NCBI GenBank assembly: GCA_022616275.1
Contig: JAKEFB010000034.1
Coordinates: 20,312-84,311 of the forward strand
Direction of reading: 5' to 3'
Length of the DNA stretch: 64,000 bases
Source of the DNA: Chloroflexota bacterium
GTDB taxonomy: Bacteria; Chloroflexota; Anaerolineae; Promineifilales; Promineifilaceae
Position numbers and translations under genes: made by a program. The notes under the pieces were generated by a model. The model saw nothing but the letters and a program-made list of their open reading frames with translations. It did no database searches and was not told the DNA's origin. This document shows positions 1-64,000 of this stretch, piece by piece (positions within the stretch are counted from its first letter, which is position 1; each line of letters opens with the position of its first letter).

Positions 1-18
1 GTTGCTCGTTTATGATGG

Positions 19-76
19 CCTGGTGTAGGGGCACGATGGGAGTTCGGCTGCCGAACTCACGTGCCCCTACACCAGG
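19..76. repeat. Nested palindrome at the 3' end of uvrA
   Basis: Outer 17-base arms at 19-35 and 60-76 are perfect inverted copies. An inner hairpin has 8-base arms at 40-47 and 51-58 with a 3-base loop. The stop codon of the uvrA fusion (67-69, minus strand) lies inside the outer arm, so the element overlaps the gene end. There is no T-run, so a classical terminator is unlikely. It resembles a dispersed palindromic repeat. Confidence 0.75.
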
Positions 77-3000
77 ACCGGGCGGAGGAAGCGGCCGGTG
101 TGGCTGGTTTCGATCTGGGCGACGGCTTCGGGGGGGCCTTCGGCGACGATGTAGCCGCCGGCCGCGCCGCCTTCCGGGCCGAGGTCTATCAGCCAGTCGG
201 CGGTCTTGATCACGTCCAGGTTGTGCTCGATGACGATGACGGTGTTGCCGGCGTCTACTAACCTGTGTAGCACGTCGAGCAGCCTCTGGATGTCGGCGAA
301 GTGCAGCCCGGTCGTCGGCTCGTCCAGGATGTAAATCGTCCGGCCGGTGGCTACCCGGCACAGTTCCCGGGCCAGCTTCACCCGCTGCGCCTCGCCGCCG
401 CTCAACGTCGTTGCGCTCTGGCCCAACTTGACGTAGTCCAGACCCACGTCGTGGACCGTCTGCAGGATGCGCTCAATCCGTGGGTAGCCGGCAAAGAAGG
501 CCAGGGCCTCCTGCACGTCCATCTCCAGCACCTCGGCAATGTTCCTGCCCCGGACAGTGATCTCCAGCGTGTGCCGGTTGAAACGCTGCCCCTTGCAGTC
601 CTGGCAGAGCACCCAGACGTCGGGCAGAAAGTGCATCTCAATCTTCTTCTGGCCGTGGCCCTGGCAGGCTTCGCAGCGGCCGCCTTTGGCGTTGAAGCTG
701 AAGCGGCCGGCGGTGTAGCCGCACGCCCTGGCTTCCGGCGTCCCGGCAAAGAGCTGGCGGATGTCGTCGAAGACGCCGACGTAGGTGGCTGGGTTGGAGC
801 GCGGGGTGCGGCCGATGGGGTCCTGGGTGATGTTGATGACTTTGTCCAACTGCTCCAGCCCCTCTACCCGGTCGTGCGGGCCGGGCGTGGCCTGGGCGCC
901 GTGCAGGGAACGGACCAGGGCCGGGTAGAGCGTCTCGGCCACCAGGCTGCTCTTGCCGCTGCCGCTGACGCCGGTGACGCAGGTCAGCACGCCAAGGGGG
1001 AAGCGGGCGTTTATCTGCTTCAGGTTGAACAGCCGCGCGCCGTAGATAGCCAGCCAGCCGGCCGGTTCTCGTCGCTGCCCCTCGTTTGGGGCGGTGATGG
1101 CCAGCTCGCCGCTCAGGTAGCGGCCGGTTAGCGAGCCCGGGTTGGCGGCGATGTCGGCCGGCGTCCCGGCGGCGACCACCTGCCCGCCCAAGACACCCGC
1201 TCCCGGCCCGAAGTCAATCAACCAGTCGGCGGCGCGCATCGTCTCGGCGTCGTGCTCGACTACCAACACAGTGTTGCCTATGTCGCGCAGTTGCAGGAGC
1301 GTATCCAGCAGGTTGCGCTGGTCGCGGGCGTGCAGGCCAATAGACGGCTCGTCCAGGATGTAGAGGACGCCGACCAGGCCGCAGCCGAGCTGGCTGGCCA
1401 GGCGGATGCGCTGCCCTTCACCGCCGGAGAGGGTCGGGGCCGGCCGGTCCAGGGTCAGGTAGTGCAGGCCGACGTTGCAGGTGAAGCCCAACCGGTCGCG
1501 CAACTCCTTGAGCACTTCCCCGGCGATGGCCAGCTTCTCGGCCGGCAACACTCCGCCGAGCGACTCTACCCAGCCCAATGCCTGCTCGATGGTCTGGGCC
1601 ATAACCTGGGGGAAGGTCTTGTCGCCAATGGTGACGGCCCGGGCCTCGGCCGTCAGCCGCTCGCCATGACAGGTCGGGCAGGGCTGCTTGCTCATAAAGC
1701 TGGCATACCAGCGCCGGGTGCCGTCCGACTTGGTCTGGCGGAAGAGCCGGTTGACGTGGTAGACAATGCCCTGGACCACCTGCCGGCTCTCCACCGACCA
1801 GGCGCCGCTGTCCGATTCGGCCGCGTGCCTGAAGTGGATCTTCTCCTCGCCGGAGCCATAGAGCAGCACGTCACGGAACTTCTGCGGCAACTCTTGCCAG
1901 GGCAACTCCAGGTCTACGCCGTAATGGGCAGCAATGGACTGGACATTTTCCAACCAGTTGACACCCTTCTTCTTGCGCAGGTTACCGTACCAGCGCACTG
2001 CCCCGTCCATGATCGAGATGGTTGGGTCCTGGACAATGAGGTCCGGGTCAATCTGCAACTGCGTGCCCAGGCCGTGGCAATCGGGACACATGCCGATGGG
2101 GGAGTTGGCGCTGAAGAGGGCGGCCGTCAATGGCGGCAGAATGGCCTCGCACTGAGGGCAGGCGTTGTGCTGGCTGAGTAACACCTCCTCGCCACCCAGT
2201 TCGACCACCAGCCTGCCCTGGCCGGCCTGCAAGGCCGCTTCGACGGCGTTAATGAGCCGGCCGGCAAACGCTTTCCGGCCCTCGCCGCCACCAGCCGGCA
2301 CTTCTAGTACCACAGGTTTGTAGTCGCTAACTTTAGTTGGCACACCAACTTTAGTGGGCTGGCCAGCCCCCGGAGCCAGCAGCCCGAAGCGCGCCCCACC
2401 CGGCAACAGGGCCAGTTGATCGGCAATCTGCTGGGCGCTCATTGGCTCGATGGCCTGGCCACACTGGGGGCAATGCTGCATGCCGATCCGGGAGAAGAGC
2501 ACCCGCAGGTAGTCTACCACTTCCGTTACCGTGCCGACGGTCGAGCGGGGGTTCTTGCTGACCGTCTTCTGCTCGATGGCCACGGCCGGGCTGAGGCCGC
2601 CGATGAACTCTACTTTGGGCTTCTCCATCTGCTCCAGGTAGCGGCGGACGAAGGGCGACAGGCTCTCCACGTAGCGACGCTGCCCCTCGGCGTAGAGGGT
2701 ATCGAAAGCCAGTGAAGACTTGCCACTGCCGCTGACGCCGGTGAGCACCACCAGCTTGTAACGGGGAATGTGGACGTCAATGTGCTTAAGGTTGTGCTGG
2801 GCCGCGCCACGAACGACGATGGCGGCCGGATCAATAGATTTTTGATGCTTGATTTTTGATTTTAGATTAGCAAAGGGGGTGCTGGTGTGGTGGCCATTGC
2901 TGGCCTGGAAGGCAGCCAGGCGGGTACGGGGGCCGGGCAGGAAGCGGGCCGGTTGGAAGGGGCGGGCGGGCTGGTCGCCGGTCGGAAGCAGGTTCATTAG

Positions 3001-3861
3001 CTTTAGCTTTGACCGGACAGGCATGCTGAGCTGAGGGGTCTCTTCGTAAATGGCGCGTAGCTCGACGAAGGTGGCGTTGCCGCCCTCCATCAGCGCCGCC
3101 AGCCGGTCCAATAGGGCGCGCTCCTCCAGTGTGACCTGATCTTCCTTCTTGACGCCCAACTCCCACCACATATCCCACGGCCCGACCTCGACCTTATTCA
3201 GCGAAGCCAGGTCCTGGAGCAGGCAGGCACGAATCATCGGGAGTCCCCGCCGCCGGACGCTATAGCCAAAGCGCCCCGACCTCATCTCGCCGGACCGAAC
3301 CAACTGCCAGGCCCGGCCGGCGGTAATATACTGCTCCGGCCCCATGTCGTACGTGTCAAATGTAATCTTGTGTTTGGCCCGTTGCCTGTCGTCCAGTTGT
3401 GGGTCCACCAGCACCCAGCGCGCCTGGGCCGCCGACCAGTACTCGGCCACCCAGTGGCCGGCGTGCATCGGCCCAAAATAGCGGGCGAAGCCCATCCGCA
3501 CCCGCGCCGGCAAGCCCTGGTGGCGCAGCAGGGCGCAAAACAATATGGCGAACTCACGACAGTTGCCGCCCATCCGCTCGTCCGGCGGCCGGGCCACTGT
3601 CAGCGGCCGGTCGTCCACTTCGTGTAGCCGGGCTAACATCTGCCACACCGGCCGGAGGTTCGCTTCTCGCCGCTGGACAGTGCTGAGTTCCACGTCGAAG
3701 AGCCGCGCGTCGTAAACGTGCATGACCAATCCCTGCACTACCCGGCACAGCCCCGGGATGTCGGCCGGCAACCCATCCAAGAACTCCGCGTACTCCCGTG
3801 GGTCCGTCATCACCCCCTGCTGTGCGTAATACACCAACGGATCTCTCTGAAAATCAGACAT
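67..3861 (-). CDS. uvrA: Transglutaminase-like domain fused to excinuclease ABC subunit A
   Basis: A 1264-residue protein. Residues about 1-210 are a transglutaminase-like cysteine-protease fold with an apparent triad: Cys101 (GNCREF), His136 ([10 protein letters not shown]), Asp153 (VLVDPQLD). Residues about 347-1264 are a complete UvrA, close to the usual 940-residue length: first Walker [10 protein letters not shown] near 375, CPQCG and later zinc modules, two LSGGE signatures, and both DEPSIGLH and DEPTTGLH Walker B regions. UvrA is the damage-recognition ATPase of nucleotide excision repair, working with UvrB. The start is ATG at 3861 because AGGAGG lies 5 bases upstream; the frame stays open to 3972 but has no ribosome site there. 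The linker at residues 331-344 is encoded by heptamer repeats. The UvrA call is firm. The role of the N-terminal domain is unknown; it could be a protease, a transglutaminase or a binding module. Confidence 0.93.
2840..2867. repeat. Heptamer array inside the uvrA fusion linker
   Basis: Four consecutive 7-base units, TTTTGAT, GCTTGAT, TTTTGAT and TTTAGAT, fill 2840-2867. The AT-rich array sits in GC-rich coding sequence and encodes the basic linker [13 protein letters not shown] between the transglutaminase-like and UvrA parts. Arrays of this type are otherwise intergenic in the window. Confidence 0.8.
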
Positions 3862-3876
3862 ATCTACCTCCTGAAA

Positions 3877-3962
3877 GCAATGAGCAATGAGCGATGAGGT
3901 CTGCAAGTTTGCAAGTATGCGAATGACCTGCCACTTGCATACTTGCCCCTTGCCCCCTGCCC
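3877..3962. repeat. Short tandem repeats in the uvrA / WYL divergent gap
   Basis: The stretch holds GAGCAAT-type heptamers (3877-3898), then GCAAGTAT-like octamers and their inverted counterparts (ACTTGCAT and related, 3903-3962). It lies in the 5' leader region of the uvrA fusion. Confidence 0.65.
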
Positions 3963-3985
3963 GAACCTGCATTCTAACCTCCCAT

Positions 3986-4027
3986 ACCTGACACCTTTTG
4001 TCAGGTTCTGTGGTATCATTGCCTGTT
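3986..4027 (+). promoter_or_regulatory. Operator-like palindrome and -10 box before the WYL gene
   Basis: ACCTGACA (3986-3993) and TGTCAGGT (3999-4006) form a perfect palindrome with a 5-base centre. TATCAT (4014-4019) could be the -10 box, with CTGACA (3988-3993) as a -35 at a long 20-base spacing. The start codon at 4028 is only 8 bases after the -10, so the mRNA would be almost leaderless. The palindrome overlaps the presumed promoter and could be the autoregulatory site of the WYL protein; that role is inferred. Confidence 0.4.
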
Positions 4028-5014
4028 ATGCGGGCCGATCGGTTGCTGTCAATTTTGCTACTCCTGCAAGCCAGGGGCCGGATGACGGCCGGAGAACTGG
4101 CGCAGCGGCTGGAGGTTTCGGAGCGGACGATTTACCGTGACCTGGACGCCCTGAGCACGGCCGGCGTTCCCGTCTATACCGAGCGAGGGCCAAACGGCGG
4201 CTGCGTCCTGGATGAAGGCTACCGGACCGATCTGACCGGCCTGACGGAAAGCGAAGCTGGTTCGCTGCTGGCTTCCCGCTCGGCCGACCCGCTGGCCGAC
4301 CTGGGGCTGGGCAAGTCATTAGAAGGGGCTGTCTTAAAGCTGGCCGCGGCCCTGCCCCGGATGCAGCGCGAGGGGGTGGAGCGGATGCGGCAGCGCATTC
4401 ACCTGGACGCGGCTGGCTGGTTCCAGTTCGAGGAGCCAACGCCGTACCTGCCGACTATTCAGGAAGCGCTGTGGCAGGAGCGCCGGCTGCGGCTGATCTA
4501 CCGCCGGGCCGATGGGGCCTGGGTCAAGCGGCTGGTGGACCCCTACGGGCTGGTGGCCAAGGCCAGCGTCTGGTACCTGGTGGGGGCAATGAACCGCAAG
4601 GTGGCCATTTACCGCATTTCCCGGGTGCAGGAGGCCGAGATGACGGAGAGTCACTTCCAGCGCCCGGCCGACTTCGACCTGGCGACGTTCTGGCAGGGAA
4701 CGTTCCGCCAGTTCGAGGCCAGCCTGGGCGAGTACCGGGCCACGCTGCGCATTGCGCCTGGCTCTGAACCAGCCCTGCAGGCGGCTTTTGGCGAACGCGT
4801 CCACGAGCTGCTGGCCCAGGCCGGCCGGCCGGGCGACCAGGGTCGCTATACCCTATCCGTCACCTTCCAATCGTTCGAGCAGGCCCGCAGCATCCTCCTG
4901 GGCCTGGGGAGCCAGGTGGAAGTGCTGGCCCCGCCAGAGCTGCGCGAGAGCATCGTAGCCCTGGCGGCCGAGGTGGTTGCCTTTTACAGGTTAGGAGTGG
5001 AGAGTGGAGATTAG
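4028..5014 (+). CDS. HTH and WYL-domain transcriptional regulator
   Basis: A 328-residue cytoplasmic DNA-binding regulator. Residues 1-57 are a winged HTH_11 domain with recognition helix SERTIYRDLDAL. The WYL domain is in the middle, with VWYLVG near 180-186, followed by a WCX-like C-terminal part. WYL proteins bind nucleic-acid-type or nucleotide ligands and often control DNA repair or defence genes. It is divergent from the uvrA fusion, with a palindromic operator between them, which makes control of that gene plausible but unproven. ATG 4028 was chosen because MRADRLLSILL is the usual N-terminus; the frame extends to 3998. The last seven residues and the TAG stop come from a heptamer repeat array. 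Confidence 0.88.
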   Translation: MRADRLLSILLLLQARGRMTAGELAQRLEVSERTIYRDLDALSTAGVPVYTERGPNGGCVLDEGYRTDLTGLTESEAGSLLASRSADPLADLGLGKSLEGAVLKLAAALPRMQREGVERMRQRIHLDAAGWFQFEEPTPYLPTIQEALWQERRLRLIYRRADGAWVKRLVDPYGLVAKASVWYLVGAMNRKVAIYRISRVQEAEMTESHFQRPADFDLATFWQGTFRQFEASLGEYRATLRIAPGSEPALQAAFGERVHELLAQAGRPGDQGRYTLSVTFQSFEQARSILLGLGSQVEVLAPPELRESIVALAAEVVAFYRLGVESGD

Positions 5015-5058
5015 AGATTGGAGATTGGTTAATCTCTAATCTCCAATCTCTAATCTCT
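4991..5058. repeat. Inverted heptamer array between the WYL and SDR genes
   Basis: TTAGGAG, TGGAGAG, TGGAGAT, TAGAGAT and TGGAGAT run in tandem from 4991. Inverted units (AATCTCT, AATCTCC) then follow to 5058, so the RNA would fold into a long hairpin. The stop codon of the WYL gene (5012-5014) is inside the fourth unit. Confidence 0.85.
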
Positions 5059-5070
5059 GAAAAGGTCGCT

Positions 5071-5772
5071 ATGGACACGAAAATCGCCGTCGTCACCGGG
5101 GGGAACCGGGGCATTGGGCTGGAGATTTGCCGCCAATTGGGACGGCTGGGCATTCAGGTGATCCTGACGGCGCGGAGTGTGGGCAGGGGGACGGCCGCGG
5201 CCGGGGCATTGCAGGCTGAAGGGTTGCCGGTGCATTTCCACCCCCTGGACGTGGCCGATCAGATGGCCGTGCGCCGGCTGGCCAAAACGCTGGCCGACGA
5301 CTACGGCCGGACCGACATCCTGGTCAACAACGCCGCCGTGTACCTGGATCCAGGACTCTCTATAGCGGAGATGGACCTGGCCCTGGTCCGCCAGACGATG
5401 GAGACGAACTTTTACGGACCATTGCGCCTGTGCCAGATAATCGCGCCCTTAATGCGGCGCAACAGCTACGGCCGGATCGTCAACCTGTCCAGCCAGATGG
5501 GCTCCCTGCGCCACATGGGCGCTGGGGCGCTGGCCTACCGTGTTTCCAAGACTGCCCTGAACGCCCTGACGCGGGTGCTGGCGGCCGAACTGCGGGGCAA
5601 CAATATCCTGGTCAATTCGGTAGACCCGGGCTGGGTGCGGACGGAGATGGGCGGCGACCACGCGCCGCGTTCGGTGGAAGAGGGAGCGGAGACGGCCGTG
5701 TGGCTGGCCACGCTGCCGGACGGCGGGCCGACGGGGAGTTTCTTTAGAGATCGGCGGCCGGTGGAATGGTAA
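5071..5772 (+). CDS. Short-chain dehydrogenase/reductase
   Basis: A 233-residue NAD(P)-dependent oxidoreductase of the classical SDR family. TGGNRGIG at 9-16 is the cofactor loop, VNNAAVY stabilises the central sheet near residue 85, and the catalytic Ser140/141, Tyr156 and Lys160 are present in the YxxxK arrangement. The C-terminus, with GPTGSFFRDRRPVEW, is like plant-type carbonyl reductases. A weak AAAAGG ribosome site lies about 9 bases before ATG 5071. The substrate cannot be inferred. The gene is separated from the WYL gene by a repeat hairpin, so co-transcription is uncertain. Confidence 0.9.
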   Translation: MDTKIAVVTGGNRGIGLEICRQLGRLGIQVILTARSVGRGTAAAGALQAEGLPVHFHPLDVADQMAVRRLAKTLADDYGRTDILVNNAAVYLDPGLSIAEMDLALVRQTMETNFYGPLRLCQIIAPLMRRNSYGRIVNLSSQMGSLRHMGAGALAYRVSKTALNALTRVLAAELRGNNILVNSVDPGWVRTEMGGDHAPRSVEEGAETAVWLATLPDGGPTGSFFRDRRPVEW

Positions 5773-5872
5773 GCCTTGCTCCTATCAGCGATTACACGTA
5801 TTCGATTTGCCGGGCATGCGCAATCTCGCGCTTGCAGCGCAATCGCTCCAAGCGCGAGGTAGCTGTTTCCAC

Positions 5873-6231
5873 TCATTTTCCAGGAAGAGGTGTTATCCGA
5901 ATGCGCCTGTCTTCAACAACGGCAAAGTGGCCAGCCCAATTGGTCTGGCTCTCCAGGGCAGTTACGGCCACACGGGCGACATGGACAGCCGACGGCGCGG
6001 AGATTCTGAAAAGGACAACTCATTCACGGCCGGCAGCCGCGAGTGGAAGGCTAACTCGCCAAAATCCTTGTCAAAAGTGATGAGGATTTGGTTCTCCCGT
6101 TGCGCCCATTCAAGAACTTCTCTATCGCTTCTGCCAGGCGCCTCGGTGCGTACCCAAGCCACATCGTGCCCCCGGGCCCGTAATGCGGCAACCGCTGCTT
6201 CAGGGAAGTTTTCATTCGCCAACAGCAGCAC
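5873..6231 (-). pseudogene. Frameshifted DUF5615 PIN-like toxin
   Basis: The intact start (MLLLANENFPEAAVAALR... LITFDKDFGELAF) is a DUF5615 PIN-like toxin of about 118 residues. After LPAVNE the annotated frame turns into an unrelated tail and stops at 5962. The expected family ending (VLFRISAPSAVHVARVAV, then ESQTNWAGHFAVVED) is present in another frame and runs to TGA at 5873-5875. A one-base deletion near 6020-6035 explains this, and the total length of 359 bases is one short of a multiple of three. It is the partner of the DUF433 gene 4 bases upstream. A sequencing error in a run-poor site is the alternative. Confidence 0.8.
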
Positions 6232-6235
6232 GGAC

Positions 6236-6475
6236 TTAAACCCCTGTTAACTCCAGAGGATAAACTCTCTCAGCCCGCAAGATGGCGCTAGCATAACCCA
6301 GGCAAGCCTGAATGTCTTCTGGCGTCAGGCCGGGATAATTTTGTAGGATTTCCATCTCGCTCCACCCCTGAGCCAACAAATCAACGATAAACTCAACGGC
6401 CAGCCGCGTGCCTTTAATAACAGGTTTGCCCACCAGGATGTTTGGATCAATTACAATACGCTCTTGCCAGTTCAT
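6236..6475 (-). CDS. DUF433 antitoxin
   Basis: A 79-residue protein with the DUF433 pattern: IVIDPNILVGKPVIKGTRLAVEFIVDLLAQGWSE, then LTPEDIQACLGYA. DUF433 proteins are small helix-turn-helix antitoxins usually encoded just before a DUF5615 PIN-like toxin, and that is the order here on the minus strand, with 4 bases between the genes. AAGGAG lies 7 bases before ATG 6475. Its partner carries a frameshift, so the antitoxin may be an orphan in practice. Confidence 0.88.
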   Translation of the reverse strand: MNWQERIVIDPNILVGKPVIKGTRLAVEFIVDLLAQGWSEMEILQNYPGLTPEDIQACLGYASAILRAERVYPLELTGV

Positions 6476-6697
6476 CCAGAAACTCCTTACACCAGCAGAT
6501 CATATAACCCATGTGCTGGCCTCTAATGTTTTCGCTGAGTCTACCTGATAATGCTCTACCTTCACAACCAACATTGCTCTTTCCTTGTCAGGCTTATTGT
6601 ACAGGATTGCCGTCCAACAACAATTGGCTGCTGTCAACTCCGGCAATCGTTCGAAAGCGTCAAGTCTTTTGACAAAAATTGGAGAGATTAAAGCGGT

Positions 6698-6726
6698 TTG
6701 TTCCCCTCTACCAGGCGTGCTACAAT
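6698..6726 (+). promoter_or_regulatory. argS promoter
   Basis: TTGTTC (6698-6703) and TACAAT (6721-6726) are spaced by 17 bases. The start codon of argS is at 6738, only 11 bases after the -10 box, so transcription would begin a few bases before ATG and leave no room for a ribosome binding site. Confidence 0.55.
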
Positions 6727-6737
6727 GCCGGCCGGTT

Positions 6738-8399
6738 ATGAGAACACGTCACGATTTGGGGCTGCAAGTCCAGGCAGCCATTGCCAACGCACAGACAGCC
6801 GGCGATTTGCCGGCTTTTGAAATTCCACCGGTGGTTATCGAGCGGCCGCGCGACGCCGGCTACGGCGACTATGCCACCCCGTCGGCCATGCCCCTGGCCC
6901 GGCTGGCCCGACTGGCCCCGCTGAAGATCGCCGAGGCCATCGCCGGCCACCTCGACCGGCCGGCCTACCTGAGCGAAGTGACCGTTTCGCCACCGGGGTT
7001 CATTAATTTCCGCCTGGCGCCCGGCTTCTTGCAGCAGCAGGTGGCAGAGATTGTCCGCCGGGGGGAGGCGTACGGCGCCTTTGACCTGGGCCAGGGCCGG
7101 CGAGTCCAGGTGGAGTTTGTCAGCGCCAACCCGACCGGGCCGTTGACCATCGGCCGCGGCCGGGGCGGTGTGATGGGTGATACGCTGGCCCGGGCTTTCG
7201 CCGCCGCCGGGTACGACGTGACCCGCGAGTATTACTTCAACAACGCCGGCCGGCAGATTGAGATGTTGGGCGAATCGCTCAAGATTCGTTACCAGCAGCT
7301 CCTGGGCCAGCCGGCGGTGCTGGGCGAGGACCATTACCAGGGCGATTACCTGTATTGGATCGCCGCCGTGCTGGTCAGCCAGTACGGCGACACGCTGCAG
7401 GAATCGCCGGCGATGGAGTTCGCCCGAATTGCCGAGAAGAGTATCTTTACCAGTATTCGGACTACGCTCCAGCGGCTGAATATCCGCTTTGACGTGTACT
7501 ACAATGAGAATGATCTCTACACTACCGGCCGGGTTTGGGAGGCGCTGGAGGCGCTGAACGAGCGGGGTTACGCCTACCAGCAGGATGGCGCACACTGGTT
7601 CCGCTCGAGCGCCTTTGGCGACGAGAAAGACCGGGTGCTGATCAAGTCCAGCGGCGAGCCGACGTACCGGATGGCCGACATTGCCTACCACTGGCACAAG
7701 GCCGAACGAGGCTTTGACCGGGTGGTGGACATTTTTGGCGCCGACCACCACGCCACCGCGCCGACGGTGTTGATGGGCGTGAAGGCCCTGGGTTACGATC
7801 CTGACTTTGTCCACGTCCTCATCCACCAATTTGTCACCCTTATCCGCGACGGTGAGCAGGTACGGATGAGTACCCGGCGCGGCCATTACGTGACGCTGGA
7901 CGAGCTGATGGACGAAGTCGGAGCGGACGCGGTGCGCTACTTTATGCTTTCCCGCTCCGGCAACAGCACCATTGACTTTGATATGGATCTGGCCGTGGAG
8001 CAATCGGACAAAAACCCTGTCTATTACATTCAAAACGCCCACGTCCGCTGCGCCGGCATCTTCCGCAAGTGGACCGAGGCCGGGCTGCCGCCCAACGCCG
8101 ACGAGGCGGCCGATTTGAGCCTGCTGACTCACGAGAGCGAGCTGGCTTTCCTGCGCAAAGCGCTGGAACTGCCCGAAGTGCTGGAGTTGATGGTCACCCA
8201 GTACGAGCCACATCACATTGCCTTCTATGCCTACGAGCTGGCGTCCATTTTCCACCCCACCTACGAAACGTGCCGGGTGCTGCACAGCGAAGTGCCGGAG
8301 CCGCTGCGGCTGGCCCGGCTGCGCTTTTATCGGGCGGCCAAGCAACTCTTCGGCCGGGTGCTGGACCTGATGGGGATGAGCGCCCTGGAGACGATGTAA
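6738..8399 (+). CDS. argS: Arginyl-tRNA synthetase
   Basis: A 553-residue class I aminoacyl-tRNA synthetase that charges tRNA-Arg. The N-terminal Arg-tRNA-synthetase domain (residues 1-90, with YGDYATPSAM) is followed by the catalytic core, with VEFVSANPTGPL before the HIGH site, NNAGRQIE and DIFGADHHATAP, then RMSTRRGHYVTLDEL in the KMSKS position. The anticodon-binding DALR domain (YELASIFHPTYE) ends the protein. The HIGH tetrapeptide reads TIGR instead of HVGH, which is atypical. ATG 6738 is chosen from the promoter position and conserved N-terminus; an in-frame start at 6585 adds unconserved residues. A hairpin element follows the stop by 1 base. Confidence 0.96.
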   Translation: MRTRHDLGLQVQAAIANAQTAGDLPAFEIPPVVIERPRDAGYGDYATPSAMPLARLARLAPLKIAEAIAGHLDRPAYLSEVTVSPPGFINFRLAPGFLQQQVAEIVRRGEAYGAFDLGQGRRVQVEFVSANPTGPLTIGRGRGGVMGDTLARAFAAAGYDVTREYYFNNAGRQIEMLGESLKIRYQQLLGQPAVLGEDHYQGDYLYWIAAVLVSQYGDTLQESPAMEFARIAEKSIFTSIRTTLQRLNIRFDVYYNENDLYTTGRVWEALEALNERGYAYQQDGAHWFRSSAFGDEKDRVLIKSSGEPTYRMADIAYHWHKAERGFDRVVDIFGADHHATAPTVLMGVKALGYDPDFVHVLIHQFVTLIRDGEQVRMSTRRGHYVTLDELMDEVGADAVRYFMLSRSGNSTIDFDMDLAVEQSDKNPVYYIQNAHVRCAGIFRKWTEAGLPPNADEAADLSLLTHESELAFLRKALELPEVLELMVTQYEPHHIAFYAYELASIFHPTYETCRVLHSEVPEPLRLARLRFYRAAKQLFGRVLDLMGMSALETM

Positions 8400-8400
8400 T

Positions 8401-8433
8401 AAACCCCGCAGGTCTTGGAGACCTGCGGGGTTT
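8401..8433. repeat. ACCCCGCAGGT hairpin, copy 1
   Basis: Perfect 15-base arms (8401-8415 and 8419-8433) with a TGG loop. It could terminate argS, as the arm ends in TTT. Two related elements occur at 15449-15481 and inside a coding region at 28673-28741, so it is a dispersed repeat and not only a terminator. Confidence 0.8.
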
Positions 8434-8448
8434 GCTGGAGATTATTGA

Positions 8449-9003
8449 ATGGGTTTGAAAAACGATGCCTGGATTCACCGTATGGCTCGCGAATACAAAA
8501 TGATCGAGCCTTTTGTCGAAAACCAGGTACGTGAAGGGGTCATTTCTTACGGCCTGTCGTCCTACGGCTATGACATCCGGGTGACGGACGAGTTTAAGAT
8601 TTTTACCAACGTTCATTCGGCCATTGTGGACCCCAAGCACTTTAACCCTAATTCGTTTGTTGATTTCAAAGGCGAGGTGTGTGTCATTCCGCCCAATTCC
8701 TTTGTCCTGGCCCGGACGGTGGAGTATTTCCGCATTCCCCGCAACGTCCTGACGATGTGTATCGGCAAGAGCACCTACGCCCGCTGTGGCCTCATCGTCA
8801 ACGTCACCCCTTTCGAGCCAGAATGGGAAGGATACGTTACCCTGGAAATCTCCAATACCACGCCGCTGCCGGCCCGCATTTATGCCAACGAGGGGATTGC
8901 CCAGGTGATCTTTTTCGAGGCCGACGAGGTGTGTGAGGTCTCTTACGCCGACCGCAAGGGGAAATACCAGGCGCAACAATCTATTGTCCTGCCGCGTATA
9001 TAA
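8449..9003 (+). CDS. dcd: dCTP deaminase
   Basis: A 184-residue enzyme that deaminates dCTP to dUTP, feeding thymidylate synthesis. [10 protein letters not shown], the [11 protein letters not shown] loop and VTLEISNT (catalytic Glu133) match the trimeric dCTP deaminase/dUTPase family, and the C-terminal [12 protein letters not shown] is the usual nucleotide-closing tail. The gene starts 16 bases after the hairpin following argS. Whether it is a mono- or bifunctional enzyme cannot be decided from sequence alone. Confidence 0.94.
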
Positions 9004-9033
9004 GAGTTAGAGTTGGGAGTTAGAGTTAGAGTG
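9004..9033. repeat. GAGTTA hexamer array
   Basis: Direct GAGTTA-type repeats begin immediately after the dcd stop codon. A weak inverted counterpart (CTCTAGCTCTTGCTCTC) follows near 9053. Confidence 0.65.
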
Positions 9034-9095
9034 TTTGCAAACTGGTTCCTCCTCTAGCTCTTGCTCTCGCGTTATCCTTCAGCAGAAATAAGTTT

Positions 9096-10229
9096 ATGCA
9101 GGGTTATTACACCATTTCGACACCGGATCCTCTTCAGCAGACGACGAACGTGCTGCGGGCGGAGTTGATGGGACTGTTTCAAGTGAATAACGTGGCCACC
9201 AGGGGGCGCGGCCGGGTCATTTCCTTTGGCGGCCGGTTGCTCTATGACGCCGACGCCAGCTACGACGAGATCCAGCGCCGCTTCCGGGCCCACGGCTACA
9301 CGCCGATGCTGCGCCGCGAAAAAGGCGAAGACGTGCTCCTGGCTATGGAAGGCCTGATTAGCCGCGCTCGAACAGGAAATCCCCTGGTCAATTTACTGTT
9401 GTTTGTGGTCACGGTTTTCACTACCCTGGAGGCCGGGGCTAAGATGGCCGGGGAAAGTGCGCTCCCTCACTTGTTGACCCGCGCGTGGCCGGAGGTGTTC
9501 CAGACGCTGCAGATCGGCGCGCCGTTTGCCGTGGCCTTGCTGGGTATTTTGGGTGTCCACGAGTTGGGCCATTACGTGGCGGCCCGGGCCCACGGCGTGC
9601 GGGCGACGCTGCCTTACTTCATTCCCATGCCTGTTGGCGGCCTGGGCACGATGGGCGCTTTTATTGCCATTAAGTCGCCGATGAAAAACCGCAAGGTCCT
9701 GTTTGACATTGGCCTGGCCGGCCCTGTTGCCGGCTTTTTGGTGGCGGTTCCCCTGATGATCGTCGGGCTGACCCTGTCCTCTGTCCAGGTGCCTTTTTTT
9801 GCCAGGGGGTTGACCTTAAACAATTTGGGTTCCTCGATCCTGGTAGATGCTCTGGTCAAGACGTTCGCGGAAGTTCCCCCCGGCGGCACCTTAAGCCTGC
9901 ACCCCATCTTTTTCGCCGCCTGGCTGGGCTTTTTCCTGACCGGCATTAATCTGCTGCCGGTGGGACAACTGGACGGCGGGCACGTTTCCTACGCGCTGCT
10001 CGGCCGCTACGCCCACTGGCTGGGTATGGCCGTCTTTGCCCTGCTCCTGGCGGCCGGGTCAGCCCTATCGTACAACTGGTACATCTGGGCCTTCTTCATC
10101 CTGTTTGGCGGCCTGCGCCACCCGCCGCCGATGAACGACATTACCGGCGTCGGCCCGCTACGCGTGCTGATCGGCCTGCTGGCTGTGGTGCTGTTTTTCT
10201 TGATTCTGGTCCCACAGCCGTTTCGCTAG
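9096..10229 (+). CDS. Site-2-protease-like M50 zinc metalloprotease
   Basis: A 377-residue polytopic membrane protease. HELGH at 155-159 supplies two zinc ligands and the catalytic Glu; NLLPVGQLDG near 285-294 supplies the third ligand (Asp). At least six hydrophobic segments surround them. The soluble N-terminal part of about 110 residues (from MQGYYTISTPDP) resembles that of the cyanobacterial and plant EGY-type S2P homologues. Such enzymes cut transmembrane segments in regulated proteolysis. No PDZ domain is visible. The substrate is unknown. ATG 9096 has no strong ribosome site. Confidence 0.88.
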   Translation: MQGYYTISTPDPLQQTTNVLRAELMGLFQVNNVATRGRGRVISFGGRLLYDADASYDEIQRRFRAHGYTPMLRREKGEDVLLAMEGLISRARTGNPLVNLLLFVVTVFTTLEAGAKMAGESALPHLLTRAWPEVFQTLQIGAPFAVALLGILGVHELGHYVAARAHGVRATLPYFIPMPVGGLGTMGAFIAIKSPMKNRKVLFDIGLAGPVAGFLVAVPLMIVGLTLSSVQVPFFARGLTLNNLGSSILVDALVKTFAEVPPGGTLSLHPIFFAAWLGFFLTGINLLPVGQLDGGHVSYALLGRYAHWLGMAVFALLLAAGSALSYNWYIWAFFILFGGLRHPPPMNDITGVGPLRVLIGLLAVVLFFLILVPQPFR

Positions 10230-10236
10230 ATCCCAA

Positions 10237-10270
10237 AGGTGACTGTCACTTCCGCAAGTGACAGTCACCT
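10237..10270. repeat. GTGACTGTCAC hairpin after the S2P gene
   Basis: Perfect 15-base arms (10237-10251 and 10256-10270) with a CCGC loop begin 8 bases after the stop codon. No T-run follows, so termination would be weak. Related GTGAC/GTCAC repeats occur at 42594-42643. Confidence 0.7.
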
Positions 10271-10279
10271 GAATAATTA

Positions 10280-10376
10280 ATCGCGAATAACGCGAATGAG
10301 CGTATAACGCTTCATGAATCACGCGAATATTTTTAGAATTATTCGCGTCATTGGCTTATTCGCGTGATTCGCGTTT
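10280..10376. repeat. CGCGAAT repeats in inverted halves
   Basis: Two to three CGCGAAT/GCGAATGA units (10280-10330) face ATTCGCG units (10340-10373). The block is AT-richer than its surroundings. No gene is visible between 10230 and the tRNA. Confidence 0.6.
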
Positions 10377-10388
10377 CTAAGGGCACAA

Positions 10389-10417
10389 CTGGCACTTTTA
10401 CTTTGACGGGATATAAT
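10389..10417 (+). promoter_or_regulatory. Promoter of tRNA-Val
   Basis: CTGGCA (10389-10394) and a perfect TATAAT (10412-10417) are 17 bases apart, about 80 bases before the mature tRNA. The precursor leader contains the repeat array at 10432-10490. Confidence 0.5.
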
Positions 10418-10431
10418 GGCGACCTACAGAA

Positions 10432-10490
10432 GTTAGAGATTGGAGTTAGAGTTAGAGTAAGAATACGCTAACTCAGGACTCTAACTCAAT
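10432..10490. repeat. GAGTTA hexamer hairpin array before tRNA-Val
   Basis: GAGTTAGAGTTAGAG-type units (10443-10458) are followed by inverted CTAACTC units (10468-10487). The transcript would fold just upstream of the tRNA 5' end. Confidence 0.7.
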
Positions 10491-10496
10491 TGGAGA

Positions 10497-10570
10497 GGGC
10501 GCTTAGCTCAGTTGGTCAGAGCGCTTCGTTTACACCGAAGAGGCCGGGGGTTCGAGTCCCTCAGCGCCCA
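10497..10570 (+). tRNA. tRNA-Val (UAC)
   Basis: Complete 74-base cloverleaf. The acceptor stem pairs GGGCGCT (10497-10503) with AGCGCCC (10563-10569) and leaves discriminator A at 10570. The D arm contains GCTC...GAGC, the anticodon stem pairs CTTCG with CGAAG around loop TTTACAC with anticodon TAC at 10531-10533, and the T arm has GGTTCGAGTCC. The CCA end is not encoded. Confidence 0.97.
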
Positions 10571-10579
10571 TAAGAGTGG

Positions 10580-10607
10580 TTGCACCCCCTATCTCGTGTG
10601 ATATAAT
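10580..10607 (+). promoter_or_regulatory. Promoter of the bc-type cytochrome operon
   Basis: TTGCAC (10580-10585) and TATAAT (10602-10607) with a 16-base spacer lie 52 bases before the Rieske start codon. Confidence 0.65.
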
Positions 10608-10658
10608 TTGAATTTGTGATAAAAAGCACACACTCAAGCTCATAGAGGAGACGAGTTT

Positions 10659-11306
10659 ATGGCAGAAGCGACGACGGCCGGCGCCGGGGGCATGACGCGG
10701 CGCGAGTTTCTGTACTACATTTGGGGCGCCTCATTGGCCCTGTTCACGGCCGAGTTTACCGGCCTGATGGTCTGGTTCATGCTGCCCCGCTTCCGCGAAG
10801 GCGAATTCGGCGGCAGAATCCCCGTGGTTGCCAGCTCACTGCCTGAAGTCAATGACGAGCCGTTGAACGTTCCCGAGGGCCGTTTCTGGCTGGTCAATCT
10901 GGATAGTACCAACCCACAGGGACAGGAGCGCATGTACCAGGCTGAGGACGAGGCAGAACCGATTATCGGGGTGGCTGCCATTTACAAGGTCTGCACCCAC
11001 CTGGGCTGCATTTACAACTGGACGCCGACCAACAACCGCTTTGAGTGTCCCTGCCACGGTTCCAAGTATCGCCTGGACGGCCGGCGGATTGAGTCCCCGG
11101 CCCCGCGCACGCTTGACCGCTTTAAGATATACGCCCTTGATGCCGACGATAATGTCGTTGCGGAATCCCCACAGGATGAGGAGACTGGCTTCTACCTGCC
11201 TCTGGTACTACCCCCAGAGACAGTCAGGTTCAGTGTTGACACCGGCGACAAGAAAGAAGGACCGAAACCGCAGTTGCTTTGTGAGTTCACAGGTAATTGC
11301 CCGTAG
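10659..11306 (+). CDS. Rieske iron-sulfur protein of a cytochrome bc complex
   Basis: A 215-residue membrane-anchored 2Fe-2S protein that takes electrons from quinol at the bc complex. A TAT-like TRREFL precedes one transmembrane helix at about 17-38. Cluster ligands are Cys112 and His114 (CTHLGC) and Cys130 and His133 (CPCHGS); Cys117 and Cys132 can form the usual disulfide. An insertion with PLNVPEGRFWLVNLDST lies before the cluster domain. GGAG is about 9 bases before ATG 10659. It is the first gene of the Rieske-cytochrome b-cytochrome c operon. Confidence 0.95.
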   Translation: MAEATTAGAGGMTRREFLYYIWGASLALFTAEFTGLMVWFMLPRFREGEFGGRIPVVASSLPEVNDEPLNVPEGRFWLVNLDSTNPQGQERMYQAEDEAEPIIGVAAIYKVCTHLGCIYNWTPTNNRFECPCHGSKYRLDGRRIESPAPRTLDRFKIYALDADDNVVAESPQDEETGFYLPLVLPPETVRFSVDTGDKKEGPKPQLLCEFTGNCP

Positions 11307-11397
11307 GAATTTAGTGAGGCTGAGTCGTCGTTAGCAGGTGCCAGCGAACAGTTATTCGTAACGACGAGCATTCGGCTATTTAGAAGAAGAGGTAACG

Positions 11398-13128
11398 ATG
11401 GCTACCGACGTTGACCAGGTAAAAGGAATCGTCCCCAGGTTCATGGGATTCCTCAATAGAATGTTTGTCGAGGGGACCTTTATTGAGCAGGCCAGGGAGA
11501 TGGGGCTGAAGCAGGCTACCATCGCCAAGCTGGACGAATCGGTGGAGCGGCTGACGGCCGGGATGAACATCGGCGACGTGCGCGCCGCCCTGCGCGGCGA
11601 CGAACCGCGCCGCCCCAACCCGCGCCTGCGCCCCCACGCCGACGGCTTCTGGTTCCACATTCGCCCCAGCTTTTACCACACTGAGGTGACCCACATCTAC
11701 CCCACCTTCCGGCTGGGCTGGCTCTCGACCTTCCTGTTCGTATGGGAGACGGTCACCGGTATTTTCCTGATGATCTTCTACACGCCCCGGCCGGGGGTGG
11801 CCTACTCCGACATCTGGAATATGCTGACCAACGTTCCCCTGGGCCAACTGATGCGCGAGCTGCACCGGTTGGGGGCCGAGGTCATGGTCCTCATCGTCGC
11901 TCTGCACATGCTACGGACCTTTATTACCGGCAGCTACAAGTACCCCCGCCAGTTTACCTGGTTTACGGGCATGCTTCTGTTGGTCTTTACCCTGGTGTTG
12001 AGCTTTAGCGGTTACCTGCTGCCCTGGGACCAGCTCTCTTACTGGGCGGTGACGGTAGCGGTGAGCGCGGCCGAAGCGGCCCCGCCGGCCGACATCGTCG
12101 GCAAGAACGTGAACCTGCTGGTGCGCGGCGCGCCGACTTTTGGCCCCGGCGGGCTGCTGCGCTGGTACCTGTTGCACGTCCTGGTGCTGCCCCTGCTGCT
12201 GGGCATTTTCTTCTTCGTTCACTATTACAAAGTGGTGCTGCACGGCCACTCGCTGCCGCCCGGCCGGGAGGAAATTGGCGAGGACACGGCCAAGCGGGTG
12301 CCCCAGACCGAGCGGACCTACTTTACCCCTGACATTTTGACCAGCGAGCTGATGTGGACGGCGCTGGCGACCCTCATCCTGGTGGCCGGTTCGCTGTGGT
12401 TCTACAGCGCGCCGCTGGAGCGGCAGGCCAACCCCCTGGTCACGCCGCTGCACGTCGTCGCTCCCTGGTACCTGGCCTGGTCGCAGGGTTGGTTAAAGCT
12501 GGCCGACAAGGTCTTTATCGCCTTCATCTTCATCCCTGCCCTGGCCACCGCCTTCTTCGTCATGCCCTACTTTGAAGTGGGCAAGAGCCGGCGCTACGCC
12601 AACCGGCGGATCGGTCTCAGCGTCTCGATGTTCTTCATTGCCTTCATGCTCGTCTCCAACTGGATGGGCTCGCCGGAGTACCGGGTGGAGAGTTCGCCGG
12701 AGCAGGAGGTCAGCCAGGAGCTGATCCCCCAGGAAGGCCCCAGCCGGATCCTGGAGGTGCCGTACGAAGACCTGGTAGAGGGTACCTACAATCCAGGCCA
12801 GGAGGTTGAGGGCAACATTCACCTGACGCTGGCATTGGAAGAGTTTGAGGCGGCCATGAACCGCCATAGCTGTAACGTGACAGGGGACCGCTGGGCCGAG
12901 GATTGCAGGACTGAGGAGTTAGAAAGCGGCGTCCGTTATTACAACAGCTTTACTGCTGAGGCGATGCCCGATCCCGTGGCTACGCTGATCATTGAACAGG
13001 AACAGCACAACTTGAAGCGGGTGACGCTCCACTTTGAGGCGGCGGACCTGGAAAATCCCGGCGAACTGCTGGTAGATTTTGACCGGGTTGCCTATCGCCA
13101 CGCCGAATCCAACTACGAGGAAGAATAG
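11398..13128 (+). CDS. Cytochrome b subunit, fused b6/IV type with extra C-terminal domain
   Basis: A 576-residue multi-pass quinol-oxidising subunit. Haem ligands are His156/His170 (13 residues between) and His260/His275 (14 between); that unequal spacing is typical of cytochrome b6 and differs from mitochondrial-type cytochrome b. The part resembling subunit IV is fused on, and the Qo motif PEWY is replaced by APWY. About 75 N-terminal residues precede the family core, and a soluble tail of about 160 residues follows the last helix. The tail has no recognised cofactor motif. The gene is 91 bases after the Rieske gene and 3 bases before the cytochrome c gene. Confidence 0.92.
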   Translation: MATDVDQVKGIVPRFMGFLNRMFVEGTFIEQAREMGLKQATIAKLDESVERLTAGMNIGDVRAALRGDEPRRPNPRLRPHADGFWFHIRPSFYHTEVTHIYPTFRLGWLSTFLFVWETVTGIFLMIFYTPRPGVAYSDIWNMLTNVPLGQLMRELHRLGAEVMVLIVALHMLRTFITGSYKYPRQFTWFTGMLLLVFTLVLSFSGYLLPWDQLSYWAVTVAVSAAEAAPPADIVGKNVNLLVRGAPTFGPGGLLRWYLLHVLVLPLLLGIFFFVHYYKVVLHGHSLPPGREEIGEDTAKRVPQTERTYFTPDILTSELMWTALATLILVAGSLWFYSAPLERQANPLVTPLHVVAPWYLAWSQGWLKLADKVFIAFIFIPALATAFFVMPYFEVGKSRRYANRRIGLSVSMFFIAFMLVSNWMGSPEYRVESSPEQEVSQELIPQEGPSRILEVPYEDLVEGTYNPGQEVEGNIHLTLALEEFEAAMNRHSCNVTGDRWAEDCRTEELESGVRYYNSFTAEAMPDPVATLIIEQEQHNLKRVTLHFEAADLENPGELLVDFDRVAYRHAESNYEEE

Positions 13129-13131
13129 GCG

Positions 13132-13995
13132 ATGCAAGTAAAAATCGTCATCGGCACCATCGCCTTCATGTTGACCATGATCATCTTCGGCTTTGCCACC
13201 TTGTTGGAGCCGGCCCGGCTGCAGGAAACGACCCAGGCCTTTGAGGCCCGGCAGGTTGAAAATGGGGCGGCCGAATTCCAGGCGCGATGCGCCAGTTGTC
13301 ACGGCGTCAACGGCGACGCCCAGGAATGCTTTGACCCGGTCAGCGGGGAACCAACTGGCTGCCAGGGCCGGCCGCTCAATAACGCTGCCCTGCTGTGCCT
13401 CAACGAAGAGAGCAAGTCGCAGCGGATGATTGAAATGAACTGGAACGGCAGCCTGCGCAACCTGATCTTGCAGACTATTTCCGCCGGCCGGCCGGGGACG
13501 TTGATGCCGACCTGGTCGGAGCAGTTTGGCGGCCCGCTGGAAGAGTACCAGGTTGAGCAACTGACCAGCTTTATTTTGAACTGGGAGAACGAAGAGCTGT
13601 GCGGCGCTCCAGCGGCGACGCCTGTTGGCGGACCCTGGCCTGAAGACGCGACTGAACTACCCGAAGGCAACGCCGAAAATGGAGCGACCCTGTTTACCAG
13701 CGTCGTTCCACCCTGTTCAAGCTGCCACGGCGATCCGGCCGTGCCTGGCTCTAACGCCGTTGGGCCGCACCTGGGGAATATTGGCGCGACCGGCGGCGAG
13801 CGAATTGAGGGTATATCGGCCGCCCAATACATCTACGACTCGATCCGCAATCCAGCCGACTTTGTCGCCCCCATCTGCGCCAACGACCAGCCTTGCAGCA
13901 CACCCAGCGGCATGCCTGACGTCTTTGAGACCTCTCTGACCCAGCAGGATGTAGCCGACCTCGTCGCCTACCTGCTGCAGCAGACGGGTGAATAG
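13132..13995 (+). CDS. Dihaem cytochrome c of the bc complex
   Basis: A 287-residue membrane-anchored cytochrome. One N-terminal transmembrane helix (residues 5-25, not followed by a clear cleavage site) is followed by two c-type domains with haem sites CASCH (53-57) and CSSCH (195-199). Downstream Met residues (LMPTW, GMPDVF) can be the sixth ligands. It probably takes the place of cytochrome c1/f and passes electrons to a soluble carrier or oxidase. Start ATG is 3 bases after the cytochrome b stop, and a strong terminator follows. Confidence 0.93.
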   Translation: MQVKIVIGTIAFMLTMIIFGFATLLEPARLQETTQAFEARQVENGAAEFQARCASCHGVNGDAQECFDPVSGEPTGCQGRPLNNAALLCLNEESKSQRMIEMNWNGSLRNLILQTISAGRPGTLMPTWSEQFGGPLEEYQVEQLTSFILNWENEELCGAPAATPVGGPWPEDATELPEGNAENGATLFTSVVPPCSSCHGDPAVPGSNAVGPHLGNIGATGGERIEGISAAQYIYDSIRNPADFVAPICANDQPCSTPSGMPDVFETSLTQQDVADLVAYLLQQTGE

Positions 13996-14021
13996 GAAAG
14001 AGCTAGAGCAAGAGCTAGAAG
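13996..14021. repeat. GAGCTAGA direct repeats
   Basis: Two to three GAGCTAGA-type units sit between the cytochrome c stop codon and the terminator stem. Confidence 0.5.
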
Positions 14022-14054
14022 AAGCCCGGCTGGTTGTGCCAGCCGGGCTTTTTT
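14022..14054 (+). terminator. Terminator of the bc operon
   Basis: AAGCCCGGCTGG (14022-14033) pairs with CCAGCCGGGCTT (14039-14050) over a 5-base loop, followed by a run of six T. It closes the Rieske-b-c operon 26 bases after the last stop. Confidence 0.9.
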
Positions 14055-14079
14055 GTGGACGGTGGAGGAAGGACGTAGC

Positions 14080-15060
14080 CTATCGTCCTTTCAGGGCGGT
14101 GCCACAGTTGCGGCAGAAGCGGTCGCCAGTTTCTACCGGCCGGCCACAGTGGTGGCAAAAGTGGACCACGGCCGGTGATTCGCCAGGGACCGCGCCGGCC
14201 GCCGGCTTGGATGTAGTTGGCAGAGAGATGGGAGTCACAGTTCGGGTGGCAGCACGAGGCGTAGCACGGTGCGGCCGGGGCTTGAGGGTTCGTTGAGAGG
14301 CCGGCCGCCGGGCCAGGAGCTGCCAGGCCAGGGCTGCCACCACCAGCAGGCCACCGGCCGCGGCCAGAAACAGAGGCCAGTTCAGGCTGGTCTGGCCGGC
14401 AACGGGAGGCGGCGGAGTGGCGTTCTCTTCACCGGCCGCCAGCTGGGAAGCAGCCACGACTTCTTCAGAGAGCTGGGCGCCGGTGACGGTATAGCGGACT
14501 TCCAGGGTATAGGGGGCGCCGGCCGGCAGGGAGACGATGGGCAGATTGTGGTAGCGCAAGGTGTCCTGGCCCACGGTGACGCTTTCGGCGGCTGGCGTGG
14601 TGGCCAGCTCGCTGGCTGCGGCCGGCTGCTGGACGCTGGCGGCCAGCTCGGCCACGGCCGGCCCATCTTGCCAGGCAAAAGTAAAGGTGCGCTGACCCGC
14701 CTCTTCGGTATAGGGCAGGTAATACTCCACCCGGAAGCGGAGATCGGGGGTGGTCAGCGTAAGCTGGCCATTAGTGGTATCGTAGCTGACGTCGTCCACC
14801 ATGTTGTTATCGCCCGTAATGCGGGCAACGGCATTCAAGGTGGCCTCGGCCGGGAAGGGGAGCGTCACCGTGGCCGGTAATGGGGTATCGGCCGGCAACG
14901 TACCGGTTAGCAGCACCAACACCGCCGGCCGGTCGTAGTCCGGCCACAGGTCTACAGCCAGTTGGGCCAGTGTACCGGCCGGCGCCTGGGCCAGGCCCGG
15001 CACAGGGGTGGTCAAGAGGAGCACGGTGACGAGGAGGAATGCTAACGGATAGCGGGGCAT
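14080..15060 (-). CDS. Secreted or membrane protein with C-terminal zinc ribbon
   Basis: A 326-residue protein of no recognised family. A signal peptide (residues 1-25, ending GLAQA) leads to an extracytoplasmic beta-rich region of about 190 residues. A transmembrane helix at about 228-247 (LFLAAAGGLLVVAALAWQLL) follows, then a basic linker and a cytoplasmic zinc ribbon, CHHCG and CRNCG, in the last 30 residues. It is convergent with the cytochrome operon and 6 bases after a second zinc-ribbon gene, so the two are probably co-transcribed. A role in envelope sensing or assembly is possible but not shown. Confidence 0.75.
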   Translation of the reverse strand: MPRYPLAFLLVTVLLLTTPVPGLAQAPAGTLAQLAVDLWPDYDRPAVLVLLTGTLPADTPLPATVTLPFPAEATLNAVARITGDNNMVDDVSYDTTNGQLTLTTPDLRFRVEYYLPYTEEAGQRTFTFAWQDGPAVAELAASVQQPAAASELATTPAAESVTVGQDTLRYHNLPIVSLPAGAPYTLEVRYTVTGAQLSEEVVAASQLAAGEENATPPPPVAGQTSLNWPLFLAAAGGLLVVAALAWQLLARRPASQRTLKPRPHRATPRAATRTVTPISLPTTSKPAAGAVPGESPAVVHFCHHCGRPVETGDRFCRNCGTALKGR

Positions 15061-15066
15061 TCGACT

Positions 15067-15366
15067 TTACGGCCGGCCGCGCAGGCGAATGCGGTTGGCC
15101 CGGCAATAGGGGCATTCGACGTCGGTGTAGTCGCGGCCGCAGGTGCGGCAGGTGCGGGTCTCCAGCGGCCGGTCGTCGGCCAGGGAGCCCAGGATGATGA
15201 CGATTTCTTCCCCTTCGTGGGCTGCCAGCCAGGCTTCCAAATTGTGGCCGCCAATTTGCCAATGTCCACCAGCGTCGCGAGCCAGCGCGCCGTTGGTTAC
15301 GTCCAGTTCCATTTCATAAGCGGCCGAAGCCAGCTTTAAAATTGCAGCTCGTCTTAAGGTGTTCAT
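15067..15366 (-). CDS. Small zinc-ribbon protein
   Basis: A 99-residue protein not assigned to a family. The N-terminal 65 residues are acidic and probably globular; the end carries CRTCGRDYTDVECPYC, two CxxC pairs that would bind one zinc. AAGGA lies before ATG 15366. The stop is 6 bases before the start of the membrane zinc-ribbon gene, suggesting a two-gene operon. Confidence 0.72.
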   Translation of the reverse strand: MNTLRRAAILKLASAAYEMELDVTNGALARDAGGHWQIGGHNLEAWLAAHEGEEIVIILGSLADDRPLETRTCRTCGRDYTDVECPYCRANRIRLRGRP

Positions 15367-15448
15367 CCAATACCGTCCTTGCTTGCATTCGCCGTTTCAA
15401 AACCTTATTATACCTGAGAGCAGTATCGTTGACCCGGTTGTCTATGAA

Positions 15449-15481
15449 AAACCCCGCAGGTTTCCGAAACCTGCGGGGTTT
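15449..15481. repeat. ACCCCGCAGGT hairpin, copy 2
   Basis: Perfect 16-base arms (15449-15464, 15466-15481) around one base. It sits between divergent genes, 25 bases before the next start codon, where a terminator for either neighbour makes no sense. Same core as 8401-8433 and 28673-28741. Confidence 0.85.
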
Positions 15482-15505
15482 GGGTCAGTGACGAAGAGGT
15501 GAACC

Positions 15506-16084
15506 ATGACTGACGGTCAAAACAAACTGGACAGAGACCTGGAAATCCTGGAGGCTATGGCCGCCGAAATGGAGGAGTACCTGCGCAGCAGCGTCCTCTT
15601 CTGGCCCATGGCCAGGGGTGATTTACCCCGGCTGACGCTGGGCGGTTACCTGATGCGCCAGCACCGGCTGACAGCCTTACGCCACCTGTTGGGCGAGAAG
15701 GAGGTGGCCCGGCTAGACGCGGCCGTAGAGAAATTTAATCAGGCCCTGGTGGAGAAAGTGGTGCGCTTTGAAAGCCGGGCGCACGAGGAGTTACACGCCC
15801 GGCTGCGCCAGTGGGGTGAGTATCTCAACGACCTGAACGATACGTCGGGCGCCGCTGGTGATTATTACGAATCGGCCGTGGAGACGCGGGCCATGATTGC
15901 TGCGTTGGTTGAGAAGCTACAAATGCCACCGTACCGGCTGGAGGAGCGGGTGGCCCAACAACTGGGCCTTTTAGATAACAACCTGCGCCGCCGCTGGCAG
16001 CCCGGCGATTTCGTCTGGCCGGAAGCGTGGCAGCCGGCTTACCCCCAGAGTGAGTATTGGTGGTTGTACGGCCGGCCTCGTTAA
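15506..16084 (+). CDS. Hypothetical helical protein
   Basis: A 192-residue soluble protein I do not recognise. It is largely alpha-helical and charged, with an N-terminal LDRDLEILEAMAAEMEEYL segment that may form a coiled coil and an aromatic C-terminus ending SEYWWLYGRPR. No catalytic motif is apparent. An AGAGGTG ribosome site precedes ATG 15506. It is the lone plus-strand gene between two minus-strand clusters. Confidence 0.7.
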   Translation: MTDGQNKLDRDLEILEAMAAEMEEYLRSSVLFWPMARGDLPRLTLGGYLMRQHRLTALRHLLGEKEVARLDAAVEKFNQALVEKVVRFESRAHEELHARLRQWGEYLNDLNDTSGAAGDYYESAVETRAMIAALVEKLQMPPYRLEERVAQQLGLLDNNLRRRWQPGDFVWPEAWQPAYPQSEYWWLYGRPR

Positions 16085-16118
16085 AAGTTTGCGAGTTTGC
16101 GAGTGGGCGAGTGGCGAC
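16084..16118. repeat. GTTTGCGA octamer array
   Basis: Four 8-base units (GTTTGCGA, GTTTGCGA, GTGGGCGA, GTGGCGAC) begin at the stop codon of the preceding gene. Confidence 0.7.
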
Positions 16119-16161
16119 CAAGGGTCGCTGCGAATGGGCATGATTTTGATGCGTTGCTGGC

Positions 16162-17346
16162 TCAGGGTTGGGTGGAGCGGCGGCTGAGGTCGTAGACCAC
16201 CGGCCGGGGTGGTTCGGCCGGCTCGTAGTCAGGGTTGCGCCAGCGGGTGAAGCGGATGGCCAGACGGGCCACGCGCCACCCCAGGCGTACCAGCCAGGGG
16301 TAGCCACGCAGGTAAGCCAGGCGGGCCAGCCAGACCCGCATGGGTAGTTGCCGCAGCAGGGGATGGCGAAGAATTCGCTTCCGGTAATCGGCAAAGCTGA
16401 ACTCCTGGCGGGCAAAGGCATCTATGATGGCGGCGGCAGCCACGTCGCCGTAACCCAGGGCAAAGGAGATACCCTCGCCCATCAGAGGATCGGCCCCGGC
16501 CGCGTCCCCGGCCAGGATAATGCGGGGCATAGCAAAGCGGCCGTTCTTGTCGAACCAACGAATAGGGTGGCCTTTCAACTCGTATTCGTCCAGGTCGCGG
16601 CCGCGACCGGCCATTGCCTGGCGTAACTCTCCCACCAGATCGGCCTTGGGTCGCTCCGGCCGGGCCCGGCTGTCAAAAACGCCCCGGTTCATCATCGGTT
16701 TGCCTTTGACCAGGCTGGGAAAGTCCCAGTAGTACCCTTGCAGGCCGGCCGCCATCTGGGTGAAGTCGAAAACGGCCACGCCATCGCGGAACTCCGGTTG
16801 TTTATGAGCCTCCTCCGGCGTCAGCACTTCCAACAGGCGGGCCACGCGGGACTCGTCGTCCCACTTCAATTTCTGGCGCACCGTGCTGCGCGAGCCGTCG
16901 GCAGCCACGACGACTCTGGCGTGAAAGGTGGTCTGGTCGGTTATCACTTCGACGTACTCGTCGTGGGGAATGACTTCCTTGACCTTCTCGCCCTGGCGGA
17001 CGCGGACGCCCCACTTTTCGGCCGTCCGGACCAGCCAATGGTCAAATTCGTCGCGGCGGACGATGCGGAAAACGGGGTTGCCCTGGAAGGTGTAGGACTG
17101 GTCCTGGTAGACCAGCTTGACCTGGCGCACCGGGAAGTTGACCGGCTCGAAGGCCAGCCCCAGGCGGGCGAGGACGTTCTGGCCCAGGTGAGTCACGCCG
17201 CCGCCGCACAGCTTCTCCCGGGGGTGGACGGCCTTGTCTACGACGACAATGCGCCCGGCCCAGGCCGGGTCGGCCCAAACCAGGTGCAGCGCTGTAGACG
17301 ACCCGGCCGGCCCGGAGCCAACAATCAAAACGTCAACCTCTTCCAT
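16162..17346 (-). CDS. Geranylgeranyl-reductase-family FAD oxidoreductase
   Basis: A 394-residue flavoprotein. VGSGPAGSS at about 9-17 is the FAD Rossmann loop, KLCGGGV matches the family's active-site region, VVAADGSRS is the second FAD motif, and RIILAGDAAGADPLMGEGISFAL is the typical GD motif. Family members saturate isoprenoid chains (lipids, menaquinone, chlorophyll) or hydroxylate aromatics, so lipid or quinone reduction is a guess. A C-terminal basic amphipathic stretch may attach it to the membrane. AAAGG precedes ATG 17346. The next gene upstream ends past a repeat array. Confidence 0.87.
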   Translation of the reverse strand: MEEVDVLIVGSGPAGSSTALHLVWADPAWAGRIVVVDKAVHPREKLCGGGVTHLGQNVLARLGLAFEPVNFPVRQVKLVYQDQSYTFQGNPVFRIVRRDEFDHWLVRTAEKWGVRVRQGEKVKEVIPHDEYVEVITDQTTFHARVVVAADGSRSTVRQKLKWDDESRVARLLEVLTPEEAHKQPEFRDGVAVFDFTQMAAGLQGYYWDFPSLVKGKPMMNRGVFDSRARPERPKADLVGELRQAMAGRGRDLDEYELKGHPIRWFDKNGRFAMPRIILAGDAAGADPLMGEGISFALGYGDVAAAAIIDAFARQEFSFADYRKRILRHPLLRQLPMRVWLARLAYLRGYPWLVRLGWRVARLAIRFTRWRNPDYEPAEPPRPVVYDLSRRSTQP

Positions 17347-17354
17347 ACGTCTAC

Positions 17355-17402
17355 CTTTGTTAGCTATCAGCTATTAGCTGTCAGCTATCAGCTTTCAGTA
17401 GA
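17355..17402. repeat. CAGCTAT heptamer array
   Basis: Six 7-base units (TAGCTAT, CAGCTAT, TAGCTGT, CAGCTAT, CAGCTTT, CAGTAGA) occupy the gap between two minus-strand genes and directly precede the 3' end of the amidase gene. Confidence 0.85.
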
Positions 17403-17408
17403 GAATAC

Positions 17409-19631
17409 TCATTGCTTGACGAGCGGTAACATTATAGCATGGGGGAGGAAAAGTGCCTGGTTGGTGCTCAGGTCGCCGCTGGAGTGGGGCGGCTCGATAT
17501 TGCCGGCCGCGTCCACCGCCTGGCTGCGAAACCAGTAGACCTGGCCATCCGGCGGGATAAAGAGGGCGCTGGTGGCGGGAGTACCGGTTAACCAGGGCGT
17601 CCAGGCTGTCTCCCCCTGGGCTCGATACTCGACATTGTAAGCCGCCACGCCAGAGAGGGCGTCGCTGCCCTGCCAGGCGACCACGTACCGGCCGGTGGGC
17701 AGCAGATAGATGGCCTGCACGGCCGAGGTGGGCGCCGTGGCGTCCAGGCCAAAAGCCGTGGGTTGCGAGGTGATGGTGTGGTTTTGGGTGGTCGTCAGCA
17801 CCACCCGCCAGTAGAGACGGCCGTAATCCTGGGCAAAGGTGTGGTTGTAGCTGGTGGCCACGGCTGGTAAAGAAGCTGTCGCCACCAAGTTAGTGAAGCC
17901 GGCATCGTTGGCTACCTGCCACTGTATGGCGCTAATGGCGGCCGGGTTGGCCAGGCTCCAGTGGAAATTGACCGTCCGGTTATTGAGCCAGGCCTCGGGT
18001 GGTGGCTGCAAGTTGGTGGCCGCGGGGGCCAGGGGACGCAGGCGGATAGCGTCGAACCAGACTCCCAGGCCGGAATCGGTGGTCGTCAGGTTGGTCAGGC
18101 GGATCTTGCCGCTGTTGCCGGCGGCAAATTCAAAGGCGCCCAGGGACATCCAGGCGCCGACGTTGGCGTTGTGGTTGACGACGACCGTGGTAACGCCATT
18201 GAGGTGGCTCACCTGGTAGGTCGCCCCGCCAGTTTCCGGCGCGCCGGTGTAGCAATAAGGAGCGTAAACTTCTACTTCGTACCAGCCGGCGGCGCTCACG
18301 GGCGGCCGCCATTCGCCCCAATAAGTGGCGTTGCCGGGGTCGGTGGTGGACCAGGCGTAGTAGGCGTGGCCGCCAAAGCCACAGCCGCCGGGCGGGACGA
18401 GCCAGTTGCCGTTGCTCTTGGTAAAGGCGCCGCTCAATTCGTCCACGTATTGGTGGGGTGGGACGTAGCCAATGCGCCCGGCGACTTCGTTCCGCAGCCA
18501 GGGCAGCAAGACGTGCATCTGGTCGCCGGGGCAGACGGTCAGGCCGTCCACGTCGCGGTGGCCCATCAGGTAAGGCAGGCCCCAGGCGACGTTGGGCAGG
18601 TAGCCGGCGTCGTAGACGTTTATGTCCTTCTGGTCCGCTTTCCAGGCTAATAGCTCGGCCAGGGGCGGCAGCATGGTCGGCGGCGGGGGAATGCCGGGTG
18701 GGTCTTCCTCCGGCCTGGTGAAAGTGCCCAGCAGAGCCACGCCCATGCTGCCGGAGTTGGCCGGGCCGGCGTGAACGCCGACCACGTCGTCGCCGCCCAA
18801 ATGGCCTTCGTAAATAACGCCGGTGGGGTCCACCAGATAGTGGTAGCCGATGTCTCCCCAGCCCAGGGTGACGGTGTGGTAGAACCAGATAGCCCGGACC
18901 ACGGCCGGCCAGTCGCTGGGGTCGTTGCCGGTAGCGGTGTGGTGGACGATGAGGTGGGTAACCGGCACGTAGACCAGCCCGCCACTGTAGTTGCAGGCTG
19001 GGTCGGTACACCACACGCTGCGGCCGACTACTGGGGGCTTGGGGTATTCGCCAGGCGATTGTGGTGGCTGTTGGGCCAGAGGAGCCAGTTCGGCGGCGGT
19101 GGGACCGTTGGTCGAATCTATAAAAGTCAGGCGTAGTTGCTGGAGAACAGCGGCCGGCCGGCCGGTGTAGCGACTGAAGCTGACGGAAAACTGGAATGCG
19201 TGGTGGGTAACGTCGGCGGCCGGCACGGTGGTCATCTGGCCGACGGCCGTTTCGCTGCCGGGCAGCGTCCAATCGTCGTTGACTTCGACCGTGCGCCATT
19301 CGCTCCAGCGGCCGCCGCCTGGACTGGTGCGCAAGCGGATGGTAAGGCTGGCTGCTTCCGGGGCCTGGGTCAGCCACTGAGGAACGACGGTATTAAACGA
19401 TTGCGGCGCTTCCAGGACGGGCGAAACGTAGCGGCCGGTAACGGCGTCTCCGGCCAGCGTCAGGCCCCTGGCGGCGACGGCCGTGCCGTCATGTGTTCCC
19501 TGGGCAAAGTCTGGCCCGGCTACGTATACGTCGGTGGCGGTGATGGGCTGTTCGGAAGCTGCACCGGCCGGCAATAGAACGGCCGCCAGGCAAAAGAAGA
19601 GACCCATCAGGGTCCATGTTTTCGTTTTCAT
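17409..19631 (-). CDS. Secreted PGRP-type N-acetylmuramoyl-L-alanine amidase
   Basis: A 740-residue exported protein. Signal peptide at 1-25 (ends AGAASEQ). An N-terminal beta region is followed by an amidase_2/PGRP domain: LIVHHTATGND and GHRDVDGLTVCPG supply the zinc ligands His, His and Cys, and GDIGYHYLVDPTG supplies Tyr. Next is a golvesin-like beta-sandwich (YAWSTTDP... WFDAIRLRPL), then one or two fibronectin-type repeats (IQWQVANDAGFTN, YRAQGETAWTPW). It should cleave peptidoglycan outside the membrane. ATG 19631 is preferred over 19634 from the spacing to AGGA. It is divergent from the methyltransferase gene. Confidence 0.88.
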   Translation of the reverse strand: MKTKTWTLMGLFFCLAAVLLPAGAASEQPITATDVYVAGPDFAQGTHDGTAVAARGLTLAGDAVTGRYVSPVLEAPQSFNTVVPQWLTQAPEAASLTIRLRTSPGGGRWSEWRTVEVNDDWTLPGSETAVGQMTTVPAADVTHHAFQFSVSFSRYTGRPAAVLQQLRLTFIDSTNGPTAAELAPLAQQPPQSPGEYPKPPVVGRSVWCTDPACNYSGGLVYVPVTHLIVHHTATGNDPSDWPAVVRAIWFYHTVTLGWGDIGYHYLVDPTGVIYEGHLGGDDVVGVHAGPANSGSMGVALLGTFTRPEEDPPGIPPPPTMLPPLAELLAWKADQKDINVYDAGYLPNVAWGLPYLMGHRDVDGLTVCPGDQMHVLLPWLRNEVAGRIGYVPPHQYVDELSGAFTKSNGNWLVPPGGCGFGGHAYYAWSTTDPGNATYWGEWRPPVSAAGWYEVEVYAPYCYTGAPETGGATYQVSHLNGVTTVVVNHNANVGAWMSLGAFEFAAGNSGKIRLTNLTTTDSGLGVWFDAIRLRPLAPAATNLQPPPEAWLNNRTVNFHWSLANPAAISAIQWQVANDAGFTNLVATASLPAVATSYNHTFAQDYGRLYWRVVLTTTQNHTITSQPTAFGLDATAPTSAVQAIYLLPTGRYVVAWQGSDALSGVAAYNVEYRAQGETAWTPWLTGTPATSALFIPPDGQVYWFRSQAVDAAGNIEPPHSSGDLSTNQALFLPHAIMLPLVKQ

Positions 19632-19689
19632 CATTGTTCCTGTACAATGCCCGCTATCTTATCCGGCGCTGGAACAAGGTCAAGGCGGA

Positions 19690-21879
19690 ATGCAGAGTAT
19701 TGAACGGGATTTCCCTATTGAGCCGTTGAGCCAACTCGCCAAACTGGAAAGCTGGCGTAAAGAGATCAACCGGCCGACATACTACGTGCATAAATGGTGG
19801 GCGCGGCGCCTGGGCTCTGTTTTTCGAGCGATTCTCCTGGGAGCTTTATTGGATGAGTCTGAAGACATCTGGCAGCAGTTTTACTGCCCGCACAATTTTG
19901 AAAACAAAATAATCCTGGATCCGTTTATGGGTGGCGGAACTACCCTGGGCGAGGCGGTGAAGTTGGGGTGCAGGGTAATTGGCAATGACATCAACCCGGT
20001 TTCCTGGTACCTGGTGCATTCGGCCTTACAAAGGGTTAACCCGACTGTTTTGAAACGCGCTTTTCGACGGCTGGAGCAAGAGGTAGAGCCGAAAATTCGT
20101 AAGTACTACCGCTCGACCTGGAATGGCGAACCGGCCGATGTTCTGTATGCCTTTTGGGTCAAGCTAATCCGTTGCCCTGGCTGCCAGGGAGTTAGCCGGC
20201 TTTTTCCTAACTGGATTTTTTCCAGTGACGCTTACCCAAAACGGAAACCAAAGGCCCAGACACTTTGCCCCGCATGCGGCCATATTCACGTTATTCACTA
20301 CCAGGCGCAAACAGCCACGTGTCCCAATTGCCGTTACGTTTACAACCCTCAAACCGGCCCAGCCCGGCGCACCACATTTATCTGTGAATCTTGTGGCCAG
20401 GAACACCCCATTGCCGAAACGTATCGCCTGTCGGATGGCCCGCCTGAGCACCAGCTTTACGCGCTGATGTTGCTCCTGCCGGGCGGCCGGAAGGTTTACA
20501 AGCAGCCAGACACTTCGGACCTGGCGCTGTACGCTCAGGCTGTTACTGATTGGGAACAAGCCCGGCAACAGGGCGCGCTATATCCCGGTGAAAAGATTCC
20601 TCCAGGAGTAAATACAGACCAGGCACGAGGGTATAACTACCATTACTGGCATCAGATGTTCAACCCTCGCCAACTGCTCTGCCTGTCCACCTTATTGAAG
20701 GGTATTCTAACTGAGTCTGACCAGGCCGTTAAGGAGCAGTTTCTCCTTTTGTTTTCCGGCATTTTAGAATTTAACAATATGTTCTGCTCTTTCAAGGGTG
20801 AAGGGACTGGAGCCGTGCGGCCGCTCTTTTCACACCACATTCTTAAACCTGAGCGGACGCCGCTGGAGAACAACCCCTGGGGAACGTCTAAAAACAGCGG
20901 CTCTTTTGCCACTTTGTTCGAGCGACGTCTTTTGGCGGCGCAAAAGTACGCCAACGAACCATTTGAGCTGGCGCTCACCAGCCAAAATGGCCACGCTGCC
21001 GGACAGAAGGTCTACCACATTAACCACCCTATCTCTGTTCAACCGGGTAAAGCATTTACTGATCTGGCGGCCGGCCGCGCCGAGGCCTTAATCCTATCGG
21101 GTGATTCTGCTTCCCTGCCGCTACCGGATGGCTGCGTTGACGCGGTGATTACCGACCCCCCCTATTTTGATAACGTCCACTATTCAGAGCTGGCTGACTT
21201 CTTTTACGTCTGGCTCAAGCTGGCTCTAGGCGATCAAGTCTCTTATTTTAGTGCTGCCAGCACACGCCACCCGGCCGAAGTGCAGGATACGAATGCTAAA
21301 TCGTTTGAACAAGGACTGGCGGCCGTTTTTGCCGAGTGCCGCCGGGTGCTTAAGCCCGAGGGATTAGTTATCTTTACCTTCCAGCACGCTCGCGAGGAAG
21401 CCTGGTTGGCCTTGATAGGCGCATTGGCCAGGGCCGGCTTACAACTGACGGCCGCCTATCCGATTAAGGCTGAAATGGCAGTCGCTACGCCTAAAAGCCA
21501 GGCCAAAGAGCCGATTAATATTGACATTATTTTTGTCTGCCGGCCGGCCGGGGCCGCTATTAGGCTGGTAAGCGAAACTTCCGTGGACCAGATATTGGCT
21601 AAAACCAGGCAATTGGCTACCCGTTTGTCTGCGGCCGGTATTAAGCTGTCAAAAGGTGATTTATTCGTCATCACTATGAGCCAGTTTGTCGTGGCGTATG
21701 TGCCTGCTGATAGCAAGGGAATAAGCAACACGCTGCTTGATGAACAAATGGCTATTTTGGGTGAGCTACAGTCTGCTCTGGCTCATTTCTCTGTAGATGA
21801 CTTGGTAATGGAAAAGGAGCCGTCGCAAATGCGCCAGTTGCGACTGCTAGAAGAAGTACCACCCTATACCGCCTCGTAA
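19690..21879 (+). CDS. DUF1156-like DNA methyltransferase
   Basis: A 729-residue putative SAM-dependent DNA base methyltransferase (adenine N6 or cytosine N4). The N-terminus, with HKWWARRLGSVFRAILL, is the DUF1156-type signature. DPFMGGGTTLGEA at 77-89 is the SAM-binding motif and TDPPYFDNVHYSE (DPPY at 489-492) is the catalytic motif. Between them an insert has three or four CxxC zinc modules (CPGC, CPAC, CPNC, CESC at about 158-240), probably for target recognition. ATG 19690 is chosen because AAGGCGGA precedes it and the family N-terminus begins there. Its 3' end overlaps that of the opposing nuclease gene by 16 bases. Confidence 0.87.
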   Translation: MQSIERDFPIEPLSQLAKLESWRKEINRPTYYVHKWWARRLGSVFRAILLGALLDESEDIWQQFYCPHNFENKIILDPFMGGGTTLGEAVKLGCRVIGNDINPVSWYLVHSALQRVNPTVLKRAFRRLEQEVEPKIRKYYRSTWNGEPADVLYAFWVKLIRCPGCQGVSRLFPNWIFSSDAYPKRKPKAQTLCPACGHIHVIHYQAQTATCPNCRYVYNPQTGPARRTTFICESCGQEHPIAETYRLSDGPPEHQLYALMLLLPGGRKVYKQPDTSDLALYAQAVTDWEQARQQGALYPGEKIPPGVNTDQARGYNYHYWHQMFNPRQLLCLSTLLKGILTESDQAVKEQFLLLFSGILEFNNMFCSFKGEGTGAVRPLFSHHILKPERTPLENNPWGTSKNSGSFATLFERRLLAAQKYANEPFELALTSQNGHAAGQKVYHINHPISVQPGKAFTDLAAGRAEALILSGDSASLPLPDGCVDAVITDPPYFDNVHYSELADFFYVWLKLALGDQVSYFSAASTRHPAEVQDTNAKSFEQGLAAVFAECRRVLKPEGLVIFTFQHAREEAWLALIGALARAGLQLTAAYPIKAEMAVATPKSQAKEPINIDIIFVCRPAGAAIRLVSETSVDQILAKTRQLATRLSAAGIKLSKGDLFVITMSQFVVAYVPADSKGISNTLLDEQMAILGELQSALAHFSVDDLVMEKEPSQMRQLRLLEEVPPYTAS

Positions 21880-22595
21880 ATGTAAAACGTCCGCACAATA
21901 TCGGTTTTCACTTCAATCTTCCTTTTCAGCGAAACCAGACGTAGCTCATCGTTCTGATCCAAAGCAGCATCCTGGGTGACAAATACCGTTCGATACCGAA
22001 AGTCAGGCTCGGTCAATGGATTGGGGAAGCGGTACATTTTGCGGATACGGACAAATGCGTCGCCGTAGCTGCCAAAGTTCCTCTCGGAAATGTTAAGATG
22101 CCCTTCGGCCAGTTCAAGATCGTTGTTTAAGTAGTCCCCGTCTACCAAAACGAAGGCGACGCCTTGAACGTGCAAATCGTCAACCGGTTCGTAGAGGGTA
22201 AACAGGTAGTAACAGCGCAAGATTGAGTTGTCCGTGACCGCTAGCCCATCCGGCAAGAGATGATTTGGTTTCTTTACCAACCGGCCGCAAGGTATTCTGC
22301 TGTTAAAATCTACGTCGGTCCGGCAGGGTGGATAACGGGGGTCACGGCCGGAACGCACGTTAGCCAGTGCTTTAAGCTCGTACCCTTCAATAACTTGCCG
22401 GCGCGCCACCAGGTAATCCGGGGTGGAATTTCTCCCCTGTGCCCGCAGGGCATAACCAGCCCCGAGAAGCTGTTCCACAAACCAATCCTGCAAGAAAAAC
22501 TCTTTATCTACCGGGCTACGGCGTACCATCGTTGCCTGGTTGACTTCAAAGGAACGAGCGAGCCGCACAAAAATGTCTGGAGCCAGAGTGGTCAT
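21864..22595 (-). CDS. Putative PD-(D/E)XK restriction endonuclease
   Basis: A 243-residue protein with no certain family name. TPDYLVARRQVIEGYELKA gives Asp60, Glu73 and Lys75 in the order of a PD-(D/E)XK nuclease core, and DFNSRIPCGR follows. It is convergent with, and overlaps, a DNA methyltransferase, the usual layout of a type II restriction-modification pair. ATG 22595 overlaps the ASCH stop codon in an ATGA arrangement, with AGGAGG located inside the ASCH end, so translation is coupled. Nuclease activity and the pairing are inferred. Confidence 0.75.
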   Translation of the reverse strand: MTTLAPDIFVRLARSFEVNQATMVRRSPVDKEFFLQDWFVEQLLGAGYALRAQGRNSTPDYLVARRQVIEGYELKALANVRSGRDPRYPPCRTDVDFNSRIPCGRLVKKPNHLLPDGLAVTDNSILRCYYLFTLYEPVDDLHVQGVAFVLVDGDYLNNDLELAEGHLNISERNFGSYGDAFVRIRKMYRFPNPLTEPDFRYRTVFVTQDAALDQNDELRLVSLKRKIEVKTDIVRTFYIYEAV

Positions 22596-22918
22596 ACCAC
22601 CTCCTTTTCAATTTCCAGAGCAACCACACCCAGGGCTTCCTTCTCCAGCGGATAAATGGCCCGGATGCGTTCTAACAATTCGCCGGCCGGCACGTTGGGA
22701 GCAATGGCTGCCGGCTTTTCGTGGGCCAGTAGCTCGGCAAAGGAGGCGTAGCGGCCGATGCGGCGAATGCGGTAGAGGTGCCGGCCGTTCAGCAGTAGCC
22801 GGTCACCAGGCTGTAGGCGAGTGATATTACTGTAGCCAACGCGAACCTCGACGGTCTTGTGGCCGGCCAAGATCTCTTCTAGGTACTCGTCCTTAATCCA
22901 CAGCGTCTTCGTTGGCAT
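22592..22918 (-). CDS. ASCH-domain protein
   Basis: A 108-residue protein. LWIKDEYLEEILAGHKTVEVRVG, LQPGDRLLLNG, and YRIRRIGRYASFAELLAHE match the ASCH fold, a PUA-related beta-barrel that binds RNA or modified nucleotides. It begins 4 bases after the stop of the upstream glycosyltransferase gene and overlaps the nuclease gene by 4 bases. This coupling to a nuclease opposite a methyltransferase suggests a role in the restriction-modification locus, possibly sensing modified bases; that is inference. ATG 22918 was chosen over the open extension to 22999, which runs into the previous gene. Confidence 0.85.
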   Translation of the reverse strand: MPTKTLWIKDEYLEEILAGHKTVEVRVGYSNITRLQPGDRLLLNGRHLYRIRRIGRYASFAELLAHEKPAAIAPNVPAGELLERIRAIYPLEKEALGVVALEIEKEVV

Positions 22919-22922
22919 GGCA

Positions 22923-24413
22923 TTAATCCAGGAAAGGTTGATAGTAAACGGGAATGGCCTTGGCCAGCCATAGGTAAACGTTGAGGCCAAGCAGAACAAC
23001 CAAAACCAGTTGAGGCAAATAGCCGGCCGCCCGCCGGGGCAACAGGACGTACCAGCCGGCCGTCATGAGCAGGGAGAGCGGGCCAAGGGTGGGGAAGAGG
23101 AAGCGGCCCTGGTACTGGGGCGTGGTCAGCGTGTTGCGGATGATCATCAATAGGGCCAGCCCGGCCGCCAGCCAGAGCATCGTCCAGGCGTCCCGGTTCA
23201 GCGGCAAGAGTTGGGCCGGGTCGGCCTGGCGCTGCCGGACCCAGGCCAGGGCCAGCAGCAGCAGGAAGCCGACCACCACCGGCAGAGGAACGCGCCACCA
23301 CTCATTCTGGCGAACGGCCAGCCAGCCGGCCGCCAGGAGCAGCCCGACCAGGAACAGCAACCCGACCCACAGGCGGGATAGAGGGACGCCGGCCAGCAGC
23401 AGGCGCAGGCTGGCCAACCAGCCCAGCCCGGCCAGGCCGGTGAGGATGAGGACCAGATTACCCGGCAGCCCCACCGCGCCCCAGGCCAACCGGCCCCAAT
23501 AGCCGTTCAGGTAGGTGGTAACCATCCACCACAGCGGCCGCCGGGTGAAAAAATCTTCGCGGACGTGGACCAGGCGCGACCAGAGGGAGCGCCAGGCGAC
23601 GTTCTCCGGCGAGGGGGCCAGGAGGGCCAGGGCTACTACTATACCCAGGCCCAGCAGCAGCCCGCCGGCCAGCAGCCAGGCCCAGCGCGGCCGCCAGAAA
23701 TGGCGTGCCTGCCAGGCGACGGCGGCCAGCATGGTCAGGGCCATTGGCAATATCGTAAGCTTGACCAGGAACGGCGCCGCCAGGGCCAGGGCCATCAGCC
23801 CGACCAGTTGCCAGCCGGCCAGCGGCCGGAAACAGACCAGGCCGAGCAGCCAAAAGAGCAAGGCCCCGACCAGGTTGGCCAGGGAGTCGTTGCTGATAGC
23901 GGCGGTGTTGTGCAGGAACTGGGGCAGCAGGCCGACGAGAGCGGCCGTGGCCAGGGGAATCGGCGTCTGGCGCGGCCGGGCAAAGCGGTCCACGGCCGCT
24001 GTAAAACGGCCGGCCCCATAATAAGTCAGGAGAATGGTCAGGCCGCCCAGGGGAATGTTGAGCCAGCGGAGGAGGTGGGCACCCCATAGAAAACGGTAGT
24101 TTTCGGGCTGCCAGTCATAGCGTGTTGGTGCGTCTCGCGACGAGAGAGGCGGCCGGTAGGGCTGGATAAGCGAGCGATCCACCTGGTCCAGGACGCGGAA
24201 AAGCGGGCTGACCAGCCAGTAGTAGGTGGGTGGTTGAATGGCCTCGTACGTCTCGTCGTACGTTGGCGGGCGTCCCTCGCGGGCCAGGCTGACGACGTAC
24301 AGGTAGTGGGCCGTCTCGTCCGGCGCTTCCCAGGCGGGCATCAGCAAGCTATAGCCCAGGGCCAGCAGGGTGTAGAGAAGGAGAATCAGCCAGAGCCAGC
24401 GACGCTCGCTCAT
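22923..24413 (-). CDS. Polytopic glycosyltransferase (GT39-like)
   Basis: A 496-residue integral membrane protein with about 11-12 hydrophobic helices. LMPAWEAPDETAHYLYVV in the first external loop holds the acidic E..DE pair typical of GT-C enzymes that use polyprenyl-phosphate sugars. It probably transfers a sugar to a lipid-linked or surface acceptor on the outer face of the membrane. The ASCH gene begins 4 bases after its stop, so it may head that small operon by accident of packing. Substrate not predictable. Confidence 0.8.
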   Translation of the reverse strand: MSERRWLWLILLLYTLLALGYSLLMPAWEAPDETAHYLYVVSLAREGRPPTYDETYEAIQPPTYYWLVSPLFRVLDQVDRSLIQPYRPPLSSRDAPTRYDWQPENYRFLWGAHLLRWLNIPLGGLTILLTYYGAGRFTAAVDRFARPRQTPIPLATAALVGLLPQFLHNTAAISNDSLANLVGALLFWLLGLVCFRPLAGWQLVGLMALALAAPFLVKLTILPMALTMLAAVAWQARHFWRPRWAWLLAGGLLLGLGIVVALALLAPSPENVAWRSLWSRLVHVREDFFTRRPLWWMVTTYLNGYWGRLAWGAVGLPGNLVLILTGLAGLGWLASLRLLLAGVPLSRLWVGLLFLVGLLLAAGWLAVRQNEWWRVPLPVVVGFLLLLALAWVRQRQADPAQLLPLNRDAWTMLWLAAGLALLMIIRNTLTTPQYQGRFLFPTLGPLSLLMTAGWYVLLPRRAAGYLPQLVLVVLLGLNVYLWLAKAIPVYYQPFLD

Positions 24414-24419
24414 CTAAAG

Positions 24420-24497
24420 GGGAGATTAGAGATTGGAGATTGGAGATTGTAAGCAATCCCTGGTTGCCAATCTCTAATCTCTATTCTCCAATCTCCT
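24420..24497. repeat. Inverted GAGATTG/AATCTCT heptamer array
   Basis: GGAGATT/AGAGATT units (24421-24448) are followed by inverted AATCTCTAATCTC and AATCTCC units (24470-24497). The array fills the whole gap between the crotonase stop and the glycosyltransferase start. Confidence 0.85.
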
Positions 24498-24498
24498 C

Positions 24499-25284
24499 TT
24501 ACTTACCCTTCCAGACCGGCGGCCGCTTGTTGATGAAGGCGTCCATGCCCTCTTTCTGGTCTTCGGTGGCAAAGAGCATGTAAAAGAGGCGGCGCTCGTG
24601 GGCCAGACCGGATTGCAGGGTGGTCTCAAAGGCGGCGTTGACCGCTTCTTTGCCCAGGCGCACGGCAACGGGGGCACGGGCGGCAATTTCGGCGGCCAGC
24701 CTGACGGCCTCTTCCAGGTACAGCTCGACCGGCACGACCCGGTTGACCAGCCCGTGGCGCAGGGCTTCTTCGGCCGTCAGAAAGCGGCCGTTGATAACAA
24801 TTTCCATGGCCAGGGCCTTGCCCACGGCGCGGGTCATACGCTGCGTGCCGCCGGCGCCGGGAATGACGCCGATGTTAATCTCCGGCTGGCCGAAACGGGC
24901 CGTCTCGCTGGCGACGATCATGTCGCAGGCCATGGCCAGTTCGCAGCCGCCACCCAGGGCATAGCCGGACACGGCGGCAACGATCGGCTTGCCGATCCGC
25001 CGCAAGCGGTCCCAGTAATCAATGAAAGGGTTGTCCAACATACTCACCGGGGTGGCTTCGGCCATCTGGGTGATGTCTGCCCCGGCGGCAAAGGCGCGCT
25101 CGTTGCCGGTAATGACCAGGCAACCTGCGTCCGGGTTGCGGTCAAAGAGTTCCAGAGCTTCAGTGACCTCGCCCATCGTCTCTTTGTTCAAGGCGTTGAG
25201 CACCTTGGGCCGGTTCAACTGGACAATACCTACCCGGCCGTCCAGGCGGGTTAAGATGTTCTGGTAAGTCGTCTCGTCGCTCAT
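24499..25284 (-). CDS. Enoyl-CoA hydratase/isomerase (crotonase family)
   Basis: A 261-residue cytosolic crotonase. FAAGADITQMAEA and YALGGGCELAMACDM form the CoA oxyanion hole; GQPEINIGVIPGAGGTQRM carries the second catalytic Glu, and CEL carries the first, so both hydratase glutamates are present. It likely hydrates 2-enoyl-CoA in fatty-acid or amino-acid breakdown. AAAGGATAG precedes ATG 25284. No other beta-oxidation gene is in the window. Confidence 0.92.
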   Translation of the reverse strand: MSDETTYQNILTRLDGRVGIVQLNRPKVLNALNKETMGEVTEALELFDRNPDAGCLVITGNERAFAAGADITQMAEATPVSMLDNPFIDYWDRLRRIGKPIVAAVSGYALGGGCELAMACDMIVASETARFGQPEINIGVIPGAGGTQRMTRAVGKALAMEIVINGRFLTAEEALRHGLVNRVVPVELYLEEAVRLAAEIAARAPVAVRLGKEAVNAAFETTLQSGLAHERRLFYMLFATEDQKEGMDAFINKRPPVWKGK

Positions 25285-25296
25285 TTTCTATCCTTT

Positions 25297-25336
25297 CTTA
25301 GTTTGCGAGTATGCGAGTATGCGAGTATGCGAGTGG
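25297..25336. repeat. TGCGAGTA octamer array
   Basis: Tandem TGCGAGTA units (three exact, two variant) lie just upstream of the crotonase gene on its 5' side. Confidence 0.8.
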
Positions 25337-25355
25337 ACTCAGTCTCTGTGGTTGC

Positions 25356-26252
25356 CTAAGTAACCGACGTTCTCAGCACTTCCCTAAGTTTTTTGCCGCC
25401 TGGTTGGTGCAGATAATGGCGTAACGTTTCGACGGTAGCCGGCAACTGGGGCAATTGGTGTTGTTTTTTGCTGCGCACCAGGTAGGCCAGGGCTTCCTCC
25501 TCGCCGCCGGCTGTTTCCAGAAACAGGGTTACGGCGGCGTGGCGTAACAGCGCCACCCGGCCGGCGTCCAGGTGGACCAGGGTATCGGCCAGGAGAAAAT
25601 CGCTTAACTTCCGGCAGCTTTCGGCCAGCACCCAACCGGCATCCTCCCGGTAGGGCCAGGGCGGCGATTCGCCCACGGCGCGCGGCGGCGGCAGGATCAG
25701 GTACAGGTTGTCCTGGGTGGCCGCCACCAGCGTCTCCAGCGCCGGGTAGACCAGGTTAGGGACCACGACCACGTTGTGGGACAGTGGCTCACCGCGCAGC
25801 CGGCCGAGAAAAGAGGCCAGGGCATTGTTGCGGAAGATTCGCCGTAACTCGCCGGCCGCTTCCTGCCAGACGTTTTCGTGGTCGGCCCAGAAAAAGGCGG
25901 CCACGGCCGAATCGGTGTAAAAGTCGTCCAACTCCCTGGGCCAATCGCCCGGCCATTGGCCATTGGCGTAGACGGGGGGTAGTTCCTCCAGCGGCTCAAA
26001 AGTAGCCCAGGTACAACGCAAGGCTGCGGCAAACAGATCGCTCAGGACCAACTGCTGGTCGGCCAACGCCTGGTTAACGCTCTGCACGGCCGGGTGGTCG
26101 GCAAAGTCGCTGACGTAGTGGCGGGTCAGCTTGGCGTGGGGGTGGACGGCGTGCGGCTCCTGAACCTGTTCGTACTCCGGCCACTGGCTGGCGGCCAGCA
26201 CGGCTGCCACCAGCCGCACGCGATTGTCTATGGCGACGGTGACATCAGACAC
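25356..26252 (-). CDS. Hypothetical protein, unknown family
   Basis: A 298-residue soluble protein I cannot name. No signal peptide or membrane span. It has conserved-looking helical stretches (LDDFYTDSAVAAFFWADHENVWQEAAGELRRIF, in two parts) and a central VVVVPNLVYPALETLVA strand-helix. GTG 26252 overlaps the upstream membrane-protein gene by 8 bases, so translation is coupled and the two probably act together. Confidence 0.7.
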   Translation of the reverse strand: MSDVTVAIDNRVRLVAAVLAASQWPEYEQVQEPHAVHPHAKLTRHYVSDFADHPAVQSVNQALADQQLVLSDLFAAALRCTWATFEPLEELPPVYANGQWPGDWPRELDDFYTDSAVAAFFWADHENVWQEAAGELRRIFRNNALASFLGRLRGEPLSHNVVVVPNLVYPALETLVAATQDNLYLILPPPRAVGESPPWPYREDAGWVLAESCRKLSDFLLADTLVHLDAGRVALLRHAAVTLFLETAGGEEEALAYLVRSKKQHQLPQLPATVETLRHYLHQPGGKKLREVLRTSVT

Positions 26253-26997
26253 GATAATCTTCCTCTTTCTTGGGCCATAGACGCCAGGTTAGAATGGCAT
26301 AGACGGCGATGGCAACCAAGTACAGGTTGGTCAACTGGGCAGGCGCCAGAGATTCTGGCGGGCGCATCAAGTGCCAGGCGGTCAGGCTGTGCATGGCCTG
26401 GACGATGACCATGCCTAAAATGCTGCCGGTGCGCAGGCGGACCAGGCCATAGAAGATCCCCCAGGCGACAAAGTAGAGCAGGCTGAAGAGGGAAGAGACA
26501 AATGCTTCCTGGAAAAAAAGGAAGGCAACCAGGCCAAAGAGCACGCCACTGGCCACCGCGGCCGTCAGGGGGCCACGCCATTCGGCCGCACTGCGGAAAA
26601 AGAGGCCAAAGATCCACAACTGGCTACAAAAGGCTTCAAAGAGCAGCAGGTAGATAAACGTCCGGCCGGTCTCGGCGCGGTTAAATTCGCTGACTTCCAC
26701 GGTGACGAAGCGGGCCAGTAGAAAAGCCAGCCAGCCGAGCGCGGCAAAGCCAATGCCGGCGTACAGGGGCCGGTGGCCGCGCAGCCCCAGACCGCGCAGC
26801 CCATACCAGGCCAGACCCACAAACCAGGCCACCAGCCCTGCCCCGGCCAGTTGTAGCGCCGTGGCGTTTTGCTGGCTGTCGCCTTCCACCGGCCGGCCAG
26901 CCATCAAGGGCAGGAGCAGCAAGCCAATCACCGGTAAGACAAGGGAAAAGAGAGTGCGAGTTCCGGCCGGGAGGGCGGTACGGCTACTTACTGGCAT
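26245..26997 (-). CDS. CPBP-like membrane protein
   Basis: A 250-residue protein with seven to eight hydrophobic helices. FEAFCSQLWIFGLFFR sits where CPBP glutamic endopeptidases have EExxxR, and VQAMHSLTAW matches their later His motif, but the Glu pair is not intact. It may be an inactive CPBP relative or another small polytopic protein. It overlaps the next minus-strand gene by 8 bases. Confidence 0.65.
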   Translation of the reverse strand: MPVSSRTALPAGTRTLFSLVLPVIGLLLLPLMAGRPVEGDSQQNATALQLAGAGLVAWFVGLAWYGLRGLGLRGHRPLYAGIGFAALGWLAFLLARFVTVEVSEFNRAETGRTFIYLLLFEAFCSQLWIFGLFFRSAAEWRGPLTAAVASGVLFGLVAFLFFQEAFVSSLFSLLYFVAWGIFYGLVRLRTGSILGMVIVQAMHSLTAWHLMRPPESLAPAQLTNLYLVAIAVYAILTWRLWPKKEEDYRV

Positions 26998-27029
26998 GAC
27001 GGCCGGATTTTAGCACACATTCATCTGGC

Positions 27030-27058
27030 TAGACAGAAATGGGGGGGTGGGGTATACT
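27030..27058 (+). promoter_or_regulatory. greA promoter
   Basis: TAGACA (27030-27035) and TATACT (27053-27058) with a 17-base spacer, a near-consensus sigma-70 site. Transcription would start near 27065 and leave a leader of about 170 bases. Confidence 0.7.
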
Positions 27059-27064
27059 AAAAAT

Positions 27065-27232
27065 CGTACTCCACTTTTGTTGAGACCCCGCCAGCGCGGG
27101 GTTATTTCATTGGTAAGACGACAGTGTGATAGCCCTGCCTGGAGTGGCCGTGACTGTAAACCAGCCATAGCCAGAGACTGGTCACAGCCGGGGAGGTAAG
27201 TCATTACGGCAGGGCAGCGTGAAGTGATAGCG
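27065..27232 (+). ncRNA. Structured 5' leader of greA
   Basis: Three helices can be drawn. A hairpin ACCCCGC/GCGGGGT is at 27085-27102. A closing stem GCCCTGCC (27132-27139) pairs perfectly with GGCAGGGC (27208-27215). Inside it, GGC+GTGAC (27146-27154) pairs with GTCAC+GCC (27181-27189), one mismatch between. A GGGGAGG at 27190-27196 lies in the fold and the start codon follows 17 bases after the closing stem. No known riboswitch class fits fully. It could be a riboswitch, a protein-binding leader or a stable RNA. Confidence 0.45.
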
Positions 27233-27706
27233 ATGAACGAAGAAAATGCCATTTATCTGACCAAAGAAGGGTTAGAAAAGATAAAAGAAGAGTTAGAATA
27301 TTTGAAGAACGAAAAGCGGGAGGAGATCGCGCAGCGGTTGGAGCAGGCTATCTCTCATGGTGATCTGACCGAGAACGCCGATTACGACTACGCCAAGCAG
27401 GAGCAGGCCTTCGTCGAAGGGCGGATCAAAGACCTGGAAGATTCGTTGCGCCGGGCCAAAATCATTGACCACGACGGCCGGGTAGACAAGGTCCGTATTG
27501 GCAGCACGGTTACGGTCGTGGAAGTCGGTGAGGACGATCCGGAAACGTACCTCATCGTCGGCATCCACGAAGCCGACCCGGCCAACGGCCGTATCTCCAA
27601 CGAGTCCCCCATCGGCCGGGCGCTGTTGGGAGCCAAAGTTGGCCAGACAGTGGTCGCCTTAGTTCCGGCCGGCGAGATCCGGCTGAAGGTAACCGGTATC
27701 CAGTAA
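27233..27706 (+). CDS. greA: Transcription elongation factor GreA
   Basis: A 157-residue factor that stimulates RNA cleavage in stalled RNA polymerase. The N-terminal coiled coil (LTKEGLEKIKEELEYLKN to LEDSLRRAKIID) carries the functional acidic tip in SHGDLTENADYDYAK. The C-terminal FKBP-like domain has SNESPIGRALLGAKVGQTV. ATG 27233 is used; an in-frame GTG at 27224 is possible. No clear ribosome site is near, fitting control by the structured leader. A terminator lies 166 bases downstream. Confidence 0.95.
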   Translation: MNEENAIYLTKEGLEKIKEELEYLKNEKREEIAQRLEQAISHGDLTENADYDYAKQEQAFVEGRIKDLEDSLRRAKIIDHDGRVDKVRIGSTVTVVEVGEDDPETYLIVGIHEADPANGRISNESPIGRALLGAKVGQTVVALVPAGEIRLKVTGIQ

Positions 27707-27720
27707 GCACGCTTTATACA

Positions 27721-27840
27721 CCTGACAAGGTGACAGGCTAACCGAAGCGGTTAGCCGTGTCCAGGGCGGAGCCTGGACCAGTGACAAGGTGAAGGCGTGA
27801 AATTCACGGGTGGAATTCACTTCTCACTTTATGGCCGTGT
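27721..27840. repeat. Series of hairpins after greA
   Basis: Consecutive small palindromes: GGCTAACC/GGTTAGCC (27736-27756), GTCCAGG/CCTGGAC (27759-27778), and a GTGAAATTCAC/GTGGAATTCAC pair (about 27797-27820). GTGACAAGGTGA-type direct repeats lie between them. No gene is visible here. Confidence 0.6.
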
Positions 27841-27871
27841 TGAGAAGAGTGGGCTTCCAACATAGAAAAGC

Positions 27872-27899
27872 AACGGGCGCTCCAGAGCGCCCGTTTTTT
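27872..27899. terminator. Bidirectional terminator of greA and the GT39-like gene
   Basis: AACGGGCGCTC (27872-27882) pairs with GAGCGCCCGTT (27885-27895) and is followed by a T-run. On the opposite strand the stem is followed by a shorter T-rich segment, so it may serve both convergent genes. Confidence 0.8.
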
Positions 27900-27905
27900 A
27901 TTCGC

Positions 27906-29927
27906 TCACGGGAAGAGCGTGACAAATTCCTGGCCGCCGGCCGTTAGCAGCCGCTGCTCTGTAACCGGGTTGTAAACGCCCAGGCGCAGAGAGAATGTCC
28001 CACCTGCCGGCGGGGACAGGGTATGGCGCTGGATGATTAGATCGCCTGGCCGCCAATGTTCGGCCGGCGCGGCCAGGCGATCGTCCTGGGCCAGGGGGTG
28101 GCCGCCGTCGTCTACCAGGTGGAGAAAGAAGCGGCGCGGGCCGGCGGCCGGCGCCGTCACTCGCCAGTAGGTGAGCAGTTGCGGGGGATCGGCGGTCAGG
28201 AGGTCGTGCCCCAGGAAGGTTAGCTCGTTGCCAAAGGTGGTTTCGGCCGGAAATTGGGGCTGGACCGGCGGCGAGGTGTTTAGCTCGTAGAGAACAAAGG
28301 AATCTATGAATTGCGGCGGCGCCCCCGACTCTATTAACAGGGCTTCCAGGGCCGGGTCCAGGGGCAGAATGGCCGGGCGAACCAGGCGCGCCGGCTGTCC
28401 GGCCGGGAGAATGAGGCCCTGGGTGGGGTTAAAGTGGCGCAGGGTCAGGTCTTCGCGGCGCAGGGTCAGGAGCATCGTCGGCGGGTCCATCGTTTCCGGC
28501 GTCCAGCCACCCACCGCCACCGGCCCGTTGCTATCGGAAGCGTCCAGATAGGCCGCTGCTTCGGTCAGCGCCTGCTGCCAGACAAACTGGACCTCCTCGG
28601 CCGCTGGCCAGGTGCGGAACAGGGCGTTGGCGGTCCGGCCGGCGTGGAAGAGCAACAGGCCGGCCAGCAGTAAAACCCCGCAGGTCTCCAAGGGCACGGA
28701 ACGTGCCCCGGGCACGCTTCGTGCCCCGACCTGCGGGGTTTGGCGGCTGAAACCCACTTTTTGGCCCATACCTGTGGATAACTTGGTGTAAACTGTGGAT
28801 AACTGCCCCCAAAAGTGAATAAGTTGCGCGCCCAAGACCGGAAAGAAAGTTAAAACGGCCAGCGCATTGCTAATGCGAATCGTACTCGGCGCGTCTATAG
28901 TGACAATACTGGGTATAGTTGCCGTAAATAGCCAAAGTATCAGGAATAGATGGCGTTGTTTGCGCCATTGCCACAGGCTCACCAGCAGGCCAAGGTAAAA
29001 GAATAGGGCAATGAGGGGATCAAATACCGGTAGATTAGCCACGTTTTGCCGCCATAAGGGATCACCCCGAAAGCCAAACATGCCTATAATCTTCAGACTG
29101 TTTTCCAGGGCCGGCCGCCAGTTACCGGCCCACAAAGCGCGTAGGGGAGCATCCACTTCGCCGATGCGAAATTCCGCGCCTGAGTGCGTCACTAAATAGA
29201 TAACCAGTGGCGCGGCGACGACGGCGTAGACCAGAAAGAAGAGGGCCACCCCCCGCCAGCGCGCCCGGAGAGCCGGCCGGTGAAAGAGAAAGAGATAAAC
29301 GATAAACAGCCCGTAAAAGATAGGCACAGCCCGGCCGGCCGTGTAGGTGTGCAGGCTGAGGCCGGCGAATAGCCCTCCCAAGAGGTAGGGGTGTAGGGGT
29401 GTAGGAGTGTGGAGGTGTCTCCTTGTCTCCTTGTCACCTTGTCTCCTTGTCTCCTTGTCACCCCCTCCCAGCCAGCCGCGCCACCAAAAGTAGGCGGAGA
29501 GGCCGGAGAGGAGAGGTAGGGAGATGGCGCGGAGGGCCAGGCGGCTATAGAAGACGGGCCAGAAGAGGACGGCCAGCAGCCCGGCTGCCCACAGCGCCGC
29601 TGTCCGGCCGAACAATAATCGGGCCAGGGCAAAGGTAACCGCCACCCCCAGGAGACCGGTAAAGGCGGCCGGCAGCCGCAAGGCCAGAACGTTATCCCCT
29701 AGCAGCGCCATGAACCCCGCCTGCCAGTAGTGGAAGCCGGCCTCGTGGCCGTAGGCTTCGGTGAAGTAAACGGCGTGATGGCCGGCCAGGATGTCACGGT
29801 TAATCAGCCAATGGGCGACCTCGTCGTGTTCCAGCCCTGGGGGTGACACGTTGTTGATGCCAATCAGGCGGAAGGCGGCAGCGATCAGTAGGATAAGCAG
29901 GACGGCCGGCTTTTTACCAATGACCAA
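27906..29927 (-). CDS. GT39-like membrane glycosyltransferase with in-frame repeat insertions
   Basis: A 673-residue polytopic protein. The first loop PPGLEHDEVAHWLINRD has the acidic pair of GT-C mannosyltransferase-like enzymes; about 11 helices follow. A C-terminal beta-sandwich (LLTYWRVTAP... FFLHLVDDGG... WRPGD) is shared with the protein at 56538-58922. Three repeat elements interrupt the frame without breaking it: an octamer array (DKETRRQGDKETRRH), the ACCCCGCAGGT hairpin (TPQVGARSVPGARSV), and a pair of DnaA-box-like repeats. The start is TTG 29927, directly after the stop codon of the upstream gene. Both lie in a repeat. Confidence 0.82.
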   Translation of the reverse strand: MVIGKKPAVLLILLIAAAFRLIGINNVSPPGLEHDEVAHWLINRDILAGHHAVYFTEAYGHEAGFHYWQAGFMALLGDNVLALRLPAAFTGLLGVAVTFALARLLFGRTAALWAAGLLAVLFWPVFYSRLALRAISLPLLSGLSAYFWWRGWLGGGDKETRRQGDKETRRHLHTPTPLHPYLLGGLFAGLSLHTYTAGRAVPIFYGLFIVYLFLFHRPALRARWRGVALFFLVYAVVAAPLVIYLVTHSGAEFRIGEVDAPLRALWAGNWRPALENSLKIIGMFGFRGDPLWRQNVANLPVFDPLIALFFYLGLLVSLWQWRKQRHLFLILWLFTATIPSIVTIDAPSTIRISNALAVLTFFPVLGAQLIHFWGQLSTVYTKLSTGMGQKVGFSRQTPQVGARSVPGARSVPLETCGVLLLAGLLLFHAGRTANALFRTWPAAEEVQFVWQQALTEAAAYLDASDSNGPVAVGGWTPETMDPPTMLLTLRREDLTLRHFNPTQGLILPAGQPARLVRPAILPLDPALEALLIESGAPPQFIDSFVLYELNTSPPVQPQFPAETTFGNELTFLGHDLLTADPPQLLTYWRVTAPAAGPRRFFLHLVDDGGHPLAQDDRLAAPAEHWRPGDLIIQRHTLSPPAGGTFSLRLGVYNPVTEQRLLTAGGQEFVTLFP
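28673..28741. repeat. ACCCCGCAGGT hairpin, copy 3, inside a gene
   Basis: Arms AAACCCCGCAGGTC (28673-28686) and GACCTGCGGGGTTT (28728-28741) match copies 1 and 2. The interior holds two small GGCACG/CGTGCC hairpins. It encodes part of a loop in the GT39-like protein and keeps the frame. Confidence 0.85.
28773..28802. repeat. Two DnaA-box-like sequences in direct repeat
   Basis: TGTGGATAA occurs at 28773-28781 and 28794-28802, which is the perfect consensus DnaA box TTATCCACA on the minus strand, spaced exactly 21 bases. They lie in coding sequence just upstream (in gene direction) of the hairpin insertion. The 21-base period also fits three heptamers. Confidence 0.6.
29384..29464. repeat. 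Octamer arrays inside the GT39-like gene
   Basis: GTGTAGGG-type units (29384-29416) adjoin five CTCCTTGT/CACCTTGT units (29419-29462). They encode a hydrophilic loop between membrane helices and preserve the reading frame. Confidence 0.85.
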
Positions 29928-29942
29928 TTACTGAATTACCTC
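29924..29942. repeat. AATTACTG repeat at a gene junction
   Basis: AATTACTG and AATTACCT units cover the stop codon of the YfhO-Wzx gene (TAA, 29928-29930) and the TTG start of the GT39-like gene (29927). The same unit family recurs at 44700-44773. Confidence 0.6.
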
Positions 29943-32900
29943 TTTGATCCGGCCGGCCAGCCGCTTGGGCAGCAGGGATTGGAGAATGCGCCGCTCCTCC
30001 TCGCCGAAGACGCGCAGCAGCCAGAGGCCCAACGGGTAGACCAGCAGCCCCAGAAGCAGCCCAAGCGCCAGGTGGACTTGGCTGCCCAGCCACATGGCCC
30101 AGACCATGCCGGCCGTCACCGCCAGCGGCCGCTTGAGCAGGGCCGGCCAGCCCACCCCCGGCATAGCCGGCCGCAGGTAGTAGGTAAACAGGGCCAGCAG
30201 GACGACCTCAGACAGGATGGTAATGACTGAGGCGGCCAGGTAACTGAAACGCGGCAGAAAAATGAGGTTGGCGACCACGTTAAAGGCCACCCCCAGGATA
30301 AAGGCTGTGGTCAGCCGCCGTTCGACGCCCAGGGCGATGAGGACGTAATTGGTGACGCTGTTCATCCAGCCGATGGGAATAGACCAGACCACCAACTGCA
30401 GGGCCACCGCACCATGCGGCAGGAATTCTGCGCCGCCCAGAACCCCAATCAGCAAGGGGGCCAGCAGCATCGTGACGGCCGCCAGAGGGAAGGCGACCAG
30501 GAGCAGCAGCTTAATGGCCATGCGGAAGGTGCGCCGGGCGTCAGGCAGGCTGCTCACGACCTGGCGAGAAATAACCGGGAAAAGGGCAAAGGTGAAGAAG
30601 GAGGGAATCACGTTAAAGGCGTTGATCCATTTGTAAGCGCTGTTATACCAGCCGACCACGGCGTCGCCGTTGAACTGGCGCAGCAGCGGCACGTCTACCT
30701 GAAAGAAGATGACGGCAAAGAAATGGTTGAGCATCAGGGGATAACTGCGGCCGATCATTTGCCGTTGCAGGCGGAAGTCCACCTGCCAGGGGCCGGACAG
30801 GTGAAAGTGGCGAAAGGCGGCGACGGTCAGGATAGCCAGGGTGATGGCGCTGGCCAGGATGGAGACGGCTGCCAGGCCGACAAAGCCATAGCCCAACAGC
30901 AGGGCCATGACACCGAAGCCGACTTTCAAGATAGTGGTTACTGTGGTCACGGCCGCCGGGAATTCGGCCGTTTCATAAGCGTAGTAGAGACCGGAGAAGC
31001 CCTGACCCAGCCCGGAGAGAATCATCCCCAGCATAAACAGCAGCACGGCCAGGGTCGTGTCGTCGTCCAGCGGATTCCCGGCCAGGCGGATGCCGGCCAG
31101 GTAGACAAACACTGGCAGACCGCCGAGCAAGGCTGTGCCCAGGCGCAGGATGCCGGTATTGAGCAGGTAACGGCTGGCCTGGCGCCGATCCTTGGAAACC
31201 TCACGAATGACCAGGGTGTTCAGGCCAAAATTGGAAACGATCTCAAACCAGCCGGCAATGATGATGGCCGTGGCAAATTTCCCAGCGTCGGCCGGGCCCA
31301 AGAGCCGCAGGTAAAAAGCGGCGTAAGCAAAATCAATGGCCCGGTTAAAGAGGTTCAGAGCCATCGGAGCCAGACTGTTTTTGGCAATGCTGCGGATGTT
31401 GGTCAGCTCACCCTGCGGGTTATAGAGTCGCCGCCAGGCCCACACAGCCAGGGCAAACAAGACGAGGATGCCGCCCATGAAGCTGGCCAGGCCGCCGAGT
31501 TTGAAGGAGAGGGGACTGTAGCGGAAGCGGACCGTCCACAGCCCTGGTCCCAGCCCCAGGGCCTGGGGGTCCAGGTATACGCCCCGAAAGTTGCCGTTGA
31601 CGCGGACCAACGGCGCATCCCGTTCGGCGCTTTCCTCGGCCCCGGCCGGGCGGACGAAGGCCCGCCAGCCGGCGAAGGCCGTGTCGTTGAGCACCAGCCA
31701 GGCCGGCTCGCCAACGGCGGCGTTGACGACCACTTCGACGTTGCCGTAAGCGACAATGTCGGCCGGAACCGGGGCGCCAGGCGCGGCGTTGGCCGGCCCC
31801 GGCAGGCCAACGTCCGGGGGCAGGTCGGCCGGCTCGATCAGGAGGACATAGCGCGGGTCCAGGGAGGTCATGGCCGCCAGGGCGTCGTCCACAACCATGG
31901 CGCTGCCGGCCGGCAGGGTGTAGGCGCGGGGCATGGCGGCCAGGTTTTCGTAAACGCGTAGCCCCTCGCCTTCCCAGGCCAGGCGCAGCTTGGGCAGCTC
32001 CACCGTTTCGGCGGTAATAATGTACTTGACTCCCAGCAGGTCGAGCAGCGGCGAATTAAGGGATTCCCAGTTGGCCACCGGCTGGACGCGGTTATATTGG
32101 AGCTCGTTTTGCGGCTCGATGGTGGCCATGTAGTCGGTATACTGTTTGAGAATAATGGAATCGTAGCCGCGCACGTCCTGGAAGCCGTACAGCCAGGGGG
32201 TGTTGGCGTTGAGGGGCTTGTCGCCGTGGGGGGCGAAGGTGGTCAACCGCCAGAAGCCGGGCTGTTGGGCCAGCCACTCGACCAGTTCCGGCCGGTACGC
32301 TAACAGGTCTGGATCTACGGCCGGGTGAAAACCATAGCCGGCCACGAAGAGGTCCAGGCCAATGGCCACGACGGCCATGAACTCCCAGATCGGCCGGCGG
32401 CGCAGGTAGATGGGACAGCGGCTGACACGCAAGACGCAGCCGGCGGCCACCAGCATCAGCCCCAGGATGAATAGTTGCCGGAATTCGTAGCTGTAGAAGG
32501 CGCGGGCGCCGGGGAAGGCGTCCGGGGCCTGGGCCAGCCCCAGAAATAGCCGCTCCACGGTCGGGGCCAGCGCCGGGTAAAAGGCGCGGGACAGAAACAA
32601 GCCCAACAGCAGCCCCAGGCCACTCCAGAAAGCCAGGCCGGCCAGGATAGTGATGGCCGAGGCCCTGGACTGCAATGTGAAAAGTGTTTGGAGGCGGGCG
32701 AGTGGCGCTGGCCAGACGCGCCGGTCGCCCTGTTCCTGTCGCCAGGCCCGCGACTCGGCCAGGATGTCCATGCCGTAGCCGGCCAGGACGGCCAGGCTAA
32801 GGGAGAAGGGGAAAACCCAGCGGAAAGGGGAGTGAAGCTGGTTAATGCCCGGCAGGCCGTAGTAGAGGAGGGCGTAGAGCGGTGTGCCGAAGATGAAAGC

Positions 32901-34112
32901 CAGGGAGAAAAAAGCCAGCAGAGCAAAAAAGCCAATGATTCCCCGCCGTTCCCGCCACCGCCCGGCCGACCACAGCCCCAGGGCGGCCAGGAACAGCGGT
33001 AAAATGCCCAGGTAAATACCCCCTTCGACGTAATTCTTGATACCCCAGTCGCTGCTATAGGCCCCATGCGGGTTGGTCTGGCCGTAGAAATTGGTGGTGA
33101 AGGGGGCGCTCCGGCCGGTAAACACGTCCGCGTAGCGGTGGTCGGCCGGGTTGCCAAAAAAGTCAGGCGCGGCCAGGGTCAGGATGCGGCGGGGCGGAAA
33201 GGCCCAACCGCGCACCTCGGCCAGCGTGGCTGCCCCCTCGCGGAAGTTGGCCTGGCCGACCTCGACGAAGGGGATGAACTGCACCCCCCCCAGCATCAGC
33301 CCCACGCCAATCAGCCCTACCAGCCAGGCGACCGGCCGGACGCCACTTGACACTTGATACCTGACACTTGACACTATTCTCCAGACGGCGTAGGCCCCCA
33401 TCACTAACAAAGTGTAATAGGTGATTTCGATGTGGCCGGCCAGCACCTGGCCGCCCAGGGCAATGGCTCCCAGGGCGGCCCAGGGCAGGGTCGCGCCACG
33501 GCCGCCATTCGGCTGGGTGGTCAGGCGGATGATCTTCTCCAGGCAGGCCAGCAATAGGGGCAGCCAGACGGCCGCGCCCAGGATCATGGGGAAGACGGCC
33601 GCGCTAACCAGCATAAAGCCGCAACCCTGGTACACCAGCCCGGCTACGGCCGCGCTGGCCCGGCGCAGCCCCAGAACCCGGCCGAAAAAATAGGCCAGAG
33701 CGCCGGCCAGCCATAACTGGCTGACCGCGTACCAGCCATAGGCCTTGGCCAGCGGCAGGGCCAGGAACAAGAGGGTGAATGGATAATAGGCTGAGTGCTG
33801 GCCGGTGGCCAGGAACGGTGTGCCAGCGAAGAGGTATGGGTTCCACAGCGGAATTTCGCCGTTTTGTAGGCTGTTCCGCAGAAATTGTTTCCAGGCGTAA
33901 TTTTCCAGCAGCAGGTCGCTGAGCAGGCTGTTGTGGGGTACGGCAGCGTTAAAATCGGCCGCCGCCGGGGCCCAGGGCTGCCATTGGAAGAGGTTATCGG
34001 CCGGGACCATGGTCCGGCCGCCCAGAGTGACGTTGCCGAACAGCAGCAGCGGCAAAATCAGGTAGCCGGCCAGGATGAGAAACTCTGCCTGGTATTGTTT
34101 GAGTCGGTTCAT
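29928..34112 (-). CDS. YfhO-like membrane protein fused to Wzx-type flippase
   Basis: A 1394-residue polytopic protein. Residues about 1-890 are YfhO-like: around 12 helices, a GT-C-like lumenal loop, then an extracytoplasmic beta domain. Residues about 900-1394 are a MATE/Wzx polysaccharide flippase with 12-14 helices (NSLAPMALNLFNRAIDFAYAAFYLR, then YFLRLLGPADAGKF-like segments). YfhO proteins act in lipid-linked glycosylation and Wzx moves lipid-linked glycans across the membrane, so the fusion may couple both steps. ATG 34112 is chosen; the frame extends to 34184, overlapping the GT2 gene. Four heptamers at 33345-33372 are inserted in frame (IVSSVRYQVSSGVRP). Confidence 0.85.
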   Translation of the reverse strand: MNRLKQYQAEFLILAGYLILPLLLFGNVTLGGRTMVPADNLFQWQPWAPAAADFNAAVPHNSLLSDLLLENYAWKQFLRNSLQNGEIPLWNPYLFAGTPFLATGQHSAYYPFTLLFLALPLAKAYGWYAVSQLWLAGALAYFFGRVLGLRRASAAVAGLVYQGCGFMLVSAAVFPMILGAAVWLPLLLACLEKIIRLTTQPNGGRGATLPWAALGAIALGGQVLAGHIEITYYTLLVMGAYAVWRIVSSVRYQVSSGVRPVAWLVGLIGVGLMLGGVQFIPFVEVGQANFREGAATLAEVRGWAFPPRRILTLAAPDFFGNPADHRYADVFTGRSAPFTTNFYGQTNPHGAYSSDWGIKNYVEGGIYLGILPLFLAALGLWSAGRWRERRGIIGFFALLAFFSLAFIFGTPLYALLYYGLPGINQLHSPFRWVFPFSLSLAVLAGYGMDILAESRAWRQEQGDRRVWPAPLARLQTLFTLQSRASAITILAGLAFWSGLGLLLGLFLSRAFYPALAPTVERLFLGLAQAPDAFPGARAFYSYEFRQLFILGLMLVAAGCVLRVSRCPIYLRRRPIWEFMAVVAIGLDLFVAGYGFHPAVDPDLLAYRPELVEWLAQQPGFWRLTTFAPHGDKPLNANTPWLYGFQDVRGYDSIILKQYTDYMATIEPQNELQYNRVQPVANWESLNSPLLDLLGVKYIITAETVELPKLRLAWEGEGLRVYENLAAMPRAYTLPAGSAMVVDDALAAMTSLDPRYVLLIEPADLPPDVGLPGPANAAPGAPVPADIVAYGNVEVVVNAAVGEPAWLVLNDTAFAGWRAFVRPAGAEESAERDAPLVRVNGNFRGVYLDPQALGLGPGLWTVRFRYSPLSFKLGGLASFMGGILVLFALAVWAWRRLYNPQGELTNIRSIAKNSLAPMALNLFNRAIDFAYAAFYLRLLGPADAGKFATAIIIAGWFEIVSNFGLNTLVIREVSKDRRQASRYLLNTGILRLGTALLGGLPVFVYLAGIRLAGNPLDDDTTLAVLLFMLGMILSGLGQGFSGLYYAYETAEFPAAVTTVTTILKVGFGVMALLLGYGFVGLAAVSILASAITLAILTVAAFRHFHLSGPWQVDFRLQRQMIGRSYPLMLNHFFAVIFFQVDVPLLRQFNGDAVVGWYNSAYKWINAFNVIPSFFTFALFPVISRQVVSSLPDARRTFRMAIKLLLLVAFPLAAVTMLLAPLLIGVLGGAEFLPHGAVALQLVVWSIPIGWMNSVTNYVLIALGVERRLTTAFILGVAFNVVANLIFLPRFSYLAASVITILSEVVLLALFTYYLRPAMPGVGWPALLKRPLAVTAGMVWAMWLGSQVHLALGLLLGLLVYPLGLWLLRVFGEEERRILQSLLPKRLAGRIKEVIQ
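33345..33372. repeat. Four heptamers inside the YfhO-Wzx gene
   Basis: ACTTGAC, ACTTGAT, ACCTGAC and ACTTGAC in tandem, 28 bases, in frame. The reverse complement GTCAAGT is the unit of the array at 63860-63892. Confidence 0.85.
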
Positions 34113-34155
34113 GGCCGGGCGCCCGGCGCGCTCGACATTCTCGCGCCGGTTGGTT

Positions 34156-34926
34156 TCAAGCGTCCTGGTGGCCCACCGCCGCATCCGGCTGGCGCATGGC
34201 CGGCGTAAATTTCCGGTAACGCCAGAGGATTTCCCAGGCCCGCAGGGCGGCCTCGATCTTGATGGGGATAGTCAGCTTGGAGTGGCCAATGCGCCGGTCC
34301 TCAAAGTAGATCGGGATTTCACTGATTTTATACCCTAGCTTTTCGGTGACGTAGGCCATCTCAAACTGGAAACTATAGCCGTTGGAGGTCAGCATGTCCA
34401 GGTTAATGCCGCGCAGGGCGTTGGCCCGCCAGCATTTGAAGCCGGCCGTAGCGTCTTTGACCCTGAGGTTCAAAATGAGGCGGGTATAGATGCTATTGGC
34501 CCACCAGCTTAACAGGTAGCGGCCGGTCCCCCACCGTTCGTCCAGCTTGCCGCCGGATACGTAGCGTGAGCCGACGACCACGTCCGACTCACGCAGTTTT
34601 TCCAGCATTTCCGGAATGTAGTCGGGCGAGTGGGAAAAGTCGCAGTCCATCTGGATAACGGCGTCAGCGCCGTAAGCGAGGGCCCACTTAAAGCCGGCAA
34701 CATAGGCCCGGCCCAGGCCACCTTTGCCGGGGTGGTGGAGGGCATACAACTGGCCCGGCCGCTGGGCCGATAGCTCGTCGGCGATCCGGCCGGTACCGTC
34801 AGGGGAATTGTCGTCTACCACCAGGACGGAAAGTCCAGGGATTTGCAGCGCCCACAATTCAGCCACCAGCACCGGCAGGTTATCGGCCTCGTTATATGTA
34901 GGGACGACGACAACGATTCTCTGCAT
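34156..34926 (-). CDS. Polyprenol-phosphate mannosyltransferase (DPM1-like GT2)
   Basis: A 256-residue GT-A glycosyltransferase. [23 protein letters not shown], and [13 protein letters not shown] (the metal-binding DxD) match dolichol/polyprenol-phosphate mannose synthases, and [14 protein letters not shown] and SFQFEM are typical of the family. It lacks a C-terminal membrane domain. It likely makes the lipid-linked sugar donor used by the neighbouring GT-C enzymes. Its end overlaps the longer start option of the YfhO-Wzx gene. Confidence 0.92.
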
Positions 34927-34930
34927 ACAA

Positions 34931-34964
34931 ATAAAATCAGGGCTAACAATAGCCCTGATTCCGT
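34931..34964 (-). terminator. Terminator of the response regulator gene
   Basis: On the minus strand AATCAGGGCTA pairs with TAGCCCTGATT (34935-34945 and 34950-34960) and TTTTATTTG follows. It lies between the response regulator and the GT2 gene, so the latter needs its own promoter. Confidence 0.8.
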
Positions 34965-35027
34965 TTCTCCAATTCCTTTGTCATGTTAGGTTTTAAGGCC
35001 AGGCTGCAACTTGGCCGGGCCAGGCCT

Positions 35028-35879
35028 TTAATTTTCTTTCAATGCTACACGCAGGTCGTCAACCGTGGCAAATTGGCCATTCTTTGACGACAGGTTAGTT
35101 ACCTGCACGCGCAGCCGTTCCGATTCGAGCATCTCGGTGATGTGCGGCCGGTCTACGGCCGGGTAGAAATATTGGATGGAGGGCTGCAAGCGCAGCACGC
35201 AATTGTCGGACAGCTTCTTGCACCGCTCTGGCGTGGTAATTATCACAAAATCTACCGCGTCAATGTGGCCGACAAATTCTTCGTCGGCGCCGCTGTCCTG
35301 CATGGCGTTGGTAATCATCAGGCTGACGGCCCGGGCTACGTCGTCGGCGGCGACAAAACCATATTTATCGCGGAATTTGCTCAGGCCGCGGATGCCGGCA
35401 AAGACCAGTCCCCACTCTGGTTGGGTGAGCATCTGCTCCAGTCGCTCCTGGACCAATCGCCCCTCCGGCAGGCCGGTAACTGCATTTACCAGGGTGTGCA
35501 TCCGCGAGCGGCGCAAGGCGTTGCGGACTCGCAGGCGTAGCTCCTGGATATCAAACGGCTTGGTGATGTAGTCAACTGCTCCCAGCTCCAGGCCGGCCAG
35601 CTTGTCATCACGTTCCCGCTTTTCGGTCAGGAAGATAACGGGGATATGTTGGGCGCGCCGTATCTTGCGAATGCGGCGGCAGACCTCGTAGCCGTCTATG
35701 TCTGGCAGCCTGATGTCCAGCACGGCAATGTCGGGCACGTCGTCTTCAACCGAGCGAACAGCGTCCTCTCCCCAGGCGGCTACCGACACTGCATAACCTT
35801 GAACTCGGAAGTAAGCGCTTAGCATCTCGGCTAAGTCTACGTCATCTTCAACGATGAGGATTTTCTTCTGCTCGGCCAC
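35028..35879 (-). CDS. Response regulator with degenerate GGDEF-like output domain
   Basis: A 283-residue cytoplasmic protein. The receiver domain (1-120) has acidic residues Asp12/Asp13, phosphoacceptor Asp55 (AVLDIRLPD) and Lys in ITKPFD. The second domain resembles GGDEF (NAVTGLPEGRLVQERLEQML, then FAGIRGLSKFRDKYGF), but the active-site loop reads GHIDAVDFV, so cyclic-di-GMP synthesis is not expected. It may act as a binding or protein-interaction module. GTG 35879 has AAAAGG upstream. The V4R protein gene is 108 bases upstream in the same direction. Confidence 0.88.
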   Translation of the reverse strand: MAEQKKILIVEDDVDLAEMLSAYFRVQGYAVSVAAWGEDAVRSVEDDVPDIAVLDIRLPDIDGYEVCRRIRKIRRAQHIPVIFLTEKRERDDKLAGLELGAVDYITKPFDIQELRLRVRNALRRSRMHTLVNAVTGLPEGRLVQERLEQMLTQPEWGLVFAGIRGLSKFRDKYGFVAADDVARAVSLMITNAMQDSGADEEFVGHIDAVDFVIITTPERCKKLSDNCVLRLQPSIQYFYPAVDRPHITEMLESERLRVQVTNLSSKNGQFATVDDLRVALKEN

Positions 35880-35987
35880 GCCTTTTCTACCTTATTGGCA
35901 ACTACTTAGCCTCTCAAGCTGTGGCCGGTCCCGGACCGTGCCACCCCAGGCGCGGTCAGGAGGCCGGCCTGAGCTTTACCCCTATTG

Positions 35988-36623
35988 TTACTTAATAGGC
36001 TCCTTATCAATCTTGAACGTGCAGGCCGGGGCGCCGGCGGCAATGCACTCAAGTTCCTCAACGCGGAACTCAAGGCCGCCGCTAACCCAGCGTAGCCCTT
36101 CTTGCAATAAACCAACGGCGACGTAGCAAATCTGCCGGTCGCTCTCCCGCCCCCAACAGACCGGGCAGCGGTCAATGTAGTAAAGGTGGTGATCGTCAAA
36201 CGACTCGACCCGGGTGACCTGATCGCTGAACTGAGAAAAGACGCGGGCCATAGCCGGCAGGCCAATCTTGACCTTGGTCGCCAGAGGAAGCACCTTGAAG
36301 GCCAGGTCGCCAACGCCAGCCAGCGCGCCGAAACCTTTCAAGCCCCGGGCAAAAGTCGCCCGGCCCCCGCGCAACGCCAGCCCACGGCCGCCACGCGGCC
36401 CGTAGATGTCGTCCAGGCCTTTGTTCAGGTTAGAGAAGTCGGAAAAATCAAATTCACGCTCAAGATTATCTGGAGGGAACTCCTGGATGTATTGCCGCAG
36501 ACCTGTCAGGTTCAAGAGAGCATTGAGACCATTGCGTCCCATTACCTCTTCCATTGCCTGCAGATAAATGCGGCCGATCTTGTTAGGGTAATAGTAACCA
36601 CTCTTGGGAACTATATTTCTCAC
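35988..36623 (-). CDS. V4R-domain protein
   Basis: A 211-residue protein with a C-terminal V4R (4-vinyl reductase) domain: CPVCWGRESDRQICY and ECIAAGAPACTFKI, the conserved Cys arrangement. The N-terminal region starts with a helical segment (GYYYPNKIGRIYLQAMEEVMG) as in heme-NO-binding-like sensor folds. V4R domains bind small hydrophobic ligands or metals and occur with signalling proteins. GTG 36623 has GGAGGG 5 bases before it. It precedes a response regulator in the same direction, suggesting a sensor-effector pair. Confidence 0.85.
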   Translation of the reverse strand: MRNIVPKSGYYYPNKIGRIYLQAMEEVMGRNGLNALLNLTGLRQYIQEFPPDNLEREFDFSDFSNLNKGLDDIYGPRGGRGLALRGGRATFARGLKGFGALAGVGDLAFKVLPLATKVKIGLPAMARVFSQFSDQVTRVESFDDHHLYYIDRCPVCWGRESDRQICYVAVGLLQEGLRWVSGGLEFRVEELECIAAGAPACTFKIDKEPIK

Positions 36624-36894
36624 AATGCCCTCCAGCAGTATCTGTTGGCGTTCGTTGATTTAGTCACTTCTGGTAGAAAACAATATAATGGCACAGGTCA
36701 ACCAAGTATAACAGGGGGATTTTATTTACACAAAAGTCAGAACCGTCTTGTCGTATTGCTTGAAGTTTGCTCGCGGAGAAAGTAAGCGACCACCTGTCTA
36801 CACTGCTGCGGTAGATTACCACACGCTCTACCCCTTGTCAAAAGTTTATGTAAATTCTCCGGGCGACCACCCAGGTGAATAGTCATAAAAGGCT

Positions 36895-38292
36895 ATGCCG
36901 ATGGCACAGGCAACAATGCATTTTCCACCCGATTTCCTCTGGGGCACGGCCACGGCCGCGCACCAGGTGGAAGGGTATAACCGCAACAACGACTGGTGGC
37001 AGTGGGAACAGGAGGGCCATATCCTGCACGGCCACCAGTCAGGCGCAGCCTGCAACTGGTGGGAGAACGCCGAAGCCGACCTGGAACGGGCGGCCGAAAT
37101 GGGGACCAATGCCCATCGCCTGTCGGTAGAGTGGAGCCGGATCGAGCCGGAACCGAGCGTCTTTGACGACCAGGCCCTAAGCCGTTACCGAGAGATTCTC
37201 CAGGCCATGCATACCCTGGGGATCGAACCGATGGTGACGCTCCATCACTTTACCAACCCGTTGTGGCTGGTGGAAAAAGGGGATTTTGACACCGACATCG
37301 TCGTAGATTATTTCCAGCGCTACACGGCCAAAGCGGTGGCGGCCCTGGGCGACCTGGTCCCCAAGTGGGTGACGATCAATGAGCCGATGGTTTACGTCTT
37401 GTTCCGCTACCTGGGGGGAGTGTTCCCCGCGCCGCAACGGGCGGGTTGGGACGCTGCCATGCGGGCCGTCCGCCACCTGCTGCGCTGCCACGCGGCCGCC
37501 TACCAGGCCATCAAGGCGGCCTATCCCGAAGCGCTGGTGGGCGTTGGCAAGCATTTCCGGCCGATTGAGCCGTGGCCGGCCGGCAATCAGGCCAGCAACC
37601 GACTAAACACCTGGTGGGCCAGACGGCTCTCCTGGGTATTTAACGATATATGGATGGAAAGTATGCACACCGGCCGGTTATATTGGCCGGTGGGGCGGGG
37701 GAAAGTGCCGGGGCTGGCCGGCTCGTTCGACTTTACCGGCGTCAATTATTACTCGCGTTCCTACGTTCGCTTTCCGCCCAGGCCCGGCCGGCTCTATGAA
37801 ATGGATGCGCTCCCCGGGGCGATTATGAGCGACGCCAACTTCGTCGAATTGTACCCGGCCGGCCTGTTCCGGGTCTTGAAGGGCATGTTGCGCTACAAGA
37901 AGCCGATTTATATTACTGAGAACGGACTGCCGGACCAGAACGATACACTCCGGCCGCGCTACCTGCTGACCCACCTGCGCGAGGTGTGGCGGGCGATTAA
38001 CTTTGCCTACCCGGTGATGGGCTACTACCACTGGAGCCTGGTAGACAACTTTGAGTGGGACCGGGGCTGGACGCAGCGTTTTGGCCTGATTGAGATGGAC
38101 CCGGAAACCCAGGAGCGCCGGCCGCGGCCGAGCGCCCAGTTGTACAGCGAAATTTGCCACAGCCGCAGCATCAGCAGCGACATGGCTGCCCGTTACGCCC
38201 CGGTGTTGCTGGAGACGATGTTCCCGGGCCGGCCGCCAGACCAGACAGCCCCAGTCCAAAATAACAACAATGCTGAGCTAAGATCGGCTTAA
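36895..38292 (+). CDS. GH1 beta-glucosidase
   Basis: A 465-residue cytosolic glycoside hydrolase family 1 enzyme. FLWGTATAAHQVEG opens the barrel, VTINEP has the acid/base Glu163, ITENG has the nucleophile Glu342, and YHWSLVDNFEWDRGW closes it. It cleaves terminal beta-glucosides or galactosides. AAAGG just before ATG 36895 serves either this start or ATG 36901. The 271-base gap upstream shows no gene or repeat that I can identify. Confidence 0.94.
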   Translation: MPMAQATMHFPPDFLWGTATAAHQVEGYNRNNDWWQWEQEGHILHGHQSGAACNWWENAEADLERAAEMGTNAHRLSVEWSRIEPEPSVFDDQALSRYREILQAMHTLGIEPMVTLHHFTNPLWLVEKGDFDTDIVVDYFQRYTAKAVAALGDLVPKWVTINEPMVYVLFRYLGGVFPAPQRAGWDAAMRAVRHLLRCHAAAYQAIKAAYPEALVGVGKHFRPIEPWPAGNQASNRLNTWWARRLSWVFNDIWMESMHTGRLYWPVGRGKVPGLAGSFDFTGVNYYSRSYVRFPPRPGRLYEMDALPGAIMSDANFVELYPAGLFRVLKGMLRYKKPIYITENGLPDQNDTLRPRYLLTHLREVWRAINFAYPVMGYYHWSLVDNFEWDRGWTQRFGLIEMDPETQERRPRPSAQLYSEICHSRSISSDMAARYAPVLLETMFPGRPPDQTAPVQNNNNAELRSA

Positions 38293-38315
38293 GAGAAGAG
38301 AAATTCCGCACAGAA

Positions 38316-40559
38316 TTACTTGATGCGTGTTCTACTTTGCATTGCGCAACCCTGACAGGGAGTGAGGAGTGTTGGAAAGAAAAGAGCGCGACGCAAGTCG
38401 CGCTCAGTAGATAGAGGCGGAGAGGGCGTTACAATATGGGCTGCAAGCACGCCCCAGTGTGGGAGCAGGTAGAGGGTACGGCCGGTGACGCGCCGTCCCA
38501 GTTCTTTGGACAGCTTCACGCGCTGCGCCTCGCCGCCGGAAAGTGTGGTGGCTGGCTGGCCGAGCTGCAAATAACCCAATCCGACATCAACCATCACTTG
38601 CAGGCGAGACGCGGCAGCAGGGACATCCTTGAAAAGCGCTAACGCTTCCTCGATAGTCAGCTCAAGCACCTGAGCAATATCTTGATCGCGGTATTTAACC
38701 GCCAGCGTTTCCGGCTTGAAGCGGCGACCTCGGCAGGCCGGGCAGGTTACTTCCACATCGGGCAGGAAGTGCATTTTCACCGTCAATGTTCCCGCTCCCT
38801 GGCAGCGTTCGCAGCGCCCGCCAGGCACATTGAACGAGAAATGGCGGGCCGCCATCTTGCGCCGGCGCGCATCGGGTGTTGCGGCGAAGGCTTCACGGAT
38901 AGCGGTGAAAGTGTCGGAGTAGGTGGCGGCATTGGAGCGCGGAATACGTCTGATGTGCTCCTGGTTGATAGTGATGATTTTGTCGAAGTTTTCCCAGCCC
39001 TCAATCGTCTCATGCAAGCCGGGCATCTCGCTTGCTCCGTAGAAGTGCTGGCGGCCTGCTTTGTCAAGAATGTCGAAGACCAGCGAAGATTTCCCTGATC
39101 CCGATACCCCCGTCACCGCCACCAGCAGGCCCAGCGGCAGGTGTACTGTGACGTTTTGGAGGTTGTGTTCACGAGCGCCATGGATCGTGAGCGTTTTCCC
39201 GTTGGGCGTTCGGCGCTGGTGTGGCAGGGGTATACTCATCCGGCCAGCAAGAAAGGCGCCGGTAAGCGTAACCGGCATTTGAGCGATTTCGGCAGGTGTC
39301 CCAGTGGCGACAATCTGCCCGCCCTGTTTCCCGGCTCCGGGGCCAAAATCCACCACGTAATCCGCAGCGCCGATCAATTCAAGATCGTGTTCAACAACGA
39401 GAATGGTATTACCCAGGTCACGCAGGCGGCGCAAAAAGCCAATCAAGCGGTGGGTATCGCGTGTGTGCAAGCCAATCGTCGGCTCATCGAAAACATACAG
39501 CACCCCACTCAGACCCGATCCGAGCAGAGAGGCCATCCGCAGCCGCTGCGCTTCCCCGGCGGACAGCGTTGGTGAGGCCCGGTCAAGCGTCAGGTAGTCC
39601 ACACCAACCTCGATCACACGCCTGACCCGCTCTTGCAGATCGTCCAGAATGGGTCTGGCGATGATCATCTCCTCGTCATTCAATGCAGTGGGCAGTTTGT
39701 CCAGCCAGTCCGCCAGATCATTTAACGGCCGTTGTGAGATCGCGATGATGGTCCGCCCCGCCACCGTCACCGCGCGGCTTTCGGCCCGCAGGCGTGTTCC
39801 GCCGCAGTCGGGGCAGGTTTGCTTCACGAGGAACTCGTCAAGTTTCTGGAGGTAGTCTGCATCGTGAATGTGCTCAGCGTAGCGGCGCAGCAGGGTACTG
39901 GCAATGCCCTCAAAACGGCCCTGACGGACGGTGGTGGGTGGCTCAATCTGCGGAAAATGCTGCCGGAACTGCGGACTATCCACACCGAAAAAGAGCAGGT
40001 CGCGCTGGACTGGCGTATAGTCCTTGACAGGCAGCGCCGGATCGAAGTCGAAACCGTAACGAAGTCCAGCCGTTCGCAGGGTTTCTGTGTGGCGCCGTAT
40101 GGTGTAGGGGTCCCACCCGTAAACGGCCCCATCTACAATGCTCATTTCTTCATTCACGAGGCGCTTCAGGTTGGCACGGTGAACCGTGCCCAAGCCGGTA
40201 CAGGTTGGGCAAGCGCCCGCCGGTTTGTTGAACGAAAAGTTTGCCATGCCGATCTCTGGCATTGACGCACCGCAGTGCGGGCAATGGACAGAGGATTCCG
40301 TTCCAGGGAAATCGCTGCCGTTGCCACTGGCCCAATCAATGGGAGAGTCATCATATGGCGGTGGAACATCCTTTCCACAAGCAGGACACAAACGGTATCC
40401 CAGGCGGGCGAAAAGCACACGCAAGTAGGTGTAGATCTCCGTCGCCGTTCCCACCGTCGAGCGCGGGCTGTGATTGGTTAGTTGTTGATCGATGCTGATA
40501 GAGGGTGATAACCCTGTAATGGAATCGACGGGCGGTTTGGTGAGGCCAAACGTTACCAA
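38316..40559 (-). CDS. UvrA-like ATPase remnant, truncated at both ends
   Basis: An open 747-codon frame, probably a pseudogene. It begins inside the first ATPase domain: KPPVDSITGLSPSISIDQQ is normal UvrA sequence, but the roughly 110 preceding residues with the first Walker A are missing. The second ATPase has GVSGSGKSS and [16 protein letters not shown] but stops matching after RTLYLL, where DEPTTGLH should follow. The remaining tail reads through a terminator hairpin (38384-38405). It belongs to the short UvrA group often linked to drug resistance or stress. TTG 40559 directly follows the MerR stop. GGCCGG words are rarer here, in keeping with transfer. Confidence 0.78.
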   Translation of the reverse strand: MVTFGLTKPPVDSITGLSPSISIDQQLTNHSPRSTVGTATEIYTYLRVLFARLGYRLCPACGKDVPPPYDDSPIDWASGNGSDFPGTESSVHCPHCGASMPEIGMANFSFNKPAGACPTCTGLGTVHRANLKRLVNEEMSIVDGAVYGWDPYTIRRHTETLRTAGLRYGFDFDPALPVKDYTPVQRDLLFFGVDSPQFRQHFPQIEPPTTVRQGRFEGIASTLLRRYAEHIHDADYLQKLDEFLVKQTCPDCGGTRLRAESRAVTVAGRTIIAISQRPLNDLADWLDKLPTALNDEEMIIARPILDDLQERVRRVIEVGVDYLTLDRASPTLSAGEAQRLRMASLLGSGLSGVLYVFDEPTIGLHTRDTHRLIGFLRRLRDLGNTILVVEHDLELIGAADYVVDFGPGAGKQGGQIVATGTPAEIAQMPVTLTGAFLAGRMSIPLPHQRRTPNGKTLTIHGAREHNLQNVTVHLPLGLLVAVTGVSGSGKSSLVFDILDKAGRQHFYGASEMPGLHETIEGWENFDKIITINQEHIRRIPRSNAATYSDTFTAIREAFAATPDARRRKMAARHFSFNVPGGRCERCQGAGTLTVKMHFLPDVEVTCPACRGRRFKPETLAVKYRDQDIAQVLELTIEEALALFKDVPAAASRLQVMVDVGLGYLQLGQPATTLSGGEAQRVKLSKELGRRVTGRTLYLLPHWGVLAAHIVTPSPPLSTERDLRRALFFPTLLTPCQGCAMQSRTRIK
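38384..38405 (-). terminator. Terminator hairpin inside the uvrA-like frame
   Basis: On the minus strand GAGCGCGAC (38397-38405) pairs with GTCGCGCTC (38384-38392), followed by TTTTCTTTCC. Its position inside the open frame shows the last 20-30 codons are not native coding sequence. Confidence 0.75.
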
Positions 40560-41111
40560 TTAGCGCAGATACAGTTTCATTGTACAACCCTGGTGTGCTC
40601 TGGGAGGGTTTCTTAGATGGAGGGAGTTTTGCGGGTCGTCCTGTTTTTGAGGAATGGTGATTAAGCCATTGCGTTCCCAGTTTCGCAGCATGTCAATGGA
40701 AATGCCGAGCAAGTGCGCCACTTGCCCGATTTGCAGCGGCTGCTCTGTTGCATCGGCGGCCGTGCCTGTGGCCCACCGTTCGAGCAGCATCGCCGCCGTT
40801 TCCGCCTGCACCCGCTCAGATTGTACGAATGCCAGATGGGCGTAGCTACGCTCCAACGCCCCGCCCCAATCGTCTGCCACCGCACTTTGGATGATCTGAC
40901 TCCCGGACAGGCGAATGGCTTTGCTCGGATAGGTGGTTGCGTAAATCATGCGGGCGACACGCAGACAGTCCAGGTGCTTCCGGGTAAAGAGGCGGTAACC
41001 GTTGGGACCGCGCTGCACCGGTGGCAGCAAGCCCCACTCCACGTAACGACGGACGGTGTTTGGGTGAACGCCGACAACCCGGTCGAGATCAGAGGTGCGC
41101 AAATAGTTCAT
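40560..41111 (-). CDS. MerR-type regulator, C-terminally altered
   Basis: A 183-residue protein. Residues 1-70 are a MerR winged helix (LDRVVGVHPNTVRRYVEWGLLPPVQRGPNGYRLF), and a second MerR-like HTH (QIGQVAHLLGISIDMLRNWERNGLITIP) follows after a helical region. Past ITIP the sequence no longer matches a MerR protein (QKQDDPQNSLHL), so the second domain is probably cut by the same deletion that removed the start of the uvrA-like gene. ATG 41111 is chosen because MNYLRTSDLD is the expected N-terminus. Confidence 0.72.
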   Translation of the reverse strand: MNYLRTSDLDRVVGVHPNTVRRYVEWGLLPPVQRGPNGYRLFTRKHLDCLRVARMIYATTYPSKAIRLSGSQIIQSAVADDWGGALERSYAHLAFVQSERVQAETAAMLLERWATGTAADATEQPLQIGQVAHLLGISIDMLRNWERNGLITIPQKQDDPQNSLHLRNPPRAHQGCTMKLYLR

Positions 41112-41146
41112 CTTAGCCCGGCTTCCTGGATGGGTAGTGTTTTTCC

Positions 41147-41503
41147 CTATGTGTGCTCCATCCACCATTCGGTAAACTCAGTACAGCGGTCCTGGTTGTC
41201 GAGCTTAATCGCCCACAAGTTGCTATAAGCGCGTGGTGGATCGGTGTATTGTGTCCAGCCCCGGACGAACCCGGTATCGCTTGTAACCTCGAGAATTTGA
41301 TAGCGAAAGGAAAACGTGCCTGGCTCATCCTGCCGGTTCAACCACTCGTCAACAATCATATCGCGGCCGCGCCACGGTTCGCGGAAGGGCGCGGTATAGT
41401 AGCGGGCATCGCCAGCGAAGAGTTGGCCAATATCCTGGGGGTCGTTTGTATTCCAGGCCCGGATATAACCCTGCATCCATGTTTCAAGCTGTTGTAAGTT
41501 CAT
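41147..41503 (-). CDS. NTF2/SnoaL-like protein
   Basis: A 118-residue small protein of the NTF2-like (SnoaL) fold: ETWMQGYIRAWNTNDPQDIGQLFAGDARYYTAPF, WRGRDMIVDEWL and FTEWWMEHT match the family. It may be an enzyme of the ketosteroid isomerase type or a binding protein; the substrate is unknown. AAGGAG precedes ATG 41503. It lies 26 bases after the aldo/keto reductase gene, and the MerR gene follows, so the three may be one transcript. Confidence 0.82.
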   Translation of the reverse strand: MNLQQLETWMQGYIRAWNTNDPQDIGQLFAGDARYYTAPFREPWRGRDMIVDEWLNRQDEPGTFSFRYQILEVTSDTGFVRGWTQYTDPPRAYSNLWAIKLDNQDRCTEFTEWWMEHT

Positions 41504-41528
41504 CACTAACTCCTTTGGCCTATTTGCG

Positions 41529-42536
41529 TTATTGGGGATTATTCCCGGCCAGAATAGCTTCAATAGCCTGCAATTCCTCGTCGGTGAAGTGGAGGTTCTG
41601 TTGGGCGGCGACGGCTTCCTCGATTTGGGCGGGGCGGCTGGCACCGATGAGGGCCGAGGTCATGCCGGGATGGCGCAGCACCCAGGCAATGGCCATCTGG
41701 GCCATCGTCTGGCCCCGGGCCTGGGCGATCTCGTTGAGCTGGCGGACCTTGGCCACAATGGCCTGGGTGGCGCTATCACCCCAGTCGAGCTGCTCGCCTG
41801 ATTTGCCGATGCGAGAATCGGCCGGGACGCCGCGCAGGTACTTGTCGGTCAAAAGCCCCTGGGACAACGGCGAAAAGGCGATGCAGCCAATGTCCTCCTC
41901 GGCCAGCACGCCCAGCAGCCCGTCTTCGATCCAGCGATGGAGCATACTGTACTTGGGCTGGTGAATGAGGCAGGGCGTTCCCAGGGCGCGCAAAATTTGG
42001 GCTGCCTGGCGCGTCTGTTCGAGGGAGTAGCTGGAAATGCCGGCATAGAGGGCTTTACCGCTGCGCACCATGTGGTCCAGCGCGCCCATCGTTTCTTCCA
42101 GCGGCGTCTCCGGGTCGGGACGGTGGCTATAGAAGATGTCCACGTACTCCAGCCCCATCCGTTTTAAGCTCTGGTCCAGGCTGGCAATGAGATATTTGCG
42201 CGAGCCCCATTCGCCGTAGGGGCCGGGCCACATCCAGTAACCAGCTTTGCTGGAGATAACCAGCTCGTCCCGGTAGGCGGCCAGGTCCTGGCTCAGAATC
42301 CGGCCGAAGTTTTCCTCGGCCGAGCCCGGCGGCGGGCCGTAGTTGTTGGCCAGATCGAAATGGGTAATGCCCAGGTCGAAGGCCCGGCGGATCATGGCCC
42401 GGGCGTTTTCGAGCGAGTCTACCCCACTAAAGTTGTACCATAGCCCCAGCGAAATAGCCGGCAGCTTCAAGCCGCTGCGGCCGCAGCGGTTGTAGCGCAT
42501 GGCGTCGTAACGGGTATCGGCCGGTAGATAGGACAT
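41529..42536 (-). CDS. Aldo/keto reductase (YghZ-like)
   Basis: A 335-residue NADPH-dependent reductase. The catalytic Asp and Tyr (FDLANNYGPP), Lys (SSKAGYWM) and His (FYSHRPDPE) are in place, and GASRPAQIEEAV near the end is the cofactor region. WPGPYGEWGSRKYLI is typical of the L-glyceraldehyde-3-phosphate reductase / potassium-channel beta subgroup. It detoxifies reactive aldehydes or methylglyoxal in related bacteria. Confidence 0.93.
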   Translation of the reverse strand: MSYLPADTRYDAMRYNRCGRSGLKLPAISLGLWYNFSGVDSLENARAMIRRAFDLGITHFDLANNYGPPPGSAEENFGRILSQDLAAYRDELVISSKAGYWMWPGPYGEWGSRKYLIASLDQSLKRMGLEYVDIFYSHRPDPETPLEETMGALDHMVRSGKALYAGISSYSLEQTRQAAQILRALGTPCLIHQPKYSMLHRWIEDGLLGVLAEEDIGCIAFSPLSQGLLTDKYLRGVPADSRIGKSGEQLDWGDSATQAIVAKVRQLNEIAQARGQTMAQMAIAWVLRHPGMTSALIGASRPAQIEEAVAAQQNLHFTDEELQAIEAILAGNNPQ

Positions 42537-42547
42537 GAGTTCCTCCC

Positions 42548-42576
42548 TTTACGGCCCTATGGGCCGGTGATATAAT
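42548..42576 (+). promoter_or_regulatory. Promoter of the yebC-ruvCA operon
   Basis: TTTACG (42548-42553) and TATAAT (42571-42576), 17 bases apart. The transcript would have a leader of about 220 bases with several hairpins. Confidence 0.5.
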
Positions 42577-42593
42577 TCAGGATGGTAAGAGAT

Positions 42594-42643
42594 GACAGTC
42601 ACTGAAAGTGACGGCGTCACTGAAGGTGACGGGGTCACTTTTT
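42594..42643. repeat. GTGAC/GTCAC hairpin repeats with T-run
   Basis: ACAGTCACT, AGTGACGGCGTCACT and GGTGACGGGGTCACTTTTT form alternating hairpins ending in five T. The same words occur at 10237-10270. In the yebC leader it could act as an early terminator. Confidence 0.55.
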
Positions 42644-42701
42644 GAAGCGACTGTTACCTGATAATTGTACCTCACAATTTATTTATGACCTGGACGTAAA
42701 G

Positions 42702-42778
42702 AACGCGGAGAAATCGGTAAGAGCTACGCGTTTTTTGTGTCTTGGTAACTGCTCAGGCCGGCGAAGCTGAGCAGTTAC
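42702..42778 (+). promoter_or_regulatory. Attenuator-like hairpins before yebC
   Basis: AACGCG (42702-42707) pairs with CGCGTT (42727-42732) followed by six T. A second hairpin GTAACTGCTCAG/CTGAGCAGTTAC (42745-42756 and 42767-42778) has 12-base arms and ends 25 bases before the start codon. This could control yebC-ruvCA by attenuation, or be repeats. Confidence 0.4.
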
Positions 42779-42803
42779 GAAAAACAAATTTTGGAGATGG
42801 AGT

Positions 42804-43550
42804 ATGTCTGGACATTCAAAATGGTCCACCATTAAGCATAAGAAGGCGGCCGCCGACGCCAAGCGGGGCAAGATTTTCACCCGGCTGGCCAAGGAAATTA
42901 CGGTAGCCGCCCGCGCGGGCGGCAGCGACACGAGTTCCAACGTCCGCCTGCGCCTGGCTGTGGACAAGGCCCGGGGGGCCAACATGCCCAAGGACAACAT
43001 TGAGCGGGCCATCAAGCGCGGCACCGGCGAGCTGGACGGCGGCGAATTGGAAGAGGCCATGTACGAGGCTTATGCCCCACACGGCATCGGCGTCATCGTC
43101 GAAATTGTCACCGACAACCGCAACCGGGCGGTGGCCGAGGTGCGCCACGTGCTCAACAAGTACGGCGGGGCCATGGCCGAGGCTGGCGCTGTCGCCTGGC
43201 AATTCACCCGCAAGGGTTACATCGAGGTGGAAAGTGACTTTGACCAGGACGATTTATTCCTGGTGGCGGCCGACGCCGGGGCTGACGACGTCCGCTTTGA
43301 GGATGGCCTGGCCGAAGTGTACGCCGGCCTGGACAACCTGCAATCCGTCCGCCAGGCGTTGGAAGACGCCGGCTACAAGCTCAGCGAGGTGAGCGTTTTC
43401 TTCGACGCCAATAACCCGGTCGAGCTGGAGCCGCAGCAGGCCAAACAAATCGTCAACCTGGTCGAGGTGCTGGAAGAGCTGGACGACGTCCAGGACGTCT
43501 ACACCACCCTCGACTACGACGAAGAAGCCCTGGCAGCGCTGGAAGTTTAA
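42804..43550 (+). CDS. yebC: YebC/PmpR-family regulator
   Basis: A 248-residue protein with the full family length: SGHSKWSTIKHKKAAADAKRGKIFTRLAKEI, MPKDNIERAIKRGTGE and YEAYAPHGIGVIVE. YebC proteins act as transcriptional regulators or relieve ribosome stalling at proline tracts. GGAGATGGAG precedes ATG 42804. It leads ruvC and ruvA, a common arrangement, with a 2-base gap to ruvC. Confidence 0.95.
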   Translation: MSGHSKWSTIKHKKAAADAKRGKIFTRLAKEITVAARAGGSDTSSNVRLRLAVDKARGANMPKDNIERAIKRGTGELDGGELEEAMYEAYAPHGIGVIVEIVTDNRNRAVAEVRHVLNKYGGAMAEAGAVAWQFTRKGYIEVESDFDQDDLFLVAADAGADDVRFEDGLAEVYAGLDNLQSVRQALEDAGYKLSEVSVFFDANNPVELEPQQAKQIVNLVEVLEELDDVQDVYTTLDYDEEALAALEV

Positions 43551-43552
43551 GG

Positions 43553-44047
43553 TTGCGCATCTTAGGGCTTGATCCCGGCACCGCCACAGTTGGTTACGGT
43601 ATCGTCGAGGAGGACAACGGCCAGGTTGTAGCCGTTGGCTTTGGCGTTATTACCACGTCGCCTGAGGATGCAACCGGCCGTCGCCTGCAAATCATTTACC
43701 AGGAGTTAGATCAACTCCTGGCTCGTTACCGGCCGGACGCCGCGGCTATTGAAGAAGTGTTTTTCGGCCGCAATATTACCACGGCGATCAGCGTCGGCCA
43801 GGCGCGCGGCGTCTTGCTGCTGGCGCTGGCCAACGCCGGCATCCCCGTTGCCGAATATTCACCGCCCAAGATTAAAGAAGCTGTTTCCGGCTATGGCAAG
43901 GCCAGTAAGGAGCAGGTCCAGTTCATGGTCCAGAATATGCTGGCCCTGAACGAGATCCCCCGCCCGGACGACGCCGCCGACGGCCTGGCCGTGGCCCTGA
44001 CCCATTACCAGTATCAGCGGTACGAATCGCTGGCCAGGTTAGAGTAA
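43553..44047 (+). CDS. ruvC: Crossover junction endodeoxyribonuclease RuvC
   Basis: A 164-residue nuclease that resolves Holliday junctions as a dimer. The acidic catalytic residues are present: Asp in LGLDPGTATVGYG, Glu in AAIEEVFFG, and the DDAADGLAVALTH pair. The start is TTG 43553, 2 bases after yebC. The ruvA gene follows across a repeat hairpin; no ruvB is in the window. Confidence 0.95.
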   Translation: MRILGLDPGTATVGYGIVEEDNGQVVAVGFGVITTSPEDATGRRLQIIYQELDQLLARYRPDAAAIEEVFFGRNITTAISVGQARGVLLLALANAGIPVAEYSPPKIKEAVSGYGKASKEQVQFMVQNMLALNEIPRPDDAADGLAVALTHYQYQRYESLARLE

Positions 44048-44109
44048 GAGTTAGAGTTAGAGTAACGCTCTAACTCAGAACTCTAACTCTAACTCAGAAC
44101 TCTAACTCC
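44042..44109. repeat. GAGTTA hexamer hairpin array between ruvC and ruvA
   Basis: GAGTTAGAGTTAGAG-type units (44041-44062) face CTCTAACTC units (44068-44108), so the RNA would form a long hairpin ending 7 bases before ruvA. Confidence 0.85.
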
Positions 44110-44116
44110 CTTTCTG

Positions 44117-44698
44117 ATGATTGCTTCAATTAGCGGAACGATTAAAAAAATTGGTAAGGACCACCTGGTAATCGGTGTGGGTGGGGTGGGGATACGGGTT
44201 TTCGTGCCCCGCACGGTGTTGGAAAACGTGGGCGGGATCGGCCGCAGCTTGAGCCTGCATACTCACCTGCTGGTGCGGGAAGACAACCTGGCCCTCTACG
44301 GTTTTGAAACAGAAGACGATCTGAACCTGTTTGAGCTACTGTTGGGGGTGAATGGGGTTGGCCCCCGGGTAAGCCTGGCCATTCTTTCCACGCTCAGCCC
44401 GGAGCTGCTGAAAAATGCCATTATGAGTGAGGAAGCGGCCGTCCTCCAACGCGTGCCCGGCATTGGCAAAAAGACAGCCGAGCGGATCATGTTCCACCTG
44501 CGGGACAAACTGGACCTGACCGCCCAGGTGGCCGCCATGCCTTTCGTTAGCGACGTGGACAGCGACGTCATTGATGTGCTGACTAGCCTGGGCTTTAGCA
44601 TTGTCGAGGCCCAGGCCGCCCTGCAGAAAATCCCCCGTGAAGTGAAAGAAGTAGACGCCCGGATTCAACTGGCCTTGCAGCATTTGGACCAGGGGTGA
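44117..44698 (+). CDS. ruvA: Holliday junction DNA helicase RuvA
   Basis: A 193-residue protein that binds four-way junctions and loads RuvB. MIASISGTIKKIGKDHLVI starts the OB domain, LLGVNGVGPRVSLAIL and VPGIGKKTAERIMFHLRDKL are the two HhH motifs, and the C-terminal domain III (SLGFSIVEAQAALQKI) is intact. No ribosome site stands out because the repeat hairpin ends just before ATG. Confidence 0.95.
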   Translation: MIASISGTIKKIGKDHLVIGVGGVGIRVFVPRTVLENVGGIGRSLSLHTHLLVREDNLALYGFETEDDLNLFELLLGVNGVGPRVSLAILSTLSPELLKNAIMSEEAAVLQRVPGIGKKTAERIMFHLRDKLDLTAQVAAMPFVSDVDSDVIDVLTSLGFSIVEAQAALQKIPREVKEVDARIQLALQHLDQG

Positions 44699-44699
44699 A

Positions 44700-44773
44700 A
44701 GGGGTAATTGAGTAATTGGGTAATTAGGTAATTGGTTATTGGAATCAATTACTGAATTACTGAATTACCAATT
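44700..44773. repeat. GTAATTG octamer array abutting the S41 gene
   Basis: GGTAATTG, AGTAATTG, GGTAATTA and GGTAATTG are followed by inverted AATTACTG units. The array ends directly against ATG 44774, with no Shine-Dalgarno sequence. Confidence 0.85.
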
Positions 44774-46081
44774 ATGTTAACCAAACTTCTTTCCATTACT
44801 CTATTGTGCCTCATTGTTGCTTTTCTTGGGGCTTGCGCGGCCGGGCGGCTGGACGGCGCACACCTGGCTACAGCCACACCCTGCCCGCACCCTTCGCTGA
44901 CGACGGCGGCCGCCCCAACCCGCGCCGTGGAAAATGAGGCCGACGCCTACCTGGAAGAGGCCCTGGGCCACATTCACCGCCATGCCGTCCGGCAAGAGCG
45001 GGTGACCCCCTGGTGGGCTTTTCGTGATAACGTTTTTGCCGCCGCCGGCCGTCCCCAGGTCATTAGCGACACCTACCCGGCCATTCGCCTGGCTGCCAGC
45101 CAGTTGTGCGACAACCACAGCTTTTTTATGGAACCGGCCGAGGCGGGCCGGCTGGAGCAGGGTAGCCATGCGGGGTTTGGCCTGACCGTCATTTACCCCG
45201 AAGGCGTCGTGATTGAGGCGCTACCGGGTAGCCCGGCCACCGCCGCCGGGGTACGCTTGGGCGACGTGGTCGAGCAGGTGAACGGCCGGCCACCCGTTTC
45301 TTTCGTGGATCGCCCTTTTGTCGCCCTGAACGGTAGCGAACCGGTGACGTTGTCCCTGCGCCGGGGGCTGGTAGTCACCCTACAGCCGGCCGGCCACCCG
45401 GCGAATCCCAGGCCTACCGGCCGCCGGCTGGATGGAGGGATTGGCTACCTGGAGCTGACCCGTTTTACCGGCGAGGGTGAGGCCGCCAGCCAGTACGCGG
45501 CCGAAGTGCAGCAACTGATTGCCGGCCTGGAGACAACGCCGGTCTGCGGCTGGGTGGTGGACCTGCGCCGCAACAGTGGCGGCAACCTGTGGCCGATGCT
45601 GCTGGGCGCAGCGCCTCTCTTAGGCGCTGGCTGGGTTGGTTCCCTGGTGGACGCCGAAGGCACGGTCACGCGCTGGATGCTCCGGCCGGACGACCTGCGG
45701 CTGGACGGCCAGGTCATCGTCGAGATAGAGGAGGGTTACCGGCTGGCGCAGCCGGAGCCGCCGGTGGCCGTGCTGACCAGCCGCATCACCGGCAGTGCCG
45801 GCGAGGGCGTGGTCGTCGCTTTCCTGGGGCGAGAGAACAGCCGCCTCTTTGGCGAGTGGACGGCCGGGGTGGCCAGCGCCAACCGCGCCCGTGAGTTGAG
45901 CGATGGGGCGCTGCTGTTTGTCACCACTGCCTTTTTCGCCGACACGGCCGGCCAGGTCTACGACGGCAAAATTGTTCCCGACGAGACTATCCCGGTGGAT
46001 TGGCAGCGCTTTGGCGCGGACGAAGACCCCGTGTTGCAGGCGGCGGTGGCCTGGCTGAAGGGCCAACCGGCTTGCCTCTAA
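44774..46081 (+). CDS. S41-type tail-specific peptidase lipoprotein
   Basis: A 435-residue putative lipoprotein: signal peptide with lipobox FLGAC (Cys21). A PDZ-like domain (AGVRLGDVVEQVNGRPP) precedes the S41 domain: GGIGYLELTRF, LRRNSGGNLWPML, and TSRITGSAGEG with the likely catalytic Ser, then LFGEWTAG. It should act on proteins outside the membrane. The GEWTAG motif has Trp where GEPTAG-like sequences are usual. The repeat array occupies the translation start region. Confidence 0.88.
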   Translation: MLTKLLSITLLCLIVAFLGACAAGRLDGAHLATATPCPHPSLTTAAAPTRAVENEADAYLEEALGHIHRHAVRQERVTPWWAFRDNVFAAAGRPQVISDTYPAIRLAASQLCDNHSFFMEPAEAGRLEQGSHAGFGLTVIYPEGVVIEALPGSPATAAGVRLGDVVEQVNGRPPVSFVDRPFVALNGSEPVTLSLRRGLVVTLQPAGHPANPRPTGRRLDGGIGYLELTRFTGEGEAASQYAAEVQQLIAGLETTPVCGWVVDLRRNSGGNLWPMLLGAAPLLGAGWVGSLVDAEGTVTRWMLRPDDLRLDGQVIVEIEEGYRLAQPEPPVAVLTSRITGSAGEGVVVAFLGRENSRLFGEWTAGVASANRARELSDGALLFVTTAFFADTAGQVYDGKIVPDETIPVDWQRFGADEDPVLQAAVAWLKGQPACL

Positions 46082-46146
46082 CCTCCCGGAGGTTGGCGAT
46101 TGCGCCGGGCTGCCCGGCGACCATCGCTTGAACCTCCGGGAGGTTT
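46080..46146. repeat. AACCTCC palindromes around a GC hairpin
   Basis: AACCTCCCGGAGGTT (46080-46094) and AACCTCCGGGAGGTT (46131-46145) flank GCCGGGCTGCCCGGC (46104-46118). The S41 stop codon overlaps the first palindrome. It may end transcription, although no T-run is present. Confidence 0.6.
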
Positions 46147-46174
46147 GGAAACTGACTGTCACAAATTTCCCGTT
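46147..46174 (+). promoter_or_regulatory. Possible ECF-type promoter before the sigma gene
   Basis: GGAAAC (46147-46152) and CGTT (46171-46174) with 18 bases between resemble the GGAAC...CGTC pattern of autoregulated ECF sigma factors. The match is loose and has not been tested. Confidence 0.3.
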
Positions 46175-46203
46175 GGTGGTGTTTAGAAGGGCGAATAGTT
46201 GGC

Positions 46204-46836
46204 ATGCCAAAGGACGTAGAAGGACAACCGGTGACTGCCCTTTCCGATCACATCCTGCTCGAAGGTCTTAAACGAGGTGACGGGGCTTCATTTGAGGCCC
46301 TGTTTCAGCGGCATTACGACCGGGTCTATGGGTTGTTGTTTCGCCTGTTGGGCAACCGCGCAGAGGCTGAGGACGTGGTCCAGGAAGTATTCCTGAAACT
46401 GTATTACCGGCCGCTGGCCGGCCAGCCCGGCGACAACGTTGGCGCCTGGCTATTCCGGGTGGCGACCAACCTGGGTTACAACTACCTGCGCGGCCGGCGC
46501 CGCCGCTGGCAGCGCGACCGGCTGTTGCTGCCCGACCCGACCGACGCCACACCCGACCCGGCCGATCAGGCCGCCCGGCAAGAGACGCAGGCCACAGTCC
46601 GGGCAGCACTGGCCCGCTTGCCCCAGCGCCAGACCCAGTTACTCCTACTACGCCAGATGGGATTCAGTTACGCCGAGCTGGCCGACGCCTGTGAGGTTGC
46701 TCCTGGTTCGGTGGGCACGCTTCTGGCGCGGGCGGCCGGCGCTTTCCGAAAGGTGTATGAAAGGGAAGAGAAGCAGCGGAAACGGGAAACTATCTCCCGG
46801 CCGCAGGAGAGGGATGATGACCCAACAGGAAGATAA
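46204..46836 (+). CDS. ECF RNA polymerase sigma factor
   Basis: A 210-residue sigma-70 of the ECF class. Region 2 (FEALFQRHYDRVYGLLFRLLGNRAEAEDVVQEVFLKLYYRP) and region 4 (LARLPQRQTQLLLLRQMGFSYAELADACEVAPGSVGTLLARA) are complete. It directs RNA polymerase to a regulon set by an outside signal. The downstream gene overlaps by 23 bases and encodes a membrane protein that is probably its partner. Confidence 0.92.
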   Translation: MPKDVEGQPVTALSDHILLEGLKRGDGASFEALFQRHYDRVYGLLFRLLGNRAEAEDVVQEVFLKLYYRPLAGQPGDNVGAWLFRVATNLGYNYLRGRRRRWQRDRLLLPDPTDATPDPADQAARQETQATVRAALARLPQRQTQLLLLRQMGFSYAELADACEVAPGSVGTLLARAAGAFRKVYEREEKQRKRETISRPQERDDDPTGR

Positions 46837-47794
46837 GATTCAAGACGTTCTGGACCAACTGGCAACCCTGGCGCCGGCCGCCGGCGACGCGCCCCGGCCG
46901 GCCCCCCAAGCCCTGGCCCGGTTCTGGCAGGTGGTTAACCGGGGACAGGAACAATCATTCTCATGGAGGTTGAGACAAATGTTTAAACGCAAGTATGCCC
47001 TGGCGCTAACACTCTTTGTGCTGGTCTTTGCCGTGGCCTTTTCCTTCCCGGCCGTGCGGGCCGCGGCCAGCGATTTTCTGGGCCTGTTCCGGGTGCAAAA
47101 GTTTGCCGCCGTTTCCGTTTCGCCCCAACAACTGGCCCTTCTGGAACAAATTGCCGAATCGGGGCTGTATCCGGGCGAATATGAAATTGTAGACGAGCCC
47201 GGCCCGTCGCAAGAAGTGAGTTCCCTGGAAGAGGCTGCTGCCTTTATTGGCCAGCCGGTCCGCAGCCCGGCCGAGCTGGGCCAGCCGGATCAAATTTACG
47301 TCCAGGACGGTGGTAGCGGCCGGTTGATCATTAACGTGGAGAACGCCCGGGCCATGCTGGCCGCGGCCGGCGCAGACCCCGACCTCATCCCAGACAGCCT
47401 GGATGGGCAGGTGGTGGACGTAACCATCTATCCGGCCGTCAGCCAGAACTGGGAAGACGTGGTTTTGCTCCAGTCGGCCAGCCCGCTGGTGGAATATCCC
47501 GAGAACGTGGACGTGGCCGCCTTGGGCGAAGCCGTCTTGCAGGCCCTGGGCATGGACCGGCGGCAAGCCCGCCGGCTGGCCCGCGATATTGACTGGACCA
47601 ACACGCTGTTGCTGCCCATTCCCGAGGACGTGGCCAGCTTCAGCGAGGTCACGGTGGACGGCGAGTCCGGCTTGGCCCTCAGCGACATTGACGGCGGCAA
47701 CGCTGCCGTCATCTGGCAGAAAGAGGGTACAGTCTACATCCTCAGCGGCTTTGACGTCGCCCGATTGGTGGAGATAGCCAACTCCCTTCATTGA
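46814..47794 (+). CDS. Membrane protein, probable anti-sigma partner
   Basis: A 326-residue protein. An N-terminal cytoplasmic part of about 55 residues (LDQLATLAP...) precedes one transmembrane helix (ALALTLFVLVFAVAFSFPA, near 58-76), followed by an extracytoplasmic beta-rich domain of about 250 residues. This matches single-pass anti-sigma-type proteins, although no zinc-binding anti-sigma motif is seen. AGGAGAGGG precedes ATG 46814, and the overlap with the sigma gene indicates coupling. The function is inferred from position. Confidence 0.72.
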   Translation: MMTQQEDKIQDVLDQLATLAPAAGDAPRPAPQALARFWQVVNRGQEQSFSWRLRQMFKRKYALALTLFVLVFAVAFSFPAVRAAASDFLGLFRVQKFAAVSVSPQQLALLEQIAESGLYPGEYEIVDEPGPSQEVSSLEEAAAFIGQPVRSPAELGQPDQIYVQDGGSGRLIINVENARAMLAAAGADPDLIPDSLDGQVVDVTIYPAVSQNWEDVVLLQSASPLVEYPENVDVAALGEAVLQALGMDRRQARRLARDIDWTNTLLLPIPEDVASFSEVTVDGESGLALSDIDGGNAAVIWQKEGTVYILSGFDVARLVEIANSLH

Positions 47795-47806
47795 CAGCCA
47801 ATAGAG

Positions 47807-47858
47807 TTTGGAGTTAGAGTTAGAGTCGTGATACTCTAGCTCTAACTCTAACTCACAT
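47807..47858. repeat. GAGTTA hexamer hairpin array before the ABC gene
   Basis: GAGTTAGAGTTAGAG units (47811-47826) are followed by inverted CTCTAACTC units (47838-47853). The array leaves 5 bases before ATG 47859, and no Shine-Dalgarno sequence. Confidence 0.85.
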
Positions 47859-48785
47859 ATGACCGAACTGGCGATTGACGCGCGCGGGCTGCGCAAGGAA
47901 TTTGGCGAAAAAGTAGCCGTAGCCGACCTGACCCTCCAGGTTCCCCGGGGGGAAGTTTTTGGCTTCCTGGGCCCCAATGGGGCCGGCAAGACAACCTCAG
48001 TTAAGATGTTGTTGGGGCTGACTAAACCGACAGCCGGCGTCGCTACTCTCCTCGACCGGCCGCTGGGCGACAGGGCCACACGGGCCAAAATTGGTTTCCT
48101 GCCGGAGCATTTTCGCTTTCACGAGTGGCTGCAGGCGGCCGAATTCCTGGATCTGCACGGCCGGCTCTATAGGATGAGCGCGGCCAAACGGGCGACCGTC
48201 ATTCCCGATTTGCTGGAGCTGGTGGGCCTGGGCCACCGGTCGCAGACCCGGCTGTCGGCCTTCAGCAAAGGGATGTTGCAGCGGATTGGCCTGGCCCAGG
48301 CCCTGTTGAACGACCCTGAGCTGGTCTTCCTGGACGAGCCGACCTCCGGCCTGGACCCCCTCGGCCGCCGGCTGGTGCGGGACATCATTAACGGCCTGCG
48401 GGCCGAGGGCACGGCCGTCTTCCTCAACTCCCACCTGCTCAGCGAAATTGAGTTGACTTGCGACCGGGTGGCTTTTATCCGCGAGGGCACAATCGTTCGC
48501 GTCGCCTCCCTCCAGGAGCTACAACAGGAAAATATTCGGATTACCCTGCGGGTGGGCCAGCCGACAGAGGCCTTGCTGGCCGGCCTGGCCCACTTTGGCA
48601 ACGGCGCTCAACTGGAGAAGGCTAACGGCCGGATTCAGTTGACGCTGGCCGACGAAAGCCAGATTCCCCAACTGGTCAACTGGCTGGTGAGCCAGGGCCA
48701 TAGTCTGTACGAACTCAGCCCGCAGCGCCTTTCCCTGGAGGACCAATTCCTCCAGATTGTGGGCGACCAGATGTACGATGCATGA
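47859..48785 (+). CDS. ABC transporter ATP-binding protein
   Basis: A 308-residue ATPase of the ABC-2 exporter type. GPNGAGKTT is Walker A, LSAFSKGMLQR the signature, LVFLDEPTSGLDP Walker B with the D-loop, and FLNSHLLSEIE the His switch. The C-terminal part is an extension common in drug- or lipid-export ATPases. The permease gene follows with an ATGA-type junction. Confidence 0.93.
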   Translation: MTELAIDARGLRKEFGEKVAVADLTLQVPRGEVFGFLGPNGAGKTTSVKMLLGLTKPTAGVATLLDRPLGDRATRAKIGFLPEHFRFHEWLQAAEFLDLHGRLYRMSAAKRATVIPDLLELVGLGHRSQTRLSAFSKGMLQRIGLAQALLNDPELVFLDEPTSGLDPLGRRLVRDIINGLRAEGTAVFLNSHLLSEIELTCDRVAFIREGTIVRVASLQELQQENIRITLRVGQPTEALLAGLAHFGNGAQLEKANGRIQLTLADESQIPQLVNWLVSQGHSLYELSPQRLSLEDQFLQIVGDQMYDA

Positions 48786-48850
48786 CAGGAGGACGACTGA
48801 CAGCGGACGATAGACGACGAATTCTGTCGCCCGTCGTCTGTCGTCCATCA
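48786..48850. repeat. GGACGAC repeats in inverted halves
   Basis: GGACGACTGACAGCGGACG and AGACGACG face CCCGTCGTCTGTCGTCC. The array lies in the extended N-terminal frame of the permease gene and would form a hairpin before the preferred start. Confidence 0.65.
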
Positions 48851-48853
48851 ACG

Positions 48854-49705
48854 ATGACGATTCCAACCATTGCCCGCCTGACCATTCGCGAGACCCAACG
48901 TCGCCGTATCCTCTGGGTCGGCATGCTCATGGGACTGGCCTTTCTGGCTCTTTTCGGCTTGGGCTTTCACTTCATCCACGTGGAAATGGTCGAAGGTGTG
49001 GAAGCGGTCGGCGGCCGGATAGATGAAGAAGGGCTGGAATTTTTCTTCACCTTTTTTACCCTGGCCGGGCTCTACGCCACCAACTTCCTGGTGGTGATGG
49101 TGGCCGTGTTGACCTCGGTGACGACCGTTTCCGGCGAAATAGAATCGCATACCATTGAGAGCCTGTTGACCAAGCCCGTCCGGCGCTGGGAGATCGTCGC
49201 CGGCAAGTGGCTGGGTTATGCGCTAATCATTTTTCTTTACGTGTTGCTGATGCCCGGCGGAGTGCTGTTGATCGTCTACTTGCGTTCCGGCTATACGTTG
49301 CAAAACATCCCGGCCGGATTGGGGCTGATGTACCTGGAAGGGCTGGTCGGACTGACCATTAGCGTGGTCGGGGGGACGCGCCTGTCCACGCTGGCCAACG
49401 GGGCGCTGGCCTTCATGCTGTTCGGGATTGGTTTTATCGGGGGGTGGGTGGAGCAAATTGGCGCGTTGCTGCGCAACGAAACGGCCGTGGACCTGGGCAT
49501 CCTCTCCAGCCTGATTATGCCGACCGAGGTGTTGTGGCGAAAGGCGTCGTCCGTTTTTGAGCCCCGGCTGGTCACCGGCTTTCAGTTTGCCGGCCCCTTT
49601 AGCGTGGCTTCCCAGCCAAGTAACGCCATGATCATTTACGCTGTGCTCTATACCAGCGCTTTATTGGGCCTGGCGTTATGGAGCTTTTCCCGGCGCGATT
49701 TTTGA
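48854..49705 (+). CDS. ABC-2 type transporter permease
   Basis: A 283-residue integral membrane protein with six hydrophobic helices; MTIPTIARLTIRETQRRRILW begins the usual exporter N-terminus and SGEIESHTIESLLTKPVRRWEIVAGKW is the typical cytoplasmic loop. It pairs with the upstream ATPase. ATG 48854 is preferred. An in-frame ATG at 48782 would overlap the ATPase stop by 4 bases, but it adds residues encoded by a repeat. The 3' end overlaps the kinase gene by 30 bases tail to tail. Confidence 0.9.
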   Translation: MTIPTIARLTIRETQRRRILWVGMLMGLAFLALFGLGFHFIHVEMVEGVEAVGGRIDEEGLEFFFTFFTLAGLYATNFLVVMVAVLTSVTTVSGEIESHTIESLLTKPVRRWEIVAGKWLGYALIIFLYVLLMPGGVLLIVYLRSGYTLQNIPAGLGLMYLEGLVGLTISVVGGTRLSTLANGALAFMLFGIGFIGGWVEQIGALLRNETAVDLGILSSLIMPTEVLWRKASSVFEPRLVTGFQFAGPFSVASQPSNAMIIYAVLYTSALLGLALWSFSRRDF

Positions 49706-52700
49706 TTGCATCGGCAGCCAGACCCGGAAAATCGTTCCCTGGCTGTCCCGCTTTTCTATCTCAATCCGGCCGAGATGCAGGTCTACAATCTCCTTGGCAA
49801 TGGCCAGCCCCAGGCCGGTGCCCGGGATGTCGGACTGGCCGGTGCGCCGCCCCCGGTAAAAGCGGTCAAACAGATGAGGCAAATCTTCCGGTTCAATCCC
49901 AATGCCGGTATCGGCTACTTCAAATCCTGCTTCGGCCGTGTCGGCGTTGGCCAGGGTGCGCACGAGGATAGAACCTTCCGGCGTGTAGTTGACGGCGTTG
50001 GCCAGCAGGTTGGTGATAACCTGGGCCAGGTGATTGCGGGCCCCCCAGATGGGTGGCAGGCCGGCGGCTGGCTCGAAAGCCAGGCTGAGCCCCTTGGTCT
50101 CAGCCTGGGGTTGGTAAACGTTCATGACCTGCCTCACCAGGGCGTTCAGGTCTACCGGCGTAAACGTAATCTGGTCCTGGCTCATTTCCAGCCGCGACAG
50201 GTCCAGGATGTCTTGAATGAGCTGGTCCAGGCGGTTAACCTCCTGCTTGAGCACGGTCAGGTATTTATCGCGCCGGTCGGCTTTCCCCTTTTCCAGCAAG
50301 CCCAGGTAAAGGTGCAGATTGGTCACCGGGGTGCGCAGCTCGTGGGAGACGTCGGAGACGAATTTGGACTTTAACCGGTCCAGCTCTTTCAGGCGTTCGT
50401 TGGCTTCAGCCAGTTCTCGGGTACGCTCGGCTACTCGCGCTTCCAGCTCGGCGGCGTAGGCCCGCAATTGTTCATAGAGCCGGGCTGTTTCCAGGGCCCG
50501 CCCCAGCTCTTCGCCCACGACCTGGGCCAGCCGCACTTCGTCGGCCGTAAATTGGCGGGGTTCAATCGCGTCAATGCCCAGTGTTCCGACGATCTTGCCT
50601 CGCACCGGAATGGGTACGAGTAGCAGGGAAACTGTACCCCGCCAGGTGAGCAGCTCCTGGACTGGCGCGGTGACTGGGTGGGTACGGATGTCAGGAATGG
50701 CGATGGGCTGGCCGGAGCGGATCACTTCCTGCAGCGCCGGGTTGCTGTCCATAGCAATCTGGAGGCCCAGGGCAGACGGGCGGCCAGGCGCCAGGTATTC
50801 GGCGACGACCGTTTCCAGACCTTGGGACTCGTCAATCAGGGCTAATGCTGCCTGAGGTACTTCAAAAAAGCGGGCCAGCTCTACGCAGCCGGCTTGCAAC
50901 ACCTCCAGCTCACGTTGGGCCGAAGTGGCCGCGCTGATGACCCGGTTGAGCAGGTCCAGTTCCCGGGCGCGGCGTTCCCGCTCGGCAAAGAGGCGACTCT
51001 TTTCCATGGCCAGGGCAATAGCGTCGGCGATCTGGCCTAACATCGGCAGTTGGGCCAGGTTGTAGCCCCGGAGGTGGGGCCAGACCAGGTTGAGCGCGCC
51101 AATTACCCGGTTGTCGGCCTGCAGTGGCAGGTTAATGCGCGAGCGGTGCCCGGCGGCGTACAAGGCCTGTTCGCCAGGGAACTCAAGTTCGGCCTCCAGG
51201 TCGGGCGTCAGGTGAACGCGGCCGGCCATCACGTCTGAGGCGCAGGCAGTGGCCGATAAGGGCATACGGATACCCTGGCTCAATTCCTGGCGTGGCTGAT
51301 CCAGGGCCACGATGGTAAACCATTCGCCGTTTTCCTCCAGCAGGGCAATGCTGGCCCGGTCACAGGCAGTGATGGCGCGCAAGCCGGCGGCCACTGTGGG
51401 GAAGGCATTGATAGCGTTGGGCACGGCGTTGAGAGCGTGGAGAATATCCCGGGCGGCTCGCATTTCTTCGGCGCGGCGGCTCGTCTCTTCAAAAAGCCGG
51501 GCTTTTTCCAGGGCGGTCACCAGTTGGTTGGCCACGGCTTGCAGCAAAGCCACGTCACCGCGATCAAAGGCGTTTAGCCGTTCGCTGTCTATGTTCAAAA
51601 CGCCAACCAATCGCTCCTCCAGTTTCAAAGGAATAGCCAGCTCGGAGCGGATGAACATGCCCTCCAGCTCAAAGAAGCCAGGATAGCTTTGGGCATCGTT
51701 GGCGATGATCATTTGGCCGCGTTCTGCTGTCTGGCCGACGATTCCCCGGCCATATGCCTGGCGATACTTATCTGGCTGATTGTCATCCAGCCAGGCGTAA
51801 GCGCCGGCCGTGGCTTCCAGGACCAACTCTCTGGCCGCCTCGTCGGCCAGGAAAAAGCTGACGTTGTAATAGCCGAAAGCGGAGCAAACGCGATGAGTAA
51901 CAATCAAAGCCAGTTCCCGGATGTTCAACGTACCGGTCATTTCCCGGGCCAGTTCGGTTAGAATGGCCAGCCGGAGCCGGTGTTGCCGTTCGGCCGCTTC
52001 GGCCCGCAACCGCTCCAACACGGCCGCCAGTTGGCCAGCCAGGGTCGAGAGCAATCGTTCATCGGCCGGGCTGAATGCGCCGGCTTTCCGGCTTTCGGCG
52101 TTGATCACGCCCAACACCCTGTCGCCGGTCTTAATCGGTACGCACAGTTCGGAAACGGTGGACTCGTCCACCGGGAGATAGGCCGACTCCTGGTTGGTGT
52201 TGGCTACGCGTTGGGGCATGCCGGTCACGGCCACACGCCCGGTAATGCCCTGGCCCAGGGGAATGGTGAAGGTGGGCACCGGCGCTTCCAGGCGGTAAGA
52301 AGAATGGACCCACAACACGCCGTTGGCTTCATCTACCAGCAACACGCCGAAATTATCCGGGTAGAACGTTTCGCCAATCAGGCGCGTAATTCGCTCGATT
52401 AATTCATCTTCGTGGGTGGCTTCTACGCCAGCTACGGCCACAGCGTGTACCAGGGTCAACTCCTTTAACTGCCGGCGGGTCGCTTCAAATAGTTGGGCAT
52501 TCTGGACGGCAATGGCTGCCTGGTCGGCCAGTAACCGCAATACTTGCAATTCGTTTTCCTGGAAAGCGTGGGGCGTCTCGAAAGCTACATTCATGACCCC
52601 AATGACCTGGTCGCCAATACGAAGCGGCAGGCCGATAATGGCCCCGTTCCATTGCCAGTTCTGGTAGAGAGGGTGGGCGTTCACGTCGGGAATGACGAGC

Positions 52701-53920
52701 TGTTGTCCGGTACGAGCTACGGTGTAGGTCAGGCCCCCCGTCCGGGGCTGGGTATAGCGCGTGTCGGTCCGGCCGTCGGACCACCGGCCGGCCCCAAAGG
52801 TCAACATCTGGCCATCGTACAGGAAAACATGAGCGTTGGAGGCAACCACCAGCGCCAGAGTCTGTTCCAGGATGGCCTCCAGCAACGGCTTAAGTTCCAG
52901 GTTGGCCGTCAGGTGCAGGCTGGCCTGGCGCAGAGCTTCCAGCTCGGCGCCCCGGCGGCGGGCCTCCTCGGCGCGCTGCCGGATTTCGTCGTATAGCCGG
53001 GCATTATCAATGGCAATGGCGGCGTGGCTGCCCAACAAAAGCGCCAGCCTGACGTCTTCCGGCCCAAACCGGTCGGTCTGCTGGTTGTCCAGGAGCATCA
53101 GCACGCCGATGGCCTGCCCGCCTTTGAGCAAAGGCGCTCCCAGGAGAGATTGGATCTGGAATAGTTGGACCAACTCCTGGCTCACGGCGTCAGATTGAGC
53201 AACATTGTTGACAAAGATAGGGTGCTGTTCGCGGACCACCCTTGGCCCCAGGCTTGCGGGATCGGACAGGGGGAAACTTAAGCCAACAAAATCTTCCCGG
53301 CCCGGGCCGTAACCGGCAAAGCCAACCAGATACTCGCCTTCCACCAACCAGACGAAGACCGAATTGACGGCAAAGAGACGAGCGCTCTCCTGGCAGATTA
53401 TTTCCAGCAGCCGAGGCAGTTCCAGGGTGACGTTCAGGGCCAGGGCCACACGCCCCAACGTCTCGGCCAGGAGGCGCTGCTGGTGCTCAGCCTGGTAGAG
53501 TCGCAGGTAGCGGGCCTGGCCGGCGGAAAGCCCGGCCGGCGACGGGCCGGCTTTGGCCAGGGCCTGGCGGATCACCAGCGGCAGGCGGGCCAGGTTCTGG
53601 GGAGTGGCCGGCAAGTAATCGGCCGCCCCACGTTTCATCGCGTCTACGGCCGCCTCCTCAGAGCCCTGGCTGGCCCAGATGACTACTGGCAGCGGTGGCT
53701 GCTGCGCCTGGCCAATTTCCAGCACCTGCCACCGTTCCAGGCCGGGTGGTCCCAGGTCACTGAGCAGCAAGTCATATTCCTGATCAGCCAGCAGTGTTAA
53801 AAGTTCCTGGCAGGAGGCAGCCTCCGCCAGGTGGAAGCCTTGACTCACCAGGCTGTCTCTAATCAAGTCGCGCTCGGCTGTGTGAGGCTGTAGACAAAGA
53901 ACGCGGATCGCTTCGACCAT
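49676..53920 (-). CDS. Multi-GAF hybrid sensor histidine kinase
   Basis: A 1414-residue soluble kinase. An N-terminal receiver-like domain (IRVLCLQPHTAERDL... LLLSDLGPPG, possible phosphoacceptor Asp) is followed by about six GAF domains and a coiled-coil region (LEARVAERTRELAEANERLKELDRLK). The HisKA domain has the phosphorylatable His near 1193 in FVSDVSHELRTPV, and the HATPase domain has ITNLLANAVNYTPEG, ADTGIGI and GTGLGLAIAKEIV. ATG 53920 is chosen over the TTG at 53926. It likely senses several intracellular ligands; the partner regulator is not identified. Confidence 0.92.
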   Translation of the reverse strand: MVEAIRVLCLQPHTAERDLIRDSLVSQGFHLAEAASCQELLTLLADQEYDLLLSDLGPPGLERWQVLEIGQAQQPPLPVVIWASQGSEEAAVDAMKRGAADYLPATPQNLARLPLVIRQALAKAGPSPAGLSAGQARYLRLYQAEHQQRLLAETLGRVALALNVTLELPRLLEIICQESARLFAVNSVFVWLVEGEYLVGFAGYGPGREDFVGLSFPLSDPASLGPRVVREQHPIFVNNVAQSDAVSQELVQLFQIQSLLGAPLLKGGQAIGVLMLLDNQQTDRFGPEDVRLALLLGSHAAIAIDNARLYDEIRQRAEEARRRGAELEALRQASLHLTANLELKPLLEAILEQTLALVVASNAHVFLYDGQMLTFGAGRWSDGRTDTRYTQPRTGGLTYTVARTGQQLVIPDVNAHPLYQNWQWNGAIIGLPLRIGDQVIGVMNVAFETPHAFQENELQVLRLLADQAAIAVQNAQLFEATRRQLKELTLVHAVAVAGVEATHEDELIERITRLIGETFYPDNFGVLLVDEANGVLWVHSSYRLEAPVPTFTIPLGQGITGRVAVTGMPQRVANTNQESAYLPVDESTVSELCVPIKTGDRVLGVINAESRKAGAFSPADERLLSTLAGQLAAVLERLRAEAAERQHRLRLAILTELAREMTGTLNIRELALIVTHRVCSAFGYYNVSFFLADEAARELVLEATAGAYAWLDDNQPDKYRQAYGRGIVGQTAERGQMIIANDAQSYPGFFELEGMFIRSELAIPLKLEERLVGVLNIDSERLNAFDRGDVALLQAVANQLVTALEKARLFEETSRRAEEMRAARDILHALNAVPNAINAFPTVAAGLRAITACDRASIALLEENGEWFTIVALDQPRQELSQGIRMPLSATACASDVMAGRVHLTPDLEAELEFPGEQALYAAGHRSRINLPLQADNRVIGALNLVWPHLRGYNLAQLPMLGQIADAIALAMEKSRLFAERERRARELDLLNRVISAATSAQRELEVLQAGCVELARFFEVPQAALALIDESQGLETVVAEYLAPGRPSALGLQIAMDSNPALQEVIRSGQPIAIPDIRTHPVTAPVQELLTWRGTVSLLLVPIPVRGKIVGTLGIDAIEPRQFTADEVRLAQVVGEELGRALETARLYEQLRAYAAELEARVAERTRELAEANERLKELDRLKSKFVSDVSHELRTPVTNLHLYLGLLEKGKADRRDKYLTVLKQEVNRLDQLIQDILDLSRLEMSQDQITFTPVDLNALVRQVMNVYQPQAETKGLSLAFEPAAGLPPIWGARNHLAQVITNLLANAVNYTPEGSILVRTLANADTAEAGFEVADTGIGIEPEDLPHLFDRFYRGRRTGQSDIPGTGLGLAIAKEIVDLHLGRIEIEKRDSQGTIFRVWLPMQSKIAPGKAP

Positions 53921-53985
53921 ATGCAACGCCTACGGCAGTTTACCACAATTCCAGGCTTCTGTTAGACCAGCAGGAGTAATTTTGC

Positions 53986-56517
53986 GTGAAAAATAGGCAA
54001 AGTGCCGGCCGGGCAAAGTGCCGGCCGGTTGATTTTGAGGTAGACTGGGAAATTATGGAAACAAATGGCCACTATTACCTGGGTAGAATTTTCGACGCCG
54101 GGCGAGGCGAGACGACGGGCCAGCCACTACTATATGATCCGGCCGACCTGACCACCCACGCCATTATCGTGGGGATGACCGGCTCCGGCAAGACTGGCCT
54201 GTGCCTGAACCTGATGGAAGAGGCGGCGCTGGCCGGCGTGCCAGCCCTGATGATTGACCCCAAGGGAGATATTACCAACGCCTTGTTGCACTTCCCCGAA
54301 CTGGCTCCGGCCGACTTTTTACCCTGGATTGATGCCGGCCAGGCCCGCCGTGCTGGGAAAACGGTGGAACAGGCGGCGACCGAGACGGCCGCCCGCTGGC
54401 GGCAGGGATTGGCCGAATGGGACATTGCCCCCGAACGGCTGCGGGCCTTGCAGGAGGCCGTCCACTTTACCGTCTACACCCCTGGGTCGCAGGCCGGTGT
54501 GCCGGTGAGCATCCTGGCCTCGCTGAAAGCGCCGGCGATTCCCTGGGAGAACGACCGCGAATTGCCGCGGGAGAAGGTCTCCAGCACCGTCACCGCCCTG
54601 CTTGGTCTCCTTGGCTTCAAAAATGTAGACCCGATCCGCTCGCGGGAGCACATCTTGTTGGCCAACATCTTTGAACGGGCCTGGAGCCAGGGACAGGACC
54701 TGGACCTGGCCGAGTTGATTATGCAGGTACAAACACCCCCCTTTGACAGGCTGGGTATTTTTGAGGTGAATACTTTCTTCCCCGACAAAGAGCGCTTTGC
54801 CCTGGCCATGACGTTGAACAATATCCTGGCTGCCCCGACCTTTCAGAGCTGGATCGAAGGCCAGCCGCTGGACGTACAAGGTCTGCTGTACACGGCCGGT
54901 GGCCAGCCCCGCCACAGCATCTTTACGATTGCCCATCTCAACGACGACGAGCGGATGTTTTTTGTCACGTTGTTGTTTTCGGCCGTGGAAACGTGGATGC
55001 GCGGTCAGGGCGGCTCTCCTTCGCTGCGGGCGCTCGTCTACTTTGACGAAATCTTTGGCTACCTGCCGCCGATTAGTAATCCGCCGGCCAAGCCGACGCT
55101 GCTGCGGCTGCTGAAACAGGCCCGGGCCTTTGGCGTGGGGCTGGTGCTGGCTACGCAAAATCCGGCCGACGTAGATTACAAGGCCCTGGCCAACGCCGGG
55201 ACCTGGTTTATCGGCAAACTGCAAACCGACCAGGACAAACAGCGGCTGTTGGACGGCCTGACCGGAGCGGCGGTCGAGCTGGACCGGGGCCAGTACGACG
55301 CGCTACTTTCCTCGCTGGGCCGGCGCGTCTTCTTGCTGCACAACGTTCACGCCGCCAGGCCGTTGCTCTTCCAGACTCGCTGGGCGATGAATTACCTGGC
55401 CGGGCCGCTGACGCGGGCCCAAATCCCGGCGCTGAACGCCCTGGCCGGGGCCGCGCCGCCGGCCGCGCCGCCGGTCCAACCGGCCGCGTCTCAACCTGTC
55501 CCAGTCGCCAGACCTCAACAACCGGTGGAGGCGACCAGCTCAACCACCCGCCCGGCCGCGCCGGCCGGGGTGGTGGAATATTTCTTGCCCGTCAATGTCT
55601 TGCTGCCGGCCGGAACGCCGGCCGGCGAATTGTTCTACCGGCCGGTGTTGCTGGCCCAGGCCCGCGTCCGCTTCTTGAACCGCAAATACAACCTGGATCA
55701 CGAGACGCAGCAGACAGTGATCGTGCCGGAACCGGACCGGCGGGGCGTGGTCCAATGGGGGGATTTCACTACCCTGCCCCTGGACAGCCGGACGCTGCCG
55801 GACCAACCGGCGGCCGTGGCCCGTTTTGCCCCGCTGGTCGAACCGTTAACCGACGCCCGGCTGGTCAAGGCCCTGGCGGCTGATTTCCAGGACTGGGTTT
55901 ACCGGACGGCCGAGGCGTGGGTCAAGGCCAACGAGGCCTTGCAGGTCTACGCCGGGCCGGACGTACCCGAGGAGAGCTTCCGGCAACTGTGCGCCCTGGC
56001 GGCGGCTGGCCGGCAAGAAGCCGAAGCGGCCAAAGTGGCGGCGGCCTTTGCCCAGAAACGGGAGGGCCTGGAGCAAAAAATGGTCCGCGAGCAGCGTGAG
56101 CTGGCCGGGGACGAAGTAGAGTTGGCCCAACGCAAGCGCGAGGAAACCGTCACCCACGCCGAAACGATCCTGAGCCTCTTTGGCCGGCGCCGGCGCAGCC
56201 TTTCGACCTCCATGACCAAACGGCGCATGACCGAAAAGGCCCGGTCCGATGTCGAAGAATCGGAAGAGGCGCTGGCCGGCCTGGAGGGCGAACTGGCGGC
56301 GCTGGACGAAGAAGAGGCCCAGGCCCTGGCCGGGGTGGCTGCCCGCTGGGCCAACACCGCCACCCAGACCAGCGAAATCCCGGTCCGGCCCTATAAGAAG
56401 GACGTCACCGTCGAGATGTTTGGCGTGGCCTGGTTGCCTTATTACCTGGTAGAAGCCGCTGGCCCAGTGCGAGAAATACCAGGCTTTGAGCCGGGCCAGA
56501 ACGCGCCCATACCGTAA
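53986..56517 (+). CDS. HerA-like ATPase
   Basis: An 843-residue FtsK/HerA-superfamily ATPase. Walker A GMTGSGKT is at 63-70, RALVYFDEIFGYLP is Walker B, and LVLATQNPADVDYKALANAGTW is the family's sensor and arginine region. A proline-rich stretch (PPAAPPVQPAAS) leads to a C-terminal section with a coiled coil (REQRELAGDEVELAQRKREE and SDVEESEEALAGLEGEL). HerA proteins move DNA with nucleases such as NurA or serve in defence; no nuclease is adjacent. GTG 53986 follows AGGAG with a 9-base spacing. The alternative ATG at 54055 is possible. Confidence 0.85.
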   Translation: MKNRQSAGRAKCRPVDFEVDWEIMETNGHYYLGRIFDAGRGETTGQPLLYDPADLTTHAIIVGMTGSGKTGLCLNLMEEAALAGVPALMIDPKGDITNALLHFPELAPADFLPWIDAGQARRAGKTVEQAATETAARWRQGLAEWDIAPERLRALQEAVHFTVYTPGSQAGVPVSILASLKAPAIPWENDRELPREKVSSTVTALLGLLGFKNVDPIRSREHILLANIFERAWSQGQDLDLAELIMQVQTPPFDRLGIFEVNTFFPDKERFALAMTLNNILAAPTFQSWIEGQPLDVQGLLYTAGGQPRHSIFTIAHLNDDERMFFVTLLFSAVETWMRGQGGSPSLRALVYFDEIFGYLPPISNPPAKPTLLRLLKQARAFGVGLVLATQNPADVDYKALANAGTWFIGKLQTDQDKQRLLDGLTGAAVELDRGQYDALLSSLGRRVFLLHNVHAARPLLFQTRWAMNYLAGPLTRAQIPALNALAGAAPPAAPPVQPAASQPVPVARPQQPVEATSSTTRPAAPAGVVEYFLPVNVLLPAGTPAGELFYRPVLLAQARVRFLNRKYNLDHETQQTVIVPEPDRRGVVQWGDFTTLPLDSRTLPDQPAAVARFAPLVEPLTDARLVKALAADFQDWVYRTAEAWVKANEALQVYAGPDVPEESFRQLCALAAAGRQEAEAAKVAAAFAQKREGLEQKMVREQRELAGDEVELAQRKREETVTHAETILSLFGRRRRSLSTSMTKRRMTEKARSDVEESEEALAGLEGELAALDEEEAQALAGVAARWANTATQTSEIPVRPYKKDVTVEMFGVAWLPYYLVEAAGPVREIPGFEPGQNAPIP

Positions 56518-56537
56518 ATTTCCCCATTCATCGCTCC

Positions 56538-58922
56538 ATGAACTTGCTGCGCCGCCACTGGGATATTGCCCTGCTTCTACTTATTTTTGTGGCCCTGGGG
56601 CTGGCTTACAGCGTGGCCAACCCGCTGCACGAAGCCACCGACGAGATCCGCCATTACCGCTTCGTGCAGGTGATTGCCACCACCGGCCGGCTGCCAGTGC
56701 AGGGCCAGGAGCCGTGCCGCTCGCAAAGCCACCACCCACCCCTCTTCTACGCCCTGGGCGCGCTCCTGACGGTCTGGATAGACACCGGCCCGGACGCTTG
56801 TTACGAACTGCCCCTGAACCCGTTCTGGAACTACCGCTACTGGGAAGTCAGCCAGGACAACAAAAACCTGTACCTGCATGGGCCGGCCGAAGCCTTTCCC
56901 TGGACCGGCCAGGTACTGGCCGCCCACCTGGCGCGTGGCCTGAACGTGCTCATCGGCGCGGGCGTGGTCTGGCTCACCTGGGCCACCGGCCGGGCTATCT
57001 GGCCACAGCGGCGCGGCCTGGCCCTGGGTGCGGCCGGGCTGGTAGCGTTTAACCCCATGTTCCTGTACATGGCCGGGGCGATCAACAACGACATCATCGC
57101 CGCCCTGGGCGGCACGGCCGTTCTCTATGGCTGCGTTCGGCTGCTACGGGACCCGGCCGGCCTGGGCTGGCGCTGGGGCGCGGCCCTGGGTGCGCTCTAT
57201 GGCCTGGCCCTGTTGAGCAAATTTAACCTGGCCGTGGCCCTGCTCCTGATCGAGGCCGCCATTGCCTGGTCTGCCTGGCGCAACCTGCAATGGCCGCGCC
57301 ACCAATGGTGGCGGCAGTGGTTGGTGGCCAACCTGCTGCTAGGGCTGGTGGCCGGGGTGGTGGCCGGCTGGTGGTTTGTCCGCAACCAGCTCGTGTACGG
57401 CGATCCTACCGGCTTCCGGGAAGTGACGGAGCTATGGGGGGCGCGCGACCCATGGGCAAGTTTTGGCCTGGCCCTGTCCGAGCTGCCTTACGCCTGGACC
57501 ACCCTATGGGGCCGTTTTGGCTACGGCCAGATTCCCCTGCCCGAGGCTATTTACGATGGGCTGCAGGTGATGACGGCCGCCGGGCTGCTGGGGGCGCTGC
57601 TGGGTTTCTGGCGGGCCAGGGCCGATCGTCTCTTTTTGCTTTTCCTGGCGGCCGATGTGCTCCTTTTCCTGGCCGTCCTCTTTAATTACATGCTGGTCAG
57701 CCCGGCCGGGCCGAACGGCCGCTTCTTTTTTCCAGCTCTGGCTGCCCTGGCGCTGCTCGTCTTTTACGGCCTGGCTCAACTTTTGGAAGAGGGACTCCGC
57801 CTCGTTCGTCGTAATGACTTATGGCGTGTGCCAGCCCGCCCGCCCGGTGCTGAAGCAGCCGGGCTAGATAACGACGCCTCCTCAAGGGGGCTGTCAGGCC
57901 CAGCCTCGTTTGCTGACCGCCGGGTGGCTCCTACAAATCCTGACTCGCTGGGCTTCTCAATGATCCTGCCTGTGTTGGTCAACCTGGGTTTTCTGGCCCT
58001 GGCGTTGGTATCGCTGGTGGGTTATCTGGCCCCGGCCTATGCCCGGCCGCCCTCCTTCCCGGCTGGGGCGAGGCTGCCCAATCCCGTTGAGGCCCATTTT
58101 GATGGCCTGGCGACGCTCCTGGGATACGAGGTCAGCGCTACCACGCTCCGGCCGGGTGAACCGGTTGACGTGACCCTTTACTGGCAGGTGGACACCCGGC
58201 CGCCGGGTGATTACCTGCTCTTTGTCCACCTGATTGACAACGCAGGTGTCATCGCTGCCCAACGGGATACCCATCCTGGGCTGGGCAACTTTCCGGCCAG
58301 CCAGTGGCGGCCGGGGGACCGTTTCGTCGAGACCATCCGGCTATACCTGCCGGAAACGGCCTATACACCGGCCACGGCGACGTTGAGCGTGGGGCTGTAC
58401 GCCCCGGGAAGTTATCGGCTGGCGGTGACGGGTGGTGATGGCCGGCCGCTGGGGGACGCGTTTGAGCTGGCCCAGGTGCAGTTGGCGGCCGCCGGAGGTC
58501 CTTACCCGAACCCCCAGAACGTGAACTTTAACGGCGAACTCCGGCTGATTGGCTATGAATACAGCACGCGCCAGGCCCGCCCGGAAGGCCCTATTACCAT
58601 CACGCTTTATTGGGAGGCGCTCCGGGACGTTTCGGCCGATTACGTCGTCCAGGTGAGCCTGATAGACGACAGCGGCTTTGAATGGGACGACGGCGACGAC
58701 CGGCCGGCCGGTGGCGAGCGGCCGACGAACACCTGGAAGGCTGGGGAAATCATCGTTGACCCGCACCAGCTTACCGTGGACGACGACGCACCACCGGGTG
58801 GTTATCCAATGGAGATTGCCCTGCTTGACATAGCCACCGAAGAGCGTCAAAATATTATAGCCGACGATGGCCATTGGTTGGATAATCGTCTGCTGTTAGC
58901 GCGAATACGGGTTTTACCCTGA
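56538..58922 (+). CDS. GT-C-like membrane glycosyltransferase with two C-terminal beta modules
   Basis: A 794-residue polytopic protein. The first loop NPLHEATDEIRHYRFV has the acidic pair of GT-C enzymes; ten to twelve helices follow to about residue 510. The C-terminal 290 residues hold two copies of a beta-sandwich (LYWQVDTRP... FVHLIDNAG... WRPGDRF, and LYWEALRDV... SLIDDSG... WKAGEI) related to the tail of the protein at 27906-29927. It starts 20 bases after the HerA-like gene. The acceptor is unknown. Confidence 0.83.
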   Translation: MNLLRRHWDIALLLLIFVALGLAYSVANPLHEATDEIRHYRFVQVIATTGRLPVQGQEPCRSQSHHPPLFYALGALLTVWIDTGPDACYELPLNPFWNYRYWEVSQDNKNLYLHGPAEAFPWTGQVLAAHLARGLNVLIGAGVVWLTWATGRAIWPQRRGLALGAAGLVAFNPMFLYMAGAINNDIIAALGGTAVLYGCVRLLRDPAGLGWRWGAALGALYGLALLSKFNLAVALLLIEAAIAWSAWRNLQWPRHQWWRQWLVANLLLGLVAGVVAGWWFVRNQLVYGDPTGFREVTELWGARDPWASFGLALSELPYAWTTLWGRFGYGQIPLPEAIYDGLQVMTAAGLLGALLGFWRARADRLFLLFLAADVLLFLAVLFNYMLVSPAGPNGRFFFPALAALALLVFYGLAQLLEEGLRLVRRNDLWRVPARPPGAEAAGLDNDASSRGLSGPASFADRRVAPTNPDSLGFSMILPVLVNLGFLALALVSLVGYLAPAYARPPSFPAGARLPNPVEAHFDGLATLLGYEVSATTLRPGEPVDVTLYWQVDTRPPGDYLLFVHLIDNAGVIAAQRDTHPGLGNFPASQWRPGDRFVETIRLYLPETAYTPATATLSVGLYAPGSYRLAVTGGDGRPLGDAFELAQVQLAAAGGPYPNPQNVNFNGELRLIGYEYSTRQARPEGPITITLYWEALRDVSADYVVQVSLIDDSGFEWDDGDDRPAGGERPTNTWKAGEIIVDPHQLTVDDDAPPGGYPMEIALLDIATEERQNIIADDGHWLDNRLLLARIRVLP

Positions 58923-58977
58923 GACAATCCTCGACGCAGCCACGCCGTGCCAGTGGCCACATTGTGCCAATGGAACT

Positions 58978-61900
58978 ATGAGTCAGGAAAGGTTCAGCCA
59001 GATTCGGAAGTGGATCGGGGCGGCTGTTTTGTTGGTAGGCAGCCTGCTTTATTTGTTGTTGCCTGTGATCGCCATGCGTTGGGCAGAACTGCCATTCCCA
59101 GGCTTTTTCCTCGACCCCAACCTGGTCGTCAACAGCAACGGTCGTGAGGGATGGCCGTCCTCGCCGGAGCGGCAGGTGGTGGGCTGGCCGGATAGGCTGG
59201 TGGCCGTGAACGGCCGGGAAGTGAACGACCCTGGAGAACTACAGGCTATCCTGGCTGAAGCCCAGGTCGGCGACGAGGTGGCCCTTACCTTTGCCCGGCC
59301 GGGGAACGCCCAGGCAGCAGCCTCCCGAACGGAAACCCTGCCACTCATCGCCTTTGAGCCGTTGGACCTGTGGCGGTTCTTCTGGATGCCATACCTGATA
59401 GGACTGCTTATTTTTGCCATTGGGGCCTGGACCTTTATCCAGCGGCCGGATAGCGAAGCGGCCCAGTTGTTTATTGTTTTTGCCGCCGCGGCTGCCTGGG
59501 TCATTGGCGGCCTGTTTGACGCCCTGACGACGCACACGTTCCTTCGTTTCTGGGTGGCGGCCGTCTGCTTTGCCGGGGCGCTAACGGCCTTTGTGGCCAT
59601 GATCTTCCCCCACGAAGTTGCCTTTTTGCGGAAATGGCCCCTCGTCCGTTTTGTTATCCTCCTACCAGTCGTGATTGTCGCTATTTGGGCGCAGTGGTGG
59701 CTGTTTCTGCCTGGCGATCCCTGGGCCTACGTCGTTCCCTGGCGCGCTGCCTTCCTGCTGGACGGTATTGGGCTATTGTTGACCATTGGCCTGATGGCTT
59801 ACCGGGGGTTTGGCTCCAGGTCGCCCCTGGTGCGCGAGCAGGGACAGTTTATTTTGCTGGCCTCGGTAGCTGCCCTGGGCCCGGTGACGTTTTATCTCTT
59901 GCGCTCATTCTTTGCCCCAACAAGTTTGCAAGGCTCCTTCCTGGTTGATCCCAGCTTTTATCTGCCGCCCATTCTTTTCTTTCCTCTGGCCATTGGCTAT
60001 ACCATCATTCGTTACCGGCTGCTGGACATCAACGTCATGCTCCGCAAGGCGATTACCTATGGCCTGCTCACCGGTCTGCTCATTGCTATTTTTGCCGGTG
60101 TGGTAGCTCTAATCAGCGCCCGGCTGGCCCCGGTGATTGCTACCGACAACCCGATCCTGCTGGCTGTCCTGGTCCTGTTCCTGACTATTTTGTTTAACCC
60201 GGCCCGGGAGCGGATCCAGGCGGCCGTGGACCGGCTGTTTTTCCCGGGGCCGGTAGAGTTTGACGCCTTGCTGCGCTCCTTTAACCGGGAGCTGACCACG
60301 GCCGCCGACATAGACCAGGTGGCCCATGCCCTGCTCCGGCACGCCCAGATGGCCCTACCCAACGCCGACGTCCAGCTCTACCTGCCGGATAGCCAGTTTG
60401 CCAGTTACAGCGGTTACCAAAACGGCAGCGGCCCGGTGCTGGACGCCGACTCGCCGCTGATCCAGATCCTTAAGCGTGAATCCGGCGCCATTTACCTGGC
60501 TGAGGAGCGTACTTGGCCGGCCGAGCTGCGCCAGCATCGCCAGGCTGTTCTGGAGCTGGACGCGGCCGTGGTAGTGCCGATGATTAGCGACCAGCGGCTG
60601 TTGGGCTGGCTGGCGTTGCGTAACAACGGTCCCAACAGCCACTTTTACAACCAGGCTGAGCTGAGCTACCTGAACGCACTGGCCGACCAATCCCTGATTG
60701 GCCTGGAGCGGGTCAACGTGGTCCGGCGCTTGCAGGAACGGGTGGCCGAGATGGACTTGCTCAGCCATTTCTCGCAGGCCCTCAACTTTACCATTGCCTT
60801 TGACGACCTGCTGGAGTTGATTTACACCAACTGCCAGCGCCTGCTGGGGATTAGCGACTTTATGGTTGCCTTACGCAATCTGGACACAGGCCGTATTTAC
60901 CCCGCCTTTTACCTGGAGGACGACGAGCGCGCCCGAGAACGGGAAGGCGCCCACCAGGTGGTGGAAGATCCAAACATATTGGAGGTTATCAACACCGGGC
61001 AGATATTGCTAACGGAAGATACCGCCGGCCGGTCGGTGATCATTGCCCCGCTCAACGCCGGGGCCAATACGTTGGGCGCATTGCAAACCTTTTACCGGCA
61101 GCCCGGCCGGCGCTTCCGCGACCGGCAGCAGCAGTTGCTCAGCGTCTTTGCCGACCGCACGGCCACGGCCCTGGATCGCTGGCAGGCCAACCAGCAATTG
61201 GAGCGCCGGGCGCAACAATTGGAGGCCCTGAACGAGGTCACCCGGTCGCTGACAGCCACGCTAGACCTGGACGAATTGCTGGACCTGATCCTGGACAAAG
61301 CCATGGACCTGCTGGACACCGAGGCCGGGACTTTTATGCTGGTGGTGGAGAGCACCGGCGAGCTAGAATTCCGGGTGGCCCGTGGACCGGCCAGCGGCGA
61401 CCTGGTGGGAACGCGCCTGCCCATTGGCACGGGCCTGGCCGGCACAGTAGCCCAGACCGGCCGGCCGATCCTGGTCAACGACGTCCAAAGCGACCGGCGC
61501 TGGTTCTCCGGGGTAGACGCCAGCACCGAGTTTGTTACCCACTCGATCTTGACCGTACCGTTGTTGCGTTACCGAGAAGTGCTGGGGGTCTTGCAGGTGA
61601 TTAACAAGCGCAATGGCGCGCCCTTCGACGTAGATGACCAGACCTTGCTGACCGCTTTTGCTGGCCAGGCTGTGGTCGCCCTGGAAAATGCTCGCTTGCT
61701 ACTCCAGACCGACGAGGCCCTGCAGGAGCGGGTCAGCGAACTGTCGTTGCTGCAGCAGTTGGACCGCGACCTGAACACGACGCTGGAACTGGAGCCGGTG
61801 CTCAACCTGACCCTGGATTGGGTCCTGCGGACATGTGGGGGCACGGCTGGAGCCATTGTCCTGGTAGACGACCAGGAGCGGCTGAAGATCATTACCACGC

Positions 61901-62967
61901 GCGGTTACGACGAAAGTTTCGCCCCAGAGAGTGTGGATAGCGACACCATCTGGAACGGTCTGGCCGGCCGGGTCATTCACACCGGCAAACCCCACGTCAC
62001 TGGCAACGTCCACCACGAGACCAATTACATTGCCGCAGCTTTTGATACCCGCTCCCAGTTGACCATCCCTATCGTCCACAAGCAGCGGGTGATCGGCGCG
62101 ATTGTCATCGAGAGCAGCGAACCCAACGCCTTTGATCCTTATGAAGCGGAGACGGCCATCCGCGTGGCCGACCACGCCGCCGTGGCTATTGCCAACGCCA
62201 TCCTCTACCAACAGGTGATCCAGGCCAATAACGCCAAATCCGAGTTCGTCTCGATGGTTTCCCACGAATTGAAGACGCCCATGACCTCGGTGCGAGGCTA
62301 CACGGACCTGTTGTTGGGTGGGGTGACGGGCGAACTGACCGATAAGCAGCGGATGTTTTTGGAGACGATTTCGGCCAACGTGCGGCGGATGGGCACGCTT
62401 ATCCAGGACCTGACCGATATTTCTCGCATCGAGACCGGTCACCTGCGCATCTCCCCAGCGCCCATTTTCTTTGCCAACGTCGTCAGCGAAACGCTGCAGG
62501 TTACCCAGGCCCTGGCCGATGAGAAACGAATTAAAGTCCACCTGGAATTGCCGGTAGATTTGCCGCCGGTGATGGGCGACCAGGAGCGGCTGGTCCAGGT
62601 CTTGACCAACCTGCTGAGTAATGCCTGCAAATATTCGCCGCCGGAGAGCGACATTTACCTGACGGTGCAGAACGAAACGATGGCCGGAGAAAATGGCTCG
62701 GCCAATGGCCCTGCGCAACGGCCGGTGCTGCTCTGCTCGGTGCGTGATACGGGCTATGGCATCTCCGAGGCCGACCAGGCCAACCTGTTCACCAAGTTCT
62801 TCCGCTCCGGCGACTCTAATATTCGCCAGTCGCCGGGCACGGGGCTGGGGCTATCTATTACCAAAGGTATTGTGGAGCTGCACGGCGGCCGGATCTGGTT
62901 TGAGAGCCAGCTTGGCCAGGGAACGACCTTCCATTTCACCGTTCCCCAGGTTGGCGACGGGTCATGA
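58978..62967 (+). CDS. Membrane-bound multi-GAF sensor histidine kinase
   Basis: A 1329-residue kinase. Residues 1-400 are a membrane sensor of about eight helices, with a PDZ-like external loop (LVAVNGREVNDPGELQAIL) between the first two. Four or so GAF domains follow (for example ARGPASGDLVGTRLPIGTGLAG), then HisKA with His1096 in FVSMVSHELKTPM and HATPase motifs TNLLSNACKYSPP, DTGYGI and GTGLGLSITKGIV. It would report an envelope or ligand signal to an unidentified response regulator. No regulator is adjacent. Confidence 0.92.
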   Translation: MSQERFSQIRKWIGAAVLLVGSLLYLLLPVIAMRWAELPFPGFFLDPNLVVNSNGREGWPSSPERQVVGWPDRLVAVNGREVNDPGELQAILAEAQVGDEVALTFARPGNAQAAASRTETLPLIAFEPLDLWRFFWMPYLIGLLIFAIGAWTFIQRPDSEAAQLFIVFAAAAAWVIGGLFDALTTHTFLRFWVAAVCFAGALTAFVAMIFPHEVAFLRKWPLVRFVILLPVVIVAIWAQWWLFLPGDPWAYVVPWRAAFLLDGIGLLLTIGLMAYRGFGSRSPLVREQGQFILLASVAALGPVTFYLLRSFFAPTSLQGSFLVDPSFYLPPILFFPLAIGYTIIRYRLLDINVMLRKAITYGLLTGLLIAIFAGVVALISARLAPVIATDNPILLAVLVLFLTILFNPARERIQAAVDRLFFPGPVEFDALLRSFNRELTTAADIDQVAHALLRHAQMALPNADVQLYLPDSQFASYSGYQNGSGPVLDADSPLIQILKRESGAIYLAEERTWPAELRQHRQAVLELDAAVVVPMISDQRLLGWLALRNNGPNSHFYNQAELSYLNALADQSLIGLERVNVVRRLQERVAEMDLLSHFSQALNFTIAFDDLLELIYTNCQRLLGISDFMVALRNLDTGRIYPAFYLEDDERAREREGAHQVVEDPNILEVINTGQILLTEDTAGRSVIIAPLNAGANTLGALQTFYRQPGRRFRDRQQQLLSVFADRTATALDRWQANQQLERRAQQLEALNEVTRSLTATLDLDELLDLILDKAMDLLDTEAGTFMLVVESTGELEFRVARGPASGDLVGTRLPIGTGLAGTVAQTGRPILVNDVQSDRRWFSGVDASTEFVTHSILTVPLLRYREVLGVLQVINKRNGAPFDVDDQTLLTAFAGQAVVALENARLLLQTDEALQERVSELSLLQQLDRDLNTTLELEPVLNLTLDWVLRTCGGTAGAIVLVDDQERLKIITTRGYDESFAPESVDSDTIWNGLAGRVIHTGKPHVTGNVHHETNYIAAAFDTRSQLTIPIVHKQRVIGAIVIESSEPNAFDPYEAETAIRVADHAAVAIANAILYQQVIQANNAKSEFVSMVSHELKTPMTSVRGYTDLLLGGVTGELTDKQRMFLETISANVRRMGTLIQDLTDISRIETGHLRISPAPIFFANVVSETLQVTQALADEKRIKVHLELPVDLPPVMGDQERLVQVLTNLLSNACKYSPPESDIYLTVQNETMAGENGSANGPAQRPVLLCSVRDTGYGISEADQANLFTKFFRSGDSNIRQSPGTGLGLSITKGIVELHGGRIWFESQLGQGTTFHFTVPQVGDGS

Positions 62968-63062
62968 GTGCAAGCGCCAGGCGCTTCTGGCGTGGTCAGA
63001 GACCGGCCACAGCAAGGGAGCGGCGTAGGGAAATCGTAGGGTAAAATAGGACCACGATTAAA

Positions 63063-63090
63063 TTGACAATGGCTGTTTCAAGGGTATACT
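63063..63090 (+). promoter_or_regulatory. Consensus promoter of a small transcript
   Basis: Perfect TTGACA (63063-63068) and TATACT (63085-63090) with 16 bases between. The start site should fall near 63097. A terminator only 75 bases further means the main product would be short. Confidence 0.75.
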
Positions 63091-63102
63091 AAAGTTATGA
63101 AT

Positions 63103-63122
63103 GGTGAAACAATTGTCTCACC
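63103..63122. promoter_or_regulatory. Operator-like palindrome downstream of the start site
   Basis: GGTGAAACAATTGTCTCACC is palindromic except for one pair (A against C). It lies at about +7 to +26, a position where a repressor would block the promoter. It has no loop, which favours a protein-binding site over an RNA hairpin. Confidence 0.5.
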
Positions 63123-63144
63123 AACAACCAAATATCGTGAATGA

Positions 63145-63172
63145 ACGCACGCGCTTGGCGTGCGTTTTTGTT
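63145..63172 (+). terminator. Terminator of the small transcript
   Basis: ACGCACGC (63145-63152) pairs with GCGTGCGT (63158-63165), followed by TTTTGTTTT. Strong stem and T-run. Confidence 0.85.
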
Positions 63173-63218
63173 TTGTCGTCGCCCGTATCGGGCACCATAA
63201 TGCAGAGAGGAGAGAGAT

Positions 63219-63452
63219 ATGGATTATGGCATGATCGGCAAGATTGAGAAGGCAAAGATTTACGCCCAGGAACGAGAGCGGATCCATTTTGAAACGTTCA
63301 GGGTGAAAATCAACGGGGATAATAACGCCCACGTCGTCGAATATGAGCTTGGCAAGTGGCATTGCGACTGTGACTTCTTCACCTCTCGCGGTGTATGCGG
63401 GCACACAATGGCGATGGAACGCGTCCTGGAGAAGATGGTTCAAGTCGGTTGA
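63219..63452 (+). CDS. SWIM zinc-finger mini-protein
   Basis: A 77-residue protein made almost entirely of one SWIM domain: EYELGKWHCDCDFFTSRGVCGHTMAM with the CxCx(n)CxH zinc ligands. SWIM domains bind DNA or proteins and usually occur inside larger proteins. GGAGAGAG precedes ATG 63219. It lies after a small-transcript unit and before a hairpin, so it is probably a single-gene unit. Confidence 0.87.
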   Translation: MDYGMIGKIEKAKIYAQERERIHFETFRVKINGDNNAHVVEYELGKWHCDCDFFTSRGVCGHTMAMERVLEKMVQVG

Positions 63453-63490
63453 CGTTGACGTAGCGGCAAGAAAAAGGTTATAAATGAGAG

Positions 63491-63519
63491 CGTGCCCGGC
63501 CAGGCGGCCGGGCACGTTT
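63491..63519 (+). terminator. Hairpin after the SWIM gene
   Basis: CGTGCCCGGCC (63491-63501) pairs with GGCCGGGCACG (63506-63516) over AGGC, followed by TTTG. The short T-run makes termination moderate. Confidence 0.65.
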
Positions 63520-63536
63520 GCATCAGAGGAATAGAG

Positions 63537-63857
63537 ATGGAATTGGTGAAAGCGCTAACCGCGCACGTGGGGACGCGACCAGAGAAGTTTTACAAGACAA
63601 CGCTGTTCCAAAGCCAGGCGCTGCTGCTGGGCCTGAATTGCCTGGAGCCAGGCCAGGTGCAGGAACCGCACGACCACGCCGGCCAGGACAAGTTTTACTA
63701 CGTGGTCGAGGGCCAGGGTCGTTTCTGGCTGGGCAATGAGCGGGTGACGGCCGCAGCCGGCGACGTACTCTGGGCCCCGGCCGGCCTGTCCCACGGCGTA
63801 GCCAACGAAGGCCAGACCCGCCTGACCCTCCTGGTTGGGATTGCCCCAGCGCCATAA
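63537..63857 (+). CDS. Cupin-domain protein
   Basis: A 106-residue single-domain cupin. PHDHAGQDKFYYVVEGQGRF and GDVLWAPAGLSHGV hold the metal-binding His residues and the two cupin motifs. Such proteins may bind metals or small ligands or act as simple enzymes. ATG 63537 is preceded by AGAGGA; the longer frame begins in the upstream hairpin and is rejected. Confidence 0.88.
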   Translation: MELVKALTAHVGTRPEKFYKTTLFQSQALLLGLNCLEPGQVQEPHDHAGQDKFYYVVEGQGRFWLGNERVTAAAGDVLWAPAGLSHGVANEGQTRLTLLVGIAPAP

Positions 63858-63859
63858 AA

Positions 63860-63892
63860 AGTGTCAGGTGCCAAGTGTCAAGTGTCAAGTAA
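63860..63892. repeat. GTGTCAA heptamer array
   Basis: Four units (GTGTCAG, GTGCCAA, GTGTCAA, GTGTCAA) directly follow the cupin gene. They are the reverse of the ACTTGAC unit inside the YfhO-Wzx gene. No gene is visible in the remaining 108 bases of the window. Confidence 0.8.
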
Positions 63893-64000
63893 GGTACAGC
63901 AGCAATTCGAAATATGGCGTCAGTCAGGTTCAAGTTCGAGTTGAACGAACATGAATCGGAGAAGGGACTGCCAATCAGGAAATATCAAGTAACGCATCAA

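Follow-up and report, generated by a model that had tools for sequence, protein, structure and literature searches.

UvrA is a much-studied damage sensor of bacteria and is unrelated to XPC. Two described UvrA-like proteins, Ecm16 and UvrA2, are reported to lack the UvrB-binding domain and also zinc module 1 (PMC10192343). In eukaryotic excision repair, the damage sensor XPC/Rad4 has as a physical part of it a papain-like domain, of the fold also seen in transglutaminases, which is described as catalytically inactive (PMC10318531). The gene described here joins a transglutaminase-like (TG) unit to a paralog of UvrA and is a combination of known parts in a new arrangement; an enzyme domain fused to UvrA was not met in the literature searched, the subscription journals lying mostly outside the reach of that search. 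It resembles XPC/Rad4 in having a TG-fold domain built into a protein of the damage-sensor type, and differs from it in that the catalytic residues are kept and in that PF03835, the Rad4 family, is missing from the 21 Pfam families matched by the fusion at E ≤0.1, the comparison being offered as a parallel and not as a claim of homology.

The window, namely the whole 64,000-nucleotide stretch of Chloroflexota DNA that was analysed, carries this gene on its minus strand at exactly the coordinates of the original prediction (Table 1). The frame opens with an ATG at 3859-3861, 5 bases downstream of an AGGAGG stretch, and runs through 1,264 codons with no internal stop to a stop codon at 67-69; a stop or frameshift between the two halves was looked for in frame and none was found. 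Both halves match profiles within this single frame, and two relatives, G047 and G044 (contigs matched to JAHDEN010000007.1 and JAHDGV010000114.1, respectively), carry the same fusion, which is thus real and inherited. The window genome is fragmented (309 contigs, contamination 5.5), as would suit an assembly or binning artefact joining two unrelated genes. Neither chance nor an assembly error is a likely source of it, given that the same architecture, with homologous halves on both sides, stands on contigs of two further genomes, although these may stem from one project; moreover, each half of the window fusion clusters in trees with its counterpart in these relatives. The artefact is therefore already close to refuted, and we regard it as almost certainly false.

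Table 1. Features of the fusion gene in the window (positions counted from the first letter of the window)
Feature	Position	Strand	Basis
Fusion gene (TG-like domain, linker, UvrA paralog)	67..3861	minus	Uninterrupted translation; Pfam and NCBIfam matches; architecture of G047 and G044
Ribosome-binding-site stretch (AGGAGG) upstream of the fusion ATG	3862..3875	minus	Sequence
TG-like unit, residues 1-285	3007..3861	minus	Family alignment and AlphaFold2 model
Cys101 codon, predicted nucleophile	3559..3561	minus	Invariant in 59 TG sequences
His136 codon	3454..3456	minus	Invariant in 59 TG sequences
Asp153 codon	3403..3405	minus	Present in ≥90% of the 59 TG sequences
Linker, residues 286-342 (57 residues), predicted disordered, with A/T-rich patch and near-duplicated word	2836..3006	minus	pLDDT, 16-mer count, G+C
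ATT codon 343, where unfused UvrA paralogs have their ATG start	2833..2835	minus	Alignment with unfused copies
UvrA-like half, residues 343-1264, with both ABC modules, the DNA-binding insertion domain and the paired zinc-module cysteines	70..2835	minus	Profiles, motifs
Residues 498-528, shortened and diverged UvrB-interaction core	2278..2370	minus	Spacing of flanking motifs, PF17760

The N-terminal unit can be assigned to the transglutaminase-like superfamily by its Pfam match (Transglut_core, PF01841, residues 99-154, 44.0 bits against a cut-off of 23), by the Cys-His-Asp order of its predicted catalytic residues and by the transglutaminase or papain-like fold of its model. The three residues stand in family order at the positions first proposed for them, and all are kept in the window, G047 and G044 fusions; the extent originally given to the unit, residues 1-210, was wrong. 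It shares the residue order and fold with 3isr, TgpA (6g49), transglutaminases 2 and 3 and factor XIII, and is set apart from the solved superfamily members by belonging to a family that is about 285 residues long and has N- and C-terminal parts of its own, and by its low identity to them (Foldseek, 13% to 3isr; VIA-align, 15% to 1l9n). Yeast PNGase occurs among the Foldseek matches as a weak one, at ranks 38 and 44. The match of the predicted fold is one at the superfamily level, and the fold as modelled does not give the reaction. The family is widespread and poorly named, with no NCBIfam match at E ≤0.01 for the four members searched. As regards a role in defence, the TG part has no PADLOC match at E ≤0.001, and the 12 PADLOC models matched by the whole fusion (best mad3 and mad8) all fall within the UvrA part, as expected of an ABC ATPase; this reading was therefore rejected.

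The C-terminal half is like UvrA in passing the family cut-offs (for the fusion protein, NF001503 at 1259.5 bits against 1147 and TIGR00630 at 1202.7 bits against 729.8) and in its DNA-binding insertion domain (PF17755, 88.3 bits against 23.2). Both ABC modules were found to have their Walker A, signature and Walker B motifs, and both cysteine pairs of zinc module 1 are present, the motif patterns and the assignment of these pairs being our assumption. The points in which the fusion is unlike UvrA are the N-terminal TG unit with its linker, its standing as a paralog beside a canonical copy and, in the window copy, a UvrB-interaction domain that is no longer recognisable and the lack of an exact SOS-like box upstream. 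A structure prediction of this half from a 3-row alignment reached a mean pLDDT of 35.2 and was not used.

The description of this half as a full-length UvrA holds in outline and fails at the UvrB-interaction domain. Two motifs that flank this domain are 37 residues apart in the window copy. The spacing is 66-68 in the 15 rows of the same clade (2 fused and 13 unfused) and 72 in 5 canonical rows, the remaining 4 rows, which are UvrA-like frames of other types, being without the motifs. The domain is accordingly shorter by 29-31 residues than in the same-clade rows, and what remains of it is little like the relatives. PF17760 (UvrA_inter) scores 14.8 bits in the window copy, below its cut-off of 23.3, in comparison to 112.3 and 113.5 in the fused relatives, 104.6 and 106.9 in two unfused paralogs and 124.9 in the genome's own canonical UvrA. 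Because of this low profile score the window fusion is, going by its sequence, filed as UvrA-like rather than as a working UvrA, and hand-over to UvrB has probably been lost in the window's lineage. G047 and G044 keep the UvrB-interaction domain, and hence UvrB independence cannot be a general property of the fusion. A mobile-repeat origin of the changed stretch was rejected, a 14-mer (in an idealised form, not the exact letters) being absent from the genome.

The degraded UvrB-interaction domain, with presumably no hand-over to UvrB, recalls UvrA2 and Ecm16. The window fusion differs from these in that the cysteines of zinc module 1 are kept and in that it groups with paralogs having a UvrB-interaction domain; it lies outside a class defined by the absence of both the UvrB-binding domain and zinc module 1. 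Since Ecm16 and UvrA2 are without the UvrB-binding domain, a UvrA-like protein could lose it and still work as a DNA-binding ATPase.

The linker overlaps a region of the AlphaFold2 model with pLDDT below 50 (residues 295-345), and its third-position G+C is 0.672 versus 0.811 and 0.859 in the flanking halves. Its proposed derivation from a repeat receives weak support from one A/T-rich patch with a near-duplicated word. A 16-mer of this patch has two occurrences in the 8.5-Mb genome, one of them in the window itself, and none in reversed form as a control; a mobile-repeat origin was rejected and a weak hint remains. Unfused paralogs start with MEPxxIxVRGAQQHN or a close form of it, to which a stretch of 15 residues in the window copy corresponds (letters not shown). 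ATT is a rare start codon, and there is no in-frame ATG, GTG or TTG in codons 290-370 of the fusion; a separate UvrA product may arise from an internal start at ATG 289 or ATT 343. Between G047 and G044, the linker aligns over 61 codons without gap or stop (pS 0.51, pN 0.19, dN/dS 0.249), and is therefore translated and moderately constrained in these two genomes. Their UvrA halves give a dN/dS of 0.048, and in their TG halves silent sites are saturated, with a pN of 0.107. Silent sites are likewise saturated between the UvrA halves of the window and G047, and the dN/dS comparison is thus one of G047 and G044 only.

The fusion was detected in 3 of 53 genomes of the family (those of the window, G047 and G044), which belong to two genera. 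Relatives of the TG unit were found in 11 of these 53 genomes (G047 query, E ≤1e-10), 3 of the 11 in a frame of 1,286-1,354 residues; in G047 and G044, UvrA follows TG within the same frame. Wider samples yielded TG relatives in 55 of 397 genomes of the class and 33 of 400 of the phylum, and among these matches, which do not include G047 and G044, only that of the window genome lies in a frame of more than 521 residues. A pattern scan of one genome per species, limited to genes that show either of two peptide patterns, gave 66 TG loci, 65 of which were found again; among these, only the two relatives (L086 and L092) had UvrA in the same frame. Thus, beyond these relatives, no fusion emerged from the class sample, the phylum sample or the pattern scan, and the rarity expected at the outset is borne out. 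Nor were the halves seen as separate adjacent genes, there being no UvrA frame at 63 unfused TG loci within the stretches fetched, several of which are short contigs.

Stand-alone TG genes are widespread across several phyla. Setting aside five loci beforehand (two fused, three near copies), we collected the 116 nearest ORFs, picked mechanically such that some may not be genes, and scanned 109 of them, the seven dropped being mostly far from TG or between two TG genes. A conserved neighbour was rejected, as no single Pfam family recurred in over 3 of these 109 ORFs, and the neighbours give no hint of repair. A Dehalococcoidia genome has two TG-family genes adjoining each other (L100, 4950-7288).

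In a TG tree of 75 rows the three fused TG units form one clade (100/91), recovered in 100% of 200 bootstrap trees. The three fused UvrA halves likewise fall together in a UvrA tree of 25 rows (83/98, and 90/97 without four far rows), in which alternative placements are not rejected (p-AU 0.44 and 0.21). Two independent fusions, with which the UvrA tree alone is compatible, were rejected in view of the TG tree; the two trees taken together favour a single inherited fusion, which most likely arose once and passed to both genera. The fused proteins are now 41-43% identical in their TG halves and 59-61% in their UvrA halves. The fused UvrA branches are long, at 0.53 (window) and 0.66 (the stem shared by G047 and G044), which could reflect relaxed constraint.

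The window genome encodes, in addition to the fusion, a canonical UvrA (C308, a 967-residue frame), one UvrB and two shorter UvrA-like frames of 747 and 785 residues. The former of these lies within the window (38460-40286, minus), is without the UvrB-interaction region and groups with the UvrA-like frames G025x and G043x. A separate canonical-type UvrA is also present in G047, and that of G044 is cut by its contig. In the UvrA tree the fused copies belong to a clade of second-UvrA paralogs, termed b, the unfused members of which in five genera (g23, g2, g19, g5 and g22) show 74-75% identity with the C-terminal part as query; with the same query, canonical copies show about 58-62%. In the unfused b set (L180-L193, 14 loci of 13 genomes), 13 of the 14 loci, G043 being the exception, have within 150 nt before the start an exact GAAC-N4-GTTC palindrome, which we take to be the LexA site (SOS-box consensus) and which lies 27-93 nt upstream of the ATG. 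The exact form was found within 400 nt upstream of none of the 3 fused genes. As controls, 79 further ORFs of these loci gave 2 with the palindrome, and 76 stand-alone TG matches gave 1. Among canonical UvrA genes, it is present in two of four (G047 and G044), has one mismatch in that of the window genome and is missing in G024. The contrast between unfused and fused loci suggests that, on being fused, the UvrA paralog left SOS control and came under the promoter of the TG gene. Many members of this family may have a spare UvrA that is induced by DNA damage. For the fusion itself SOS control is not claimed, its upstream region having a one-mismatch palindrome at 113 nt, of a kind for which we estimate ~0.15 occurrences per 400 nt by chance. 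One unfused paralog (L182 of G035, 3480-6588) is split into two overlapping frames of 543 and 527 aa, by a frameshift or an assembly error.

Elsewhere around the gene, DUF5615 and DUF433 genes adjoin at 5962-6475 of the window (minus) and as a pair resemble a toxin-antitoxin module. A divergent gene for an HTH-WYL-WCX regulator adjoins the fusion (3998-5014, plus); no such ORF was seen near the G047 and G044 fusions in the stretches compared. In some bacteria, regulators of the WYL type are reported to be involved in the response to DNA damage (PMC10693628).

The reading that we put forward tentatively, with a probability of roughly 0.38, is that the protein consists of a UvrA-like ATPase that binds DNA and, on a tether, a TG domain of cysteine-hydrolase fold, the ATPase being probably uncoupled from UvrB in the window's lineage. 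Working as an ABC ATPase dimer, the UvrA half would still scan DNA and clamp it where it is distorted or adducted, and would carry the TG domains on flexible tethers to the DNA site. There, the TG domain would act on a protein substrate by peptide-bond cleavage, deamidation or acyl transfer, with a protein stuck on the DNA or a partner bound near by as possible targets. In the window's lineage, without hand-over to UvrB, the fusion would work in parallel to canonical excision repair, which has its own UvrA and a UvrB in this genome. Weighing against a tethered enzyme are the want of a repair neighbourhood around stand-alone TG genes, the rarity of the fusion, the long and possibly relaxed UvrA branches and the room that the UvrA tree by itself leaves for separate origins. 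The first of these points would equally suit its main rival, a near-neutral fusion of neighbouring genes in which each half goes on with its old, unrelated job, the TG half with that of the stand-alone enzyme and the UvrA half with that of a surplus repair protein. The 63 stand-alone TG loci with no UvrA frame in the stretches fetched would also be in keeping with this rival. The window linker does resemble former spacer DNA, with its A/T-rich patch and an ATT in place of the ATG. Such a fusion has nevertheless persisted through deep divergence of both halves, and its linker is under constraint between G047 and G044, on account of which we hold this rival to be unlikely, if the most serious of the alternatives.

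If the TG-like domain instead only bound DNA or protein and helped UvrA to find its target as an adaptor, it would have a precedent in the TG-fold domain of XPC/Rad4; that domain is described as inactive (PMC10318531), whereas here the triad is kept in all three fusions. The invariance of the cysteine and histidine in 59 TG sequences and the missing Rad4 match speak further against a non-catalytic role, which we judge improbable and rank next. The last in order applies to the window's lineage and holds the fusion to be a degenerating second UvrA, on its way to a pseudogene after losing the core of its UvrB-interaction domain. The shortening and divergence of this region, the long branch of the window's fused UvrA and the presence of a canonical UvrA would all be accounted for by such decay. 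The 1,264 stop-free codons, the intact ATPase motifs, zinc-cysteine pairs and TG triad, and the high third-position G+C of both halves are difficult to reconcile with it, making it the least probable of the three.

A bolder version of the tethered-enzyme reading, and one we consider rather improbable, is that of a DNA-guided bacterial cysteine hydrolase, in which a UvrB-free UvrA-like ATPase would find distorted or protein-blocked DNA and a live TG domain would trim or modify the protein. If true, this would represent a bacterial route for processing DNA-protein crosslinks, and the TG fold, inactive in XPC/Rad4, would have an enzymatically active counterpart here. An active TG domain joined to UvrA would be a striking parallel to XPC/Rad4, and, should the TG half be active at DNA, bacteria would possess a damage sensor with an enzyme attached. 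It would also provide a functional lead for the stand-alone TG family, which spans several phyla and has no recurrent neighbourhood in the loci examined.
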